Of a stretch of 64,000 nucleotides of DNA, positions 1 through 64,000 are shown in pieces. Numbering within the stretch: the first letter of the stretch is position 1; each line of letters opens with the position of its first letter. The stretch covers positions 1 through 64,000 of the forward strand of contig JAFIFG010000057.1 of the NCBI GenBank assembly GCA_020832135.1. Reading direction: 5' to 3'. This DNA comes from Clostridiaceae bacterium. Lineage in GTDB: Bacteria > Bacillota > Clostridia > Peptostreptococcales > Natronincolaceae. The notes under the pieces were generated by a model. It saw only the letters and a list, made by a program, of their open reading frames with translations, had not been told where the DNA came from and searched no databases. Made by a program: the position numbers and the translations under genes.

Positions 1-2
1 TG

Positions 3-92
3 GGGTTTAAAATAGAGGGCACAAAAGAAAAATCTTGTTTAGTAAATGGTGAATTTGTTGATGAATACTATATGGCAAAATTATTTAATTAA
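3..92 (+). CDS. GNAT-family N-acetyltransferase, C-terminal end only
   Basis: An open frame enters from the left edge and stops at 90-92, giving 29 residues that begin GFKIEGTKEKS and end YYMAKLFN. The pattern (GF-x-EG, a short polar strand, then V-D-E-Y-Y-M-x-x-L) is the usual end of RimJ/RimL-type GNAT acetyltransferases, which acetylate a small molecule or protein N-terminus with acetyl-CoA. The gene is followed after about 45 bases by an attC-like palindrome, so it would be the upstream cassette of the array. Family call rests on a short tail and is moderate. Confidence 0.5.
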   Translation, partial: GFKIEGTKEKSCLVNGEFVDEYYMAKLFN

Positions 93-135
93 ATTTTAAT
101 AAGAATAGAACTAAGGTAGAGTAAACATCCACTTT

Positions 136-214
136 ATATAACAGAGCCTTAGCAGATATCGGGAAGAAGGTTTTTAGGGAAAGTCCGACATCGCTAAGCC
201 TCGAAACGTTATAT
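136..214 (+). other. attC-like recombination site 1
   Basis: Imperfect palindrome of 79 bases. Outer arms ATATAAC (136-142) and GTTATAT (208-214) are perfectly complementary and close to the integron R''/R' consensus RYYYAAC/GTTRRRY (one off-consensus position each). Inner arms GCCTTAGC (146-153) and GCTAAGCC (193-200) pair 7 of 8; after one unpaired A (154), GATATCGG (155-162) and CCGACATC (185-192) pair 7 of 8. A bulged base in an otherwise paired stem is characteristic of attC sites. It lies between the GNAT tail and the next gene, as a cassette site should. Confidence 0.6.
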
Positions 215-265
215 GCCATGGGATTATACTGAGTTCATAGTATTATTAAGAAAGGTGGTATTTTT

Positions 266-1090
266 TTGATATTTCGTATTAGGGAATTTAAAGATATATC
301 TTACAAAGTATACATAGGGGACATTTTTCTTGTAAAGTCTATATCTTCTGATATATCAGGGAAGAGACCTGCAATAGTTATAAAAGTATTTCCTCATCAA
401 AGAAGAGCTTTAGTTGCGCCTTTGACCACTAATGTTAATGTTCTTGATAAGGATTGCGTTATACTGAAATCTAATGCAATAAATGGTTTTAACGCTGAAA
501 CAGGGATACTTTTGAGTCATATGAATACTTGTGAAATAGATGCTCTTGAATTTCATTTAGGTAAGGTGACTAGTGAAGTTATGATGGAAATTTCTGACGT
601 GCTAGGTTTAAGCAAGCAGGAGGGGTCTATTCAACAATATAGCCAGGAGAAACCTAAAATTCTTATATGTGGACCTCATGGCTTAGGGCATGGTCTTGAA
701 ATATTGCATGCACTGGCACATAATATCTCTCAAAATCAAAAGTATGAAGGTATAGTTTTAGTTGACATGCCTGAAAGACCTGATTTAATTCTGAAAAAAA
801 AGTTTCAATTATATGCTCTAAAAAGTATTGGTGTCATTGTTTATCTATCAGATCAAGTTTCAGGAGCTTGTCTTGAATTTGATTGGGCTTCGGAGTTAGA
901 TATACTAACAGTAGGTATCGTTGCTAATCATTTACCAACAGAGATGCTCTCAGGCATAAATCTAATGAAATCTAATGTTAAGTTGATTTACTCTAAAGAA
1001 CAGTTTCCACAAAAAGCAGTTAGTGAGGCAATTGAGTGGATAGATGAAAATATTGAACAAAGAATTAAAATTCTTGAGGACTGTTGTTAG
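266..1090 (+). CDS. PemK/MazF-like domain fused to Rossmann/nucleosidase-like domain
   Basis: A 274-residue protein starting at TTG 266 behind AAAGGTGGT (251-259). Residues about 15-115 follow the PemK/MazF toxin fold: GDIFLV, then GKRPAIVI, then a VAPLTT strand, then a late helix ending DVLGL. MazF proteins are mRNA interferases. Residues about 130-265 form a second alpha/beta domain: KPKILICGPHG, a VDMPERPD segment, and GVIVYLSD...GACLEFDWASEL, where the Glu in A-C-L-E-F sits as in nucleoside 2-deoxyribosyltransferase or TIR-like NAD-cleaving domains. The second assignment is by pattern only. No small antitoxin gene precedes it; attC-like sites flank it on both sides. The combination looks like a two-headed effector, but no activity is proven. 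Confidence 0.55.
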   Translation: MIFRIREFKDISYKVYIGDIFLVKSISSDISGKRPAIVIKVFPHQRRALVAPLTTNVNVLDKDCVILKSNAINGFNAETGILLSHMNTCEIDALEFHLGKVTSEVMMEISDVLGLSKQEGSIQQYSQEKPKILICGPHGLGHGLEILHALAHNISQNQKYEGIVLVDMPERPDLILKKKFQLYALKSIGVIVYLSDQVSGACLEFDWASELDILTVGIVANHLPTEMLSGINLMKSNVKLIYSKEQFPQKAVSEAIEWIDENIEQRIKILEDCC

Positions 1091-1105
1091 TAAGAGAACC
1101 ACATC

Positions 1106-1252
1106 ACCTAACAAAGCATTTGCATAAAGGTGCTGGAAGCACGTTTTGCGAGCAGGTTCAGCACCACACCTTCTCACTGGGTGGCAAGCACCGCCAAGGA
1201 GTATTCCTTTGGGGTCCAGTTCGAAGGCGTTGCAAATGCAGGACCGTTAAAT
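1106..1252 (+). other. attC-like recombination site 2
   Basis: Outer sites ACCTAAC (1106-1112) and GTTAAAT (1246-1252) match the integron consensus RYYYAAC and GTTRRRY exactly. Inner arms GCATTTGCA (1116-1124) and TGCAAATGC (1231-1239) include a perfect 9-bp inverted repeat. The centre is visibly richer in G and C than the genes around it and holds further hairpins, for example GGTGCTG (1129-1135) with CAGCACC downstream. Length 147 bases is at the long end for attC. It begins 16 bases after the stop of the toxin-like gene. Confidence 0.62.
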
Positions 1253-1322
1253 GAAATTGGTCACAATGACTGTGTCTCCATGCACGGAAAGAAAATCAAT
1301 ATTCAAGAAAGGATTTTTACAT

Positions 1323-2402
1323 ATGGTTATGGAAGAAAAATCACATTTGCATATAGAAGAATATATTAAGCAAAAGGATTTTCTTTATCAAGAATATCTG
1401 AAAAAATATCCACCTAATCCTCCAAATAGTGTATGCTTTCATGCTTTATTATCTGGGATTATGATTGAAAATAGTTTTGAACCGAAGGTTCATGATTATA
1501 TAAACCTATTTAGTACAGAATATGAAAAAATATATATCTGGACACATACTAAAAACACAAATTCTGCATTAATATCTGAGGTAAGTGATGATGTCAAATC
1601 GTTACCTTTTTGGAAAACAGTAGGACATGTTTTGCATTTAGCTCAATACTATTATGATGCATTTGAGATATTTAGTGATCTTGAAATAAAGTATAACTGG
1701 ATTTACTACTTTAACCAGAAAAATTCATTTGAGGAGATTGAGTTAATGGATGAATCTCCATTTGGTAAGATGGACTTAAAAAATGGTATTATCATAAAAG
1801 CTACAAGAATTGAAGCTATGGCCCCATTAATTGAACTTCTCTTAAGAGATGATTTATGTTATACAGCTTTAAACCAGATGCTTTCATCTTTCCAATTACA
1901 TTATTGTTGCTTAATTTGTGAGTTAGGGCTTTCACCTATTATGAAGCACCCGTCACATGAGCCAGAATTATGGGAACACTCATATTTTATATCTAAAATG
2001 GAAGCTGCTATAATACAAGCATGTCGATGTGTTGAAGGCATCTTAGGTGAGCCACCAAACAGGGGGAAAAAAGGCAGTTTAATAAAACACAAAGAACGAT
2101 GGAAAGAGCGTTTGCAAATTAACCCGGATGATGTTTTCCAAAAGGCAGAAATGACATACCTAGACTTCTATTATAAGTTGTTTTTTGATTTAAGAAATCC
2201 ATCAGCACATAGTTATGGTAATATACATTTTGATTTAGAGAGAAAGAAAACCATTGAAGCTCAGTGTTTTGCTGCGCTGATTTTAAGAGCTTATATCATG
2301 AAACATGAAAAAAGTAATGAAGAAGCATCAAAATTATTGCATTTCAATCAAGAGTTTTTAACTAAAGTTCCGGAAGATATGAGTACAAAAATGACAAAGT
2401 AA
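1323..2402 (+). CDS. HEPN-like hypothetical protein in cassette
   Basis: I chose ATG 1323 (359 residues) because GAAAGGA lies 8 bases upstream and the longer frame from 1251 starts inside the attC-like site. The protein is mostly helical, with no signal peptide or membrane segment. Near the C-terminus it has D-L-R-N-P-S-A-H-S, matching the R-x4-6-H motif of HEPN domains, often RNases in abortive infection and toxin-antitoxin systems. The preceding helix (FYYKLFFD) and following helices fit that fold. The N-terminal 250 residues are not recognised. It sits alone between two attC-like sites, so it probably works without a partner gene or is its own module. Function is inferred from the motif only. 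Confidence 0.5.
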   Translation: MVMEEKSHLHIEEYIKQKDFLYQEYLKKYPPNPPNSVCFHALLSGIMIENSFEPKVHDYINLFSTEYEKIYIWTHTKNTNSALISEVSDDVKSLPFWKTVGHVLHLAQYYYDAFEIFSDLEIKYNWIYYFNQKNSFEEIELMDESPFGKMDLKNGIIIKATRIEAMAPLIELLLRDDLCYTALNQMLSSFQLHYCCLICELGLSPIMKHPSHEPELWEHSYFISKMEAAIIQACRCVEGILGEPPNRGKKGSLIKHKERWKERLQINPDDVFQKAEMTYLDFYYKLFFDLRNPSAHSYGNIHFDLERKKTIEAQCFAALILRAYIMKHEKSNEEASKLLHFNQEFLTKVPEDMSTKMTK

Positions 2403-2479
2403 ATCATTTTGCTGGAATGATTTGAGAAAATGTGGGAGTGACGTCTTGTCAACCTCTGAATTTAGGGACGACCAACTTT

Positions 2480-2646
2480 ATTTAAACAGCTTCAGACAAG
2501 GGTTCGATGGAAAGAATATGATGCAATGCTATGAAGTATGAACATGAAGAATGACTCGTCACATTCCTCCATCGGTTCAATGACCACCTGCGAAGTAAGA
2601 CTCTGCAGGTTCGGGTTAGGAACATCGTGAAGCCCAACCATTATGG
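2480..2646 (+). other. attC-like recombination site 3
   Basis: Degenerate site of about 167 bases. R''-like ATTTAAAC (2480-2487) is followed by L'' GCTTCAGA (2489-2496); L' TCGTGAAGC (2625-2633) pairs with it leaving one unpaired base, and R'-like ATTATGG (2640-2646) follows. R'' is nearly complementary to the start of its own cassette (TTAAAT, 1247-1252), as expected of an integron cassette. An internal hairpin pairs CGATGGA with TCCATCG. R' starts with A instead of G, so the site may be impaired. Confidence 0.42.
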
Positions 2647-2682
2647 GAAATTATTTAAGAAATCATATTTTGAGGTGATTTT

Positions 2683-5178
2683 ATGAATAGATGGGAAAAG
2701 TTAATTTTGACATCTATAAGTGCAATTTTAGTTTTTGGTATACTGAGTGATTTGCTTATAGTTAATATAGTTCCTAATTTTTTGATATCCCAAGTAGAAA
2801 ACTTCTCTGAATTTACGGTGGTTATTTATCAAATACAAGCTACAATTACTACATTAAGCATAGCATTGATTGCTTTGATGTCAGGAGTTAGTAATGACAC
2901 CGTGTACGGGGTTTCAATAGCTCATTATATAATGCAAATGAAACCAATCATTCTAAAACATAAGAATATAATTACTTTTCTATTAAGCCTTATTTTATTA
3001 AACTACTTTTTTATTTCTTTTGGCTTATATAATTCGCTTGTTTCTATATTTATTGTGACGATAGTCTTAATTATTTTTATGAGCAATGAGATATTTAGAG
3101 TATTTCAAGGAAGAGAACAAGTAAAAAAAGAAATTAGTAATCATATTAAAAATAATCATTCGGACACAAAGCTTTTAGAGATTTTATTTGGTGATATATT
3201 AACTTCTATCGATAGAGATGAAGTACTAAAATTCAAAGAAAACATGAATTTATTAATAGTCATTTTTAGGAATTCTATAGGATTATTTAATAAGGATAAA
3301 ATACTGATTTTGAAATGGCAAAATAATCTCATTGAAATATTTGCTAAAGCATTTAGTAAAACAAGAGGAAGGACTTTGAAATTAGCATATTTATACTTCG
3401 ATGAAATATACACTGTTTTATCAAAAGAAACTAGTGTTGCAGAGGAATTAGATCTTTGGGATGGAACTTCAAATGAGTTTTTTGATGGAGTCAAATTATT
3501 TGACGTAGAAGAATTAAATGATTTGTCAGTTTTTTTATCAATCAGATGGAAAGTATATCAGTGTCAGCGTTACAAGGTTATTGATGATAAGGTACATCGA
3601 AATAATTACTTAATAGAATCAATGTTTAGTATAATATACTTAGCTATATTAATTGACAATAATAAAATCTCTAAATTTAGTAAAGCGGATATATTAAGAC
3701 AGAAAAAGCTTTATTATGATTATATTAGAGATGATATATCTTATAAGAAAAATTTTGAAATTATCCCTGTGCTGATGAGTGAATTACGGAAATATACTAA
3801 GATATTAATAGATAGTCAAGAAAAAGAAGTGTTAAAGAAAACATTTATTACTGAATTAAATACATACTCTGGTTCTGTAGTGAATGATGAGGTAAGAGCA
3901 TATCATTTATCTATAATAATATATTTATACTATTTGTCATATAAAGAAGAATTGGTTGACGAAGATTTAAAAATATTTTCACGAAGTATTTTAGAAGAAT
4001 TAGAGAAATCAGTTTCAGATTATTTGTTGTTTACATCTTTCGAAGGTCCTTTATCAAATGAAGTTATTAATATGGTTAGAACAAATTTAGACTGGTGGGA
4101 AGTAATTCCTGAAGATAGTGTAAAAGCAATGCTATTAGATGATGTGATTGATACTTTTTTACTCTTTTATACAATTCACACTGAAAAGGATGTTGATCTT
4201 TTAAAAGAACCAATACAAGCAATTCTGAGAGCGGATGTTTTGCGATTCGCGAATAAATTTACTGGTACAAAAAAAATATCGACTGTCGACTCGTATAGAG
4301 AATTTATCAAAATTATTTTCAATGATGATCTAGAAGAGGATATCGCAGAAAATGACTTAAATAGACTTGAAGAAGTTTTATTCGATATTTATAAACTTAA
4401 AGAAATTGAAGAAGGGGAGAGTAAAGCATTAGATGAAGAATCAATCATACTTTTGAAAAATTCAATTAAAGAGAAAGTAACTGGGAGCATTGCACCAATA
4501 TTCCAAGTTTTGAATAGAAAAAAAGAAGTAGGGGATATTCAAGATGGGTCATTTGAGTTACATTTTAATACAGACGCAAGATATATTAAATCAATGATAA
4601 CTCAATTAGGTGAAAGTGCTCATTCTCATTTTGTAAGTCATATTTTGAAGTTTCTTATTCAGAAAAATCAAATTGTTTATAAGGATGTAGTTTTTAGAGA
4701 CAAAAAAGCACTGACATATCTATTTGATTTAATCGAAAGTCATGGTATAAATGTAAATACTTTAATTGGTTACAAAGACCGGTATTATGGCTATGAAAAG
4801 GAACTAGAATTTAAGGAGTTAGCATCAAAATCAAATAAAATTAAGTCTCCTAAATTATCAAATATAGTTACTGGTATAGACAACAATGATATCCTAATTA
4901 ACTCGATTGAATGTGAAGTTAAGATTGAAGATGTTGATGTTAATGACAAAATTGACGAATTGGAAAAAGATAAGGATGACAAACTACTATATAATATTGC
5001 AAATGATATTTATATACCTTTTGAAAAAGATGAGTTAAAGAAATTTATTAGGAATACTAAGAAAAATATTATTTTAAAAATTAAATATGAATACCATTTT
5101 AGTAAAAATATTTCAGGTGTTGCTATTATCTTTCATTCAAAGAAAAATTTCGAAAGCAAGGTCGATGAAAAACCTTAA
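2683..5178 (+). CDS. Large membrane-anchored hypothetical protein in cassette
   Basis: 831 residues from ATG 2683 behind TGAGGTGA. Four hydrophobic segments occupy about residues 7-29, 44-66, 94-116 and 117-136; the remaining 690 residues are charged, helical and presumably cytoplasmic, rich in Lys, Glu and Asp. I recognise no catalytic motif, no Walker boxes and no nuclease signature. A large gene of this size is unusual for an integron cassette. Base composition is even more AT-rich than the following chromosomal genes. The setting, beside toxin-like and HEPN-like cassettes, makes a membrane-linked defence role possible, but that is inference from neighbourhood only. Confidence 0.55.
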   Translation: MNRWEKLILTSISAILVFGILSDLLIVNIVPNFLISQVENFSEFTVVIYQIQATITTLSIALIALMSGVSNDTVYGVSIAHYIMQMKPIILKHKNIITFLLSLILLNYFFISFGLYNSLVSIFIVTIVLIIFMSNEIFRVFQGREQVKKEISNHIKNNHSDTKLLEILFGDILTSIDRDEVLKFKENMNLLIVIFRNSIGLFNKDKILILKWQNNLIEIFAKAFSKTRGRTLKLAYLYFDEIYTVLSKETSVAEELDLWDGTSNEFFDGVKLFDVEELNDLSVFLSIRWKVYQCQRYKVIDDKVHRNNYLIESMFSIIYLAILIDNNKISKFSKADILRQKKLYYDYIRDDISYKKNFEIIPVLMSELRKYTKILIDSQEKEVLKKTFITELNTYSGSVVNDEVRAYHLSIIIYLYYLSYKEELVDEDLKIFSRSILEELEKSVSDYLLFTSFEGPLSNEVINMVRTNLDWWEVIPEDSVKAMLLDDVIDTFLLFYTIHTEKDVDLLKEPIQAILRADVLRFANKFTGTKKISTVDSYREFIKIIFNDDLEEDIAENDLNRLEEVLFDIYKLKEIEEGESKALDEESIILLKNSIKEKVTGSIAPIFQVLNRKKEVGDIQDGSFELHFNTDARYIKSMITQLGESAHSHFVSHILKFLIQKNQIVYKDVVFRDKKALTYLFDLIESHGINVNTLIGYKDRYYGYEKELEFKELASKSNKIKSPKLSNIVTGIDNNDILINSIECEVKIEDVDVNDKIDELEKDKDDKLLYNIANDIYIPFEKDELKKFIRNTKKNIILKIKYEYHFSKNISGVAIIFHSKKNFESKVDEKP

Positions 5179-5187
5179 AATAACTTC

Positions 5188-5314
5188 CCATAACATGCCA
5201 GTTAGCGATATGCCAGATATTTAATTCAATAATGCACTAGAAGTTACATAAGTATTTATGTTTTATATAGTGAAGAATTAATAGACACGACCGCGAACTG
5301 CGGAAACGTTAGGC
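5188..5314 (+). other. attC-like recombination site 4
   Basis: R'' CCATAAC (5188-5194) and canonical R' GTTAGGC (5308-5314). L'' GCCAGTTAGCG (5197-5207) pairs with L' CGCGAACTGCGG (5292-5303) over CAGTT and GCG with one unpaired position. R'' is exactly complementary to the start of the preceding cassette (TTATGG, 2641-2646), which is the cassette rule for attC sites. It starts 10 bases after the stop of the 831-residue gene. Confidence 0.55.
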
Positions 5315-5353
5315 ACAATTTATAATTTTAATTACATTTGGAGGTTATATTTC

Positions 5354-5400
5354 ATGAATGAAAATGAAAGAACATAAACCAGACTTTGATTTTAGGAGTG
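5354..5400 (+). pseudogene. Stub of a fourth cassette gene
   Basis: Right after attC-like site 4 there is TTGGAGGTTAT and an ATG (5354), but the frame stops after 7 codons. A second ATG 4 bases later gives 15 codons to a TGA at about 5403. No further coding sequence is seen. This looks like the 5' end of a cassette gene cut off or decayed at the array's right border. It could also be a genuine micropeptide; nothing allows a choice. Confidence 0.3.
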
Positions 5401-5403
5401 CTT

Positions 5404-5522
5404 GAAAACTGCATATCATCTTCTTCTATGCTATATATAAATATAATTCTTTTATAAATAAAAATTAACTACATTAGGCAGAGGTTAAGGGCAGGCATTA
5501 CATCCTGTCTTTGGCTATTTTT
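5404..5522. other. Array/chromosome border without a gene
   Basis: AT-rich stretch with no coding sequence. It holds a weak terminator-like hairpin (GGGCAGG, loop, CCTGTC near 5488-5512, followed by a T-rich run). No insertion sequence, direct repeat or second half of an attC was found here. Confidence 0.35.
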
Positions 5523-5940
5523 CCACAAGTTTTATTACTGATAACATACTGGCACCGAAGAATTAGCTCATGTAGAGGTTATCACAACATTAATTTACAA
5601 GCTTACAAAGGATGCAAGTGTAGAGGAGATGGAAGAAGGGGGTATGGGGTCTTTTTATGCCATAAGAGATAAAGCCCTCTTTTATTCAGATGCCAATGGT
5701 GTACCTTGGACTGCTACTTATATTCAAGCTCATGGTGATCCTATTACAGATCTACATGAGGATATGGCGGCTGAGCAGAAGGCACGAGCAACATATGAGC
5801 ATTTATTAGATCTTACAGATGATCCTGGTGTAAAGGATACCTTGAGATTTTTAAGGGAAAGAGAAGTAGTGCATTACCAAAGATTTGGAGAAGCTTTAAG
5901 AATCGTTCAAGAATATATGCAAGCGAAAAAGATTTACTAA
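5523..5940 (+). pseudogene. cotJC: cotJC-type spore coat protein (manganese catalase family), 5' truncated and frameshifted
   Basis: The frame from 5551 (G-T-E-E-L-A-H-V-E) through 5940 reads as the C-terminal two thirds of CotJC, a manganese-catalase-like spore coat protein; landmarks are GVPWTATYIQAHGDP, DMAAEQKARATYEHL and REREVVHYQRFGE. The diiron/dimanganese ligands expected in the N-terminal half are absent. Just upstream (5523-5550) a short stretch resembling P-x-V-x-x-L-L-T-D appears in another frame with a stop at 5542-5544, so about two bases seem lost. The remaining N-terminus and the cotJA/cotJB partners are not present. A shorter product could start at ATG 5629, but it would lack most of the fold. 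Confidence 0.65.
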
Positions 5941-5946
5941 AAAATC

Positions 5947-5969
5947 AGGTCTTAGACCTGTTTTTTTTA
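5947..5969 (+). terminator. Intrinsic terminator after cotJC remnant
   Basis: CAGGTC, loop TTA, GACCTG (5947-5961) followed by eight T. Confidence 0.8.
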
Positions 5970-6165
5970 AAACAGAAATAAAATTGTGTTACGGTTACTA
6001 TAGGAATGTATATATAATAGAAATATTAAATTGAAAGTATAGATGAGGTATCATATCACTAGACACCTTATTTCTATTATTAGGTATTTCAATATTGGGA
6101 TATAAGTTAAACTTTATCAAATACTAATGATGAAAAGGATACTTGATATTTGAAAGGAGAAAATA

Positions 6166-6873
6166 ATGGTTACACGATTATTTATTATTGCAGTAACACC
6201 CACAATAGCCATAGCTATAGCCATGTATTTAAACGATCGATATGATAGAGAACCGGTTTCTTTATTGTTAAAGGTATTCGTATACGGTGCCCTATCGGTA
6301 ATTCCAGTTCTACTAGTACAGAAACTTTTACTATCTATAAATGTGTTTGCAGGTTTACTAGGGATAGCCTTCACTGCCTTTATCATAGCTGGACTAACAG
6401 AGGAGTATTTTAAAAGAGCAGCTGTAATCTACGGTGCATATAATAATAGGCATTTCAATGAAAAATTAGATGGTATAGTTTATTGTGCCTTTTCAGCCTT
6501 AGGCTTTGCTACAATAGAAAATATTATGTATGTGGTATTTAGATTTAGTACAAATTATTACGTAGGTATTATGAGGGGGATTTTATCTGTACCAGCCCAT
6601 GTTTTGTTTGCCGTAACAATGGGGTACTATCTGTCCTTGGCAAAATATACAGAGGATGAAGCTTTAAAAAGAAAATATTACAGTAGGTCTCTGTTGGTAC
6701 CCACCATATTTCATGGGTTATTTAACTTTATTCTAATGGCCCAAATCCCTATCTTAATGGTATTGTTTATTCCTTATGTAATTTATTTATGGCGTGTAAA
6801 TCTCATTAGGCTAAATAAATATACAAAGGATAGTCGCGATCAGTATAATAGAATTATAGAGGATGAAGAGTAA
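6166..6873 (+). CDS. prsW: PrsW-family intramembrane metalloprotease
   Basis: 235 residues, almost entirely membrane-embedded (seven or more hydrophobic segments). It carries the PrsW signature: T-E-E-Y-F-K-R with E79, E80 and K83, then F-A-T-I-E-N with E118, and F-H-G-L-F-N with H183. PrsW in Bacillus performs site-1 cleavage of the anti-sigma factor RsiW; homologues are CPBP-like glutamic/metal proteases. AAGGAG sits 9 bases before ATG 6166. No sigma/anti-sigma pair is adjacent, so its substrate is unknown. It is a single-gene unit between two terminators. Confidence 0.85.
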   Translation: MVTRLFIIAVTPTIAIAIAMYLNDRYDREPVSLLLKVFVYGALSVIPVLLVQKLLLSINVFAGLLGIAFTAFIIAGLTEEYFKRAAVIYGAYNNRHFNEKLDGIVYCAFSALGFATIENIMYVVFRFSTNYYVGIMRGILSVPAHVLFAVTMGYYLSLAKYTEDEALKRKYYSRSLLVPTIFHGLFNFILMAQIPILMVLFIPYVIYLWRVNLIRLNKYTKDSRDQYNRIIEDEE

Positions 6874-6877
6874 AATT

Positions 6878-6908
6878 AATATAGCGGAGCAAGGGGCTCC
6901 GCTATATT
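6878..6908. terminator. Bidirectional terminator between convergent genes
   Basis: AATATAGCGGAGC pairs perfectly with GCTCCGCTATATT around a short AAGGG loop. The genes on both sides converge on it. Confidence 0.8.
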
Positions 6909-6925
6909 AAGATATATATTTAATT

Positions 6926-7435
6926 CTATCTAGCTATGATTCTTACAATATCCTCCAATGTTGCATTAGTAGGAATGTCGAAGGTTCCTGATTTTAATTT
7001 TAATGCTAAATTTAATTCTTCAGCTGTTTCTACAAAATCCCTAGTACTTTCTATTAATTGATTATCTAATAATATTTTGGCGATGCCCACTCCCGGTGTT
7101 CCATTAGGTATGGTGATTTCTATACTATCAACAATAGTTATTTCCACTACTTCAGTTTCTTGAATCTCAGGCTCTTCAACAATCTCAGCGATATCCTCTT
7201 CTTTTTCTTCCTCTTCATCTTGAACTTCAGTTTCTTCTACGATACTGGTTAATTCTTCGGGAATATTGGTTTCTTCAATAGATGCAGTATCTACAGCAAC
7301 TACACTATTATTATCAAACCAATCTCCTAAATTAAAGGTAATAACTGTAAACATAGCAATGATAATCACAAAAGCAAATATCACATCACTAAAATCATGA
7401 AGTATATCTTTTAATTTTTCCATTCGTTTATCCAC
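6926..7435 (-). CDS. YceG/MltG-like N-terminal domain protein, membrane-anchored
   Basis: 169 residues: a cytoplasmic N-terminus, one membrane segment (about 17-35), an acidic Glu-rich linker (about 50-100), and a C-terminal domain (about 105-168) reading I-P-N-G-T-P-G-V-G-I-A-K-I-L-L-D-N-Q-L-I and ending in L-K-S-G-T-F-D-I-P. That domain resembles the LysM-like N-terminal part of the endolytic murein transglycosylase MltG. The catalytic domain with its Glu is absent, so cleavage of glycan strands is not expected; a wall-binding or regulatory role is likelier. Such short forms are common in Clostridia. Confidence 0.65.
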   Translation of the reverse strand: MDKRMEKLKDILHDFSDVIFAFVIIIAMFTVITFNLGDWFDNNSVVAVDTASIEETNIPEELTSIVEETEVQDEEEEKEEDIAEIVEEPEIQETEVVEITIVDSIEITIPNGTPGVGIAKILLDNQLIESTRDFVETAEELNLALKLKSGTFDIPTNATLEDIVRIIAR

Positions 7436-7595
7436 CTTTTACAAATATTATATACAATTAAGCATAGCATAAATATAGGAGGTATTTCAACATAAGTATT
7501 TTTGTAAATATTTACACTCTCCCTAATAAAGAAAAAGAGATAGGATTTATTCTAGATGAAAATTTTGCTCTAATGGAAGTATAGCTGAAGATAAA

Positions 7596-7625
7596 TTACA
7601 TAATATATAATTTAACAGTTATAAT
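7596..7625 (+). promoter_or_regulatory. Possible sigma-A promoter for the YtxJ-like gene
   Basis: TTACAT (7596-7601), 18 bases, TATAAT (7620-7625), 81 bases before the start codon. A short direct repeat (TAACAAAGC twice, near 7650-7668) follows. The rest of the 270-base gap 7436-7706 shows no gene; AGGAGG at about 7479 has no start codon at a usable distance. Confidence 0.45.
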
Positions 7626-7706
7626 ATGACTAGAATAGTAATATAAAGTTAACAAAGCTAACAAAGCTAGAACATGAAGAATAGTAATTTAAGGGGAGGG
7701 TAAACA

Positions 7707-8063
7707 ATGGCAAAGGGAGTTAAAAAAATTACACTTGTAGAGGATCTACATAAAATTATAAAAAAATCTAGTAAAAAGCCTATTTTTCTTTTTAAGCATG
7801 ATGTAACTATTCAGGAAAGTCAGGATGCCTTCGAGGAATATTTACAGTTTGTTGAAGACAATGAGGAAGATATACTGGCGACAATGGTAGATGTAAGAGA
7901 ATATGTAGAGATATCAGATGAAATAGAAGAGGTTTTAGAAATAGGACACGAAGCACCACAAATTATGCTACTTATGGATGAAGAGGTGGTATGGGATGAC
8001 GATAAAAACAACATTACATTAGGACGGTTAATAGAAGTGGTAAACGAGTACATCTTTATATAG
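7707..8063 (+). CDS. YtxJ/BrxC-like thioredoxin-fold protein lacking cysteine
   Basis: 118 residues with the thioredoxin-like outline of the YtxJ (monothiol bacilliredoxin BrxC) family: P-I-F-L-F-K-H, then a helix, then a H-E-A-P-Q-I-M-L-L strand with the cis-Pro typical of the fold, then an I-T-L-G helix. Family members carry a redox Cys just after F-K-H (T-C-P-I-S); here the segment is D-V-T-I-Q-E-S and the whole protein contains no Cys. It therefore cannot be a thiol redox enzyme and may be a structural or regulatory derivative. Ribosome site GGGGAGGG lies close to ATG 7707. Confidence 0.6.
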   Translation: MAKGVKKITLVEDLHKIIKKSSKKPIFLFKHDVTIQESQDAFEEYLQFVEDNEEDILATMVDVREYVEISDEIEEVLEIGHEAPQIMLLMDEEVVWDDDKNNITLGRLIEVVNEYIFI

Positions 8064-8123
8064 AAATATACATAGTTGCTTTAAAAGTAGTGCAGTGATA
8101 AAATAATTAAAGGAGTTCATTAG

Positions 8124-8669
8124 ATGATAACAGGGGGACAAAAGATGAATAAAGAAAATATTATGGAATGGATTAAAACTATCGTATTATCATTAGTTAT
8201 TGCATTAATTATAACAACTTTTATAAAACCTACTATAGTAAAAAATTATTCGATGATACCAACATTAGATGAAAATAATTTTTTAATAGTAAATAGATTA
8301 CTTTATAATAGAGGAACACCTCAAAGAGGAGATATTATTGTATTTCAATCACCACTTAAAACACCATCAGGAAAAGATAAGTTATTAATTAAAAGAGTGA
8401 TTGCAGTACCTGGTGAAGAGATTGCTATAAAAGATGGAAAGGTCTATATAGATGGAGAGCATCTAGAAGAACCTTATTTACAAGATCCTTATACTGAAGG
8501 GAATATTAATATGGTCGTACCTGAGGGAAAATTGTTTACTATGGGAGACAATAGAAGAAATAGTTTAGATAGTAGAGATGAAGTATTAGGATTGACAAGT
8601 ATGGAGACTGTTGTAGGAAAAGCCTTTATACGATTATATCCCTTAAATCGAATAGGGATTTTGCATTAA
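8124..8669 (+). CDS. lepB: Signal peptidase I
   Basis: 181 residues; a type I signal peptidase that cleaves secretory signal peptides outside the membrane. One N-terminal membrane anchor (about 17-34), catalytic Ser43 in Y-S-M-I-P-T-L, catalytic Lys90 in L-L-I-K-R-V-I-A-V-P-G, and the box E-E later G-D-N-R-R-N-S-L-D-S-R. ATG 8124 has AGGAG 8 bases upstream; an internal ATG at 8145 also has GGGGGA and gives an N-terminus closer to relatives, so either may be used. A second paralogue is at 21954. It is followed by an inverted repeat that may end its transcript. Confidence 0.9.
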   Translation: MITGGQKMNKENIMEWIKTIVLSLVIALIITTFIKPTIVKNYSMIPTLDENNFLIVNRLLYNRGTPQRGDIIVFQSPLKTPSGKDKLLIKRVIAVPGEEIAIKDGKVYIDGEHLEEPYLQDPYTEGNINMVVPEGKLFTMGDNRRNSLDSRDEVLGLTSMETVVGKAFIRLYPLNRIGILH

Positions 8670-8693
8670 ATTTACAATTAAATTATGCTTATA

Positions 8694-8744
8694 AAAACCT
8701 CCTAAACTGAGAAACCTATAGTTAGAAAATGTTTAGGAGGTTTT
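8694..8744 (+). promoter_or_regulatory. Perfect inverted repeat enclosing the next gene's ribosome site
   Basis: AAAACCTCCTAAAC (8694-8707) and GTTTAGGAGGTTTT (8731-8744) are perfect 14-bp complements around a 23-base loop. The right arm contains the AGGAGG of the CBS gene starting at 8749 and ends in T4. It can act as a terminator for lepB, and when transcribed through it would hide the ribosome site. Confidence 0.65.
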
Positions 8745-8748
8745 ATTT

Positions 8749-9177
8749 ATGAAGGTTAAAGATATCATGACGAATCATGTTTCAGCTGGGAATACAAATT
8801 CTACCATTAATGAGATTGCTACAACTATGAAGGAATTAAATGTAGGTTGTGTTCCTATTTGTGACAATCAAAATAATCTTGTAGGAATCGTTACAGATAG
8901 AGATCTTGTAGTAAGAGGGCTAAGTGATGGTCTGCAGGCATCGGAGAATGTAAACAAAGTTATGTCAAAAGAATTAATTTATATCACACCAGATAGTCAT
9001 GCTCATGAAGCTGCAAGATTAATGGCTCAAAATCAAATTAGAAGATTACCAGTGGTGGAAAATGGTAAATTAGTAGGTGTTGTCTCCATAGGTGACTTAG
9101 CAGTTAGAAATATTTATGTAGATGATGCAGGCAAAGCTTTAAGTGATATATCATTACCTAGTAGACCAATGATGTAA
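8749..9177 (+). CDS. Tandem CBS-domain protein
   Basis: 142 residues made of two CBS motifs (about 1-62 and 68-128): V-K-D-I-M-T, then G-I-V-T-D-R-D-L, then V-M-S-K-E, then G-V-V-S-I-G-D-L-A. CBS pairs bind adenosine nucleotides and usually regulate an attached or partner protein. Stand-alone pairs of this length are common in Clostridia; no partner is evident here. Its AGGAGG lies within the inverted repeat 8694-8744, so translation could depend on how that RNA folds. Confidence 0.85.
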   Translation: MKVKDIMTNHVSAGNTNSTINEIATTMKELNVGCVPICDNQNNLVGIVTDRDLVVRGLSDGLQASENVNKVMSKELIYITPDSHAHEAARLMAQNQIRRLPVVENGKLVGVVSIGDLAVRNIYVDDAGKALSDISLPSRPMM

Positions 9178-9185
9178 TTTTTTTT

Positions 9186-9231
9186 AAAATATAACTATGT
9201 CCTCTTTTAGAGGACATAGTTATATTTTTTT
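9186..9231 (+). terminator. Intrinsic terminator after CBS gene
   Basis: A 19-base arm ending CTATGTCCTC (9186-9204) pairs with GAGGACATAG and onward (9210-9229), 5-base loop, followed by T7. Confidence 0.85.
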
Positions 9232-9301
9232 GTGCAAATTTACTTAATTTAATTAATTGTGAAAAATTGTAGCATTTAGGCGAAAAATTTTCAAAAAATA
9301 A

Positions 9302-9330
9302 TTGACATGAAAACCTTTTCTTGATAAAAT
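9302..9330 (+). promoter_or_regulatory. lac operon promoter
   Basis: Consensus -35 TTGACA (9302-9307), 17-base spacer, -10 TAAAAT (9325-9330). It lies 92 bases before the lacR start and directly upstream of the AAACATT repeats. Confidence 0.8.
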
Positions 9331-9337
9331 CAAAAAC

Positions 9338-9384
9338 AAACATTGTCAAACATTTAAAAACATTACAAAACATTACAAAACATT
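9338..9384 (+). repeat. Five helically phased AAACATT repeats, probable LacR operator
   Basis: AAACATT occurs at 9338, 9348, 9358, 9368 and 9378, exactly 10 bp apart. The array begins 8 bases after the -10 box, covering the likely transcription start. DeoR-family sugar regulators typically bind TGTTT-containing direct repeats (complement AAACA), and the next gene encodes such a regulator. Confidence 0.7.
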
Positions 9385-9421
9385 AAACGACACAATAAAC
9401 CATAAAAAGGGGAGAGTTTCT

Positions 9422-10177
9422 TTGCTTAGAGATGAACGTTTTCAAAAAATATTAGAAATGTTAAAGGAAAATGTAATTATTAGTGTTTCTGAAATTTCTA
9501 AGAGTTTAAACGTTACTGAAATGACCATTAGGAGGGATCTTAAGATTTTGGAAGAGGGAGACCAACTAATCCGTGTTCATGGTGGTGCTAAAAGAAAAGG
9601 TGAAGATACTTTTAAGGAACTATCTCATGATGAAAAGCAACAAATGCATGTGGAGGAGAAAAAAAGTATAGCTAAAATTGCAGCTGGACTTATTGAGGAG
9701 AACGATACAGTTTTTCTTGGCCCTGGAACTACCAATGAAATGATTTATGATTATCTTCAAGTAAACTATGCTAAAATCATCACAAATTCTATTACAGTAT
9801 TTTCCAAGTTTGTTGATGATAAGCGATTTGAGATGATTCTGGTTGGTGGAAAACTCAGAAGTAGAACCGGCGCATTCGTAGGGAACTTTGCTAACGATAT
9901 GCTTAAAAAAATTAGAGTGAAAAAAGCTTTCATTGGAACCAATGGAATTTATGGAGAAAATATAACTACCTTCAATGAGGATGAGGGAGTAGCTCAAAGC
10001 ATTATACTAGACAATGCAGAAGAAAAATATATATTAGCTGATTCTAGTAAGATTGGGAAAACAGATTTCTTTGTTTTTTATAACCTAAATCATATAACAG
10101 CGATTATTACAGATAGTAAAATTAACACAAAATCAAATGAAGAATATAGAAAAATTACAAAGATAATTTTTAAATAA
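9422..10177 (+). CDS. lacR: DeoR-family regulator of the lac operon
   Basis: 251 residues beginning at TTG 9422 behind GGGGAGAG. The N-terminal helix-turn-helix (about 1-57) reads R-F-Q-K-I-L-E-M-L, then V-T-E-M-T-I-R-R-D-L-K-I-L-E, then L-I-R-V-H-G-G-A, the DeoR signature. The C-terminal sugar-phosphate sensor (about 75-235) has G-P-G-T-T, I-T-N-S and G-G-K-L-R-S-R-T-G-A-F-V-G. By family and position it should repress the operon until a phosphosugar, tagatose-6-phosphate in the LacR system of lactococci, binds. It is the first gene of the operon and overlaps its own control region, implying autoregulation. Confidence 0.8.
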   Translation: MLRDERFQKILEMLKENVIISVSEISKSLNVTEMTIRRDLKILEEGDQLIRVHGGAKRKGEDTFKELSHDEKQQMHVEEKKSIAKIAAGLIEENDTVFLGPGTTNEMIYDYLQVNYAKIITNSITVFSKFVDDKRFEMILVGGKLRSRTGAFVGNFANDMLKKIRVKKAFIGTNGIYGENITTFNEDEGVAQSIILDNAEEKYILADSSKIGKTDFFVFYNLNHITAIITDSKINTKSNEEYRKITKIIFK

Positions 10178-10202
10178 AAACAATCATTAGGGAGGATGTA
10201 CT

Positions 10203-10634
10203 ATGTCAAAAGTAATTATTGGTGCAGATACAAAAGGCTTTGAACTAAAAGAACATTTGAAAAACTATTTAAAGGAATTAGGTCATGAGGTTATTGACAA
10301 AACTCCAGAAGGAGATTTGGATTTTGTAGAATCCACAAAACTAGTAGCGGAAGCTATTTTAAACAAAGAAGGAGATCGGGGAATTGCCATTGATGAATAT
10401 GGTGCAGGTTCCTTTATGGTAGGGAATAAGCATAAAAATATTATTTGTGCACAAGTATCAGATGAACACTCTTCTAAAATGACAAGGGATCATAACAATG
10501 CCTCTATGATTGCCTTAGGATCTGGTATCGTAGGAAAAAAAGTAGCAGAAAAAATTGTCGAAACTTTTGCAAAAGCTGAATATGCAGGAGGAAGACATCA
10601 AATAAGAATAGATATGTTAAATAAAATGTGCTAA
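10203..10634 (+). CDS. lacA: Galactose-6-phosphate isomerase subunit LacA
   Basis: 143 residues of the RpiB/LacAB fold. With LacB it converts galactose-6-phosphate to tagatose-6-phosphate. Seen: I-I-G-A-D-T-K-G-F-E-L-K at the N-terminus and R-D-H-N-N-A-S-M-I-A-L-G-S-G toward the end. The catalytic Cys motif of RpiB/LacB (I-C-G-T-G) is replaced by D-E-Y-G-A-G, as is normal for the LacA subunit. Starts 25 bases after lacR with AGGGAGGA upstream. Confidence 0.92.
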   Translation: MSKVIIGADTKGFELKEHLKNYLKELGHEVIDKTPEGDLDFVESTKLVAEAILNKEGDRGIAIDEYGAGSFMVGNKHKNIICAQVSDEHSSKMTRDHNNASMIALGSGIVGKKVAEKIVETFAKAEYAGGRHQIRIDMLNKMC

Positions 10635-10662
10635 AAAACCATTTTACAAGGAGGATTTAACA

Positions 10663-11181
10663 ATGAAAATTTCAATTGGATGCGATCATATTGTCACTGA
10701 TATAAAGAATCATATAGGAAAATATCTTGAGAGCAAAGGTCATGAAGTAATAGATAATGGAACCTATGATCATGAACGTACACATTATCCTATATATGGT
10801 AAAAAGACGGCGGCGAAGGTTGTAAATAAGGAAGCAGATCTAGGTATTGTTATATGTGGAACTGGAGTAGGAATTACAACCAGTGCTACTAAAATCAAAG
10901 GAATCCGTGCCACACTAGTAAGGGACGTGGAGACAGTAAGATATGCAAGAGAAGAACTTAATGTTAATGTAATTGGTATTGGGGGAAGAATTTGTGGTGT
11001 AGGTTTAATTGAAAATATTATTGATGTTTTTTTAGAAACAAAATATAAAGAGACACCTGAAAATAAAGCTCTAATAGAAAAAATTGATGCAATGATAGAA
11101 GACAATGAACAAGCTAATGATGAAACCATGTTTGATGAGTTCATAGAAAAATGGAATAATGGTGGGTATCCAGCAGAATAG
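10663..11181 (+). CDS. lacB: Galactose-6-phosphate isomerase subunit LacB
   Basis: 172 residues, the usual LacB length. Seen: I-S-I-G-C-D-H-I-V-T, I-V-I-C-G-T-G-V-G-I-T with the catalytic Cys, and V-N-V-I-G-I-G-G-R. Forms the heteromeric isomerase with LacA, contributing most active-site residues. 28 bases downstream of lacA with its own AAGGAGG. Confidence 0.93.
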   Translation: MKISIGCDHIVTDIKNHIGKYLESKGHEVIDNGTYDHERTHYPIYGKKTAAKVVNKEADLGIVICGTGVGITTSATKIKGIRATLVRDVETVRYAREELNVNVIGIGGRICGVGLIENIIDVFLETKYKETPENKALIEKIDAMIEDNEQANDETMFDEFIEKWNNGGYPAE

Positions 11182-11198
11182 AAGGGAGGTAAAAGACA

Positions 11199-11516
11199 AT
11201 GAACAGAGAAGAAGTTGCAATGATAGGATTCGAAATAATTGCTCATGTAGGGGATGGAAGATCTAAACTAATTACAGCATTAGACGAGTGCAATAAAGGG
11301 AACTTTGAAGAAGCTGAGAAACTTATGAAGGAAGCCAATGAATGCATCACGGAGGCACATAAATCTCAAACTGAAATGCTTCAAGCAGAAGCACGAGGTG
11401 AGGAAGCTGAATTAGGATTTATTATGGTACATGCTCAAGATCATTTAATGACTACAATGTTGCTTCGTGATGTAATGAAGCATATGGTAAATTTGTATAA
11501 AAAAGTAGATAAGTAG
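11199..11516 (+). CDS. lacF: PTS lactose-specific EIIA component
   Basis: 105 residues, all-helical EIIA of the lactose/cellobiose family. The phosphorylated His is H78 in M-V-H-A-Q-D-H-L-M-T, identical in number to the family's known site. It passes phosphate from HPr to the EIIB Cys of LacE. 17 bases after lacB with GGGAGG. Confidence 0.93.
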   Translation: MNREEVAMIGFEIIAHVGDGRSKLITALDECNKGNFEEAEKLMKEANECITEAHKSQTEMLQAEARGEEAELGFIMVHAQDHLMTTMLLRDVMKHMVNLYKKVDK

Positions 11517-11556
11517 ATAATAACAAAAATATAAAAAAACAAGGGGGAAAAAGAAA

Positions 11557-13242
11557 ATGGAAGCATTGATTAAAAAAATAGAACAAATGAAACCGTTTTT
11601 TGAAAAATTCACCAACAACCCATATTTAAGAGCGATTCGTGATGGATTTATCAGTTTGATTCCAGTAATACTATTTTCAAGTATTTTCTTACTAGTAGCA
11701 TTTGTACCTAATATATTTGGGTTTTATTGGTCTGGTGGAGTTATGGATACCTTACTAAAGGCATATAGCTATTCTATGGGGATTGTTGGTATGTTAATGG
11801 CTGCTACCATCGCCAAGAGTTTAACAGACACCTTTAATGGTCAGCTACCAAAAACTAGACAGATTAACTCCATATCTACTATGGTGGTTGCTATTATTGC
11901 TTTTCTTTTGATAGCAGTAGAGGGTGTAGAAGGTGGCATTTCTACGGGATTCATGGGGACAAGAGGGTTGCTTTCAGCCTTTGTAGTAGGTTTTATTGTT
12001 CCTAATATTTATAAATTCTGTGTTAAAAACAATATAACCATCAAAATGCCAGAGGAAGTTCCTAGCAATATTTCCCAAACCTTTGCAGATTTGATTCCAT
12101 TAGCATTATCTATATTGTTCTTCTGGGTATTTGACATTGTATTTGTGAGTATATTTGCTACACCATTTAGTGCTTGGATATTGGAGATATTCAAACCGCT
12201 ATTTACTGCTGCAGACAGCTACTTAGGACTAGCTCTTATCTTTGGTGCTATGGCTTTCTTCTGGTTTGTAGGTATTCATGGTCCTTCGATTGTTGAACCA
12301 GCAGTTGCAGCTATTTATATTACGAATGTTGAAGCAAACTTAATGGCTTATCAAGCTGGTGAACATGCTTCCAATGTTCTTTCTCAAGGATCTCAGTATT
12401 TCGTTGCTACATTAGGTGGTACTGGGGCAACATTGGTAATTACTTTCATGTGTGCATTTATGGCTAGATCGAAGCAACTTAAAGCGGTAGGAAAGGCATC
12501 AAGTGTTCCTGTAATATTTGGGGTAAATGAACCAGTGCTATTTGGAGCACCAATAGTATTAAATCCAGTGTTCTTCATTCCTTTTATTTTAACTCCAATT
12601 GTAAACGTATGGTTACTAAGATTCTTTATTACAGGACTAGGGATGGATGGTTTTATCTATAACTTACCTTGGACAACTCCAGGACCAATAGGTTTAATTG
12701 TAGGAACAGGTTTTGCTCCATTAGCATTTATATTAATGCCACTATTACTAGTAGTTGACTTTGCAATTTACTACCCCTTCTTGAAGGTTTATGATAGACA
12801 GTTAGTAGAGCAAGAAAAGAAAAATGCTGAAGAAGATAACAAAGTAGAGAAGAAAAAAGAAGTAAAAGAAGTAAAAGAAGTAAAAGAAGTGACGTACAAC
12901 AAGTCAGATAAAAAATTAGCGGTATTAGTAGTTTGTGCCAATGGAGCTACCAGTGGTATGCTAGCAAAGGCAATAGAAAAAGGTGCAAAAGAAAAGGGTG
13001 TTGATTTGGAATCAACAGCTATGGCTTACGGTCAGCATAAGGATGTTATAGCAGATTTTGATTTAATTATCCTAGCACCACAAATGGCATCTATGTTGGA
13101 AGAATTAAAGGAAGATTGTAGTAATAAGGGTACGAAAGCTACCTCGACAAGTGGGAAAGAATATGTTTCCCTTGCAAGAAATCCTGTTGGTGCATTAGAT
13201 TTTGCTTTGTCAAAAATTACTTTGTCAAAAATTGAAGAATAA
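11557..13242 (+). CDS. lacE: PTS lactose-specific EIICB component
   Basis: 561 residues. The EIIC membrane domain (about 1-425, eight to ten hydrophobic segments, with G-I-H-G-P-S-I-V-E-P and V-N-E-P-V-L-F-G-A-P) transports lactose; the EIIB domain (about 450-555) carries the phosphorylated Cys460 in V-V-C-A-N-G-A-T-S-G. The linker contains a K-E-V repeat encoded by a 9-base tandem repeat. The product is cytoplasmic lactose-6-phosphate. Cellobiose-type specificity is possible from the family alone, but lacAB/lacG context supports lactose. Confidence 0.92.
   Translation: MEALIKKIEQMKPFFEKFTNNPYLRAIRDGFISLIPVILFSSIFLLVAFVPNIFGFYWSGGVMDTLLKAYSYSMGIVGMLMAATIAKSLTDTFNGQLPKTRQINSISTMVVAIIAFLLIAVEGVEGGISTGFMGTRGLLSAFVVGFIVPNIYKFCVKNNITIKMPEEVPSNISQTFADLIPLALSILFFWVFDIVFVSIFATPFSAWILEIFKPLFTAADSYLGLALIFGAMAFFWFVGIHGPSIVEPAVAAIYITNVEANLMAYQAGEHASNVLSQGSQYFVATLGGTGATLVITFMCAFMARSKQLKAVGKASSVPVIFGVNEPVLFGAPIVLNPVFFIPFILTPIVNVWLLRFFITGLGMDGFIYNLPWTTPGPIGLIVGTGFAPLAFILMPLLLVVDFAIYYPFLKVYDRQLVEQEKKNAEEDNKVEKKKEVKEVKEVKEVTYNKSDKKLAVLVVCANGATSGMLAKAIEKGAKEKGVDLESTAMAYGQHKDVIADFDLIILAPQMASMLEELKEDCSNKGTKATSTSGKEYVSLARNPVGALDFALSKITLSKIEE
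12859..12891 (+). repeat. 9-base tandem repeat in the lacE linker
   Basis: GAAGTAAAA occurs three times in a row and a fourth copy starts (12859-12891), giving K-E-V repeated between the EIIC and EIIB domains. In-frame, so only linker length would vary. Confidence 0.7.
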
Positions 13243-13280
13243 AGTAATTTGTTAGAAAAAAAGACTTGGAGGGTTTTAGC

Positions 13281-14708
13281 ATGAAACACTTTGATGATAA
13301 ATTTGTATTTGGGGCAGCTACGGCTGCCTTTCAAGCAGAAGGCGCAACAAAAGAAGACGGTAGAGGACCATGCTATTGGGATGAATATCTAAGTCGTCCT
13401 GAAAGTAGGTTTACTGGGGATGTAGCTAGTGACTTCTATCATAAATATAAAGAGGATTTAAGCCTTGCTAAAGAATATGGTCTAAATGGCATTCGTATTT
13501 CTATCGCTTGGTCAAGGGTGATCCCTGATGGATCTGGAGAAATAAATCCAAAAGGAATAGAGTTCTATAATAACCTTATTGATGAATGCATTAAAAATGG
13601 TGTTGAACCCTATGTGACATTACATCATTTTGATACGCCACTGCCATTATATAAAAATGGAGATTGGTTAGATAGAGATAATATAGATCATTTTGTACGA
13701 TTTGCTAAAGTTTGTTTCGAAAATTTTGGAGATCGTGTTAAAAAATGGGTCAGTATCAATGAGCCTTGGTCTGTAGTGGCGGGACAATATATTATAGGAC
13801 ACTTCCCACCAAACATAAAATATGACATTCCAAAGGCAGTTCAAGCTATGCACAATATGATGGTGGCACATGCGAAAGTAGTAGAACTTTATAAGTCTAT
13901 GAATCTAGATGGAGAAGTTGGTGTAATCCACATTTTAGAATCTAAATATCCCATTACTGAAGAGAAGTTAGATGAAAAAGCAGCTTACCTTGAAGATACG
14001 ATTGCAAATACATTTATGCTAGATGCTTGTTTATCAGGAGAATATAGTGAAGATACTTTAGCCACTATAAAAGACATTGTTAAAAAGAACGATGGTGAAC
14101 TAGTGATTTATGAGGGAGATATGAAAGTCATTAAATCAGCAGCTGAAAAAAATGACTTTTTAGGTGTGAATTACTATGCCAGTCATTTCTTAGCTCATCA
14201 CGATGGAGATAGTGGTATTCATCATAATGGGACTGGTGAAAAGGGAAGTAGTGTATTTGCTCTAAAGGGTATAGGACAAAGAGTAACAAACCCTGATGTA
14301 CCAACTACTGATTGGGATTGGCCAATATACCCTCAAGGCTTATATGATATGTTAGTAAGAGTTAAACATAATTATCCTAACTATAAAAAAATCTATGTAA
14401 CGGAAAATGGTATGGGTTACAAGGATGATTTTCAAGATGGAAAAATAGATGATACTGCTCGAATTGATTATATAAAGCAACACATGGAGGCTATTTTAAA
14501 AGCTATTCAAGATGGGGTAGATGTACAGGGATACTTCCTATGGTCTTTAATGGATGTACTATCTTGGACAAATGGATACAACAAACGCTATGGATTGTTT
14601 TATATAGACTTTGATACACAAAAAAGATATGTGAAGAAAAGTGCCCATTGGATGAAACAGGTAGCAGAAACAAAGACATTAGTTAATCCAGAAGAAATAG
14701 ACTATTAA
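13281..14708 (+). CDS. lacG: 6-phospho-beta-galactosidase
   Basis: 475 residues from ATG 13281; GGAGG (13268-13272) fixes this start over the longer frame at 13266. GH1 fold: acid/base E161 in S-I-N-E-P-W and nucleophile E375 in V-T-E-N-G-M-G. Hydrolyses lactose-6-phosphate to glucose and galactose-6-phosphate in the cytoplasm. Phosphosugar specificity is inferred from the operon and from the overall LacG likeness (F-G-A-A-T-A-A-F-Q-A-E-G). Confidence 0.92.
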   Translation: MKHFDDKFVFGAATAAFQAEGATKEDGRGPCYWDEYLSRPESRFTGDVASDFYHKYKEDLSLAKEYGLNGIRISIAWSRVIPDGSGEINPKGIEFYNNLIDECIKNGVEPYVTLHHFDTPLPLYKNGDWLDRDNIDHFVRFAKVCFENFGDRVKKWVSINEPWSVVAGQYIIGHFPPNIKYDIPKAVQAMHNMMVAHAKVVELYKSMNLDGEVGVIHILESKYPITEEKLDEKAAYLEDTIANTFMLDACLSGEYSEDTLATIKDIVKKNDGELVIYEGDMKVIKSAAEKNDFLGVNYYASHFLAHHDGDSGIHHNGTGEKGSSVFALKGIGQRVTNPDVPTTDWDWPIYPQGLYDMLVRVKHNYPNYKKIYVTENGMGYKDDFQDGKIDDTARIDYIKQHMEAILKAIQDGVDVQGYFLWSLMDVLSWTNGYNKRYGLFYIDFDTQKRYVKKSAHWMKQVAETKTLVNPEEIDY

Positions 14709-15572
<864 letters not shown>

Positions 15573-15587
15573 AAAAGGGTGAAGTAA

Positions 15588-16520
15588 ATGATACTAACTA
15601 TTACTTTAAATCCAGCCGTAGATATTAGCTATAGCTTAGAGAGGCTAGCTATAGATGATGTCAACCGTTGTAGTAATGTTATTAAAACCGCTGGTGGCAA
15701 AGGTCTTAATGTCACCCGTGTGATCTCTTTAGTTGGAGAAAATGTATGTGCTACAGGGTTGTTAGGAGGAGCTAATGGACAGTTTATTATCAATAGATTG
15801 TCTAAAGATGAAATAACTAATGATTTTGTAGAGATAAAAGGAGAAACACGAAACTGTATTGCCATACTACATGAAGAAAAACAAACTGAAATACTAGAGG
15901 TAGGTCCAACTATTCTAGCAGAAGAAAAAGAAAGCTTTTTTAAAAAATATGAAGCTTTGTTAGAGCATACAAAAATTGTTGTAGCATCAGGAAGTGCACC
16001 AAAGGACTTAGGTAGTGAGTTTTATGCTAAATTAATTGATATAACTAATCAGCATAATAAAAAATTCTTACTAGATACTAGTGGTGAGGCTTTAGTTAAA
16101 GCCTTACCTGCTAAACCCTATTTAATTAAACCTAATAAAGATGAACTTTCACAATTATTAAAGCGAGAAATAAAGGATGAAAATACTGTAATAGATGCTT
16201 TAGAAGAAATGGTTAAGTATGACATTCCATATATTATTGTTTCTTTAGGGGCAGAGGGTGCTATAGCATTAGTTGATGGCTCCATATACAAGGTGTCCAT
16301 TCCTAAGATCGAAGCGGTTAATCCTGTAGGATCTGGGGATGCCACTATGGCAGGATTTGCTATAGCCTTAAAAAATAAATTTGAAACTAAAGAACTGCTG
16401 AAATATGGTTGTGTTTTAGGGACGTTAAATGCTCTTGAAGAACAAACAGGGTATGTTAACTGTAAGCATGTTGAAGAGTTTATGGGAAAAACTACTATAG
16501 AACTTATAAAGAATTTATAG
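15588..16520 (+). CDS. lacC: Tagatose-6-phosphate kinase (PfkB family)
   Basis: 310 residues of the LacC/FruK branch of PfkB sugar kinases: N-terminal I-L-T-I-T-L-N-P-A-V-D, the G-G-K-G-L-N-V-T-R box, and C-terminal G-S-G-D-A-T-M-A-G with the catalytic Asp. Phosphorylates tagatose-6-phosphate at C1. 1-phosphofructokinase is the close alternative; operon context favours LacC. Confidence 0.88.
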   Translation: MILTITLNPAVDISYSLERLAIDDVNRCSNVIKTAGGKGLNVTRVISLVGENVCATGLLGGANGQFIINRLSKDEITNDFVEIKGETRNCIAILHEEKQTEILEVGPTILAEEKESFFKKYEALLEHTKIVVASGSAPKDLGSEFYAKLIDITNQHNKKFLLDTSGEALVKALPAKPYLIKPNKDELSQLLKREIKDENTVIDALEEMVKYDIPYIIVSLGAEGAIALVDGSIYKVSIPKIEAVNPVGSGDATMAGFAIALKNKFETKELLKYGCVLGTLNALEEQTGYVNCKHVEEFMGKTTIELIKNL

Positions 16521-16535
16521 AGGAGGGATTTCTAT

Positions 16536-16799
16536 ATGTTAGAGAAAAATATAGCTATTAAAAATGCATCTGGTATTCATGCAAGGCCAGCTAGTATGTT
16601 GGTAAAGGAAGCTGCTAAGTTTAGTGCAGATATTATTATCGTGAAAAATGATAGCGAATATAATGCAAAAAGTATCATGAATGTTATGAGCATGGGCGCA
16701 AAGCATGGAGATGAAATAAAGATTAAAGTGTCTGGATCTGATGAAAAAGAAGCTTTAGAGGCTATAACTACATTGGTTGAAGGTGGATTTGGAGAATAG
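16536..16799 (+). CDS. ptsH: PTS phosphocarrier protein HPr
   Basis: 87 residues. H15 in G-I-H-A-R-P-A-S is the Enzyme I-dependent phosphorylation site; S46 in A-K-S-I-M-N-V-M-S is the site used by HPr kinase in Firmicutes, so it could take part in CcpA-type catabolite control. GAGGAGGG precedes the start. Finding HPr inside a sugar-specific operon is notable. Confidence 0.93.
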   Translation: MLEKNIAIKNASGIHARPASMLVKEAAKFSADIIIVKNDSEYNAKSIMNVMSMGAKHGDEIKIKVSGSDEKEALEAITTLVEGGFGE

Positions 16800-16810
16800 G
16801 AGGAAGTAAC

Positions 16811-18514
16811 ATGTTTAAAGGAACTGGGGCTTCACCAGGAATAGCAGTAGGAAAAGCTTTGGTTTATGAAGAGCAAGAATTAAATATCTCTAAAGAAAAT
16901 ATTGAGGATATTAACTTAGAACAGACACAATTTCAAGAGGCTATCAAAAAAACCAAGCTACAATTACAACAGGTTAAAGAAGAGGCTATGAAAAAATTAG
17001 GGGCTGATAAAGCCAGTATTTTTGAAGCTCATCTCATGGTTTTAGAGGATCCAGAGCTAATAAATCAAATAAATCATAAAATTAAAGAAGAAAAGATTAA
17101 TGCAGCATATGCTACAAGAGAAGTAGTGGATGGATTTATAGCTATTTTTGAAAATATGGATGATGAATATATGAAGGAAAGGGCAGCTGATATACGTGAT
17201 GTAGGAACTAGAATACTGAAGAATATACTTGGTATGGAAATCGTAAATCTAGCTACATTAGAAGACTCAGTAATTTTAGTGGCCCATGATTTAACTCCCT
17301 CTGATACTGCCACTATGAACAAAGAAAAAGTGTTGGGTTTTGTTACCAACATAGGTGGCAGAACCAGCCATACAGCAATCATGGCTAGATCCTTAGAGGT
17401 ACCTGCTATTGTAGGTCTAAAAAACATTACCGAAGTAATTCAAAATGGAGATTTGGTTGTGTTTGACGGTGAAGAAGGAGTAGGGTATATTAACCCTGAC
17501 GAGGAACTCTTGAAAAAGTTCAAGGCAAAGCAAAGTGAATATGAAGAACTGAGACGAGAATTGCAGGAACTTAAAAACAATCCTAGTATTTCTAAGGATA
17601 ACAGGAGAGTTGAATTAGCCGCCAATATAGGAACACCTAAGGATGTTGAGGGTGTACTAAATAATGGTGGAGAAGGTATAGGGCTTTATCGTACAGAGTT
17701 CTTATACATGAATAGAGATAATATGCCAACAGAGGAAGAGCAATTTGAAGCCTATAAAGAAGTTTTAGAAAGCATGGGGAATAGGCCCGTTATTATTAGA
17801 ACTTTAGATATTGGTGGAGATAAGGAATTACCTTACTTAGACCTACCTAAGGAAATGAATCCTTTTTTAGGATATAGAGCCATTAGAATATGTCTTGATC
17901 AGCCGGAAATTTTCAAAGTACAATTAAGGGCACTTCTTCGTGCCAGTGTCTATGGTAATCTTAAAATAATGTATCCCATGATTTCCTCGGTAGAGGAAGT
18001 TAGAGGGGCTAATGCTATATTAGAAGAAGTAAAAGCTGAGCTAGATAAGGAAAATATAGTCTATAGTAAAGCTATAGAAGTAGGTATTATGATAGAGATT
18101 CCTGCTGCTGCCATTATAGGTGATTTGTTAATCAAAGAAGTAGACTTTTTTAGTATTGGAACAAATGATCTTATTCAATATACAACAGCGGTAGATCGAA
18201 TGAACGAAAAAATAAGCTATCTTTATGAACCTTTTCATCCAGCTATTTTGAGGATGATAAAAATGGTTATTGATCATGCTCATAAGGCAGGTAAATGGGC
18301 TGGAATGTGTGGAGAAATGGCAGGAGATCCTAATATTATTCCTATTCTTTTAGGCTTAGGTTTAGATGAGTTTTCTATGAGTGCTATCTCCATTTTACCG
18401 GCTAGAAAAATTATTAGTGAACTTACCTTTGAAGATATGAAGAAGATGGCTGAGAAAGCTGTGAATTTATCAACAGCCGAAGAAGTGAAAAATTTTGTTA
18501 AAGCATCTATTTAA
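16811..18514 (+). CDS. ptsI: PTS Enzyme I (phosphoenolpyruvate-protein phosphotransferase)
   Basis: 567 residues. Takes phosphate from PEP on H187 in G-G-R-T-S-H-T-A-I-M-A-R and gives it to HPr. The PEP-binding TIM barrel shows G-L-Y-R-T-E-F-L, R-T-L-D-I-G-G-D-K and G-M-C-G-E-M-A-G with the catalytic Cys. Last gene of the operon, 11 bases after ptsH, followed by a terminator. Confidence 0.94.
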   Translation: MFKGTGASPGIAVGKALVYEEQELNISKENIEDINLEQTQFQEAIKKTKLQLQQVKEEAMKKLGADKASIFEAHLMVLEDPELINQINHKIKEEKINAAYATREVVDGFIAIFENMDDEYMKERAADIRDVGTRILKNILGMEIVNLATLEDSVILVAHDLTPSDTATMNKEKVLGFVTNIGGRTSHTAIMARSLEVPAIVGLKNITEVIQNGDLVVFDGEEGVGYINPDEELLKKFKAKQSEYEELRRELQELKNNPSISKDNRRVELAANIGTPKDVEGVLNNGGEGIGLYRTEFLYMNRDNMPTEEEQFEAYKEVLESMGNRPVIIRTLDIGGDKELPYLDLPKEMNPFLGYRAIRICLDQPEIFKVQLRALLRASVYGNLKIMYPMISSVEEVRGANAILEEVKAELDKENIVYSKAIEVGIMIEIPAAAIIGDLLIKEVDFFSIGTNDLIQYTTAVDRMNEKISYLYEPFHPAILRMIKMVIDHAHKAGKWAGMCGEMAGDPNIIPILLGLGLDEFSMSAISILPARKIISELTFEDMKKMAEKAVNLSTAEEVKNFVKASI

Positions 18515-18533
18515 AATTGAAAAGAAACATTTT

Positions 18534-18562
18534 AGGGAAAGGGAAACCTTTCTCTATTTTTT
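18534..18562 (+). terminator. lac operon terminator
   Basis: AGGGAAAGG, loop GAAA, CCTTTCTCT (18534-18555), then a T-rich tail. Located 20 bases after the ptsI stop. Confidence 0.8.
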
Positions 18563-18585
18563 GTAGAAAATTTACCTACGATAGT

Positions 18586-18615
18586 TTGATATTTAAAAGA
18601 AAAAAAGTATATAAT
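18586..18615 (+). promoter_or_regulatory. Sigma-A promoter for the kinase gene
   Basis: TTGATA (18586-18591), 18-base spacer, TATAAT (18610-18615), 50 bases before the start codon. Confidence 0.6.
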
Positions 18616-18664
18616 ATTAATAGGAAACAATATAGAATCTGAAAATGTTATAGGGGGACCTTAA

Positions 18665-20353
18665 ATGGCAAGTAAAAAATTACAAAGCTATATAGCTATT
18701 ACAGTCAATGATCAAGGACCATATAAGTACGAAAGAGGTGTATCTTTAGAAGAAATCAGTAAAGATTTCCAAAAGGATACTGAGTATCTTATTGTAGCTG
18801 CAATTGTTGAAAATCAACTAAAGGAACTAAACTATACTGTAGATGAAGATGCTGAAATAAAGTTTATTCATGTATGCTCGTCTATTGGAACACGGATATA
18901 TCAAAGAAGTTTATCCTTTGTATTTATAAGGGCATGTATGGAGTTATTTTCAGACTGTAAGGTTTCTGTAGAACATTCTATTAGCAAAGGTTTATATTGT
19001 GAAGTCCACTATAAAAGAGCTATAGATGCAATAGATGTTGAAAGAATCGAAGAAAGAATAAAGGAAATTATTGCTGAAGATGTGGTTTTTGAAAAGAGCA
19101 GAATACCTGTTGATGAGGCTAAAGATATTTTTAGAGAATACAATCAAATGGGTAAAGTTAAGTTAATGAAATATAGAGAAAAACCTTATATCAACATGTA
19201 TAAATGTGGATGGATCAAGAATTATTTTTACGGGTATATGGTACCTTCAACTGGATATTTGAAGGATTTTAAATTAAAATATTATGAGCCTGGAATAGTT
19301 ATTCAGTATCCTAGGGTTGAAGAAAATGGAAATATACCAGAATTTGAAGAACATCCAAAATTGTTTAAAGTATTTAGAGAGTCGGAAAAGTGGGGAGAAA
19401 TACTAGAAATAGATTATGTATCAGCTTTAAATGATCTTATAGTAACTCAAAGACAAGGAGATTTTATAAGAATAGCAGAAGCACTTCATGAAAAAAGGGT
19501 TGCAGAGCTGGCGGATGCTATTAGTGAAAACATCGATAAAAATCGTGTTATTTTAATTGCGGGACCTTCTTCTTCGGGGAAAACAACCTTTGCTGAAAGA
19601 TTAATGATACAATTAAAAGTAAACGGCATTAAGCCGGTGTCTATTTCACTAGATGATTACTTCGTCAATAGAGAAGATACACCTTTGGATGAAAATGGTG
19701 AATATGACTTTGAATCAATTTATGCCATTGATTTAAAACTGTTTAATAGTGCTTTAGAAAGAATTTTAAGGGGTGAAGAGGTAGAATTACCAACCTTTAA
19801 TTTTCTTACGGGTAAGCGAGAATACAGAGGCAAAAAAATACAAATCCAATTAAATCAACCAATCATCCTGGAGGGAATTCATGCATTGAATGATGAATTA
19901 ACAGCTGCTATTCCAAGGGAAAATAAATTCAAAGTTTACATCAGTGCTCTAACACAGTTAAATATAGATGAACATAATAGAATTCCAACTACCGATACAA
20001 GACTAATCAGACGAATTGTTAGGGACAGCAAATACAGATCCTTTGATGCTGAGAAGACTCTGTCTCTATGGCCTTCTGTAAGACGTGGAGAGGAGAAAAA
20101 TATTTTTCCATATCAAGAGGAAGCAGATGCAATGTTTAATTCTGCATTGTTCTATGAATTAAGTGTATTAAAAAAATATGCTGAGCCATTATTAAGACAG
20201 GTAGATAATTCAAGTCCATATCATCCAGAGGCTAAAAGATTACTAAAGTTCTTAAATTATTTTGTAGCATTGGAAAAAGAAGAAGATATACCTAAAACCT
20301 CTATTTTAAGAGAGTTTATTGGGAGTAGTAGTTTTCATGAAGATCATGATTAG
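18665..20353 (+). CDS. Uridine kinase-like nucleoside kinase with TGS/tRNA-synthetase-like N-terminus
   Basis: 562 residues. The N-terminal third resembles the TGS and second additional domain of threonyl-tRNA synthetase (V-S-L-E-E-I-S-K-D near 24-32; later H-S-I-S-K-G-L-Y-C-E). The C-terminal half is a phosphoribulokinase/uridine-kinase P-loop domain with G-P-S-S-S-G-K-T-T-F and a D-D-Y-F substrate box. This architecture is conserved in Firmicutes and Bacteroidetes and is usually annotated nucleoside kinase; the true substrate is not certain. It has its own promoter and terminator. Confidence 0.8.
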   Translation: MASKKLQSYIAITVNDQGPYKYERGVSLEEISKDFQKDTEYLIVAAIVENQLKELNYTVDEDAEIKFIHVCSSIGTRIYQRSLSFVFIRACMELFSDCKVSVEHSISKGLYCEVHYKRAIDAIDVERIEERIKEIIAEDVVFEKSRIPVDEAKDIFREYNQMGKVKLMKYREKPYINMYKCGWIKNYFYGYMVPSTGYLKDFKLKYYEPGIVIQYPRVEENGNIPEFEEHPKLFKVFRESEKWGEILEIDYVSALNDLIVTQRQGDFIRIAEALHEKRVAELADAISENIDKNRVILIAGPSSSGKTTFAERLMIQLKVNGIKPVSISLDDYFVNREDTPLDENGEYDFESIYAIDLKLFNSALERILRGEEVELPTFNFLTGKREYRGKKIQIQLNQPIILEGIHALNDELTAAIPRENKFKVYISALTQLNIDEHNRIPTTDTRLIRRIVRDSKYRSFDAEKTLSLWPSVRRGEEKNIFPYQEEADAMFNSALFYELSVLKKYAEPLLRQVDNSSPYHPEAKRLLKFLNYFVALEKEEDIPKTSILREFIGSSSFHEDHD

Positions 20354-20379
20354 CAGAGATGAATTCTCTGCTAATTTTT
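20351..20379 (+). terminator. Intrinsic terminator overlapping the kinase stop codon
   Basis: TAGCAGAGA (20351-20359) pairs with TCTCTGCTA (20365-20373), followed by AATTTTTA. Confidence 0.75.
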
Positions 20380-20505
20380 ATGTGTTACATAGTTTAGCTA
20401 TATGGGGGATTTTATTATAAATTTTTAATATAATATAGAAAAGAATACATGTTTATTTAAAGGATTTTACCCAGTATGGGAGAAATGAATATATAGGTGA
20501 TCTAA

Positions 20506-20985
20506 ATGAACAATATCTATTTAATTATTAGTATTATGTTAATAATTCTAGGTACTATCGGTGTGTTTTTACCGGTTATACCTGGACCTATATTAGTATT
20601 GCTAGGAATCGTTATCTACAGCTTCATTACAGATTTTTCTATAGTTTCGTTGAATTGGATTGTGATATTTTCTGTATTAACCCTTTTGACCATTATAGTA
20701 GATTATTTAGCTTCCTTTATTAGTGCCAAGCGATTTAATGTATCTAAATGTGGGATAGTAGGCATGTTCTTAGGAGGATTTATAGGACTATTTATTTTAA
20801 GTATTGCAGGGCTTTTAATCGGTCAAACTATAGGCCTTATAATAGGAGAGTTAATGACAGGAAAAGAATTGTCAACTTCAATAAAATCTGGAAGTGCAGG
20901 TTTGATTGGTTATTTAGCTAGTTTAATTATTAAATTAATCATAGTTGGTATCATGTTATCAATCTTTACCTATTTAGTTCTTTAA
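20506..20985 (+). CDS. DUF456 family membrane protein
   Basis: 159 residues, strongly hydrophobic with about four membrane segments and Gly-rich helices (G-T-I-G-V-F-L-P-V-I-P-G-P near the N-terminus, the DUF456 hallmark). Function unknown in the family. First gene of a probable unit with the EamA transporter, signal peptidase and queG (gaps of 24, 35 and 35 bases). Confidence 0.8.
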   Translation: MNNIYLIISIMLIILGTIGVFLPVIPGPILVLLGIVIYSFITDFSIVSLNWIVIFSVLTLLTIIVDYLASFISAKRFNVSKCGIVGMFLGGFIGLFILSIAGLLIGQTIGLIIGELMTGKELSTSIKSGSAGLIGYLASLIIKLIIVGIMLSIFTYLVL

Positions 20986-21009
20986 AACAAATGTTGAGGG
21001 AGTGGAAGG

Positions 21010-21918
21010 ATGGAGGAAAGAAATAGTGTTCTCAGGGTATACTTAATAATGCTGGTGGGGGTTATAGCAGTTTCCTTTTCTGCAATTTTCGTAAGAAATA
21101 CTACAGCACCATCTACTATTGTAGCTATGTATCGAATGGTTTTAACCTTCTTTCTATTTGTGCCAGTTATGTTAACTAATGGAAGAGAGAAAATAACCCA
21201 AATAACTAAAAAAGAGGTTATATTATGTGGCTTGAGTGGTATATTTTTAGCACTGCACTTTAGTACTTGGATAGCATCCTTAAGCTATACAACAGTAGCA
21301 TCATCAACGGTACTTGTAGGGTTACAACCAATTTTCACAGCAATTATTGGATACTTTTTATATAAAGAACGCTTAAGTAGGAACGGCATAATAGGAATGG
21401 CTATAGCTATATTTGGTGGTAGTGTCATAGGGATATTAGATTTTCAAGTGAGTGAAGGCCATTTATATGGAGATTTTTTAGCACTTATGGGGGGTTTTTT
21501 CGGTGCACTATATATTCTAATAGGTAGAACCGTAAGAAAGAAAGTATCTACATTAGTTTATACCTTCTTGGTTTATGGAAGCTGCACATTGATTTTAGTG
21601 ATCGTTAATATATATTTAAGAACACCCATTATAGGTTATTCTAGCAAGGATTATATACTATTCTTAGCTATGGCAATTGTCTGTACTGTTGGAGGGCACA
21701 CGATTTTTAATTGGTCCTTAAAACATGTAGAAGCTAATAAGGTATCTACCGCCATGCTAGGGGAGCCAGTAGGGGCCACCTTTTTAGCAATAATCCTCTT
21801 GAAGGAAGTTCCAAATCAATGGCAAATTGTTAGTGGAATATTGATTATAACAGGCTTATATATTTTTATGACAGCAGGAGTGAGGGAGCATAAACTAAAG
21901 GAAAAGATTGCAGAGTAG
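21010..21918 (+). CDS. EamA/DMT-superfamily transporter
   Basis: 302 residues with ten predicted membrane helices in two EamA repeats (about 10-140 and 155-292). Landmarks: F-S-A-I-F-V-R-N-T-T in the first helix, and L-G-E-P-V-G-A-T-F-L-A in the second repeat. These are drug/metabolite exporters; the substrate cannot be told. GGGAGTGGAAGG precedes ATG 21010. Confidence 0.85.
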   Translation: MEERNSVLRVYLIMLVGVIAVSFSAIFVRNTTAPSTIVAMYRMVLTFFLFVPVMLTNGREKITQITKKEVILCGLSGIFLALHFSTWIASLSYTTVASSTVLVGLQPIFTAIIGYFLYKERLSRNGIIGMAIAIFGGSVIGILDFQVSEGHLYGDFLALMGGFFGALYILIGRTVRKKVSTLVYTFLVYGSCTLILVIVNIYLRTPIIGYSSKDYILFLAMAIVCTVGGHTIFNWSLKHVEANKVSTAMLGEPVGATFLAIILLKEVPNQWQIVSGILIITGLYIFMTAGVREHKLKEKIAE

Positions 21919-21953
21919 GAGAGTCTCATATTATAGTGTTAGGGAGTGATCTC

Positions 21954-22505
21954 ATGGAAAAAGTAGCTTCTAAAAAAGTATATTATGACACTGTAAAGAC
22001 GATTGTAGTAACCATTATATTCCTAGTTCTTTTAGAATTCTTTGTATTAGGAGTAGCCGTCATCAATGGTGATTCTATGAATCCAACATTAAATCATGCA
22101 GATAGGTTAATTTATACCAAAATAAGTTACTTTATTAACAATATTCGAAGGGGTGATATTGTTATATTTACCCCTCCAGGACATGTGGAATCCCATGATT
22201 TATTTATAAAAAGAGTTGTGGCGATTGAAGGTGACACATACTTTATTGTTGAAGATACATTGTATATTAACGATATAGCTGTAGAAGAAGATTATATTTG
22301 TAGTGAAATTTATCAAGAAAAAAATTATCCTTATACAGAAGGTAAGGTTCCTCCAAATAAGGTTTTTGTGTTGGGGGATAAAAGAAACAATAGCCAAGAT
22401 AGTAGAAGGTTTTGTTGTATAGGTATAGATCAAATCACGGGAAAAGCTCTATTAAGAATTTGGCCTTTAAATGAGCTGAGGTTTTTTAGTATGCCAGATA
22501 GTTAA
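21954..22505 (+). CDS. Signal peptidase I (second copy)
   Basis: 183 residues from ATG 21954; GGGAG 8 bases upstream decides this over the GTG at 21936. One membrane anchor, catalytic Ser in G-D-S-M-N-P-T-L, catalytic Lys in F-I-K-R-V-V-A-I-E-G, and L-G-D-K-R-N-N-S-Q-D-S-R. Paralogue of 8124-8669; having several type I signal peptidases is normal in Firmicutes. Confidence 0.9.
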   Translation: MEKVASKKVYYDTVKTIVVTIIFLVLLEFFVLGVAVINGDSMNPTLNHADRLIYTKISYFINNIRRGDIVIFTPPGHVESHDLFIKRVVAIEGDTYFIVEDTLYINDIAVEEDYICSEIYQEKNYPYTEGKVPPNKVFVLGDKRNNSQDSRRFCCIGIDQITGKALLRIWPLNELRFFSMPDS

Positions 22506-22540
22506 ACAAATGGAGTAAACAGACGAAAGGATGTAGAAAC

Positions 22541-23659
22541 TTGAATTTAAAATCTAGAGTTATAGAGTATACTAAATCAATAGGTGTTGATTTAATAGGA
22601 TTTACAACAGCAGAGCCATTTGAAGATATAAGAGAAGTTTTACAATTGAGACAGCAACAGGGACATTTTTCAGGATTTGAAGAAAAAAATATAGAGCTGA
22701 GGGTTGATCCCAAAAAGACTTTAGAAGATGCTGAATCTATTATTGTAATAGCTATGTCCTACTATAGTGATGAAGAGGTCTTACCGACTGAAAACCCCAA
22801 GTTTCATGGTGAATTAGCCCGGACTGCTTGGGGAATTGATTATCATACTATTTTACAAGACAAGCTTCAACAAATAGCAAGCTTCATAGAAAAAGAGAAG
22901 GAAGATTTCAACTATAAAATCTTTGTTGATACAGGTCCTTTGGTGGATAGACAAGTTGCCTATAGAGCTGGTTTAGGATGGTATGGATACAACTCCCTAC
23001 TAATAAATAAAGAGTATGGGTCTTGGATTTTCATAGGATATATGCTAAACAATCTAAAATTCCAGTCTGATGCCCCAATTACGGGTTGCCAATGTCTAGG
23101 CTGTAATTTATGTATAAAACACTGTCCAAAGGGAGCTATTGAAGCCCCCTATCAGTTTAATGCTAATAAATGCATGTCTAATATATTACAAAAAAAAGAG
23201 GATGTTTCTGAAGAGGATAGATCTATACTTGGGAAAAATCTTTATGGTTGTGATATTTGTCAAAAGGTATGTCCCCACAATAAAGAAATCAAGGTATCCC
23301 AATGTAGTGATTTTAAGCCTCAAAATCCTCCACATAAACCAGATTTAATAGAATTGCTTCATATATCTAATAAAGGCTTTAAAGAAAGCTATGGCACAAC
23401 CTCTGCTGGCTGGCGTGGCAAGAAGGTATTACAAAGAAATGCCCTTATAGCTTTAGTCAATCATAAAGATAAAGAAGCTGTGCCTCTTATATTACCATTG
23501 TTAAAGGATCCTAGAAAAGAAATTAGAAAATATACTATTTGGGCAATATATAAGTTAGATTCTGAGATTGCCTATAAGGAATTTAATAAGCTAAAAGATG
23601 AAGAACAAGACACGGAAGTTCTAGAAATGCTTCATCATTATCTTCGGAGCCTGAGTTAA
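22541..23659 (+). CDS. queG: Epoxyqueuosine reductase
   Basis: 372 residues from TTG 22541 behind AAAGGATG. Last step of queuosine synthesis: reduces epoxyqueuosine in tRNA using a cobalamin cofactor and two 4Fe-4S clusters. Cluster ligands: C185, C188, C191, C195 (C-L-G-C-N-L-C-I-K-H-C-P) and C237, C240, C244 (C-D-I-C-Q-K-V-C-P). F-V-D-T-G-P-L-V-D near 128-136 holds the conserved Asp. The C-terminal 80 residues form HEAT-like repeats. The need for cobalamin links it to the corrinoid operon at 42 kb. Confidence 0.92.
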   Translation: MNLKSRVIEYTKSIGVDLIGFTTAEPFEDIREVLQLRQQQGHFSGFEEKNIELRVDPKKTLEDAESIIVIAMSYYSDEEVLPTENPKFHGELARTAWGIDYHTILQDKLQQIASFIEKEKEDFNYKIFVDTGPLVDRQVAYRAGLGWYGYNSLLINKEYGSWIFIGYMLNNLKFQSDAPITGCQCLGCNLCIKHCPKGAIEAPYQFNANKCMSNILQKKEDVSEEDRSILGKNLYGCDICQKVCPHNKEIKVSQCSDFKPQNPPHKPDLIELLHISNKGFKESYGTTSAGWRGKKVLQRNALIALVNHKDKEAVPLILPLLKDPRKEIRKYTIWAIYKLDSEIAYKEFNKLKDEEQDTEVLEMLHHYLRSLS

Positions 23660-23675
23660 GGCTCATTTAATTTTA
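23647..23675 (+). terminator. Terminator-like hairpin at end of queG
   Basis: GAGCCT (23647-23652) pairs with AGGCTC (23659-23664), then ATTTAATTTT. The stem overlaps the stop codon and the T-run is interrupted. Confidence 0.55.
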
Positions 23676-23751
23676 AAGAATTAGTAGAATATCCGCCCTC
23701 TGTTGAATAGTATGGATAGTAAGTGTTATTTACAGTACAGGGGGGACAATT

Positions 23752-26097
23752 ATGAGTAAATATCCTAAACTATCCTACAATCATGTAAAAAGATATTGTG
23801 ATACTAAAAATTTAGCTTTTAAAACAACAGAAGAGGTTTCACCCCTACAGCATATTATGGGGCAGGATAGAGGAGAAGCTGCGATGAAGTTTGGATTACA
23901 AATTGAACATCCAAGCTATAACATCTATATTAGTGGAATGAAAGGTACTGGAAGAACTACCTATACAACGGAGGCAGTTAAAAAAATAGCAACAACAAAA
24001 AAAGTCCCTGATGATTGGTGTTATGTCTACAATTTTGAAAATACAGGAAAAGCTATAGCTATAAATCTTCCTGCAGGAATTGGAAGAGATTTTCAAAAAG
24101 ATGTGGATGAACTGATACAGGATCTTCTTATTGAGGTACCACGGGCTTTTAATAGTGAAGATTACGATCGTCATAGAAATGAAATCATTAAAGAATATCA
24201 AGAGCAGAAAAATAATTTACTCTATGAATTATCGGAATATGCTGATAAAAAGAACTTCAGCATTAAAAATACCAATGATGGCTTTATGTTCGTTCCTTTA
24301 CAAGATAATGGGGAAGAAATAACAGAAGAACAAATAAAACAGATGGACGAAGCGACAACAGAGGCATTAGAGGTACAGTTAGAGGAAATTCAAGAGAAGG
24401 CATTAGATATACTGCTTAAAATTAAAAATATAGAAAAGCTGACAAAAAAGAAGTTATTACAATTGGAAATGAGGGTTGGACTATTTGTTGTAAAGCCAAG
24501 AGTCTATAATCTTACTGAAAAATATAAAGAAAGTAAAAAGGTAATAGAACATTTAAAGCAGATGGAGAGAGATTTAATAGAAAATATTTATCAATTTGTT
24601 GGTGAAGAGGAGGAAGTGACTGATACCTCTAGCAAAATAAAATCACAATCTTTTATAAAAAAATACAGAGTAAATCTATTGGTAAATAATAAGGAATTAA
24701 AGGGGGCACCGGTAATTACTGAGTTAAATCCTACTCTAAATAAACTAACTGGCAACATAGAGTATGAAAATGTCAATGGTGTTCTTAGAACGGATTTTCT
24801 TCAAATAAAACCTGGTGCTATACATTTAGCAAACGGTGGATATTTAATCCTAGAGGCAAAACAACTACTGACTAATCCTTATGCTTGGGAGACCTTAAAA
24901 CGAGTATTGCAAACAAAAGAGATTACAGTAGAAAATATGGGAAATCAATTAGGCATAGATGTTACTTCCTTAAAACTACAGCCTATACCTGTGGATTTAA
25001 AAGTAATTATTATTGGAAGTGAATATTTATATCATCTATTATATAACCATGATGAGGATTTTGAAAAATACTTTAAGGTTTTAGTAGATTTCGATAGCGA
25101 AATGACAAGAGATAGTGAAACCGAGAAGCAGATGGCATCCTTTATAACCTGCTATGTAAAAAGAGAAGAAATGAAGGATTTTAGTGTATCGGCAGTAGCA
25201 CGCATCATAGAGTACAGTTCAAGACTCACTGGAAACCAAAAAAAATTAACAGCGAGATTCAATAAGGTAATTGAAATTATTATAGAGGCAAACCAATGGG
25301 CAAAACTAGATGCTAGTACTATAGTGACAGAGGAGCATGTAAATAAGGCAATTAAAGAAAAATGGGATAGAATCAATAAATATCAAAAGAAGGTTGAAGA
25401 AAGTTTTGAGTCAAAAAAAATACTCATTGATATAGAAGGAAAAAAAATAGGGGTTGTTAATGGATTATCCGTTATGAACCTAGGTGAATATTCTTTTGGG
25501 AAACCTAGTGTTATTACAGTAACTACCAGTGCTGGGAAGGAAGGAATAGTAAATATAGAGAAGGAAGTAAATCTTAGTGGTAATATATATGATAAGGGCA
25601 TTATGATTTTAACAGGATTCTTAATGGAAAACTTTGCTCAAGACACTACATTAAGCATATCGGCTCGAATTTGTTTTGAGCAATCCTATGGCGGTGTAGA
25701 TGGTGATAGTGCCTCAAGTGCTGAGTTGTATGCACTTTTATCTAGTATTTCTGGAATTCCATTAAAACAGCATATAGCCATAACAGGATCAGTCAATCAG
25801 AGGGGGTATATTCAACCTGTCGGTGGAGTTACGGAGAAGGTAGAAGGGTTCTTTAGATTATGTAAAAAGAGAGGCTTAACTGGAAGTCAAGGAGTTATTA
25901 TTCCCCATCAGAATATTGAAAACTTAATGTTGATTGATGAAGTCGTGGAGGCTATAAAGAATCAACAATTTCACATATATGTTGTAAAACATGTGAATGA
26001 AGGAATAGAAATTATGACTGGTGAGTCCTATGAAAAGGTATATGAGGAAGTAGGTAAAAAGCTCAAATATTATAATCATATTGTAGAAATCAATTGA
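23752..26097 (+). CDS. Lon-like ATP-dependent protease (LonB/S16-type)
   Basis: 781 residues. The N-terminal half is an AAA+ module with a Walker A variant G-M-K-G-T-G-R-T-T (62-70) and a coiled-coil insertion (about 150-290). The C-terminal S16 protease domain has the dyad S653 (D-G-D-S-A) and K696 (V-T-E-K-V), 43 residues apart as in Lon. This is the Clostridia-type Lon-like AAA protease, distinct from LonA because the LonA N-domain is missing. Single gene with GGGGGG ribosome site; followed by a terminator. Confidence 0.88.
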   Translation: MSKYPKLSYNHVKRYCDTKNLAFKTTEEVSPLQHIMGQDRGEAAMKFGLQIEHPSYNIYISGMKGTGRTTYTTEAVKKIATTKKVPDDWCYVYNFENTGKAIAINLPAGIGRDFQKDVDELIQDLLIEVPRAFNSEDYDRHRNEIIKEYQEQKNNLLYELSEYADKKNFSIKNTNDGFMFVPLQDNGEEITEEQIKQMDEATTEALEVQLEEIQEKALDILLKIKNIEKLTKKKLLQLEMRVGLFVVKPRVYNLTEKYKESKKVIEHLKQMERDLIENIYQFVGEEEEVTDTSSKIKSQSFIKKYRVNLLVNNKELKGAPVITELNPTLNKLTGNIEYENVNGVLRTDFLQIKPGAIHLANGGYLILEAKQLLTNPYAWETLKRVLQTKEITVENMGNQLGIDVTSLKLQPIPVDLKVIIIGSEYLYHLLYNHDEDFEKYFKVLVDFDSEMTRDSETEKQMASFITCYVKREEMKDFSVSAVARIIEYSSRLTGNQKKLTARFNKVIEIIIEANQWAKLDASTIVTEEHVNKAIKEKWDRINKYQKKVEESFESKKILIDIEGKKIGVVNGLSVMNLGEYSFGKPSVITVTTSAGKEGIVNIEKEVNLSGNIYDKGIMILTGFLMENFAQDTTLSISARICFEQSYGGVDGDSASSAELYALLSSISGIPLKQHIAITGSVNQRGYIQPVGGVTEKVEGFFRLCKKRGLTGSQGVIIPHQNIENLMLIDEVVEAIKNQQFHIYVVKHVNEGIEIMTGESYEKVYEEVGKKLKYYNHIVEIN

Positions 26098-26104
26098 TAA
26101 AAAG

Positions 26105-26126
26105 CCTCATATTTATGAGGTTTTTT
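26105..26126 (+). terminator. Terminator after Lon-like gene
   Basis: CCTCAT, loop, ATGAGG (26105-26120), then T6. Confidence 0.75.
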
Positions 26127-26260
26127 ATCTTTTATGTTAAAAATGCTGTAATTAGGGAAAAATGAAAATATTACGAATTTAATTCTAAAGAAGGATAATG
26201 AAGAGTCTATGTTGTATTTAAAAAAGTATGTCAAACTAAAAAATTAGGAGGTTATGAATT

Positions 26261-27448
26261 ATGTCTAATGTTCATGAATTAAATTTTCTTAAGGAAAAAA
26301 TTCAACAACTTAAGGATGACGGAGTATATAGAAAGCTACCTGTACTTGAAGGGGCCAGTGAGTCAGAAATTATTTTAAATGGTCATAAAGTTATCAACCT
26401 TTCATCCAATAACTATTTAGGTTTTGCAAATCATCCAAAACTTAAACAAGCTGCTGTAGAAGCAGTAGAAAAATATGGTGTAGGATCAGGTGCCGTGAGA
26501 ACCATTGTAGGAAACATGGATATACACGAAGAGTTAGAAACAGTTTTAGCAGAGTTTAAAAGAGAAGAAGCAGTTATGGTTTTTCAATCCGGATTTAATT
26601 GTAATGCTGGTACCATACAGGCTGTAACAGAGAAAGGGGATTTAATCATCTCTGATGAATTAAATCATGCCAGTATCATAGATGGTGCTAGACTAAGTAG
26701 AGCTGATAAAACTGTATATAAACATGCTGATATGGAAGACTTAGAAAGAATATTAAAAGAAAGCCATGATAAATACAGAAACAAGCTTATTATTACTGAT
26801 GGTGTGTTTAGTATGGATGGAGATATTGCTCCTCTACCAGAAATCGTAGAGCTAGCTGAAAAATATGGTGCCATGACCTATGTAGATGATGCCCATGGTT
26901 CTGGGGTATTGGGAGAAAATGGTAGAGGTACTGTTGATCATTTTGGACTTCATGGAAGAGTGGACTTTACGATAGGTACATTGTCTAAAGCTATAGGAGT
27001 TATAGGAGGATATGTAGCTGGAAGTAGTACAATGAAGGAGTGGTTAAGCCATAGGGGAAGACCGTTGTTATTTAGTACATCCTTACCTCCTGCAGCTGTA
27101 GGTTCTATTATAGAAGCTGTAAAGCTTCTTATGAGTACTACCGAATATACCGATAGACTTTGGGATAATGCTAAATACTTCAAAGAAAAAATAAGTACAT
27201 TAGGATTTGACATTGGCAACAGTGGAACTCCTATAACACCTGTTATTATAGGAGAAGAAGGAAAAACCATGGAATTCAGTAAGAAATTATTAGAAAATGG
27301 TGTTTTCGTATCAGGAATTATATTCCCAACGGTACCTAAAGGTACCGGCAGAGTTCGTTGTATGGTAACAGCTGGACACACAAAGGAACAATTAGATCGT
27401 GCTGTAGATATCTTTAAAAAAGTTGGGCAAGAGATGGGAATTTTATAA
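26261..27448 (+). CDS. kbl: Glycine C-acetyltransferase (2-amino-3-ketobutyrate CoA ligase)
   Basis: 395 residues of the alpha-oxoamine synthase family. PLP is held by K243 in T-L-S-K-A-I-G; other marks are N-N-Y-L-G-F near the N-terminus, D-E-L-N-H-A-S and D-D-A-H-G-S-G. Interconverts glycine plus acetyl-CoA with 2-amino-3-ketobutyrate and CoA, used in threonine breakdown. 8-amino-7-oxononanoate synthase (BioF) is a close relative; length and sequence fit Kbl better. No threonine dehydrogenase is next to it. AGGAGG upstream. Confidence 0.87.
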
Positions 27449-27453
27449 ATTCA

Positions 27454-27540
27454 TAGGAGATATCCTAGTTTAAATCTCCAATAAACTGCACATATTAAGT
27501 TGGAAACGACTTTGATGATGCGGATTTATTGGAGGTTTTT
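27454..27540 (+). promoter_or_regulatory. Structured leader of the RND efflux operon (candidate RNA switch or attenuator)
   Basis: A small hairpin TAGGA/TCCTA (27454-27467) precedes a three-part stem. P1 pairs ATCTCCAATAAA (27474-27485) with TTTATTGGAGGT (27525-27536); P2 pairs TGCA (27487-27490) with TGCG (27519-27522); P3 pairs AAGTTG (27497-27502) with CGACTT (27507-27512) capped by a GAAA tetraloop. A 6/6 internal loop separates P2 and P3. The right arm of P1 contains the GGAGG of the next gene and runs into T6. It matches no riboswitch class I know. Confidence 0.5.
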
Positions 27541-27542
27541 TA

Positions 27543-28670
27543 ATGGGAAAAAAGCTAACTAGTATAATAATTTTAACGTTAATATTTACAATATTAAGTA
27601 TAAATTTTATGGGCTGTAGACAAACAGCTGAAGAGGAAAGAGAAAGAGAAGTAGCGGTAGAGGTGGTAAGTGTGGCAAAGGACAATATAATAGAGAATGT
27701 AATCCTGCCTTCAGTCTTACACCCTAAGAAAAATAGTATGATTTTCCCTAAAACTCCCGGGTTAGAAGTGACAAAGCTTGCAGTTCAAGTCGGAGATACC
27801 GTACAAGAGGGAGATTTTTTATTTGAGTTAGATAAAACTCCTATTAGAAGACAGGTGGAAATGGCGAGAAAAAATTATGAACAATCTCAAAAGAGCTATC
27901 GTCTTCAAAAACAACAACATCAAAAAGCTGAAGATCTTGTTCCGCCTAATATACCAGATGGAATAATGGTTTTCCAACAAAATAGAAGCTTAGTAGAAAA
28001 TAATATGGCAGAAGGAGCCTTGCTAACAGCTGAAGCTCAATTGGAGCAATCTAGATTAGCTTATGTTAATGCATTAGAACAGTTAAAGGAAATGGAATAT
28101 TATGCCCCTATAGCTGGGGTAGTATCTCAGATAAGCCTGCAGGAAAATCAGCCGGTAATAAATACACAGCCAGCTTTAATTATTACAAATACAGATAAGT
28201 TAAAAACTGAATTAAATATAACGAGAGAATTACTGAATACACTAGAATTAGATAAGAAGGTAAAGATACATATAAGAGAAGCTACAAAAGAAGGGATAGT
28301 AACAGCAATAAATTGGGTAGCAGACCCTAGAACAGGGTTACATTTAGTTGAAATAACTGTAGACAATACTACAGGGCAATTAACAGCATCCTCCTTTTGT
28401 AGGGTTGCTATCCAACGACAAAGCAAAGAAAATGTATTGGTAATACCAAAGGAAGCAGTATTTCTAGAAAATAATCAATCTATAGTTTTTGTAGAAGAGA
28501 ATAATCGTGCCCATAAAAGGCGAGTGGAGTTAGGGATGGATAATGGGATAATGGTGGAAGTAATCAGTGGATTAAAAGAAGGAGAGAGGGTTATTGTAAA
28601 GGGCCAACACTATATTGATGAAAACACTTCCTTGGTTGTTGTAGGAGGTGAGGATGATGAAAGTAAGTAA
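27543..28670 (+). CDS. RND efflux adaptor subunit (membrane fusion protein), lipoprotein
   Basis: 375 residues. Signal peptide with lipobox ending at C25 (F-M-G-C). Then biotinyl/lipoyl-like domain (L-A-V-Q-V-G-D-T-V-Q-E-G-D), an alpha-hairpin (about 115-185), a second lipoyl half (Y-Y-A-P-I-A-G-V-V-S) and a beta-barrel. Typical HlyD/AcrA adaptor that joins the RND pump on the outer face of the membrane. Overlaps the pump gene by 14 bases, so the two are translationally coupled. No TolC-like outer component is present, consistent with a single-membrane cell. Confidence 0.88.
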   Translation: MGKKLTSIIILTLIFTILSINFMGCRQTAEEEREREVAVEVVSVAKDNIIENVILPSVLHPKKNSMIFPKTPGLEVTKLAVQVGDTVQEGDFLFELDKTPIRRQVEMARKNYEQSQKSYRLQKQQHQKAEDLVPPNIPDGIMVFQQNRSLVENNMAEGALLTAEAQLEQSRLAYVNALEQLKEMEYYAPIAGVVSQISLQENQPVINTQPALIITNTDKLKTELNITRELLNTLELDKKVKIHIREATKEGIVTAINWVADPRTGLHLVEITVDNTTGQLTASSFCRVAIQRQSKENVLVIPKEAVFLENNQSIVFVEENNRAHKRRVELGMDNGIMVEVISGLKEGERVIVKGQHYIDENTSLVVVGGEDDESK

Positions 28671-31600
28671 CTGGTCCGTTAACAGACCCATATCGGTATT
28701 CATGATGATGGGTATCATACTTTTGTTAGGAGCTGTTTCTCTTTCTAGGCTACCGATGGACTTGTTACCCAAAATGAATATTCCTGTTGCTGTAGTAAAT
28801 ACACAATATATTGGTGCAGGGCCTTTAGAAATAGAAAATCTTATAACTAGACCTATAGAGGAGACGGTTGCAACTGTTAATAATGTAAAACATATTAATT
28901 CTGTATCTACAGAAGGAAGTTCTGTAGTTATTATAGAGTTTGACCAAGGTACAGATATGGATTTTGCAACTTTAGAAATTAGAGAGAAAATTGATCTAGT
29001 CAAACGCTTCTTACCTCAGGATGCTATAGACCCTATGGTATTAAAAATTGATCCTAATGCACTACCTATTATGGCAATAGGTGTGATAGGTGAAGATATA
29101 GATAAATTACAGGATACAGTAGAGCACAGAATTAAACCTAGACTGGAAAGGCTAGAAGGTGTGGCAGCTGTAGGTGTTTCTGGTGGCAGGGAAAAAAATG
29201 TTGAAATCAAGATAGATCCAACTTATCTTGCAGAACAAAAAATAAATCAACAGCAGTTATCAGCATTATTAAGGGGAGAAAATATAAATCTCCCAGGTGG
29301 TGAGATCAAAGATGGATCAAAAAATCTCATGGTAAGAACCATAGGAGAATTTAGATCTATAGATGAAATCAAAAATCTTCCCGTCCCATTACCCATAGGG
29401 ATTACAACAAGACTGCAGGATATAGCAGAAGTACGTTTTGTTGAAGAAGAAAGAACACAATTAGCAAGGGTTAATGGGATACCCAGCATTCGTGTTACTT
29501 TGCAAAAACAACCAACCTTTAATACTATACAAGTTACTAATGCTGTAAATAGGGAGATCAAAGAAATACAACAGGAATTAGATGATATAGAGATTGAAAC
29601 AGTAATTGATCAATCCTTATTTATTAGAAGATCCATAGGAAATGTAGCTACCACTGCAGCTTTTGGAGGATTATTAGCTGTATTAGTATTATTTTTATTT
29701 ACAAAAAATATGAGAAATACATTGGTAATTGCCTTATCTATCCCAATCTCCATTATAGCTACTTTTACATTGATGTATTTTACAGGGTTAACATTAAACT
29801 TATTATCCTTAGGTGGGTTTGCTTTAGGGATAGGTATGCTGGTGGATAATGGAATTGTAGTATTAGAAAATATTTATAGATTTAGAGAAGAAGGATATTC
29901 TGCTAAGGATGCAGCTATTTATGGTGCTACAGAAGTAGCTTCAGCTGTAACAGCCTCTACTTTTACAACGGTTGCAGTGTTTATACCTATTGTATTTGTG
30001 GAGGGAATGACAGGAGAAATTTTTAAAGAACTAGCTTTAACAGTTACTTTTGCTTTGTTAGCTTCTTTAGTAATATCTTTAACATTAGTTCCCATGTTAT
30101 CCTCTAAAATATTAAAGGTAAAAAACAAAAAATCTAATAAAGTTTTCCAAAGAATTGACAATGTATTTCAAAGGGTTAATGACAAGTATATTATTTTATT
30201 AAAGTGGAGTTTACAACATAGATTAGGTGTTCTGTTGTTAACCTTTATAATATTTTTCAGTTCGATTCTATCTGTAGTATGGGTAGGTGCAGAATATTTT
30301 CCTGAGTTTGATGAAGGAACCTTTAAAATTAATATTATGTTACCACAGGGAAGTAGCTTGGAAAGCACTGAAGAAATAGTACAAAAGGTTGAACAAGTAG
30401 TAGCAGACTACGAGGATGTAGAAGTGATTTTTAGTAATATTGGTGGAGGAGATGAGTTTTTCAGCAGTTATGGATATAGACCTCATAGAGCCTCAGTTGA
30501 TGTAAGACTTGTACCTTACAATAGCAGGAAACAAAATACTTTAAAGATTATTGATGAGGTTCGAAATGATTTAATAAAAATACCAGGTGCTGAAATAACA
30601 GTGTCAAACCTTTCTCTTGTTGGAATGGGCTTTGCTGGCGAGGCGGTGGAGGTAGAGATAAGAGGGGATAGTTTAGATATATTGCAGGATATATCACAGA
30701 GTTTTATGGAAATTATTCAAACCGTAGAAGGAACTAGAGAAGTAACATCGAATTTTACAGAAGGTAGACCACAACTAGAAGTATATTTAAATAGAGATAT
30801 TACATCGCTTTATGGACTACAAACATTTCAAGTAGCTACAAGTATAAGAAATATAATTCAAGGCATGGATACAACAAAATTAAGAATAGATGGGAAAGAA
30901 CATAACATAGTTATTAAAGGAGAAGATTATTTAAAAGATGGAATTGGGAATTTCATGCAAACTCCTATTGAAACAATGTTAGGAAATACAGTACCCTTAG
31001 AGCAAATCACGGAATATAGAATAGCACAGGGGCCTAGTGCTATAAGACGCTCTAGCCAAGTAAGAACTATAAGTGTAACCGCTGCTATTATTAACAGAGA
31101 TGTAAATAGTGTTATTTCTGACATTGAAGACAAACTTCAACATTATCCTTTGCCGGCAGGATACACTTATCAATACAGAGGACAAATGGAGCAATTAGAA
31201 GAAGCCTTTGCTAATTTAGCATTAGCTGTTATTCTTGCGATTTTGTTGGTATATATGATATTAGCCTCTCAATTTCAATCTTTATTATATCCCTTCACTA
31301 TTATGCTATCAGTACCATTGGCTTTTTCTGGAGGTGCACTGGCATTACTTTTGAGAGGGCAGCCTTTGAGTGTCCCTGCTGTAATAGGGTTGATCGTTCT
31401 GGCGGGTATTGTTGTAAATAATGGCATTGTTTTGATAGACTATATTAATCTTTTAAGAAAAGAGAGTAAAGAAATTAATGATGCTATAATAATGGCAGGC
31501 TCCACAAGACTAAGACCTATTGCTATGACAACCCTTACCACAGTTTTAGGATTATTACCATTAGCTATAGGGATAAATGAAGGGTCAGAAGTGCAGATAC

Positions 31601-31719
31601 CTTTAGCTACTGTAGTAATAGGAGGGTTATTACTATCAACATTATTAACTTTAATTGTATTACCAGTGGTTTACTCTATACTTAATGATGTGAAATTACA
31701 TATTATAAAAAGAGAGTAA
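28657..31719 (+). CDS. RND-family efflux permease (AcrB/HAE1-like)
   Basis: 1020 residues from ATG 28657, 8 bases after AGGAGG. Twelve membrane helices in the RND pattern: one N-terminal, a large external loop, six helices around 330-530, another large loop, five at the C-terminus. Proton-relay Asp lies in G-M-L-V-D-N-G-I-V-V-L-E-N. The opening V-N-R-P-I-S-V-F-M is typical of HAE1 pumps. Drives proton-coupled export of hydrophobic compounds; substrate unknown. Confidence 0.9.
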   Translation: MKVSNWSVNRPISVFMMMGIILLLGAVSLSRLPMDLLPKMNIPVAVVNTQYIGAGPLEIENLITRPIEETVATVNNVKHINSVSTEGSSVVIIEFDQGTDMDFATLEIREKIDLVKRFLPQDAIDPMVLKIDPNALPIMAIGVIGEDIDKLQDTVEHRIKPRLERLEGVAAVGVSGGREKNVEIKIDPTYLAEQKINQQQLSALLRGENINLPGGEIKDGSKNLMVRTIGEFRSIDEIKNLPVPLPIGITTRLQDIAEVRFVEEERTQLARVNGIPSIRVTLQKQPTFNTIQVTNAVNREIKEIQQELDDIEIETVIDQSLFIRRSIGNVATTAAFGGLLAVLVLFLFTKNMRNTLVIALSIPISIIATFTLMYFTGLTLNLLSLGGFALGIGMLVDNGIVVLENIYRFREEGYSAKDAAIYGATEVASAVTASTFTTVAVFIPIVFVEGMTGEIFKELALTVTFALLASLVISLTLVPMLSSKILKVKNKKSNKVFQRIDNVFQRVNDKYIILLKWSLQHRLGVLLLTFIIFFSSILSVVWVGAEYFPEFDEGTFKINIMLPQGSSLESTEEIVQKVEQVVADYEDVEVIFSNIGGGDEFFSSYGYRPHRASVDVRLVPYNSRKQNTLKIIDEVRNDLIKIPGAEITVSNLSLVGMGFAGEAVEVEIRGDSLDILQDISQSFMEIIQTVEGTREVTSNFTEGRPQLEVYLNRDITSLYGLQTFQVATSIRNIIQGMDTTKLRIDGKEHNIVIKGEDYLKDGIGNFMQTPIETMLGNTVPLEQITEYRIAQGPSAIRRSSQVRTISVTAAIINRDVNSVISDIEDKLQHYPLPAGYTYQYRGQMEQLEEAFANLALAVILAILLVYMILASQFQSLLYPFTIMLSVPLAFSGGALALLLRGQPLSVPAVIGLIVLAGIVVNNGIVLIDYINLLRKESKEINDAIIMAGSTRLRPIAMTTLTTVLGLLPLAIGINEGSEVQIPLATVVIGGLLLSTLLTLIVLPVVYSILNDVKLHIIKRE

Positions 31720-31748
31720 TCTAAACTAATCATAGGGGACGTGAGAAT

Positions 31749-32030
31749 ATGTTAGTAGGGGTGTGTTCAATCAAGATAGTTATGTACGAAGTAAATTCTC
31801 TAAAGGGGAAGAGGCAAATACTTAAAAGTATGATAGAACGAATAAAAGCAAGGTTCAATGTATCTATAGCAGAAGTCGGGGATCAAGATAAATGGCAAAT
31901 AGCAGAAATAGGCTTCTGTTGTGTAACCAACAGTCGAAGACATGCCGACGAAATGATTAACACTGTGATAGGATTTATAGAGAAGGATGGAAGGTTAGAT
32001 ATCACGGAGTGTGAGGTAGAGATATTATAG
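31749..32030 (+). CDS. DUF503 (YlxP-like) family protein
   Basis: 93 residues with the DUF503 pattern: V-G-V-C-S-I-K-I at the start, L-K-G-K-R-Q-I-L-K-S, F-N-V-S-I-A-E-V-G-D-Q-D-K-W-Q, ending in an acidic strand. YlxP in Bacillus lies in the infB-rbfA region and is linked to ribosome biology; here it is instead between the RND pump and nth. Confidence 0.85.
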   Translation: MLVGVCSIKIVMYEVNSLKGKRQILKSMIERIKARFNVSIAEVGDQDKWQIAEIGFCCVTNSRRHADEMINTVIGFIEKDGRLDITECEVEIL

Positions 32031-32046
32031 GGAAAGGAAATAAACT

Positions 32047-32700
32047 ATGTCTAGAAAAAGACTTACTAAAAAAGAAATGAAGGAAGCTTTAGATATATTG
32101 CAAAGGACCTATCCTAATGCAGATACAGAATTGAATTTTAATAATCCTTTTGAGTTGTTGATTTCTACTATTTTAGCTGCTCAGTGTACCGATAAAAGAG
32201 TAAATCAGGTGACGGAAAAACTATATAAGTATTTTCCAAAGCCACAGGATTTTTTACAGCTTACTGAAGAAGAGTTAGGAGAATGGGTTAGAAGCTGTGG
32301 ATTTTATAGAAATAAAAGTAAAAATATCCTTCATACCTGTCGGATCTTGATGGAGGAACACGGAGGAGAGGTTCCTGACACTAGAGAAGAGCTTGAGAAA
32401 CTGCCAGGAGTAGGAAGAAAAACTGCTAATGTAGTGCTAAGCAATGTCTTTGGCCAGGATGCTATTGCTGTAGATACCCATGTGTTTAGGGTTTCCAATA
32501 GAATAGGACTTGCAAACTCAGATAATGTTGATGCTACAGAAAAGGATTTAATGAAAAACATTCCTAAAGAGAAGTGGTCAGAGGCACACCATTGGTTAAT
32601 CTTCCACGGTAGAAGAATATGTAAAGCAAGAAAACCTTTATGTGAAGAATGTCCTTTAACTCAACATTGTCTCTACTATTTAAATCTTATAAAAAAATAA
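32047..32700 (+). CDS. nth: Endonuclease III
   Basis: 217 residues. DNA glycosylase/AP lyase for oxidised pyrimidines. Helix-hairpin-helix L-P-G-V-G-R-K-T-A with the catalytic Lys, then V-D-T-H-V-F-R-V with the catalytic Asp, and the C-terminal 4Fe-4S loop C-x6-C-x2-C-x5-C (C-K-A-R-K-P-L-C-E-E-C). 16 bases after the DUF503 gene with GGGAAAGGA. Confidence 0.94.
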   Translation: MSRKRLTKKEMKEALDILQRTYPNADTELNFNNPFELLISTILAAQCTDKRVNQVTEKLYKYFPKPQDFLQLTEEELGEWVRSCGFYRNKSKNILHTCRILMEEHGGEVPDTREELEKLPGVGRKTANVVLSNVFGQDAIAVDTHVFRVSNRIGLANSDNVDATEKDLMKNIPKEKWSEAHHWLIFHGRRICKARKPLCEECPLTQHCLYYLNLIKK

Positions 32701-32712
32701 TTCGTACAACAG

Positions 32713-32741
32713 GATGTCTAATACAGTTTTAGACATCTTTT
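32713..32741 (+). terminator. Terminator after nth
   Basis: GATGTCTAA (32713-32721) and TTAGACATC (32729-32737), perfect 9 bp, then TTTT. Confidence 0.8.
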
Positions 32742-32848
32742 GCTTATTTAAAAAGAAAAGATAATATAGGGTTTTTAAAAAAGAGGATTAATTATGTTCT
32801 ATGGAGAAATATAGTATAAATCTAGTCATAGGGAAGGAATGTAGTTAA

Positions 32849-34813
32849 ATGATCTTCGTATTAGATATTGGAACTAGAAGTGTAGTAGGTCTATTAGGGA
32901 CCTTACAACAGGACAAAATACTTATCCAACACTCAGCCATAGCATTTCATAAAAAAAGAGCTATGTATGATGGACAGATTCATGATATTGAAGCGGTGGC
33001 AGAGGTTGTTAAAAAGGTTAAACTAGAAATTGAGGAAAAAGCAGGGGTGAAACTTGAGGAAGTAGCCATAGCTGCGGCAGGTAGAGCCTTAAAAACCCAT
33101 CAAACAACAGTAGAAGAAGATTTAAATGAACACAAAGAAATAGATAAACATTTAATACATGCCATTGAAATAGAAGGCATACAACAGGCACAAAAAGAAT
33201 TAGAGAAGGATTCAGAGGAGGTTAATGATTATTTCTGTGTAGGTCATACCGTAGTAAATTATTATCTTGATGATGGATTTATAAAAACTCCTATAGGACA
33301 TAAGGGCAGAAAATTAACTATAGATGTATTGGCAACATTTTTACCGAGAATTGTAGTAGATAGTTTGTATACAGTAATGGCAAGAGTTGGTTTAGAGGTA
33401 AGCTATTTAACCCTAGAGCCTATCGCAGCAATTGAAGTGGCGGTTCCTGAAAACATGAGACTATTAAATATAGCATTAGTGGATATAGGGGCAGGAACTT
33501 CAGATATGGCTATTACACAGGAAGGGCGAATTACTTCTTATGGAATGACTTCTGTTGCTGGAGATGAAATTACAGAGGAATTGGCCAAATTATATTTATT
33601 GGATTTTGATACTGCAGAGGAATTAAAGTGTAATCTATGTAGATCAGATCAACAAAATTTTACTGATATTATAGGAATACAGCAGGAAATAGCTACGGGA
33701 GATATACTTGAAAAAATAAAACCAACTATAGATGCAGTAGCATCAAAAATTTGCAAAGGTATTTTGGAGAAAAACCAAAAATCACCTAGTGTGGTTTTTT
33801 TGATAGGTGGAGGTAGTCAAATACCTCAGTTAAGCAATATAATAGCCCAAAAACTAGAGATGCCGAAAGAAAGAGTAGTAGTTAGAACGATAGAAAACAT
33901 ACAAAACTTACAGGGGGATGCTAGAGTATTCACTGGACCTGAAGGTATCACCCCTATAGGGATATTGGTAAAAGCCATTAACAATGAAACAAGAGATTTT
34001 ATAGAAGTAGAAGTAAACAAGCAACGGGTTAAACTTTTTAAAACCCAAGGGCTTAAAGTAAGTGATGCACTGCTGATGACAGACCTAAAGCCTAGAGATT
34101 TAGTACCCAAAAAAGGAGAAAGTTTAAAGGTTTTTGTTAATGGTAAAGAAACAACAATCTATGGTGAGTATGGAGAATCAGCGGAAATCCTAGTAAATAA
34201 CAAAATATCTAACCTAGATACCCCTATTAATACTGGAGATAGTATAACTATAAAACCAGCTAAGCAAGGGAAACATGCTGTAGGTTACCTGTTGGATGTC
34301 GTGAAATTTCAGGATGTTTTTTATGTAAATGATAAGGAAATTAATAAATTCTACAATGTAAAAATCAATGGTGAAGAAATAAAAGATAATAAACAACTTA
34401 GAAATAAAGATGAAGTACAATATACTTCCATAGACACAGTGGAGGATTTATATTATTATTTAAGAATAGATGCTAAAGAATATGATGTATATATAGATGG
34501 TGCGGGAGCATATTTATATAATGAAATTGCTGCTAATGTTAGAATAATAACTGAAAAAAAAGAAGACAATGATATAAAAGAAGATGCTTCCAGTTTAGAT
34601 AAGGAAAAGAGTTTGGAAGTTATATACAATGGAAAACCAATAAAAATTCATAGTAATAAAACAGATTTAATATTTGTAGACATATTTAATTTTGTTGACT
34701 TTAATAGAAATGAAGCAAAGGGGAAGCTAGTATTAAAACATAATGGGGAAATAGCCAATTATACAAATCCCCTGAGGTGCGGAGATGAAATAGAAGTTTA
34801 CTGGGAAAACTAA
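32849..34813 (+). CDS. FtsA-like actin-fold ATPase, extended form
   Basis: 654 residues. The first 370 residues follow the FtsA/PilM actin-like ATPase fold: V-L-D-I-G-T-R-S-V (phosphate 1), L-V-D-I-G-A-G-T-S-D-M-A (phosphate 2), and F-L-I-G-G-G-S-Q-I-P (adenosine). The C-terminal 280 residues are beta-rich ubiquitin-like or ThiS/MoaD-like repeats (several G-x-x-V-x-x-x-x-x-I motifs and D-x-I-x-x turns). Too long for the cell-division FtsA, so probably a Clostridia-specific paralogue. It may act in envelope or spore septum biology; this is inference from fold and the VanW neighbour 21 bases downstream. Confidence 0.65.
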   Translation: MIFVLDIGTRSVVGLLGTLQQDKILIQHSAIAFHKKRAMYDGQIHDIEAVAEVVKKVKLEIEEKAGVKLEEVAIAAAGRALKTHQTTVEEDLNEHKEIDKHLIHAIEIEGIQQAQKELEKDSEEVNDYFCVGHTVVNYYLDDGFIKTPIGHKGRKLTIDVLATFLPRIVVDSLYTVMARVGLEVSYLTLEPIAAIEVAVPENMRLLNIALVDIGAGTSDMAITQEGRITSYGMTSVAGDEITEELAKLYLLDFDTAEELKCNLCRSDQQNFTDIIGIQQEIATGDILEKIKPTIDAVASKICKGILEKNQKSPSVVFLIGGGSQIPQLSNIIAQKLEMPKERVVVRTIENIQNLQGDARVFTGPEGITPIGILVKAINNETRDFIEVEVNKQRVKLFKTQGLKVSDALLMTDLKPRDLVPKKGESLKVFVNGKETTIYGEYGESAEILVNNKISNLDTPINTGDSITIKPAKQGKHAVGYLLDVVKFQDVFYVNDKEINKFYNVKINGEEIKDNKQLRNKDEVQYTSIDTVEDLYYYLRIDAKEYDVYIDGAGAYLYNEIAANVRIITEKKEDNDIKEDASSLDKEKSLEVIYNGKPIKIHSNKTDLIFVDIFNFVDFNRNEAKGKLVLKHNGEIANYTNPLRCGDEIEVYWEN

Positions 34814-34834
34814 GGGATATTAGGGAGTGATGTT

Positions 34835-36364
34835 ATGGAGCCAACTGTTATAGGGGTAAGTAGAAAGAAAATAATGCTATGGACCATTAGTATGGTATTT
34901 ACTATTGGTGTGGTTTCATTTTTAACGTTGGGGATTTTGCTCTTAAGAAAAGATACTATTTATGTTGGTGTATATATAGAAACCGTAAATACAAGTGATT
35001 TGACAAAGGAAGAAGCTAGGGAGAGATTAGAAACTATTTATGAAGAACAGCTAAATGCATTTAAGCTTAATTTAGTTCGTGAGGACTACCAAAAACAGTT
35101 GGCATATAAAGAATTAGGATACACCTATGATTATGAAGAGGCAGTGGAAAAGGCTTATAGAATAGGAAGAACAGGAAACACCATTAAAAGGATTCAAGAA
35201 ATTCATCGTTTGAAAGATAACCCTATATATATTTCTATGGAGCTTAATTATGACGCAGTACATATGGATGACATCATGGAGGATATTGAAGTACATATAA
35301 ATAGAGAGGCTAAAGATGCTACAATTCTAAGAAGAAATGGTGCTTTTCATATAACGAAGGAACAAATAGGTATGGAGGTAGATAAAAAAGTATTAATAGA
35401 TAAAATACAAAAAAACATCCAAAGATTTAGTCAAGAAGATATTACTATTCCTATAATATATAATACTCCTAGGATTACAGAGGAGAAGCTGTTAGCCATT
35501 AAAGATGTATTGGGGGAATACAGTACTACCTTTAATGCCCAACAATCGGGTAGAAGTGAAAATATAGCTATTGCTGCTAGGAGTATAAACAACACATTAC
35601 TGATGCCACAAGAAGAATTCTCCTTCAACAAACAAACAGGACCAAGGGGTATAGCAGGTGGATATCAAGAGGCACCTGTTATCATAAATGGAGAATTAGT
35701 TCCTGGGGTCGGTGGAGGTATTTGTCAGGTTTCTTCAACTCTATATAATGCAGTTGCAAGATCTAACCTAGAAGTTTCTGATAGAAGAAACCACTCCTTG
35801 CCAGTGGCTTATGTACCATTAGGTCAGGATGCCACCGTAGCAGGTGATTATATAGATTTTAAATTCATCAATAATAGACAGTATCCTGTTTATGTAGAAA
35901 GTTTTGTTCAAAATAGCAGTGTCTTTGTACGGATACACGGAAAAAAAGAAGATAATATAAAAGTAACTCTTGTCTCTGAGATCATAGAAACAATAGAGCC
36001 AAAGATTGAGATTAAAAAAGATGACACCCTCTTAATAGGAGAAAAAGAGGTGATAAGGGAAGCGAAAAAGGGTTTTAGAGTAAATACCTATAAAGTGTAT
36101 ACTGAAAATGGAAGACAATTAAAAAGAGAATATATTTCTACTGATCGTTATGTTGCAGTAGATGGAATTATCGTTGAAGGAACTAAGCCGAAGGAAAAGA
36201 ATAAAATAGAAGCAGGAGTTGAAACAGAAAAACAACAAAAAATAGAAAAAGCACATGAGGAAAATCCGATAGAAGACGAGGTAACACCAATAGAGGAAGA
36301 AATAGAATCAGAACCAAATGAAGATGATCAAGTTCCCTCACAATTAAGTGGGGGTTTTTTATGA
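34835..36364 (+). CDS. VanW family protein with YoaR-like N-terminal domain
   Basis: 509 residues. N-terminal membrane anchor (about 14-36), two peptidoglycan-binding-like YoaR repeats (about 50-240), VanW domain (about 250-385, with P-Q-E-E-F-S-F-N, G-G-G-I-C-Q-V-S-S-T-L-Y-N and R-R-N-H-S), a G5-like strand region, and an acidic low-complexity tail. Extracytoplasmic; role in wall modification is suspected but not known. GGGAGTGATG precedes the start and a terminator overlaps the end. Confidence 0.82.
   Translation: MEPTVIGVSRKKIMLWTISMVFTIGVVSFLTLGILLLRKDTIYVGVYIETVNTSDLTKEEARERLETIYEEQLNAFKLNLVREDYQKQLAYKELGYTYDYEEAVEKAYRIGRTGNTIKRIQEIHRLKDNPIYISMELNYDAVHMDDIMEDIEVHINREAKDATILRRNGAFHITKEQIGMEVDKKVLIDKIQKNIQRFSQEDITIPIIYNTPRITEEKLLAIKDVLGEYSTTFNAQQSGRSENIAIAARSINNTLLMPQEEFSFNKQTGPRGIAGGYQEAPVIINGELVPGVGGGICQVSSTLYNAVARSNLEVSDRRNHSLPVAYVPLGQDATVAGDYIDFKFINNRQYPVYVESFVQNSSVFVRIHGKKEDNIKVTLVSEIIETIEPKIEIKKDDTLLIGEKEVIREAKKGFRVNTYKVYTENGRQLKREYISTDRYVAVDGIIVEGTKPKEKNKIEAGVETEKQQKIEKAHEENPIEDEVTPIEEEIESEPNEDDQVPSQLSGGFL
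36335..36360 (+). terminator. Terminator overlapping the vanW-like 3' end
   Basis: CCCTCAC, 6-base loop, GTGGGGG (36335-36354), then T6. The last codons of the gene lie in the stem. Confidence 0.75.
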
Positions 36365-36398
36365 TATAATAAGGAGATCAAAAATTGGGAGGTAAAAT

Positions 36399-37094
36399 AT
36401 GGAACACTTACTATATGATAAAGAAATAAATTGTCCATGCTGCAAAAACAAGTTTAACACTAAAAAAGTTAGGGGTAGAAAGCTCAAGGTATTGGAAAGA
36501 CAGACGGATTATTATGTAAAGTATCAAGACCTTAATCCTATATACTACCATGTATGGATTTGTCCGAAATGTGGCTATAGTGCTACAGAAGGGGAGTATG
36601 TAGAGTTAAATAAAGATCAAATACATATAGTAAAGGAAAAAATCTCAAATAAATGGAAGCAACAAGACTATGGCACTATTAGAACACAACAGGAGGCAGA
36701 AGCAAGCTATAAGTTAGCTATTCTTACAGGTCAACTCCTGAAAAAACCAAAGGGTTACCTAGGAGGTTTAAGCCTAAAGCTTGCTTGGATTTATAGGGAG
36801 ATGAAGGATGAGAGGGAAATGGAATTCTTAAACTATGCATTAGATTTCTTTGAAACATCATACCAGCAGGAGCCTTTACCTGTAGCTGGCCTGGATGAAG
36901 TTTCCTTAGCATATTTAATAGGAGAATTGAAACGAAGATTGGACGATCCCGAGACTGCTATAAAATGGTTTGCTAAGGCTCTAGATCATCCAGAAATAAA
37001 AAGAAAAAGACAGATTCAACTTATGGCAAGGGAGCAATGGCAAGAAGCCAGAGCAATATACAGTAAGAGAAAGAAAAGTGAAGCTAATGGATAA
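36399..37094 (+). CDS. DUF2225 zinc-ribbon protein with TPR-like tail
   Basis: 231 residues. N-terminal C-P-C-C and W-I-C-P-K-C-G motifs (two Cys pairs, likely zinc) define DUF2225; the rest is helical with TPR-like pairs (about 105-215). Function unknown. TATAAT at 36364-36369 might be its own -10, since a terminator precedes it. Overlaps the ogt start by a few bases. Confidence 0.8.
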   Translation: MEHLLYDKEINCPCCKNKFNTKKVRGRKLKVLERQTDYYVKYQDLNPIYYHVWICPKCGYSATEGEYVELNKDQIHIVKEKISNKWKQQDYGTIRTQQEAEASYKLAILTGQLLKKPKGYLGGLSLKLAWIYREMKDEREMEFLNYALDFFETSYQQEPLPVAGLDEVSLAYLIGELKRRLDDPETAIKWFAKALDHPEIKRKRQIQLMAREQWQEARAIYSKRKKSEANG

Positions 37095-37614
37095 TATTTA
37101 TTATAGTACGATAAAAATATTAGACTATAATATCTATTTGGCTTCAATCGATAGAGGTTTAATGGCACTAACCATTAATGGTACAGAGGAAAATTTTATA
37201 AAAGAATTAAAAAATTCCTATCCCAATAGTGGAATTGTTTGTGACGATGATAAAAATGCAATCTATATACAACAATTAAAGGAGTATGTTAAAGGAACTA
37301 GGAGGGAGTTCAATTTACCCTTACATTTCATAGGCACAGACTTTCAAAAAAAGGTATGGAAGTCTTTATGTGGAATACCCTATGGTAAAGTAGTGTCCTA
37401 TAAAGATATAGCAGAGAAGGTAGGAAACCACAAGGCATCTAGAGCTGTAGGGATGGCAAATAATAAAAATAAAATTGCAATAATTGTACCATGTCATAGG
37501 GTCATTGGTGTCGGTGGTGATTTAGTCGGCTATGGTGGAGGACTTTCTATTAAAAAAAAGTTGTTGACACTAGAAGGAATCAAAATAGTTGAAGAAAAAG
37601 TGGTAAATGAATAA
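37087..37614 (+). CDS. ogt: Methylated-DNA--protein-cysteine methyltransferase
   Basis: 175 residues from ATG 37087 (GTG 37078 is the alternative). Removes alkyl groups from O6-alkylguanine onto C136 in V-P-C-H-R-V-I-G. The helix-turn-helix with the Arg finger is R-A-V-G-M-A-N-N-K-N. Overlaps the previous stop by 8 bases, so coupled to the DUF2225 gene. Confidence 0.92.
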   Translation: MDNIYYSTIKILDYNIYLASIDRGLMALTINGTEENFIKELKNSYPNSGIVCDDDKNAIYIQQLKEYVKGTRREFNLPLHFIGTDFQKKVWKSLCGIPYGKVVSYKDIAEKVGNHKASRAVGMANNKNKIAIIVPCHRVIGVGGDLVGYGGGLSIKKKLLTLEGIKIVEEKVVNE

Positions 37615-37627
37615 ATACCACTTTTTT
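37595..37627 (+). terminator. Terminator overlapping the ogt stop
   Basis: AAAAAGTGGTA (37595-37605) pairs with TACCACTTTTT (37616-37626). Confidence 0.75.
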
Positions 37628-37693
37628 GCATTTTATCCACTAATTTATGCATAAGTTTAATAGTAGAGAAAAATTACATATTAGTGGGAGGAG

Positions 37694-39004
37694 ATGGATT
37701 TGAAAAAATGTAATCAAAACCCAATTATTTTTATTCCTGGATTGATGGGTTCTATGGGGAATGACGTGATTGAGGGTACAGGAGAGTGGAGTTTTGGAGT
37801 AGCCCGATGGATTTATGACCCTTTACTAGATAGACTTTCAGAAATAGGATATCAAAAGAATGATAATTTGTTCGTTTGTTATTATGATTGGCGAAAGCAA
37901 AGTGACTATACAATAGAAAAATATTTAATACCCCTTATTCACAAGGTTAAAGAAAAACATCCAAATAAAAAAATAGATTTAATATGCCATAGTATGGGTG
38001 GCATTGTAGCAAGAGCTTATATACAGGGATGGAACTTTCAACATGATATAGACAAACTTATTATGATTGGCACACCAAACAAAGGTTCTATAGAATCCTA
38101 TTACTTATGGTCTACGGGAAGGTTGATGCCTAGTAAAAACAAAAGAACATTAGATAAATTAATTACAGCAGGATATATGTGGATTCTTCAAAGACTAATG
38201 AACTTTTCTTTTGGGATAGAAGATTTAGGGCGGATTCATGCTACGTTTCCATCTATGGAGGATCTTTTGCCTACATGGGATTATGGAGATATTTTATGCT
38301 ATGAAGACGAAGGTGGAGAGTGGAGAACAGTACCTAAGTATTATATAAAATATAAAAATTATCTTCTGAATAGATTAAACGAAACAGCGGATTTCATTCC
38401 CTACAAGATCAATGAAATGTACTGTATTATAGGATGCAATCATCCAACTTCACAATACTTAATGTTGGATAAGGAAAAATTATTTAAAGAAGGAGAAGAA
38501 GTAATTGTAGATATAGTTGATACATTAGATGGTGATAGTACAGTGCTTATTAAAAGTGGAGAAATTGAAGGGGCAGACTATTTTTACTTGAAATCGGATC
38601 ATAGAAAAATAGTAGAAGAATCCTATGAATGTATAAAGCGAATATATGGTTATCAAGATATGGACATGAAGGGGATAGAAGAAGAAATGGAAGATAAAAC
38701 AGTTCACTTATTATTTTCAGGAGATCCTAATGTAGTCATTGTTAATGAAGACAATATTATCATCACTATAATAAAAGGGCAGATAAAAACATCTTACCCT
38801 TATATATATGAAAATTTTCCTGAAGAGCATAAATGGTTAGTATTAAAGGATATACCTAAGGGGAATTACACTTTAACTATCGATAATCCTAGTGATAAAG
38901 CTATTGATGTAATGATGTTATCGGAAGATATGAAAGAAGAGAAGAACCACAGAAGTATTAAAGCTCATCAAGAAAATTTTACACTTTATTTTGAAATAAT
39001 GTAG
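37694..39004 (+). CDS. LCAT/PGAP1-like lipase or acyltransferase
   Basis: 436 residues (434 if TTG 37700 is used; GGAGG at 37687-37691 is spaced better for that codon). Alpha/beta hydrolase of the lecithin-cholesterol acyltransferase type: P-I-I-F-I-P-G-L-M-G oxyanion segment and nucleophile S100 in C-H-S-M-G-G. An Asp (D-G-D-S-T-V near 280) and His (K-S-D-H-R-K near 302) complete a likely triad. No signal peptide, so probably cytoplasmic or non-classically exported. The C-terminal 110 residues look like a beta-sandwich. Substrate unknown. Confidence 0.75.
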   Translation: MDLKKCNQNPIIFIPGLMGSMGNDVIEGTGEWSFGVARWIYDPLLDRLSEIGYQKNDNLFVCYYDWRKQSDYTIEKYLIPLIHKVKEKHPNKKIDLICHSMGGIVARAYIQGWNFQHDIDKLIMIGTPNKGSIESYYLWSTGRLMPSKNKRTLDKLITAGYMWILQRLMNFSFGIEDLGRIHATFPSMEDLLPTWDYGDILCYEDEGGEWRTVPKYYIKYKNYLLNRLNETADFIPYKINEMYCIIGCNHPTSQYLMLDKEKLFKEGEEVIVDIVDTLDGDSTVLIKSGEIEGADYFYLKSDHRKIVEESYECIKRIYGYQDMDMKGIEEEMEDKTVHLLFSGDPNVVIVNEDNIIITIIKGQIKTSYPYIYENFPEEHKWLVLKDIPKGNYTLTIDNPSDKAIDVMMLSEDMKEEKNHRSIKAHQENFTLYFEIM

Positions 39005-39008
39005 AAGA

Positions 39009-39034
39009 AAGGGTACATATTTTATGCACCCCTT
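39009..39034. terminator. Bidirectional terminator between convergent genes
   Basis: AAGGGT...CAT pairs with ATG...ACCCCTT (39009-39034) around TATTTT, with one unpaired base. Confidence 0.6.
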
Positions 39035-40203
39035 ATAGTTTTGAAGAATAATCTTATTACTTCAGCACCACCAATAGCTGTTCCTAGTACACTACCTAAG
39101 TTAGTTAAGGCAACAACAAGCAATATACGTGTCACTTTATTTTTCCAAAATCCTTTAACCGTAAATACATCTTCTGACAAATTCTCAAAATCCTGTACAT
39201 TAGGACGCCTTATAAAAGCCTCCACTAAACCCGCCATCCATCCAGCACCGAAAAAAGGGTTTAAAGATGTTAAAGGTGCCAAGACAAATGCGGTTAAAAT
39301 AGAAAGTGGGTGACCAAAGGCAGCCAAGGCTCCTAAGGCAGAGAGAGATCCATTCCAGATGATCCAGCTTAAAGTTGAATCAATAGCTGCCGACTGACTG
39401 AAATAAAAGGTGGAGCCTATTATACCTACTATTAATATAGGTATGATCCAGGAAACTATTTTTCCATGATTAGATTTGGCAGGAACCTTTGATATAGCGC
39501 TTAAATCTTGAGAACGATGTATTTCTTTTAATACTCCAGGGATATGGGCTGCTCCTAAAACAGCAACAACCTTTTGACCGGGAGCTTTTTTTATTTTGTG
39601 AGATAGGAACATGTCCCTTTCATCTACTAAAAAGGTTTTGAGTTTTGGAAAATGCTTGGTAAACTCATCTAGCATAGAAGTCAATGTATCTTTAGATTTT
39701 AAATTCTCTAGTTCCTCTTCTGTTATTTCTTCATCACTCAAAAATCCAAATAATATATGGGTAAGAAGTTGGAGTTTACCCTTTAGACCTATACCATGCC
39801 AGATACGTAAGAAAGTTACTTGAATATTCCTATCTGCTAAAACTATCTTAGCTTCTACCTCATTGGCAGATTTGATAGCTTGGATCATTTCTTGGCCAGG
39901 TTGAATATCAAACTGCTTTGCTATTCGTTTTTGAAAAGTAGATATAATTAAATTAATTAATAGAAAAGTTGACTTTTTCTCCTTTATAATTTTAAATATA
40001 TCCATCTTCTTCCACTTATTTTTATCCATAATAGTTTTATAACGCTGCTCGTCAAGTTCCACACAAACAGAATCAGGTCTTTCTTTTTCTATCACTTCTT
40101 GTACTTCCTTTGCACTTTCCTTCGAAACATGAGCAGTTCCTATTAGAATAATTTCTTTGTCTTCCAACTGAATTTTAGTTATATTTCCACTATCCATAAA
40201 CAA
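39022..40203 (-). CDS. TraB/PrgY family protein
   Basis: 393 residues. N-terminal TraB domain: I-L-I-G-T-A-H-V-S and S-V-C-V-E-L-D-E-Q-R-Y, then V-A-V-L-G-A-A-H-I-P-G; the paired G-x-x-H motifs suggest a metal-binding Tiki/ChaN-like hydrolase fold. The C-terminal third has four membrane helices. PrgY of Enterococcus lowers pheromone activity; for chromosomal members the role is unknown. Single gene read leftward, ribosome site AAGGAAGG. Confidence 0.82.
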   Translation of the reverse strand: MFMDSGNITKIQLEDKEIILIGTAHVSKESAKEVQEVIEKERPDSVCVELDEQRYKTIMDKNKWKKMDIFKIIKEKKSTFLLINLIISTFQKRIAKQFDIQPGQEMIQAIKSANEVEAKIVLADRNIQVTFLRIWHGIGLKGKLQLLTHILFGFLSDEEITEEELENLKSKDTLTSMLDEFTKHFPKLKTFLVDERDMFLSHKIKKAPGQKVVAVLGAAHIPGVLKEIHRSQDLSAISKVPAKSNHGKIVSWIIPILIVGIIGSTFYFSQSAAIDSTLSWIIWNGSLSALGALAAFGHPLSILTAFVLAPLTSLNPFFGAGWMAGLVEAFIRRPNVQDFENLSEDVFTVKGFWKNKVTRILLVVALTNLGSVLGTAIGGAEVIRLFFKTIRGA

Positions 40204-40510
40204 ACCTTCCTTATTTATATATTGTTGTACTATCTATACATTATACTATATATAGCTATTGAGACAAAGGAATATCTAGGGGCAATTATAAAATGGGACT
40301 TAATTCAAAAAAATAAGATAAAGATCAGCTGTTACTTAGTATTGTTATTCTATAGAATATTATTAAAGATCTCTTAATATATAACAATTAATATATATTT
40401 TATTTGCAGCATAAAATAGAATCATAAGCATTAGTATATAAGTTGTTTAATATTTTAGTTAGTGTATAAATAGGATTTTTATGGAAATATTTATCTATAG
40501 GGTGATAAAG
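40204..40510. other. Divergent intergenic region between traB-like and CAP genes
   Basis: Roughly 300 very AT-rich bases with no coding sequence. For the rightward gene TTGTTT (40443-40448), 16 bases, TATAAA (40465-40470) is a plausible promoter. No strong operator or riboswitch was recognised. Confidence 0.4.
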
Positions 40511-41506
40511 ATGAGAAGATGTAAATTATTATTAATAGCAATTTTATGTTTTGTCCTTTATGGATTATTTACTGATCCTTCAAAAAGTGTAAATATAATA
40601 AAGGGTATTACTATGCAACAAATGAATACCCTTCAAGAACAAGAACATATTCTTGACAATAAATTGGACCTTCTGAGCATAGCTATTGGAGATACTGAGG
40701 AAAAAGTAATAGAGGTATTGGGTGAACCTAATCGTAAGGACATGAGTAAATACGGATTTCAGTGGTATATTTACAATGAAGATTATGTCAAATATCTACA
40801 AGTAGGTATTAAAAAAGGGATGGTTGTGGGATTGTATACCAATTCAAGTGCATGGCAACTTGAAAATACCTTTATCATAGGGTTGACTCAAGATAAAACC
40901 CCGGAATTGTTCGGTACACCTCTTGAGTATATCAAGAAGGGGAATACCCTCTATTACTTAAACAATACAGAATATATAGATACTTATTTTTCAGGTACTT
41001 ATTATATAACTATATTTTATGATATATACAACGAAAATAAAGTTACTGCAATAAAATTAATAGAAAAGAATATAGAAGAAAACTTATTAGGTTTTTATGG
41101 GGAAGCAAGTGAAGTATTGGGTAAAAGTTTTGAAAGACAAATTTACGACCTAGCTAATGCGGTAAGAGCAAGAGAAGGCAAACCGCCTTTTCAATGGGAT
41201 GATAGAGCATCGTTAGTTGCAAGAGGTCACAGTGAAGATATGAAAAAACATCACTTTTTCAACCATGAAAATCTTCAGGGAGAAGGTCCTTCCCAAAGAA
41301 TGGAGAAAGAAGGGATACCTTGGAGAAAAACAGGAGAAAATATAGCAGCTGGTCAAACTTCTGCCATATTTGCCCACGAAGCTTGGATGAATTCTAGTGG
41401 GCACCGTGAGAACATATTAGATGATTTCGCTAGATTAGGTGTAGGGGTTCACTTTGGAGGAGATTATGAAATTTATTACACACAGAAATTTTATACTCCT
41501 AGATAA
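40511..41506 (+). CDS. CAP (SCP/PR1) domain protein with CAP-associated N-terminal domain
   Basis: 331 residues from ATG 40511, placed by AGGGTGAT 7 bases upstream rather than the ATG at 40481. N-terminal signal anchor (about 4-20), a CAP-associated domain (about 50-185: I-G-D-T-E-E-K-V, twice), then a CAP domain (about 205-330) with G-H-S-E-D-M, G-E-N-I-A-A-G and S-S-G-H-R-E-N-I. Secreted; in Clostridia often linked to sporulation or wall, exact role unknown. Confidence 0.85.
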   Translation: MRRCKLLLIAILCFVLYGLFTDPSKSVNIIKGITMQQMNTLQEQEHILDNKLDLLSIAIGDTEEKVIEVLGEPNRKDMSKYGFQWYIYNEDYVKYLQVGIKKGMVVGLYTNSSAWQLENTFIIGLTQDKTPELFGTPLEYIKKGNTLYYLNNTEYIDTYFSGTYYITIFYDIYNENKVTAIKLIEKNIEENLLGFYGEASEVLGKSFERQIYDLANAVRAREGKPPFQWDDRASLVARGHSEDMKKHHFFNHENLQGEGPSQRMEKEGIPWRKTGENIAAGQTSAIFAHEAWMNSSGHRENILDDFARLGVGVHFGGDYEIYYTQKFYTPR

Positions 41507-41512
41507 TTAGAA

Positions 41513-41546
41513 AAAAACAGAATTTCTTAAAAGGAATTCTGTTTTT
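41513..41546 (+). terminator. Terminator after CAP gene
   Basis: AAAACAGAATT pairs with AATTCTGTTTT around a 10-base loop, then T-rich. Confidence 0.75.
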
Positions 41547-41607
41547 CTGTGTTGAATAGTATCTAGAGAGATAAAAAATTAACATAATAGAAATAAGGAG
41601 GCTACTT

Positions 41608-42105
41608 ATGAGGTATCAATACTGTCCTAAATGTGGTGGGAAATTAAGTGTAGAGGAAACTAAAGATATAAATCAACCTCAGTGTACCGAATGTAACTTT
41701 ATCTTTTATCAAAATCCAGCTGTAGGTGTAGCTGCAATAGTGATTAAAGATAAAAAAGTATTGCTAGGAAAAAGAAAAGGTAGCTATGAAGGGCAATGGT
41801 GTATTCCCTGCGGGTATTTAGAGTGGGATGAAGATGTTTATGATGGAGTGGTAAGGGAGTTTTATGAAGAAACAGGGCTAAAGGTAAAAGTAAAAGAAGT
41901 ATATTCAGTTCTTTCGAACTTTCATAATCCTAAGCAGCATACGGTAGGTATATGGTTTCTAGCTGATGTTATAGAAGGAGAACTTAAAGCATCAGATGAT
42001 ATAACGAAAGTCGATTACTTTTATTATGGAGATATACCAAAGATGGCTTTTCCAACGGATCATGTGGTGATAGAAAAATTAAAAGAAGAAGGGCTAATAT
42101 TGTAG
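41608..42105 (+). CDS. Nudix hydrolase with zinc-ribbon N-terminus
   Basis: 165 residues. Zinc ribbon C6, C9, C26, C29 (Y-C-P-K-C-G and Q-C-T-E-C-N). Nudix box at 69-91: G-Y-L-E-W-D-E ... R-E-F-Y-E-E-T-G-L, a full match to G-x5-E-x7-R-E-U-x-E-E-x-G-U. NADH-pyrophosphatase-like architecture without the N-terminal domain. Likely hydrolyses a nucleoside diphosphate derivative; substrate not deducible. Confidence 0.88.
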   Translation: MRYQYCPKCGGKLSVEETKDINQPQCTECNFIFYQNPAVGVAAIVIKDKKVLLGKRKGSYEGQWCIPCGYLEWDEDVYDGVVREFYEETGLKVKVKEVYSVLSNFHNPKQHTVGIWFLADVIEGELKASDDITKVDYFYYGDIPKMAFPTDHVVIEKLKEEGLIL

Positions 42106-42146
42106 AATGACATTGACTATAATTTAACGATACGTAGGATTAACTG

Positions 42147-42175
42147 TTGCCATTTTAATGATGTTTTGATATGAT
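42147..42175 (+). promoter_or_regulatory. Promoter of the cobalamin operon
   Basis: TTGCCA (42147-42152), 17 bases, TATGAT (42170-42175), about 20 bases before the riboswitch. Confidence 0.5.
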
Positions 42176-42194
42176 GAAGATATAAAATAGAATT

Positions 42195-42380
42195 ATTGGA
42201 GTATTGGTGCTTGTTAAGCTTAATAGGGAAAGTGGTGAAAGTCCACTACAGCCCCCGCTACTGTAAGTGAAGATGAAAGCAGTATATGCCACTAGAGATG
42301 TCTCTGGGAAGGTACTGTTAGTAAAATGAATCACAAGTCAGGAGACCTACCAAAACTTACAAACATACCTTCGGTGGGAA
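42195..42380 (+). promoter_or_regulatory. Cobalamin (B12) riboswitch
   Basis: All conserved boxes are readable in order: GGTGC, TTAATAGGGAA, GGTGAAA...TCC, ACAGCCCCCGCTACTGTA, TCTGGGAAGG, ATGAATCACAAGTCAGGAGACC. This is the adenosylcobalamin-class aptamer that turns off corrinoid genes when the cofactor is plentiful. It is followed by a terminator hairpin at 42406 and then by cobU. Confidence 0.95.
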
Positions 42381-42405
42381 GGGGTGTCTAATCAATTTTG
42401 ATTTT

Positions 42406-42433
42406 AACCCCTACCTTAAGGTAGGGGTTTTAT
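42406..42433 (+). terminator. Riboswitch-controlled terminator
   Basis: AACCCCTACC, loop TTAA, GGTAGGGGTT (42406-42429), T-rich tail. CCTACC at the end of the B12 box (42346-42351) is complementary to GGTAGG of the 3' arm, giving a possible antiterminator. Confidence 0.8.
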
Positions 42434-42499
42434 CTTCGGTACATTGATAAGATTCCCTTTAAATCAAGTCTGATTTTATGATTATAGGAAGGTGTATAT

Positions 42500-43066
42500 A
42501 TGAAAAGTAAACAATCCTTGATATTAGTAACAGGTGGTGCTAGAAGCGGGAAAAGTAGTTTTGGAGAATCAATTTTGAAGGATAAAGAAGGAGATGTTTT
42601 GTATATTGCAACAGCTCAAGCTTTTGATGATGAAATGAAAGATAGAATAAGGAAACACAGAGAGGGTAGACATAGTAATTGGATTACTTTTGAAGGTTAT
42701 AAAAACTTGAGTGAAAATATTCAATCTTACAAGAATAAAGTAGAGGCAATATTTTTAGATTGTGTTACGATTATGGTTACCAACTTAATGTTAGAGCATG
42801 ATATGGATTGGGACAAAGCTAAGGCTGAAGAAATAAATGAATTAGAAGCTTTGATTTTTTTAGAGGTTTCAAAGCTTATAACAGAAGTAAGAACTTTAAA
42901 TATACCTGTAGTATTAATTACTAACGAAGTAGGTTTGGGGATTGTGCCGGGAAATAAAATGGCTAGAGCCTTTAGAGATATTGCTGGAAGAGTTAATCAG
43001 TATATTGGTAGAGAAGCTGATGAGGTTTATTTTGTAGTGTGTGGAATTCCAAATAGGATAAAATAA
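42500..43066 (+). CDS. cobU: Adenosylcobinamide kinase/adenosylcobinamide-phosphate guanylyltransferase
   Basis: 188 residues. P-loop G12-x-x-x-x-G-K-S (V-T-G-G-A-R-S-G-K-S-S); R-K-H-R-E-G-R-H with the guanylylated His; T-N-E-V-G-L-G-I-V-P later. Activates cobinamide to GDP-cobinamide. First gene under the riboswitch. Confidence 0.92.
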   Translation: MKSKQSLILVTGGARSGKSSFGESILKDKEGDVLYIATAQAFDDEMKDRIRKHREGRHSNWITFEGYKNLSENIQSYKNKVEAIFLDCVTIMVTNLMLEHDMDWDKAKAEEINELEALIFLEVSKLITEVRTLNIPVVLITNEVGLGIVPGNKMARAFRDIAGRVNQYIGREADEVYFVVCGIPNRIK

Positions 43067-43085
43067 TAAAATGAGGGGTGGAATC

Positions 43086-43628
43086 ATGGAAAAAAAGCTA
43101 AGTGAAGGATTAATACATATTTATACTGGTGATGGAAAGGGCAAAACTACTGCTGCCTTAGGACAAGGAACTAGAACTGCTGGCGGTGGATACAAGGTTT
43201 TGATGGTACAATTTCTAAAGGGAGATGATACTGGAGAACTATATAGTATAAAAAAAATGTATCCTAACTTTGAAGTAATGCGATTCGCAGCCATGAACAA
43301 ATTTTACTTTCAATTAGACCAAGAAGAAAAGTTAGAGGTTGAAGCTAGTGTGAAGGAAGGAATAGAAACAATTCAAAACCTTTTAAAGAATGAAGTCTAT
43401 GATTTGATTATTATGGATGAGATTATGGCGGTTTTATCTAATAATATAATAGATATAGAAGCAGTTATACAATTGATTAAAAACAAACCCCATCATATTG
43501 AAATGATTTTAACTGGAAGAAATGCTCCGTCTGAATTAGTGGATATAGCTGATTATGTAACAGAAATGAAAATGATAAAACATCCCTTCCAAAAAGGTAT
43601 TTATGCTAGAAAAGGAATAGAAAGTTAA
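43086..43628 (+). CDS. cobO: Cob(I)alamin adenosyltransferase, CobO/BtuR type
   Basis: 180 residues from ATG 43086, positioned by GAGGGGTG; the ATG 43071 lies in the ribosome site. P-loop Y-T-G-D-G-K-G-K-T-T-A-A-L-G and V-Q-F-L-K-G. Attaches the 5'-deoxyadenosyl group from ATP to corrinoid. Overlaps cobS by one base. Confidence 0.92.
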   Translation: MEKKLSEGLIHIYTGDGKGKTTAALGQGTRTAGGGYKVLMVQFLKGDDTGELYSIKKMYPNFEVMRFAAMNKFYFQLDQEEKLEVEASVKEGIETIQNLLKNEVYDLIIMDEIMAVLSNNIIDIEAVIQLIKNKPHHIEMILTGRNAPSELVDIADYVTEMKMIKHPFQKGIYARKGIES

Positions 43629-44368
43629 TGCGAAGATTTGTACTTATATTGCAATTCTTAACTAGAATTACTATAGCAAAAAATCTTCCATATGATAAAG
43701 AGTTTAAGAAGGGGATTGTTTATTTTCCGTTAGTAGGATTAGTAATAGGTCTAATATTAGCAGGTGCCTATAGGTTATTTGCACTTTTGTTTCTTAATAA
43801 TATAGTAGGGATACTGCTCCTAGCTCTGTATGTTTTTTTAACTGGAGGATTACATCTTGATGGTTTAGGTGATACCTTTGATGGCGTTTATAGCAATCAA
43901 AATAAAGAAAGAGTTTTAGAAATTATGAAGGATAGTCGCCTTGGAACCAATGGGGTCTTAATTATATTCTTTTCCTTAATGGTTAAGACTTTCGGGATTA
44001 TGACTATTCTAGATCACAATATGATCACAGGCCTAATATTGATACCTGTATTTGGAAGATTAGCTCTTGTATATGGCTCCTATAAAGCAAAGTATGCTAG
44101 AGAGGAAGGCTTAGGGCATATTTTTATTGGTAAAATAACCTCTCAAGAAGTATTTTATACCACGCTTATAACAGGAGTTATTACTTTGATCCACAAGGAG
44201 AGCCTGGTTTTTATAGGAATTACAGTAGCTTTTTCTTATTTATATAAAAGGCATATTGAGAAATCCATAGACGGCATGACTGGCGATACATTGGGGGCAC
44301 TATGTGAGCTCACTGAAGTAATGTATATTTTATATTTACTGGCTATAGTAAATATAAGTTTGTTCTAA
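43628..44368 (+). CDS. cobS: Adenosylcobinamide-GDP ribazoletransferase
   Basis: 246 residues, polytopic membrane protein. L-T-R-I at the start, G-G-L-H-L-D-G-L-G-D-T-F-D-G metal-binding box near 74-87, and S-I-D-G-M-T-G-D-T-L-G-A near the end. Joins GDP-cobinamide and alpha-ribazole (phosphate). Start overlaps the cobO stop (TAATG). Confidence 0.92.
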   Translation: MRRFVLILQFLTRITIAKNLPYDKEFKKGIVYFPLVGLVIGLILAGAYRLFALLFLNNIVGILLLALYVFLTGGLHLDGLGDTFDGVYSNQNKERVLEIMKDSRLGTNGVLIIFFSLMVKTFGIMTILDHNMITGLILIPVFGRLALVYGSYKAKYAREEGLGHIFIGKITSQEVFYTTLITGVITLIHKESLVFIGITVAFSYLYKRHIEKSIDGMTGDTLGALCELTEVMYILYLLAIVNISLF

Positions 44369-44486
44369 GACTGGTTTATGAAGATCATAAGTAAGAGTGT
44401 ACAAGTCTAGTTAATATTATATCTTATCTTTAAAAATTAAATTACAATTAGATAGAGCTAACTAGTTGTAATATAGGGGTGAAGCG

Positions 44487-45089
44487 ATGGCAAAGCTTTA
44501 TTTAGTAAGACATGGTGAGACAGAGGAAAATAGGAATAGTAGATTTTGTGGATGGACAGATGCTCCCTTAAATGAATTAGGGCGATTACAAGCTCAGAAA
44601 GTAGCAGCTGCTTTAAAGGATGTGGAACTGGATGCCATATACACCAGCAACTTAAAAAGGGCAAAGGAGACAGCTTCTTATATTAAAGAATATAACGAAT
44701 GCATTATATATGAAGTAGAGCAGCTAAAGGAGTTGAATTTTGGTAAGGTTGAAGGACTAACCATAGAGGAAATCAAACAAAATCATCCAGACATCTATAG
44801 TGGGTTAGAAAACGATTATATAAAGGTTAAGTTTCCTAGTGGGGAAAGTTTAGAAGAGATGCATCATAGGGTAGTGATGGCTGTAGATAAAATTCTACAG
44901 GATCATCAGGACGAAAACATCCTATTGGTGGCACATTCAGGAGTAATCAGAAGTATCATTGCACATCTACTTACAGGAGATATAACGTATCATTGGAATT
45001 TTAAAGTGGAGCATTGTAGCATATCCACTATAGAATATCATGAAAATTTTTCTGTGTTAACAAAGCTTAATGATATGTGTCATTTTTAA
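44487..45089 (+). CDS. cobC: Alpha-ribazole phosphatase (histidine phosphatase family)
   Basis: 200 residues. Phosphohistidine motif L-V-R-H-G-E-T and later V-A-H-S-G-V-I-R. Generic phosphoglycerate-mutase-like fold; the cobalamin location makes CobC the best call. A 118-base gap with no recognisable terminator separates it from cobS. Confidence 0.85.
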   Translation: MAKLYLVRHGETEENRNSRFCGWTDAPLNELGRLQAQKVAAALKDVELDAIYTSNLKRAKETASYIKEYNECIIYEVEQLKELNFGKVEGLTIEEIKQNHPDIYSGLENDYIKVKFPSGESLEEMHHRVVMAVDKILQDHQDENILLVAHSGVIRSIIAHLLTGDITYHWNFKVEHCSISTIEYHENFSVLTKLNDMCHF

Positions 45090-45116
45090 AATATAAATCT
45101 GGGGAGGCAACAAGGG

Positions 45117-46091
45117 ATGAAGACAAAATTTAAGTTATCTATTATTTTTATCTTATTAATAACCTTAGTAATTACTGGATGTACCAAACAAGAAACTGTA
45201 GTGCAGGAGACAGAAGGTCATAAAGAAGTTGAAGGTGAATTATTTCCTAGGGAATATACTGATGGATTTGGTAACACTATAGCAATTAAAGAAGAAATTA
45301 CAAGAATTATCTCCGTAGTTCCAAGTCATACAGAAATATTATTTGCATTAGGTCTAGAGGATAAAGTAGTGGCAGTATCCGACTATTGCGATTACCCTGT
45401 GGAGGCATTGGATAAGGAAAAAATTGGAGGATACCAAACTTTAAATATAGAAAGAATCATTGAGTTAGATCCTGATATTTTATTTATTTATGGTGGAGGA
45501 GACGATGAGGCTATACAACAATTAGAAGCAGTGGGCATTACTATAGCCAAATATGAGCCAGAATCTATACAAGAAATATTAGATACCATAGCATCTATTG
45601 CTGTAATAACAAATACTGAGGAAAAGGGACAAGAGCTTATTAAAGCTATGGAGGAAAAAAGAGATAGCATTATAGAGAAAGTAAAAGATCAAGAGAATGT
45701 TAGAGTGTTTTATGAAATTTGGCATGAACCTCTTATGTCGGCTGGTGAAGGTTCCTTTATTAATGAACTTATAACTTTAGTAGGTGGAGAAAATGTTGCT
45801 AAGGAAGCAGAGGGTGCTTATCCAATATTTAGTGTAGAGGCACTAGTGGAAAATGATCCTGAAGTTTATTTGAAGCCCTCAGAATATGGCGGCAAAATTG
45901 CAGCGATGACAGAAGAGAAAAAGAATATGGTTATTGATGAAATTAAAAATAGACCTGGTTTCACACAAATCACCGCTGTGAAAAACGATAATATTCATTT
46001 GTTGGATCCAAATATTATTTCAAGACCTGGTATAAGGATCGTAGAGGCTTTAGAGTTAGTAGCTGAAGCCATTCATCCTGAAGTATTTTAA
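45117..46091 (+). CDS. btuF: Corrinoid ABC transporter substrate-binding lipoprotein
   Basis: 324 residues. Lipoprotein signal peptide with C22 (V-I-T-G-C). Class III binding protein with two lobes joined by a helix: S-V-V-P-S-H-T-E-I-L-F-A-L-G in lobe 1, and a D-P-D-I-L-F loop. Next to BtuC/BtuD genes and the riboswitch, so corrinoid rather than siderophore uptake is inferred. Confidence 0.87.
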   Translation: MKTKFKLSIIFILLITLVITGCTKQETVVQETEGHKEVEGELFPREYTDGFGNTIAIKEEITRIISVVPSHTEILFALGLEDKVVAVSDYCDYPVEALDKEKIGGYQTLNIERIIELDPDILFIYGGGDDEAIQQLEAVGITIAKYEPESIQEILDTIASIAVITNTEEKGQELIKAMEEKRDSIIEKVKDQENVRVFYEIWHEPLMSAGEGSFINELITLVGGENVAKEAEGAYPIFSVEALVENDPEVYLKPSEYGGKIAAMTEEKKNMVIDEIKNRPGFTQITAVKNDNIHLLDPNIISRPGIRIVEALELVAEAIHPEVF

Positions 46092-46094
46092 TCT

Positions 46095-46117
46095 ATTCCC
46101 GCCCTTAAGGCGGGAAT
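46095..46117 (+). terminator. Intercistronic GC hairpin between btuF and btuC
   Basis: ATTCCCGCC (46095-46103), loop CTTAA, GGCGGGAAT (46109-46117). No T-run follows, so it more likely slows 3' decay of the upstream message or causes partial attenuation than full termination. Confidence 0.55.
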
Positions 46118-46135
46118 CAATTTATGGAGGCAAAA

Positions 46136-47188
46136 ATGACCAACAAACCCCAAAATGGTAAAATCTTTATTGTATTGATAGTTGCTTTATTAACTACAAT
46201 GGTTGTATCAGCAACAGTAGGAGCTGCAGATATTACAGTGGTAAGTAGTTTAAAGATTTTCTTATCCCATATATTATCCTATACACCAATTTTAGGAATC
46301 CAAATAGATCTAACGGATATTCCTAGTTCTCATATAGCCATTGTTTCTAATATACGATTACCTAGAATCTTACTTTCTTTTTTAGTAGGTTATGCTTTAT
46401 CAGTAGTAGGGGTTGCATTTCAAGGTATGCTAAAAAATCCAATGGCTGACCCCTTTATTATAGGTACCTCTTCGGGAGCTGCCCTAGGAGCGGCTATAGC
46501 TATTATGCTTAAATTAAATACAGCCTTTCTAGGTATTGGCTTTGTTTCTATATTTGCATTCTGTGGAGCATTACTATCCACTTTTATAGTATATAATTTG
46601 GCAAGGTCTAAGGCTAAGGTTCCAGTTACTACATTACTCTTGGCAGGTGTAGCCATTGGACAGTTCTTTACAGCCATCATGTCCTTTATTATGATTATTT
46701 CATCAAAGGATGTAACCAGTATTGTGTTTTGGACAATGGGGAGTTTTTCATCAAGGGGATGGAATCATGTATGGATAGCTTTTTTTCCTATTCTCATAGG
46801 TAGTATTGTTTTATTTTTCTTTTCTAAAGATATTAATTTAATGTTATTAGGGGAGGATACAGCAGAAAATATGGGTGTGGAGGTAGAAAGAACAAAAAAA
46901 ATTATACTAATAACTAGTGCTTTGATGACAGCAGTTGCTGTCTCGGTTAGTGGTATTATAGGTTTTGTAGGGTTAATTATACCCCACATAGCAAGAATGA
47001 TTGTAAGTCCAGATAATAGAATATTAATGCCCGCCAGTGGATTGATAGGAGGGATTTTTCTTGTTGTAGTAGATACCTTTGCTAGGACAATAATTGCTCC
47101 TACAGAGGTTCCAGTAGGTATTATAACAGCTTTATCGGGAGGTCCATTTTTTATTTACCTTTTAAGAAGAAGTAAAAAAATGATATAA
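46136..47188 (+). CDS. btuC: Corrinoid ABC transporter permease (FecCD/BtuC family)
   Basis: 350 residues from ATG 46136, set by GGAGG 6 bases upstream (the ATG at 46124 is in the ribosome site). About ten membrane helices; R-L-P-R-I-L-L-S-F-L-V-G, G-x-x-x-Q-G-M-L-K-N-P-M-A-D-P near the N-terminus and G-F-V-G-L-I-I-P-H-I-A-R coupling segment are BtuC/FecCD hallmarks. Confidence 0.9.
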   Translation: MTNKPQNGKIFIVLIVALLTTMVVSATVGAADITVVSSLKIFLSHILSYTPILGIQIDLTDIPSSHIAIVSNIRLPRILLSFLVGYALSVVGVAFQGMLKNPMADPFIIGTSSGAALGAAIAIMLKLNTAFLGIGFVSIFAFCGALLSTFIVYNLARSKAKVPVTTLLLAGVAIGQFFTAIMSFIMIISSKDVTSIVFWTMGSFSSRGWNHVWIAFFPILIGSIVLFFFSKDINLMLLGEDTAENMGVEVERTKKIILITSALMTAVAVSVSGIIGFVGLIIPHIARMIVSPDNRILMPASGLIGGIFLVVVDTFARTIIAPTEVPVGIITALSGGPFFIYLLRRSKKMI

Positions 47189-47203
47189 GATTAGGTGATT
47201 AGG

Positions 47204-48466
47204 ATGAAAAAATCTATTGAAGTAAAAGACATTGCCTTTAAATATAATGATGAGATGATTCTAAAAAAGTTAAATGTTGCTATTAAAGAAAATACCTTTA
47301 TATCTATCATAGGACCTAATGGTTCTGGTAAATCAACCCTTTTAAAAACAATAGCTAGAAATTTATTGCCTCAAGAGGGTGCAGTATTTTTAAAAGAGAA
47401 AAATCTACAGAGCTACTCAGCGAAGGACTTAGCTAAAGAGATGGCAGTGGTTCCTCAAACCACAGAAGTGAATTATAACTTCACGGTGGAGGATATTGTT
47501 TTGATGGGTAGACACCCCCATATAAAAAGGTTCAAAAGAGAGGGTGTAAAGGACTTTGAAATTGTAAAAGAAGCAATGGAACTCACCAATACATGGCATT
47601 TAAGGGATAGATTTATAAATGAAATAAGTGGTGGTGAAAGACAGCGAGCTATTATAGCTAGAGCCTTAGCCCAAGAGTCTAAGATTATTTTGTTAGACGA
47701 GCCTACATCTGCGTTAGATATTCATCATCAAATAGAAATATTGGATCTATTAAAGGAACTGAAGGAAGAAAAAGATGTAACCATTGTAGCAGTATTACAT
47801 GATTTGAATCTAGCTGCTAGATATAGTGAGGAGATATTGTTATTATATGAGGGAGAGGTCGTTACTATAGGTAGCACAGAAGAGGTTATTACAGTTGAGA
47901 ACTTAAAAAAAGCATATAATATCGACATGATCGTAGAACGAAACGTCTATACAGGCGATTTGCAGGTATTTCCTATTTCTGCTAAAAACAAGCTTAACAA
48001 GAGATGTAAAAAAAGTAAACTTCTACATATTGTATGTGGTGGTGGTGTTGGCAAAGATATCATACAAAGTCTTTACGAAGAAGGATATGATCTTTCCATA
48101 GGTGTTGTAAATATTGGAGATAGCGATTGGGAGATAGGGAGGATATTAAACCTAAAAATAGCTGAGGAATCTCCCTTTAGCGAAATAAGCGAAGAAGCAA
48201 TGAAAAAAGGAAGTCAATTAGCAACAGAGGCAGATGCTATTATTTTAACCAGTATACCTATAGGTAAAGGAAATTTAAAAAATTTACAGATAGTAAAAGA
48301 ACAATTAGAACAAGGAAAAACAGTTTATTTTTATAATGAATACAAACATGTAACAAAGTTTGACTATACAAATGGAGATGGAATAAAGATGCTAGAACAT
48401 TTAAAGTATTTAGGCTTATTGACATTGAATTGCAAGGCTGAATTAATAAAAGTATTAAAGGGGTGA
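47204..48466 (+). CDS. btuD: Corrinoid ABC transporter ATPase with C-terminal extension
   Basis: 420 residues from ATG 47204 (AGGTGATT upstream). ABC ATPase in about 1-252: Walker A G-P-N-G-S-G-K-S-T, signature E-I-S-G-G-E-R-Q-R, Walker B I-I-L-L-D-E-P, H-loop V-L-H-D-L. An additional domain of about 150 residues follows (about 268-420), opening L-L-H-I-V-C-G-G-G-V-G-K and containing L-T-S-I-P-I-G-K-G-N; it is Rossmann-like and P-loop-ish, not part of normal BtuD. Its role, perhaps linking import to corrinoid handling, is unknown. Confidence 0.88.
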   Translation: MKKSIEVKDIAFKYNDEMILKKLNVAIKENTFISIIGPNGSGKSTLLKTIARNLLPQEGAVFLKEKNLQSYSAKDLAKEMAVVPQTTEVNYNFTVEDIVLMGRHPHIKRFKREGVKDFEIVKEAMELTNTWHLRDRFINEISGGERQRAIIARALAQESKIILLDEPTSALDIHHQIEILDLLKELKEEKDVTIVAVLHDLNLAARYSEEILLLYEGEVVTIGSTEEVITVENLKKAYNIDMIVERNVYTGDLQVFPISAKNKLNKRCKKSKLLHIVCGGGVGKDIIQSLYEEGYDLSIGVVNIGDSDWEIGRILNLKIAEESPFSEISEEAMKKGSQLATEADAIILTSIPIGKGNLKNLQIVKEQLEQGKTVYFYNEYKHVTKFDYTNGDGIKMLEHLKYLGLLTLNCKAELIKVLKG

Positions 48467-48472
48467 TTATAT

Positions 48473-50005
48473 ATGAAACGTGGAAAAAGTATTATGTTGC
48501 AGGGGACAGCATCATCAGTGGGAAAAAGTTTATTAACAGCAGCTCTTTGTAGGATTTTTAATAGGAATGGATATAAGACAATACCATTTAAATCACAAAA
48601 TATGGCTTTGAATTCTTATATTACTGAAGAAGGTTTAGAGATGGGACGAGCACAGGTGTTTCAAGCAGAGGCAGCCAACATTAAGCCTATGGCTTTAATG
48701 AATCCTGTCTTACTAAAGCCTACAGGAGATAGCTATGCCCAGGTAATTATCAAGGGAAAAGTATATAAAAATATGACGGCTGTAGAATATCATGAATTTA
48801 AGCCTCAACTTAAGGAAATGATCAAAGAGGTCTATAATGAATTAGCAGATACCAATGATATTGTAGTGATCGAAGGTGCTGGCAGTCCAGCAGAGATAAA
48901 TTTAAGGGATAAAGACATTGTTAATATGGGGATGGCGGAAATATCCGACAGTCCTGTTGTATTAATAGGAGATATCGATAAAGGTGGAGTTTTTGCTTCT
49001 TTATATGGTACGATCCTATTATTATCAGAAGAGGAAAGAAAGAGAGTAAAGGGAATTTTTATTAACAAGTTCAGAGGTGACAAAACAATATTAGAACCGG
49101 GATTAAAAATGCTAGAGGAATTAACAGGGATACCTGTGTTAGGTGTGATCCCTTATGGAGAGTTCAATATTGAAGATGAAGATAGTGTTACTGATAGATT
49201 TAAGAGAAACATCAATAAAGAAGGAAAAATCACAGTGGAGGTTATTCAATTACCACATATTTCAAATTTTACAGATTTTCATATTTTTGAAACTCTGGCG
49301 GATGTTAATATCCGTTATGTAACTAGAGGAGATGTAATAGAAAACCCTGATCTTCTCATTATACCTGGTTCCAAAAACACTATCGCTGACCTGAAGTATC
49401 TAAGAGAAAGCGGATTAGAAGGAGAAATTATAAGGGCCTATAGACAAGGTAGTTATATATTTGGCATCTGCGGTGGTTATCAAATATTAGGTAATAAAAT
49501 AGCTGATCCTCAAGGTGTAGAAGGTAGCATAGATGAAATTAATGGAATGAACCTGTTAGATGTAGAGACAATCTTTGAAGGTGAAAAGGTAACTACTCAA
49601 GTAGAGGCAGAAGTAAGTATTAAATCAAGTGGCATTATGAATAACTGCCAAGGCATTTATGTAAAAGGTTATGAAATACATATGGGAAGAACAAAATTAG
49701 GGGATGATGCTGATCCGCTAGTTACAATAAATAAAAAACTGGGAGAAAAAGTTTGTTATCATGATGGGGCTATAAGTAAAGATGGTAGAGTTTGTGGTAC
49801 CTATCTTCATGGCATTTTTGATGAAGTTGAATTTACCCAGACTATTTTAAATAATATTTTAGAGAAAAAAGGATTGTCTCCTTCGAAGGAAAAACCCTTA
49901 TCTCTTGAGGAATTTAAACAAAGGGAATACGATAAGCTTGCTGATTTGGTGGAAAACAACATTGATTTAAATAGAATATATGACATATTGGAGGGTAGGT
50001 CTTGA
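48473..50005 (+). CDS. cobQ: Cobyric acid synthase (glutamine-hydrolysing)
   Basis: 510 residues. N-terminal dethiobiotin-synthetase-like domain ([22 protein letters not shown]) and C-terminal class I glutamine amidotransferase with nucleophile Cys in [11 protein letters not shown] and His in Y-L-H-G-I-F. Amidates four side chains of adenosylcobyrinic acid diamide. Overlaps cbiB by 4 bases. Confidence 0.94.
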
Positions 50006-50952
50006 AAATATTATTAAGTGCCTATATATTAGATATATTTTTAGGAGACCCTCAAGGATTTCCCCATCCTGTAAGATATATCGGTAATTTGATTACCTAT
50101 TTAGAAAAAAAAATTCTAAAGGAAAATCAAAGTAATAGAGAAAAATTACTAATGGGAGCTATCTTATGTTTAACCGTTGTTATAGTCACTTATATAACCA
50201 CTTTTGGTATTGTTAATATTACATATTCTATAAGTAATTACTTAGGAATAGTGGTATCGGTTTTATTGGGATATACAACATTAGCAACAAAAAGCCTTGA
50301 CACGGAAACTAGAAAAGTATATAGAAAATTACAGGGTCACCATATAAAGGATGCAAGGTTGGCATTATCCTATATTGTAGGTAGAGATACGGAGGATTTA
50401 GAAGAAGAAGAAATAGCAAGAGCTGCCGTAGAGACCATAGGAGAAAATATATCCGATGGTATTATTGCACCTATGTTCTATTTTTTTCTAGGGGGTGTTC
50501 CCTTAGCTATGGCCTATAAGGCTGTGAACACCTTAGACTCTATGGTGGGATATAAGAATGAAAAGTATTTATACTTTGGGAGAGTTTCAGCAAAAGTTGA
50601 TGATTTTTTTAATTATATTCCAGCCAGATTAACTGGAGGGTTGATTATTACAGCCGCTTTTTTTATGAAATGTAATTATAGAAATAGTTTTAAAATAGTT
50701 TTAAGGGATAGAAAAAATCACAACAGTCCAAATGCTGGATATCCTGAAGCTGCTGTGGCAGGAGCACTTAACATACAATTAGGAGGCACCAACAAATATT
50801 TTGGTAAAACAATTTACAAGCCTACAATTGGAGATAAGGTAGAGGAGTTAAATGCTCAGCATATTATTAAAACCATTAGGTTAATGTATGGGACATCTGC
50901 TGTTGGAATTATAGTGTTCTCTGCACTGAAGCTTGTTATGGAGGTGGTATAA
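50002..50952 (+). CDS. cbiB: Adenosylcobinamide-phosphate synthase
   Basis: 316 residues from TTG 50002, overlapping the cobQ stop (TTGA). Membrane protein with [21 protein letters not shown] at the start and D-G-I-I-A-P-M-F-Y and [14 protein letters not shown] later, all CbiB signatures. Attaches aminopropanol (phosphate) to cobyric acid. Confidence 0.93.
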
Positions 50953-50953
50953 C

Positions 50954-52036
50954 ATGACCCATGGAGGAAATATATTTGAAATCCAAAGAAATTGTAATAT
51001 TGATAAAAACCAACTTTTAGACTATAGTGCAAATATTAATCCTTTAGGAGTGCCACAAACCTTTAAAAAGATTATGAAGGAATCTTTAGAGGATATAGAG
51101 CATTATCCAGATATACATTATGATGCATTAAAGACAGCTATTGAAAAATATTATACTATAGATAAAAGTCATATTTACTTAGGAAATGGGGCTGCTGAAA
51201 TAATTTTCAATACTATAAGGGCTATAGCTCCTAAAAAAAGTATCTTATTAGCACCTACCTTCAGTGAATATGCTAAGGCATTAAATGCAGTAGATAGTGT
51301 TATTGAAGAAGTTCATTTGAAAAAGGAGGATGAATTTTCTTTAGATATGGAAGAGTTAATAGAAACAATAGATACTTCAACAGATTTAGTAGTTTTGTGT
51401 AATCCAAACAACCCTACTGGAACATTGATAGAAACAAAAGATATAGTAAAACTATTAAAAAAATGTCATGAAAAAAACACATATTTAATGATAGACGAAG
51501 CATTTATGGATTTTATAGAAGAGGACAAATTCTACAGTATGCTACATAGCTATAAGCTGTATCCTCATTTGATTATAGTACGTGCCTTCACAAAATTTTA
51601 TAGTATACCCGGTATGAGGTTAGGTTTTGGAGTTTGTTGTAATGAAGGTATACTAAAGAAAATTTATAAAATAACACCACCTTGGAACTTGAATACCTTT
51701 GCTAGCTATTTTGGAAAGGTGCTTTTAACCGAGGAACAGTACGTAAAGGAAACCTATCAATGGCTAAAAGAAGAAAAAAGTCGTTTTGTAACAGCATTAG
51801 AGAAGATAGAAGGCATGAAAACTTTTGCCCCCTCTGTGAATTTTATATTAATTAAAATCCTAAAACCCTCTATGACAGTGGATGAATTAAGAGATAAGTT
51901 ATTAAAAAAAGGTATTTTAATTAGAGATTGTAGTAATTTCAATGGACTTGATAAAAGTTATTTTAGAATAGCTATTAAAGATGAGGCATCTAATGATATA
52001 CTTATAGAGAATTTAAAGATAGTAATGGGAAAATAG
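50954..52036 (+). CDS. cobD: Threonine-phosphate decarboxylase
   Basis: 360 residues from ATG 50954 behind GGAGGTGG; one base after cbiB. Fold-type I PLP enzyme: Y-S-A-N-I-N-P-L-G, C-N-P-N-N-P-T-G, and the PLP Lys in R-A-F-T-K-F-Y-S-I-P-G-M-R-L-G. Makes aminopropanol phosphate for the nucleotide loop. Histidinol-phosphate aminotransferase is the look-alike; the operon decides. Confidence 0.92.
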   Translation: MTHGGNIFEIQRNCNIDKNQLLDYSANINPLGVPQTFKKIMKESLEDIEHYPDIHYDALKTAIEKYYTIDKSHIYLGNGAAEIIFNTIRAIAPKKSILLAPTFSEYAKALNAVDSVIEEVHLKKEDEFSLDMEELIETIDTSTDLVVLCNPNNPTGTLIETKDIVKLLKKCHEKNTYLMIDEAFMDFIEEDKFYSMLHSYKLYPHLIIVRAFTKFYSIPGMRLGFGVCCNEGILKKIYKITPPWNLNTFASYFGKVLLTEEQYVKETYQWLKEEKSRFVTALEKIEGMKTFAPSVNFILIKILKPSMTVDELRDKLLKKGILIRDCSNFNGLDKSYFRIAIKDEASNDILIENLKIVMGK

Positions 52037-52063
52037 ACTTTAAAAGTTAGGGGAAGAAGGTCG

Positions 52064-53188
52064 ATGAAAAAAATTTCTTTACTTATACTAATCTTTCTAT
52101 TTTTTAGCATACCGTTTTTTTCCTATGGAGACTCTGCTTTAGCCTCTGAAACTGTTCGAGGAAGGATTGTTGAAATTACCAAAGACTTACCGGAAATTCA
52201 GGAAATTATTATTGAAGTAAGACAAGGTACTTTTAAAGGACAAACCATAAAAACCAATCATGCTTTGTCTGGAAACCCTGGAAGGGACTTTTACTTCCAA
52301 GAAGGTGAACGGGTGTTGTTATGGATTGAAAGTCAAGATGGTGTTATTACAAGGAGTTATGTTAGAGAAATAATAAGAGATCATTATGTAGGGTACTTAG
52401 CTATATTTTTTGTTTTTTCTCTTATATTAATTGGGGGACTAAAGGGTTTAAAAACTGTAGCTACACTAGGTATTACAGGCTTTCTTGTACTAAAGGTACT
52501 TATACCACTTATTTTAAAAGGCTATCCGCCTATTCTCACGACCATTGCTGTAGCATCCCTTATTGTAGTGACAACTGTAATTATTATTAGTGGCTTTAAC
52601 AAGAAAACAGTTGCTGCTATCATAGGTACTATTGGGGGAGTGATTATTGCAGGAATCCTTGCTTGGACCATGACCAATGCAACTAGGTTAACTGGATTAA
52701 GTGGGGATGAAGCACAGATGCTAATGTATATTCCTCAAAGAACAAATTTTGATTTTAGAGGCTTATTATTTGCTGGGATGATTATTGGAGCTATAGGTGC
52801 TGTTCTAGATATTGGCATGTCAGTATCTTCCGCAATGGATGAAGTGAAGAGAATGAATCCGACTATTAATACAAAGGATTTAATTAAATCAGGACTCAAT
52901 GTAGGAAAGGATATTATGGGAACTATGGCTAATACATTAATTTTAGCCTACACAGGAGCTTCTATGTCACTTTTGTTAGTTTTAGTAGCTTATGATATTC
53001 CATTTGCACGGGTAGTGAATATGGATGCAATGGCAACAGAAATTATTAGGGTGTTAGCTGGTAGTATAGGATTAATATATGCTATACCTATTACAGCTAT
53101 TGTGGCTGGATTTCTCTATCAGAAGACGAGTTTTTCAATGAAGAGAGATATTAAGAAGAGTAATAAGAGTAAGAAAAAAACAGTATAG
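52064..53188 (+). CDS. YibE/F family membrane protein
   Basis: 374 residues. Signal peptide, an extracytoplasmic beta domain (about 30-110), and seven or eight membrane helices. G-x-L-D-I-G-M-S-V-S-S-A-M-D-E near 235-250 and G-K-D-I-M-G-T-M-A-N-T-L-I-L-A-Y-T-G match YibE/F. Function unknown in the family. 27 bases after cobD, so possibly co-transcribed, though it has no known corrinoid role. Confidence 0.85.
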   Translation: MKKISLLILIFLFFSIPFFSYGDSALASETVRGRIVEITKDLPEIQEIIIEVRQGTFKGQTIKTNHALSGNPGRDFYFQEGERVLLWIESQDGVITRSYVREIIRDHYVGYLAIFFVFSLILIGGLKGLKTVATLGITGFLVLKVLIPLILKGYPPILTTIAVASLIVVTTVIIISGFNKKTVAAIIGTIGGVIIAGILAWTMTNATRLTGLSGDEAQMLMYIPQRTNFDFRGLLFAGMIIGAIGAVLDIGMSVSSAMDEVKRMNPTINTKDLIKSGLNVGKDIMGTMANTLILAYTGASMSLLLVLVAYDIPFARVVNMDAMATEIIRVLAGSIGLIYAIPITAIVAGFLYQKTSFSMKRDIKKSNKSKKKTV

Positions 53189-53216
53189 TTTTAAGATTAT
53201 AGGCAAAAATGCAAAA

Positions 53217-53251
53217 AAAGGGCGATTTTTTTAATAAAAAATCTGCCCTTT
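53217..53251. terminator. Bidirectional terminator between yibE-like and perR
   Basis: AAAGGGC (53217-53223) pairs with GCCCTTT (53245-53251); A/T-rich complementary runs extend the stem inside. Genes on both sides converge. Confidence 0.75.
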
Positions 53252-53299
53252 GTCTATTTGTTACTTTTTCCATAATGCAACACTTAGAAGTCAACGATT

Positions 53300-53710
53300 T
53301 TAAGATGCACAATTTGAACATGTACCATAAAAGCACAATTGCTGCTTAGCAATTTTATAATTTGCGATAGATTCTATTTTGCTTGATAGATTTTCAAAGT
53401 GCTCATTATCTATGTCTTCAACCTTCTGACATAGAGTACAAACAACATGAGAGTGATTGTTAATATTTGAATCGTATCTAAAGCTATTTTCCCCTATGTT
53501 GAGTACTTGAATCAATCCTAGTTCAACAAAAAGTTCCAAAGATTTGTATACTGTGGCTAAACTGATTGTTGGATAGGCAGGAGAAAGCTTCTTATAAATT
53601 GCCTCTGCATTAGGGTGTCCAGTACAATTTCTTACAGCATCGTAAATAGCAATACGCTGTGGAGTAATTTTGCAGTTTTTAGTTTTAAGTGATTTAATCA
53701 GTACATCCAT
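53300..53710 (-). CDS. perR: Fur-family regulator, PerR type
   Basis: 136 residues. Winged helix in about 10-75 (T-P-Q-R-I-A-I-Y, S-L-A-T-V-Y-K-S-L-E-L). Regulatory metal ligands H32, D80, H86, H88 and D99 align with B. subtilis PerR H37, D85, H91, H93 and D104; the two Asp are what distinguishes PerR from Fur. Structural zinc Cys C91/C94 and C131/C134. It should sense peroxide through iron-catalysed His oxidation. Read leftward with GGGGGG as ribosome site. Confidence 0.85.
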   Translation of the reverse strand: MDVLIKSLKTKNCKITPQRIAIYDAVRNCTGHPNAEAIYKKLSPAYPTISLATVYKSLELFVELGLIQVLNIGENSFRYDSNINNHSHVVCTLCQKVEDIDNEHFENLSSKIESIANYKIAKQQLCFYGTCSNCAS

Positions 53711-53761
53711 AATTTAATACCCCCCCGGATATAAACAAATTATTATTTGATATTTCATTTT

Positions 53762-53776
53762 CATTATAGAATAATG
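53762..53776. promoter_or_regulatory. Candidate PerR/Fur-type 7-1-7 operator
   Basis: CATTATA-G-AATAATG is a near-perfect 7-1-7 inverted repeat, the spacing of Fur-family boxes, 52 bases upstream of the perR start. Base identity to the Bacillus PerR box is partial. Confidence 0.4.
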
Positions 53777-53941
53777 TTAATAATTTGTCAAAACATATTT
53801 ATAAGCTTTTAGGAAATATTTCTAATAAATACTATATTTTACCAGAAACAATAAATACTATTTCATAAGAAAGACTCAATTGCTTTGAAAAAGTAAATAA
53901 TAAAACAGAACAATGTAAGCATAAATAAAAGGAGCGATATA

Positions 53942-54766
53942 ATGAGATATAAGTTAATTGTGTTAGATATGGATGGAACTTTGCTAAATAGTAAACACGA
54001 AATAAGTCCAAAAAATAAAAAAATATTAAAAGAAGCGATGAACCAAGAGGTGAAAATAGCCATAGCCACAGGGAGGATATTTGCTTCTGCTAAGTTTTAT
54101 GCAAAGTTAGTAGGAATTAAAGCTCCAATTATTGCCTGCAATGGAGCCTTAATAAAAGATTATGAGAAGGAAGAAGTCATTTACTCCAATGCCATGAAAA
54201 AAGAAGATGTCATAGCTATAGTAGAATTATGTAAAAAACATGACTTATATTTTAAATTTTATGACGAAAATACTTTTTATGTCGAAGAGTTAAATAGTAG
54301 CTCTTTACAATATCAAAAGTGGAATCTACAGCAATCTAAAGAAGATAAAATTAATATAGTTGAGCTAGGAGATGCTATTGATTATTTACAAAATAATGAT
54401 GTAGATATTTTAAAAATGTCTATTATAAATGAAGATACTGAAAAATTACAAGATATAAGAAAGTATATAGAAAAAATCAGCACAATAGAAATTAACAAAT
54501 CCTGGTATAACAATATAGAAATTATGAACAAAGGAGTGTCTAAAGGAAAGGCTATCGAAGGACTAAGAAAAATATTACAGGTTGATGAAGAAGAAATTAT
54601 TGCATTTGGTGATAATTACAATGATTTATCCATGAAGGATTATGTAGGAGCCTTTGTATCCATGGAGAATGGTGAAGCCTACGTCAGAGAAAAGGCAAAC
54701 TATATTACGAAAAGCAATGATGAGGATGGTGTAGCTGAAGGAATTATAAAATATGTGTTATCTTAA
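53942..54766 (+). CDS. Cof-type HAD-superfamily phosphatase
   Basis: 274 residues. HAD motif I V-L-D-M-D-G-T-L-L-N-S, motif II A-T-G-R, Lys in K-G-V-S-K-G-K-A, motif IV F-G-D-N-Y-N-D-L-S-M. Cap type C2B of the Cof family, which dephosphorylates sugar phosphates or cofactors; substrate unknown. Own ribosome site AAGGAG and terminator. Confidence 0.9.
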   Translation: MRYKLIVLDMDGTLLNSKHEISPKNKKILKEAMNQEVKIAIATGRIFASAKFYAKLVGIKAPIIACNGALIKDYEKEEVIYSNAMKKEDVIAIVELCKKHDLYFKFYDENTFYVEELNSSSLQYQKWNLQQSKEDKINIVELGDAIDYLQNNDVDILKMSIINEDTEKLQDIRKYIEKISTIEINKSWYNNIEIMNKGVSKGKAIEGLRKILQVDEEEIIAFGDNYNDLSMKDYVGAFVSMENGEAYVREKANYITKSNDEDGVAEGIIKYVLS

Positions 54767-54775
54767 ATGTTATAT

Positions 54776-54808
54776 ACTTCTATCCTAATATGGTATAGAA
54801 GTTTTTTT
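54776..54808 (+). terminator. Terminator after HAD gene
   Basis: ACTTCTAT (54776-54783) pairs with ATAGAAGT (54795-54802), then T7. Confidence 0.75.
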
Positions 54809-54937
54809 ATATAGAAAAAAATTAGAATAAATTAACAAAATTTGCAGGAAAGTTTTGTGTTTTATTGAATATAAATACCAAGAATGAATTTTCTAATTAT
54901 TAAGAAAATCATCAAAAACTAAAAAGGAGGAGTAGAA

Positions 54938-56710
54938 TTGAAAAAAAGTTATAGCAAAAAAATATTTGTAGCATTATTGATTGTTGCTATGATGATTTCA
55001 TCTATGGCAGGAGTTTTTGTTTATGGGGAAGCCGCTGATATCACCACCATAACAATTCTTCATACCAATGATATTCATGGTAGAGTTGATGAAGGAACAT
55101 TTGATGGAATGGGTTTTGGAAAAATTGCTACATTAGTAAATCAACACAGAGAGCAATATCCTAATGTATTGTTATTAGATGGTGGGGATACAGTACATGG
55201 ATTGCCTATAGCAACCATGGTGGAAGGACAAAGTATTATTGAAATCATGAATGCTATAGGGTATGATGCTATGGTAGCTGGGAATCATGATTTTAACTAT
55301 GGACAAGAAAGATTAGTAGAATTAAATGAAATTGCTGATTTTCCCATATTAGCTGCTAATGTTATTAAAGAAGATGGCGAATTGTTACTACCAAGTCATA
55401 TGATTCAAGAAGTAGATGGTATTAAAATAGGTATCTTTGGATTAGCTACACCTGAAACAATCTTTAAATCTCATCCTAAAGGAGTAGTGGGATTGACCTT
55501 TGAAGATACTGTAGAGGCAGCAAAAAGAATGGTGGCTGAACTAGAAAATCAAGTAGATATTATTATCGCAGTAGGACATCTAGGTATAGATGAAGAAACC
55601 TTTGATACAAGTAAAAGAGTAGTGGAAAATGTTAAAGGGATTGATTTATTTGTAGATGGACATAGCCATACTGTACTAGAAAATGGATTATTAGTAGAAG
55701 ACACTTTGATTGTAAGTGCAGGTGAGTATGGGCAATACTTAGGTGTAGTACAACTTACAATAGAAAATGGAATATTAGTAGATTTAGAAGCCAGCTTAAT
55801 CTCAAAAGAAGAAGTAGAAGAGCTTGAAGAAGATGAAGGAGTTATGGCGGTAATAAATGGCATCAAGGAGCAACAAAGTCAAATATTATCTGATGTAGTG
55901 GGTACAACAACTGTCCCATTAGTGGGAGAAAGAGAAGTGGTTAGAGTTGAAGAATCTAACTTAGGAAACCTAATTACGGATGTGTTTTTAGAAGCAACTG
56001 GAGCAGATGTTGCATTAACCAATGGTGGTGGTATCCGTACATCTATAGAAGCTGGTGAGATAACAAGAGGAAATATTATAGCTGTATTCCCATTTGGAAA
56101 CTCTATTGAAGTTAAGAAAGTAACAGGAGCTATTATTAAAGAGGCATTAGAGCATGGAACAGATGCTTATCCAGAAGCTAAAGGAGGCTTTCCTCATGTT
56201 GCAGGAATGACCTTTACTATTGATGTTAATAGACCAATAGGAGACAGAGTAGTAGATATAAAAGTAAATGGAGAAGCCTTAGAAATAGAAAAAGAATATA
56301 CACTAGCTACCAATGATTTCTTAGCTGCTGGTGGAGATGGTTATACAATGCTTATAGAACCACCAACAATAAGAGTATTAATGGCAATGGATGAAGCTTT
56401 GGTGGACTATATTAGAGCAAGAGAAGTTATAGAGCCAAAGGTGGAGGGAAGAATTACTGCTACAGAGCTAGTGGTTGAGGAAGAAAAAGAAGAAGTAGTA
56501 GAGCAACCAGTAATTAAAGAGCCAATAGTAGAAGAGCCAATAGAAGTAATAGAACCAAAGACTACAATTTATATAGTACAGCCAGGAGATTGGTTATCTA
56601 GAATAGCAATTAGATATGGAACTACGTGGGAAGAACTTCAAGAAATGAATGATATTAAAAATGCTAATCTAATTTTCCCAGGACAAAAGCTAGTGGTTCC
56701 TGTACAATAA
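54938..56710 (+). CDS. Secreted 5'-nucleotidase/metallophosphoesterase with LysM anchor
   Basis: 590 residues from TTG 54938 (AAGGAGGAG upstream). Signal peptide (about 1-33), metallophosphoesterase domain (about 37-310: [27 protein letters not shown]), nucleotidase C-domain (about 320-510: N-G-G-G-I-R-T, A-G-G-D-G-Y), a Val/Glu/Pro linker, and one LysM motif (about 546-590) that should hold it to peptidoglycan. Releases phosphate from extracellular nucleotides. A paralogue lies at 58292. Confidence 0.9.
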
Positions 56711-56738
56711 AAATATTTTTATAAAAAGTACTTATTAA

Positions 56739-56773
56739 TTAAAGCATGGCTATTAGAGTCATGCTTTAATTTT
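56739..56773 (+). terminator. Terminator 1 after the nucleotidase
   Basis: TTAAAGCATG (56739-56748) and CATGCTTTAA (56760-56769), then TTTTA. Confidence 0.7.
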
Positions 56774-56796
56774 ATCTCTCATATAGTAATTAAAAT

Positions 56797-56854
56797 AAAT
56801 CAGACTATAGTTCAGTGAAAGTAAAAAACTCACTCTGAATTGTAGTCTGATTTT
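56797..56854 (+). terminator. Long imperfect hairpin (second terminator)
   Basis: AAATCAGACTATAGTTCAG (56797-56815) pairs with a stretch reading CTGAATTGTAGTCTGATTT (56835-56853) with two G-T or mismatched positions; T-rich end. Confidence 0.65.
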
Positions 56855-56943
56855 GTAGTTAGATGCTTTATTATAATGAATAAGATTAAACTGAATGGGG
56901 AGAAATATAGTTAAAAAGTAAGATGAATCTAGGAGGAATTATT

Positions 56944-57876
56944 ATGAGAGAGAGAAGAGTAAAATCCCCAATAGTAAGTATCACACATAATCAAATTGAA
57001 CAATTATCTATAATAGAAGCCATAAATTTATTGCCTCTAGATGAAATAATAAAAGAAGGAGATACGGTAGTTATCACTCCCAATTGGGTAAAGGCCCAAC
57101 CCCCTTATACAGCTACAGTTGTTGGACCTAGAACCTTAAGGACACTAATTCAACATATTAAGAACAAATCTCCCGATAAAATTATTATTGCAACAGGATC
57201 AGGGGGAGATGATACAAAAAAAGTATTTGAAACTGTAGGATATAATAAAATTATAGCAGAAGAAAAGATAGAATTTATAGATCTGAATTATGGACCCTAC
57301 ATTGATTTGGCATTAGGACATGATATCATTGAAACAACCAAGATAAACAAACTAATAGAGGAGACAGATGTGTTAATAAGCTTTACACAGTTAAAACAGC
57401 ATGAAGAAGCTACAGTAAGTGCTGCTATTAAAAATATAGCTTTAGGTTGGCCTCCAGGGGAAATTCATGGGTTTCCTAAAAAAAGTTTAGGTATTCATGA
57501 AGACCTTCATGGATTTATAGTAGCCATGGCTAAAAAAATTCCTATAGATTTATCTATAGTGAGTCTAGACAAAACTATGATTGGAACAGGGCCATCAGAT
57601 GGGAAGGCAGTAAATACAGAGGGATTAATTATAGCATCTACTGATCCTGTCGCAGCAGATGCTATCGCAGCTAGACTTTTAGGATTTTTACCTCAAGCAG
57701 TTCAATATCTATATAGACTTTACAAAGATGGTATAGGGGAAGCAGACCCAAAAAATATGACCATAAGGGGTCTGACATTAGAAGAAGCGGAAAAGCTTTT
57801 TTCCATGGCAGCCTATGGTCAAGAAATTGTTTTGGATAAAAATAATGTCATTAAGAATTTGCATGGAAGTCAATAG
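56944..57876 (+). CDS. DUF362 domain protein
   Basis: 310 residues from ATG 56944; AGGAGG 9 bases upstream decides the start. DUF362 marks: G-D-T-V-V-I-T-P-N-W-V, T-G-S-G-G-D-D-T, Q-L-K-Q-H-E-E-A-T-V-S-A-A-I-K-N-I-A-L-G, and D-P-V-A-A-D-A-I-A-A-R. No ferredoxin-type Cys clusters, unlike many DUF362 proteins. Function unknown; placed between two secreted nucleotidase genes. Confidence 0.82.
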   Translation: MRERRVKSPIVSITHNQIEQLSIIEAINLLPLDEIIKEGDTVVITPNWVKAQPPYTATVVGPRTLRTLIQHIKNKSPDKIIIATGSGGDDTKKVFETVGYNKIIAEEKIEFIDLNYGPYIDLALGHDIIETTKINKLIEETDVLISFTQLKQHEEATVSAAIKNIALGWPPGEIHGFPKKSLGIHEDLHGFIVAMAKKIPIDLSIVSLDKTMIGTGPSDGKAVNTEGLIIASTDPVAADAIAARLLGFLPQAVQYLYRLYKDGIGEADPKNMTIRGLTLEEAEKLFSMAAYGQEIVLDKNNVIKNLHGSQ

Positions 57877-58291
57877 ATGTAGATTTATTTTTAAGTGGTA
57901 AAGGTAATTTAAAGCGATATTATTCAAATATTTATAAAAATTTTAAAATATAGAGTAACTTCACAAAACTAGCCTAATTGAGACTTTATAATTTTGTATA
58001 AAATTAATAAAAATATCTATAAAAAAAGGGTTATGTAATGTTAAATAGAATTAATATTTATAATATATACAAAATAATATAATTATTAAAATATTTTTGC
58101 ATATACCAAAAGAAAGGAGGTAAAAGCAAAAAAAATAAGAAAGGGAGGGAGGCTTTTAAAATTTAGTTTATATGAGATTAGAAATGTATCAACTATGTAC
58201 TAAAAAACTATGCATTATAAGTAATTAGTAGTATCATTTGAAGTTGTGTTTTTCGGCGATTGATAAATTTTTCAAAGGGGGAAATGTTTAC
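57877..58291. other. Long AT-rich leader before the second nucleotidase
   Basis: 415 bases with no gene longer than about 18 codons. A strong AGGAGG at about 58115 and a GGGAGGGAGG at about 58143 lack a usable start codon. A TATAAT-like stretch occurs near 58060. No riboswitch fold was recognised. Confidence 0.4.
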
Positions 58292-60514
58292 ATGATGAAG
58301 TACACTGGGAAAAAATTAAATAGCAAACTAATTAGTACCATACTTACATTAGTATTGATACTAACATCATTTTCTTTTGTATTTGGGGGAGTAGAGTCAG
58401 AGACTGTTGTAGATTTTGATACAACCACGACTAATGAGACAGTTGCTTTAGATGAGAGAGCAGAAGGAACTCATGAACTTGTCATTATGGGAACAACAGA
58501 TATTCATGTAAATATTATGCCATATAATTACATGAACGATAGAGTTGATGAAAGGTATGGAATATCTAAAGTGGCAACATTAGTTGACCAAATAAGAGCA
58601 CAACATGCAAATACACTGTTACTTGATGCAGGAGATATGATTCAAGGAAGTTTACTAGGAAATATAGAAGCAGTGGTGGATCCACTTAAAGATGATGAAG
58701 TACATGTATCTATTGCTTCTATGAATATGATGGAGTATGATGCAGCAGTTTATGGAAACCATGAGTTTAATTTTGGTTTGGACTTCTTAGATCGTGCCTA
58801 TAGAGACGCTAACTTCCCAGTATTAAATGCTAATGTTTACAAAGCTGGTACAGATGAAAACTACTTTACACCTTATGTGATTTTAGATCGTGAAATAGAT
58901 GGTGAGGAAATAAAAGTAGGAATCATTGGTTTTACACCACCACAAATTATGATATGGGACAAATTGCATTTAGATGGGAAAGTTGAAACAAAAGAAATTG
59001 TAGAAACAGCAGAAAGATTTGTACCAGAAATGAAAGAAGCTGGTGCAGACATTATCATAGCTGTAGCCCATACAGGAATTGATGCAAATGAAGGAGCCAG
59101 TGAAAATGCAGCATACTTCTTAAGTCAAGTAGAAGGCATTGATGCTATGGTACTAGGACATCAACATAGAAGATTCCCAAGTGAAGATTATAAAGATATA
59201 CCAGGAGTAGATATTAACAAAGGAACAATTCATGGAGTACCTACAATTATGGCAGGGTCTTGGGGAAATAACTTAGGAACAATCGCTTTAGAGCTTACCT
59301 ATGAAGATGGAGTATGGTTAATCGTAGATAGCCAATCTGAATTAACAGTAACAGAAGAAGTATCACCAAGACAAGATATAGTTGACTTCGCAAAAGAAAA
59401 ACATGAGCAAACAATTACATATGTAAACACACCAGTTGGAGAAACATTTACACACTTAAATACATTCTTCTCCAGAGTAATGGATAACAAGGCAGTACAA
59501 TTGGTAAATGATGCACAATTATGGTTTGCAGATGGATTTTTTGCAGGAACAGAATATGAGGATCTTCCAGTACTTTCAGCAGCAGCACCATTTAAAGCAG
59601 GACGTCATGGAGCAGACTATTATACAAACGTAGAAGTTGGTGGTATAGCAGTTAAGGATGTTGCGGAGCTTTATATTTATGACAATACATTGCAAATTGT
59701 TAAGGTAAATACAGCTGAATTAATGGGATGGTTGGAGAAATCAGCAGAAAACTTTAACCAAATAGACCCAGCTAAGACAGAAGATCAAGTATTGTTAGAT
59801 TATAATTTCAGAGGTTTCAATTTTGACCACATAGCAGGAATTGAGTATCAAATTGACGTAACAAAACCAGCAGGTGAGAGAATCGTAAATGCTACCTATA
59901 ATGGAGAACCATTAACAAAAGATATGGAATTTGTAGTAGTAACAAATAACTACCGTGCCTCAGGTGGAGGAGATCATTTAGCAAATGCAGAAGTTATTTA
60001 CTCGGGCACAGAAGTAAATCGTGAAGTACTCATTGATTATATTACAGAAATGGGTGCAGCAGATCCACAAGTAACAAATTATTGGTCAATTCTACCTGTA
60101 GAAATAGCAGGAAGAGTAGTCTTTAGAGGATCACCATTAGGTGAAGAGTATATGGATGATTTTGAGGCAGATAAGGTGAGCTACATAGGTGAAGAAGAAG
60201 ACTGGGGTCTTTATGCTTATAACTTAACTTCAGCAGTTGAAGAGGTAGCTCCGGTTGTTGAGGAACCTAGTCCAGTTATTGAAGAGCCTACTCCAATAAT
60301 TGAAGAACCAGCACCAATTATTGAGGAACCTACTTCCGTCAGTGAAGAAACTGTAACTATTCATATAGTAGTAAAAGGCGATAACCTTTGGAATATCGCT
60401 AGAAAATACTATGGAAGTGGAGTAGAATTTGGCAGAATATTTGAAGTAAATAAGACACAACTTACAAGACAAAATTTAATTTATCCGGGTATGGAATTGA
60501 TTATTCCACAATAA
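58292..60514 (+). CDS. Secreted 2',3'-cyclic-nucleotide phosphodiesterase/5'-nucleotidase with LysM anchor
   Basis: 740 residues from ATG 58292 (GGGGG 10 bases upstream; the upstream ATG 58238 has no ribosome site). Signal peptide, then metallophosphoesterase (T-T-D-I-H-V-N-I, D-A-G-D-M-I-Q-G-S, Y-G-N-H-E-F-N-F-G, L-G-H-Q-H), then nucleotidase C-domain with R-A-S-G-G-G-D-H, then a P-x-I-E-E-P repeat linker and one LysM motif. The T-D-I-H-x-N form is typical of the CpdB branch acting on 2',3'-cyclic nucleotides. Paralogue of 54938-56710. Confidence 0.9.
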   Translation: MMKYTGKKLNSKLISTILTLVLILTSFSFVFGGVESETVVDFDTTTTNETVALDERAEGTHELVIMGTTDIHVNIMPYNYMNDRVDERYGISKVATLVDQIRAQHANTLLLDAGDMIQGSLLGNIEAVVDPLKDDEVHVSIASMNMMEYDAAVYGNHEFNFGLDFLDRAYRDANFPVLNANVYKAGTDENYFTPYVILDREIDGEEIKVGIIGFTPPQIMIWDKLHLDGKVETKEIVETAERFVPEMKEAGADIIIAVAHTGIDANEGASENAAYFLSQVEGIDAMVLGHQHRRFPSEDYKDIPGVDINKGTIHGVPTIMAGSWGNNLGTIALELTYEDGVWLIVDSQSELTVTEEVSPRQDIVDFAKEKHEQTITYVNTPVGETFTHLNTFFSRVMDNKAVQLVNDAQLWFADGFFAGTEYEDLPVLSAAAPFKAGRHGADYYTNVEVGGIAVKDVAELYIYDNTLQIVKVNTAELMGWLEKSAENFNQIDPAKTEDQVLLDYNFRGFNFDHIAGIEYQIDVTKPAGERIVNATYNGEPLTKDMEFVVVTNNYRASGGGDHLANAEVIYSGTEVNREVLIDYITEMGAADPQVTNYWSILPVEIAGRVVFRGSPLGEEYMDDFEADKVSYIGEEEDWGLYAYNLTSAVEEVAPVVEEPSPVIEEPTPIIEEPAPIIEEPTSVSEETVTIHIVVKGDNLWNIARKYYGSGVEFGRIFEVNKTQLTRQNLIYPGMELIIPQ
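60240..60345 (+). repeat. Degenerate repeat coding for an E-E-P linker
   Basis: About five copies of an 18-24 base unit encoding P-x-I-E-E-P/V-V-E-E-P between catalytic and LysM domains. Confidence 0.6.
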
Positions 60515-60524
60515 AACAAGGATA

Positions 60525-60565
60525 AAAAATGATAAAAACAGTAGAAACTGTTTTTATCATTTTTT
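60525..60565. terminator. Bidirectional terminator between nucleotidase and degV
   Basis: Perfect 17-bp stem whose core is GATAAAAACAG / CTGTTTTTATC, loop TAGAAA, with A and T runs on both flanks; serves both converging genes. Confidence 0.85.
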
Positions 60566-60588
60566 ATAATAATGCTATAAAATATTAA

Positions 60589-61437
60589 TTATTTTGTTAA
60601 ACACATAATTCCAACGGTCTTAGGACCACAATGACTGGAAATTACACATCCAGCTTTTAAAAAAATGATTTCTTTAACATCAAGAGTTTCCTGAAGCTCT
60701 TTTTTTAAATATTCCCCATCTTCATATGCTAAGGAATGAATTACTACCATTCTATTCAAATCTAAATCTTTTTTCTCTATGAAAATATCTTTCAATAAAA
60801 CATTTAACATTTTTTCGCGTTTTCCTCTTGTTTTTTTATGAAGGAGAATTTTTCCATCTGTAACCTTTAAGATAGGGCGTATTTTCAGCATATTGCTTAA
60901 AAAACTTTGTACGGAGGAACATCTACCACCCTTATGCAAATATTCTAATGTATCAATAGCAAAGTAAGTTCTGGATTTTGGTATCTGCTCCCTTAGTCTA
61001 CAGGCAATTTCCTTAACGTCTAACCCTTCTTTCGCTAAGTCTACAGCTTTTAAAGCAAGAAGAGCTATACCGGCTGATAGATTAAAGGAATCCACAATTT
61101 GTATTTTTCCTTCTGGGAACTCTGAAGCAGCAATTTTAGCATTTTGAAGAGTTGTTGATAGTTGAGAAGATAAACCAATGTATATAATACTTTTGTCTGC
61201 ATTTATATGATTTTCAAAGACTTTTTGGAAATCATTAGGAGTAGGGGCGGAAGTTTTAGGCAATTCACCAAATTCCTCTACTTTTTTATATAAATCTTCT
61301 GTCGTTAATTCCTGCCCATCTTTATATGTATCCTCACCAAATATAACATAGAGGGGAATAACTTCAATATTATACTTTTTAATAAGTTCTTCAGATAGAT
61401 CACTTGTACTATCAGTAATGACTTGTACATTTTTCAC
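60589..61437 (-). CDS. DegV family fatty-acid-binding protein
   Basis: 282 residues if read from the GTG ending at 61437, which has GGGAGG 8 bases upstream inside the longer frame. DegV fold: V-I-T-D-S-T-S-D-L, T-S-A-P-T-P, S-S-Q-L-S-T-T, and C-terminal H-C-G-P-K-T-V-G. Binds fatty acids; relatives (FakB) present them to the kinase FakA. No fakA is adjacent. Confidence 0.88.
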   Translation of the reverse strand: MKNVQVITDSTSDLSEELIKKYNIEVIPLYVIFGEDTYKDGQELTTEDLYKKVEEFGELPKTSAPTPNDFQKVFENHINADKSIIYIGLSSQLSTTLQNAKIAASEFPEGKIQIVDSFNLSAGIALLALKAVDLAKEGLDVKEIACRLREQIPKSRTYFAIDTLEYLHKGGRCSSVQSFLSNMLKIRPILKVTDGKILLHKKTRGKREKMLNVLLKDIFIEKKDLDLNRMVVIHSLAYEDGEYLKKELQETLDVKEIIFLKAGCVISSHCGPKTVGIMCLTK

Positions 61438-61730
61438 ACAAAATACCTCCCTAAACAAAATAGTCTATATTCTATTATTAGAGCAATTATATTCAAAAAT
61501 ATGATAACTTTTTAATAAAAAATAATGCACTATTGAAATTATAGCATAGTATTAACTAGATTTAAATTCCTATTAAATAGTATAGGGTTATTATAGCATA
61601 AATTAAAAAATATATTTAGGTATTTGGTGCCTTTGTTATCTAAATAAAATAAAAATAGTAGTAATTGAATACTAATGCTTTCTCTGAAAATATATTTATA
61701 TTTATAAATAGCATGATAAGGAGGAGTAGA

Positions 61731-62444
61731 ATGGGTGATATTGTACCAAAAATAAAGGTTGATTATATTCCTGAGGGTAATCAAAATCGACCCGGAACAA
61801 AAGGAGATATGCAATGGATTACTATCCATAATACAGCTAATCCCAATAGTACTGCACAAAACGAACGAGATTATGTAGCAAGAAGGGAGGATAATGTTGG
61901 TTTTCATTATGCAGTAGATGATCAGGAGGCGATAGCTATAATACCTGAAGATGAAGTGGCATGGCATACGGGCACAAGAGAGGGAAATAGAACTAGTATA
62001 GGTATTGAAATATGTGAATCAGGAGATCAAAAAAAAACATGGCAAAATGCAGTTGGTCTTACGGCGAAGATATTGAAGGAGAGGGGTTGGAAAACTGACA
62101 GAATAAGAACTCATAAAAGCTGGAGTGGTAAAAATTGTCCTAGGAAATTACTAGATCAGTGGGATGAATTTACAGATGATATAGAAAATGCATTGGAAAT
62201 TTTGAAAAATGAGGATAAAAAAGGAGGAGATATAATGGAAAAACCAGAAGAAAATACATTAGCACCTGAATGGAAGCTAAAAGGAATCCAATATCTTCAG
62301 GAAAAAGGATTGCTTTATGATATAGAAGGGTGGACAGAGAAGGTAGATGAACCTATGCCTGTATGGGCAGTAACCTTATTATTAAAGAGGATACATGAAG
62401 ATCTAGCATCTAAAGATGATAAAAAGACCAGTAGCGGAGAATAA
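61731..62444 (+). CDS. N-acetylmuramoyl-L-alanine amidase (Ami_2)
   Basis: 237 residues from ATG 61731 behind AAGGAGGAG. Zinc amidase domain (about 20-150): W-I-T-I-H-N-T-A-N, F-H-Y-A-V-D, W-H-T-G, I-G-I-E-I-C, and a late G-K-N-C-P zinc Cys. The C-terminal 60 residues (W-K-L-K-G-I-Q-Y-L-Q-E-K-G) look like a wall-binding or SLH-like segment. No signal peptide, as in prophage-type endolysins and some spore-lysis amidases. No holin or phage genes around, so likely a domesticated enzyme. Confidence 0.85.
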   Translation: MGDIVPKIKVDYIPEGNQNRPGTKGDMQWITIHNTANPNSTAQNERDYVARREDNVGFHYAVDDQEAIAIIPEDEVAWHTGTREGNRTSIGIEICESGDQKKTWQNAVGLTAKILKERGWKTDRIRTHKSWSGKNCPRKLLDQWDEFTDDIENALEILKNEDKKGGDIMEKPEENTLAPEWKLKGIQYLQEKGLLYDIEGWTEKVDEPMPVWAVTLLLKRIHEDLASKDDKKTSSGE

Positions 62445-62458
62445 ACATTCTCCGTTTT
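62435..62458 (+). terminator. Terminator overlapping the amidase stop
   Basis: CGGAGAAT, loop AAAC, ATTCTCCG (62435-62454), then TTTT. Confidence 0.8.
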
Positions 62459-62679
62459 ACACGTTGTAGTAATCTTAGATGAGGAAATGTGAAGTTATCC
62501 TTAAAGTTAATATATGTGACTGAATTGAAGAAAATAGAAAAAGTAATTGTAAAAATAATAGATTATACCAATAATATAGTGGAATATAGATTAGGTTATA
62601 GTTACGAACAGAAGATTTTTATTAAGTAAAATGTATGTTATAATCTAGGAAAGATGATGCTCAAGGGAGTGAAACCAGT

Positions 62680-63099
62680 ATGGAATATAAAAAGTTTGAT
62701 AATAAATATATTATAAGAATGGATAAAGGAGAAGAAATTGTAGAAACACTAAAAAACTTTTGTCGAGAAGAGAAGATTAAATTAGGCTGGGTAAAGGGAA
62801 TTGGAGCTGTAGATCAAGTAACTATGGGTCTATTTGAAACCAGTATAAAGAAATATCATGCTACAGAACTAACTGGAGATTTCGAAATTACAAGTCTTTT
62901 AGGTAATATCTCTACTATGAAGGGAGAAACATACCTACATGTACATATTAATATATCAGATGCTCAATACAAGACCTATGGTGGACATTTAAATGCTGCT
63001 GTAATCAGTGCCACAGGTGAGTTTTTGATAGAGGCTATCGATGGAGAAATAGACCGTAGCTTTAGTGAAGAAATTGGGCTAAATTTATATAAACTTTAA
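62680..63099 (+). CDS. PPC/DUF296 domain protein
   Basis: 139 residues. The PPC (plants and prokaryotes conserved) fold: Y-I-I-R-M-D-K-G-E-E-I, L-G-W-V-K-G-I-G-A-V-D, Y-L-H-V-H-I-N and G-G-H-L with clustered His that may bind metal. In archaea and bacteria it is a stand-alone trimeric protein of unknown role; DNA binding belongs to the plant AT-hook versions. GGGAGTGA upstream. Confidence 0.85.
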   Translation: MEYKKFDNKYIIRMDKGEEIVETLKNFCREEKIKLGWVKGIGAVDQVTMGLFETSIKKYHATELTGDFEITSLLGNISTMKGETYLHVHINISDAQYKTYGGHLNAAVISATGEFLIEAIDGEIDRSFSEEIGLNLYKL

Positions 63100-63142
63100 T
63101 AAAAGTGATGAGTACTTATGAACTTACTGAAAAAAGCAAATA

Positions 63143-63182
63143 AAAAAGGCATTCTTTAATTTAAATTGAAGAATGCCTTTTT
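63143..63182 (+). terminator. Terminator after PPC gene
   Basis: AAAAAGGCATTCTT pairs perfectly with AAGAATGCCTTTTT (63143-63182). Confidence 0.85.
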
Positions 63183-63221
63183 GTTGCATAAGGGAAATTT
63201 TAAAGGTTTTCCATAATTTTA

Positions 63222-63250
63222 TTGACAATGATTTGTAAATAAGATATCAT
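63222..63250 (+). promoter_or_regulatory. Promoter of the right-edge ABC operon
   Basis: TTGACA (63222-63227), 17 bases, TATCAT (63245-63250). A short inverted repeat CGGTA-AAACA-TACCG follows at 63264-63278, in operator position. Confidence 0.65.
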
Positions 63251-63310
63251 AGCCCTATAAACACGGTAAAACATACCGGAATAGTATGAATTAAAAAAGA
63301 GGTGCTGATT

Positions 63311-64000
63311 ATGATTGAAATAAAAAATCTTAATAAGGCTTATGGTAATCTTGAAGTATTTAAAGCAATTGACCTATCTATTAAAGAGGGAGAATTTGTG
63401 TCAATTATAGGACCCTCAGGATGTGGGAAGTCAACTTTAATAAATATTGTAGCAGGTCTAGATAGTTCCACTGGTGGTAAAGTGATGATAGAAGAAAATG
63501 AAGTCAAAGGCACTAATACTGATCGAGTAATGGTATTTCAAAGTGCTGCATTATTTCCTTGGTTAAATGTACAGGATAACGTTGCTTTTGGCCTTAAAAA
63601 TATTTGTAAATCTCCACAGGAGATTAAAGAAAAAGTAAATGATATATTGAAAAAAGTACATTTATATAAATTTAAAGATAAGTATCCTCATCAGCTTTCA
63701 GGAGGAATGAAGCAAAGAGTTTCCATTGCTAGGAGCATTGTAATGGATCCTAAAATTTTATTGATGGATGAACCCTTTTCTGCTCTTGATGAACAAACAA
63801 GAATGCTATTGCATAATGAACTGCAGGAGATATGGATGGAGACCAAAAAAACAATTTTATTTGTAACTCATAACATAAGAGAAGCTGTTAAATTATCTGA
63901 TAGAGTAATTATTATGGGAGCAAGACCGGGAGGTATTATTGACGACGTGAAAATACAAGTCAGTCATCCGAGGAAGTCTACTGATTCAAATCTCTTTTAT
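63311..64000 (+). CDS. ABC transporter ATP-binding protein, nitrate/sulfonate/taurine type, 3' end cut by window
   Basis: 230 residues visible from ATG 63311 (GAGGTG upstream); the frame is still open at 64000. Walker A G-P-S-G-C-G-K-S-T, Q-loop V-F-Q-S-A-A-L-F-P-W-L, signature L-S-G-G-M-K-Q-R, Walker B I-L-L-M-D-E-P-F-S-A-L-D, H-loop V-T-H-N-I-R-E-A. The F-P-W-L and M-G-A-R-P-G motifs place it in the SsuB/TauB/ThiZ-like group. The permease and binding protein that would name the substrate lie outside the window. Confidence 0.88.
   Translation, partial: MIEIKNLNKAYGNLEVFKAIDLSIKEGEFVSIIGPSGCGKSTLINIVAGLDSSTGGKVMIEENEVKGTNTDRVMVFQSAALFPWLNVQDNVAFGLKNICKSPQEIKEKVNDILKKVHLYKFKDKYPHQLSGGMKQRVSIARSIVMDPKILLMDEPFSALDEQTRMLLHNELQEIWMETKKTILFVTHNIREAVKLSDRVIIMGARPGGIIDDVKIQVSHPRKSTDSNLFY

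Follow-up and report, generated by a model that had tools for sequence, protein, structure and literature searches.

Five AACA-type direct repeats at 10-bp spacing before a clostridial lacR gene: a very probable operator of the adjacent DeoR-type regulator

The start region of a lac operon in a Clostridiaceae bacterium carries five identical AAACATT heptamers in exact 10-bp steps, and we hold with considerable confidence that they form the operator at which LacR regulates its own operon, lacR-lacA-lacB-lacF-lacE-lacG-gatY-lacC. Judged from sequence, the array is another case of a tandem 10-bp layout that is already known, here with a LacR-type core; it is in all likelihood functional, and its kind is ordinary. 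The more interesting part is a broader pattern, in which period-10 arrays recur before DeoR-type regulator genes and their core word appears to follow a single residue of the regulator's recognition helix. The window referred to below is the whole stretch of DNA analysed, positions 1 to 64,000 of contig JAFIFG010000057.1.

The array, its promoter and the lac operon

The initial annotation had described five AAACATT copies in 10-bp steps, placed just after a -10 box and on one face of the helix, and this description is borne out: all five lie on the forward strand, the first begins at 9338, 8 bp past the last base of the TAAAAT hexamer at 9325-9330, and the common helix face follows from the 10-bp spacing. 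The -35 and -10 hexamers match 11 of 12 consensus bases in the scan, and the array would span the start region, from about +1 to +47. The TTG start codon of lacR follows at 9422, downstream of both the array and a sequence resembling a ribosome-binding site. The features of the locus are as follows.

9302-9307, forward strand: -35 hexamer TTGACA (promoter scan, consensus match only)
9325-9330, forward strand: -10 hexamer TAAAAT, 17-bp spacer from the -35 (promoter scan)
9338-9344, forward strand: repeat unit 1, AAACATT, then linker GTC (sequence scan)
9348-9354, forward strand: repeat unit 2, AAACATT, then linker TAA (sequence scan)
9358-9364, forward strand: repeat unit 3, AAACATT, then linker ACA (sequence scan)
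9368-9374, forward strand: repeat unit 4, AAACATT, then linker ACA (sequence scan)
9378-9384, forward strand: repeat unit 5, AAACATT, then linker AAA (sequence scan)
9409-9416, forward strand: ribosome-binding-site-like GGGGAGAG (read from the sequence)
9422-10177, forward strand: lacR, DeoR-type repressor, 251 aa, TTG start, predicted recognition helix 33-45 with Met34 (profile search, structure model)
10203-10634, forward strand: lacA, galactose-6-phosphate isomerase subunit (NF006380, above cut-off)
10663-11181, forward strand: lacB, galactose-6-phosphate isomerase subunit (NF006381, above cut-off)
11199-11516, forward strand: lacF, PTS IIA(Lac) (TIGR00823, above cut-off)
11557-13242, forward strand: lacE, PTS IIC-IIB(Lac) (TIGR00394, above cut-off)
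13266-14708, forward strand: lacG, 6-phospho-beta-galactosidase (TIGR01233, above cut-off)
14721-15572, forward strand: GatY-type class II tagatose-bisphosphate aldolase, in place of lacD (TIGR01858, above cut-off)
15588-16520, forward strand: lacC-like kinase of the tagatose-6-phosphate kinase/1-PFK family (TIGR03168, above cut-off; best match NF010033, below its cut-off)

The GatY-type aldolase stands where the compared plasmid lac operons carry an annotated lacD, which is a class I aldolase. Upstream of the promoter, between a CBS-domain gene and lacR, positions 9186-9228 form a perfect inverted repeat (20 bp, 3-nt loop) with a T-run; the repeat resembles a terminator belonging to the preceding gene, and it is absent from the list returned by a terminator scan of the window.

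The DeoRC domain has one match in the 4.0-Mb genome, and this is LacR, encoded directly downstream of the array. The protein scores 170.4 bits against PF00455, over the cut-off, and has the DeoR-type helix-turn-helix, the C-terminal DeoRC domain and, at 251 aa, a length within the 240-260 aa of the family; it is encoded together with lacAB, PTS-Lac and lacG, and the NCBIfam equivalogs match it only below their cut-offs, so that the models supply no subfamily name. The structure model, which was built on six sequences, predicts helices at residues 3-16, 22-29 and 33-45 and gives the linker between the helix-turn-helix and the C-domain (53-66) a pLDDT below 50; the nearest solved structure to the modelled C-domain is E. 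coli DeoR (7l6l). A passage of PMC10991401 assigns D210 and K213 of L. lactis LacR to the inducer response, and a title cited there names all four of K72, K80, D210 and K213. All four are conserved in the window's LacR and likewise in one aligned FruR-like paralogue, and therefore they do not name the ligand.

Taken singly, AAACATT is not enriched in the window (19 copies against 27 expected). Five identical heptamers at any fixed period from 5 to 20 are found in the window only at 9338-9384. In 300 windows simulated with a first-order Markov model, four or five copies never arose, and three arose in 20 of them. The runner-up is a four-copy, 9-bp repeat in lacE at 12855; these perfect repeats, AAAAGAAGT at 12855-12890, translate into a KEV repeat in the stretch that links the IIC domain to the IIB domain. 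A search of the 4.0-Mb assembly for further phased AAACATT arrays, which the initial annotation had suggested, confined AAACATT-N3-AAACATT to 9338-9384 (four overlapping matches; one for the reversed control), while four AACA at 10 bp with at most one mismatch gave four overlapping matches in the array and one elsewhere (reversed control, one). The array is close to unique in the genome.

Recurrence upstream of lacR orthologs

Orthologs of lacR were gathered from genomes and plasmids, with a search of 60 genomes of relatives among which the window's own genus was not represented; near-identical upstream regions were removed by shared 12-mers, as they were before all counts given here, and 28 were left besides the window. 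With AACA counted on either strand and expectations taken from dinucleotide shuffles, these 28 regions hold 36 pairs at 10 bp against 1.07 expected, 17 against 1.07 at 20 bp, nine against 1.07 at 30 bp and six against 0.83 at 40 bp, and none at 9 bp; pairs at distances of 4, 6, 11, 14 and 16 bp are also raised, much less than at 10. When all strand-merged 4-mers were scanned at distance 10, AACA came first (z 31.6). Conservation falls on the AACA word and its exact 10-bp spacing, and because these recur upstream of lacR orthologs and the genome's sole DeoRC match adjoins the array, the proposal that a LacR of DeoR type is the binder is very probably correct.

Conservation is not complete. The longest strict AACA run among the 29 lacR regions is five in one (the window), four in one, three in eight and two in eleven, and eight distinct regions are without a strict pair at 10 bp, including those of the close orthologs L118 (60% identity) and L036 (59%). 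The region immediately before lacR in L036, from Clostridium akagii, is without an array, and at 644-687 of this locus five exact AACA at 10 bp precede a PTS IIA gene that lies upstream of lacR.

An array after a -10, as in the window, was located by the scan in L037, L121 and L039, and L038 and L124 show it on reading. If lacF or a lacF-like gene is transcribed divergently from lacR, its promoter carries an array of its own, with four exact copies in L106 and three in L108, whose lacF-like gene is named by resemblance. Other arrangements were seen among relatives of these loci: in three lacR relatives, two of them Enterococcus plasmid loci (L109 and L115) and the third L138, three TGTT at 10 bp lie over the -35 and the spacer, which is the opposite orientation inside the promoter, and in three lacA upstream regions of Streptococcaceae type (L073, L078 and L092) three AACA or TGTT are spaced at 11 bp, not 10.

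Period-10 arrays and residue 34 across DeoR-type regulators

The wider survey covered 137 DeoR-type regions, made up of the 29 from lacR, 27 from other regulators in the window's order and 81 from another class; the last derive from 100 loci taken in listing order from the listed matches, of which 16 were not located by motif search and were later moved to the held-out set. For an array to be scored, a 4-mer containing C or G had to stand in the upstream region in three or more strict copies at period 10. Such runs are present in 47 of the 137 regions; none of the remaining periods between 5 and 19 exceeds five, and the harmonic of 20 gives 13. Among the 96 held-out regions 24 have such a run, and no other period between 6 and 15 exceeds two. 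Control regions upstream of other genes, taken from the window and the fetched loci and somewhat less AT-rich (GC 0.389 against 0.350), carry a period-10 run in six of 333 cases, and period 10 is not outstanding among them (11 at period 9 and eight at period 12); two of the six (L036 and L091) are AACA arrays in lac loci. Among the 27 non-lacR regions of the window's order, 11 have a period-10 array, and the six with an ATCA/TTCA core all lie near a LacC homologue, a 1-phosphofructokinase-family kinase, which leads us to regard those six regulators as FruR-like. Regulators with Glu at the recognition-helix position had an AACA, ATCA or TTCA array in none of 20 cases and in none of 10 held-out cases, and hence the period-10 layout is not universal in the DeoR family.

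These frequencies overturn one part of the initial annotation, that the array is a denser layout than the usual paired operator, since runs of at least three units at 10 bp are common and five copies are found elsewhere. Five exact copies occur in four of the 46 arrays with at least three (L005, L011, L211 and L222), and with L011, L211, L222 and the C. akagii locus showing the same number, the array is ruled out as exceptional by copy number: it stands at the upper end in number and regularity, and is not unique.

With at least three repeats of one core, exactly 10 bp apart at a DeoR-type promoter, the array belongs with the tandem direct-repeat operators of FruR type. The FruR operator of the fru operon in L. 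lactis was reportedly the subject of Barriere et al. (2005, J Bacteriol 187:3752), and its repeats are said to be needed for regulation. Like the array, that operator consists of adjacent non-palindromic 10-bp direct repeats near the promoter of a PTS operon under DeoR-type regulation, but it has four repeats before a fructose operon where the window has five before a lac operon, and the FruR-like regulators of our survey, beside a 1-PFK homologue, have ATCA/TTCA arrays whereas LacR has AACA. The lacO operator consensus of the lac operons of L. lactis and Staphylococcus contains TGTT/AACA, and these LacR-lacO systems share with the window this content, the operon type and the residues K72, K80, D210 and K213; an E. 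faecalis-type LacR (L112) is 42% identical to the window's LacR and has a two-copy TGTT/AACA run at 10 bp in its own upstream region. Passages in the literature give L. lactis FruR four adjacent 10-bp repeats (PMC10765703) and describe it as potentially binding four repeating non-palindromic sequences (PMC2222622), both with reference to the 2005 study. S. aureus FruR, according to a passage of PMC10765703, lacks the 10-bp motif and binds upstream of the -35, which counts against a uniform picture. E. coli DeoR and other members of the family have palindromic operators in the account of one passage of PMC2222622, so that the nearest solved structure belongs to a protein with a palindromic operator, in contrast to the polar tandem array of the window. 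A tandem-repeat structure like that of the window array is also predicted for the site of AxgR from Caldicellulosiruptor, by prediction only, and this regulator is placed in the DeoR family in one passage of PMC8579813 and in AraC in another; PMC4694137 concerns a GntR-type AgaR and is not relevant to DeoR-type arrays.

The residue before T-x-R-R in LacR is Met34, at the start of predicted helix 33-45. A core array was detected for 46 of the 137 regulators, comprising 17 with Met and AACA, 25 with Ser and ATCA/TTCA and four with Ala and ATCA/TTCA, and thus the core agrees with residue 34 in 46 of 46 arrays; none was detected for 25 Met, 36 Ser and two Ala regulators, with a false-positive rate of the detector of one in 1370 shuffled regions. 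Among the first 70 positions residue 34 is the sole full separator of the AACA and ATCA/TTCA groups, the next best reaching 45 of 46. On a tree with residue 34 masked, however, the core changes twice and the residue twice, both times in concordance (sign test p 0.5), so relatedness alone could explain much of the correlation, and for this reason we do not regard the rule as proven.

The prediction was fixed in writing before a held-out set was examined, for which 249 genomes were searched against 200 planned and the 16 loci missed earlier were added. Its loci comprise 60 chosen by listing order from the listed matches and 26 others, with near-duplicates, sites already used and the contig-end G697 skipped, and some of the genomes had also supplied other loci to the first set. 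The 96 distinct regions yielded 14 arrays, of which 12 agree, one is a tie (L307) and one disagrees (L209, Ser with AACA), giving a Fisher p of 0.014 on the 13 decided; when the 16 added loci are left out, 11 of 11 decided arrays agree. From these sequence comparisons the array core appears to follow recognition-helix residue 34, a relation that is possibly new, no report of it in the DeoR family having been found in the open-licence literature, for which coverage was limited. If confirmed, it would make binding sites predictable for many uncharacterised DeoR-type regulators.

Polarity and position show some order, although the promoter was in each case chosen as the closest match to the array, a choice that biases the distances towards regularity and makes these data descriptive. 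The core lies on the regulator's coding strand in 29 of the 46 arrays and on the opposite strand in 17. A promoter-like match accompanies 26 of the 29 coding-strand arrays, 21 of which begin -2 to +11 bp from the end of the -10 and five 12 or 22 bp before it. Among opposite-strand arrays, 14 of 17 have such a match; in seven the array ends close to the -35 or upstream of it (L014, L096, L211, L244, L251, L264 and L273), three lie over the -35 and spacer (L109, L115 and L138), two are far upstream (L075 and L108, the latter fronting the divergent lacF-like frame) and two are ambiguous (L195 and L214).

Tentatively, and with somewhat more doubt than belief, we propose that many DeoR-type regulators of Bacillota use a polar code, in which one winged helix-turn-helix would read each 4-bp core, head to tail and once per helical turn, along an open-ended strip, residue 34 setting the second base. 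Met34 would specify AACA, and Ser or Ala ATCA/TTCA; many arrays would be fused to the promoter, with sense cores that begin at or just after the -10 and antisense cores that lie at the -35 or upstream of it; and the repressor would form an open-ended, filament-like strip, not a symmetric dimer on a palindrome. Were this so, the array of the window would be a near-ideal five-unit example.

Proposed mechanism and rival explanations

In the mechanism we propose, each AACA core would take up one winged helix-turn-helix domain of a LacR subunit, so that neighbouring domains lie 10 bp apart along a single face of the helix in a common orientation; loading along the five units may be cooperative, as the initial annotation had suggested. 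Bound over about +1 to +47, LacR would block open-complex formation or promoter escape at 9302-9330 and so repress its own gene and the whole operon, whose eight genes presumably form one transcript, until a sugar phosphate of the pathway, probably tagatose-6-phosphate, released it. Linker 53-66, if flexible as the model hints, might let a symmetric LacR oligomer turn its helix-turn-helix domains one way along direct repeats. Repression by occlusion, of the promoter or of the start region, agrees with where the array lies, with the presence of a single regulator and with the autoregulatory order of the genes. By itself the array would be a clean LacR operator of known layout and a useful, simple test object, as its five identical, evenly spaced units lend themselves to two questions: the number of repressor domains required, and the ability of a symmetric oligomer to occupy a polar array.

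That the repeats are a tandem duplication produced by slippage, with no regulatory role, we consider quite improbable. Units 2-5 do form a near-perfect array of 10-mers (TRF 9348-9385, period 10, 92% matches), as expected of recent duplication, and duplication of units may well be how the array grew; but the same spacing and AACA core recur with different linkers at diverged lacR orthologs, the array adjoins the only DeoRC match of the genome, and the six linker differences from ACA all fall outside the heptamer, a post hoc observation given that the heptamer was picked as invariant. Marginally less probable still is that AACA is merely a part of phased A-tracts whose role is to bend the promoter DNA. 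The window does contain runs of A spaced by about 10 bp, and AAAA ranks third among words in the orthologs at distances 20 (z 5.3) and 11 (z 2.9), but at distance 10, where AACA leads, it is outside the eight top-scoring words, and several units read GAACA or GCAACA (L038, L121 and L124); we reject curvature on the ranking at 10 bp, the third place at 20 notwithstanding.

Least probable of all is an RNA element in the 5' leader: the array would indeed be transcribed, but the structure of the leader is no better than that of shuffles (z 0.46), 9100-9500 has no Rfam match at the gathering threshold, and in the three lacR relatives with TGTT over the -35 and spacer the array would lie outside the leader RNA; the first two results led us to reject it. 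The array might instead serve another transcription factor, with its gene elsewhere, given that LacR and the array are linked only by genome position and comparative data; we rate this as improbable as slippage, since in genome after genome period-10 arrays accompany DeoR-type genes, and the core goes with the recognition-helix residue of the DeoR protein encoded beside it. Binding by LacR remains our preferred reading.

Two minor observations concern other sequences in the window. The spacer between -35 and -10 contains TGAAAACCTTTTCT, which was considered as a CcpA cre site and is without the central CG of the cre consensus; genome-wide, a cre-like pattern has 39 matches against 75 for the reversed control. 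Within a long reading frame at 58232-60511, 3.6 copies of a 21-bp tandem repeat occupy 60258-60332.
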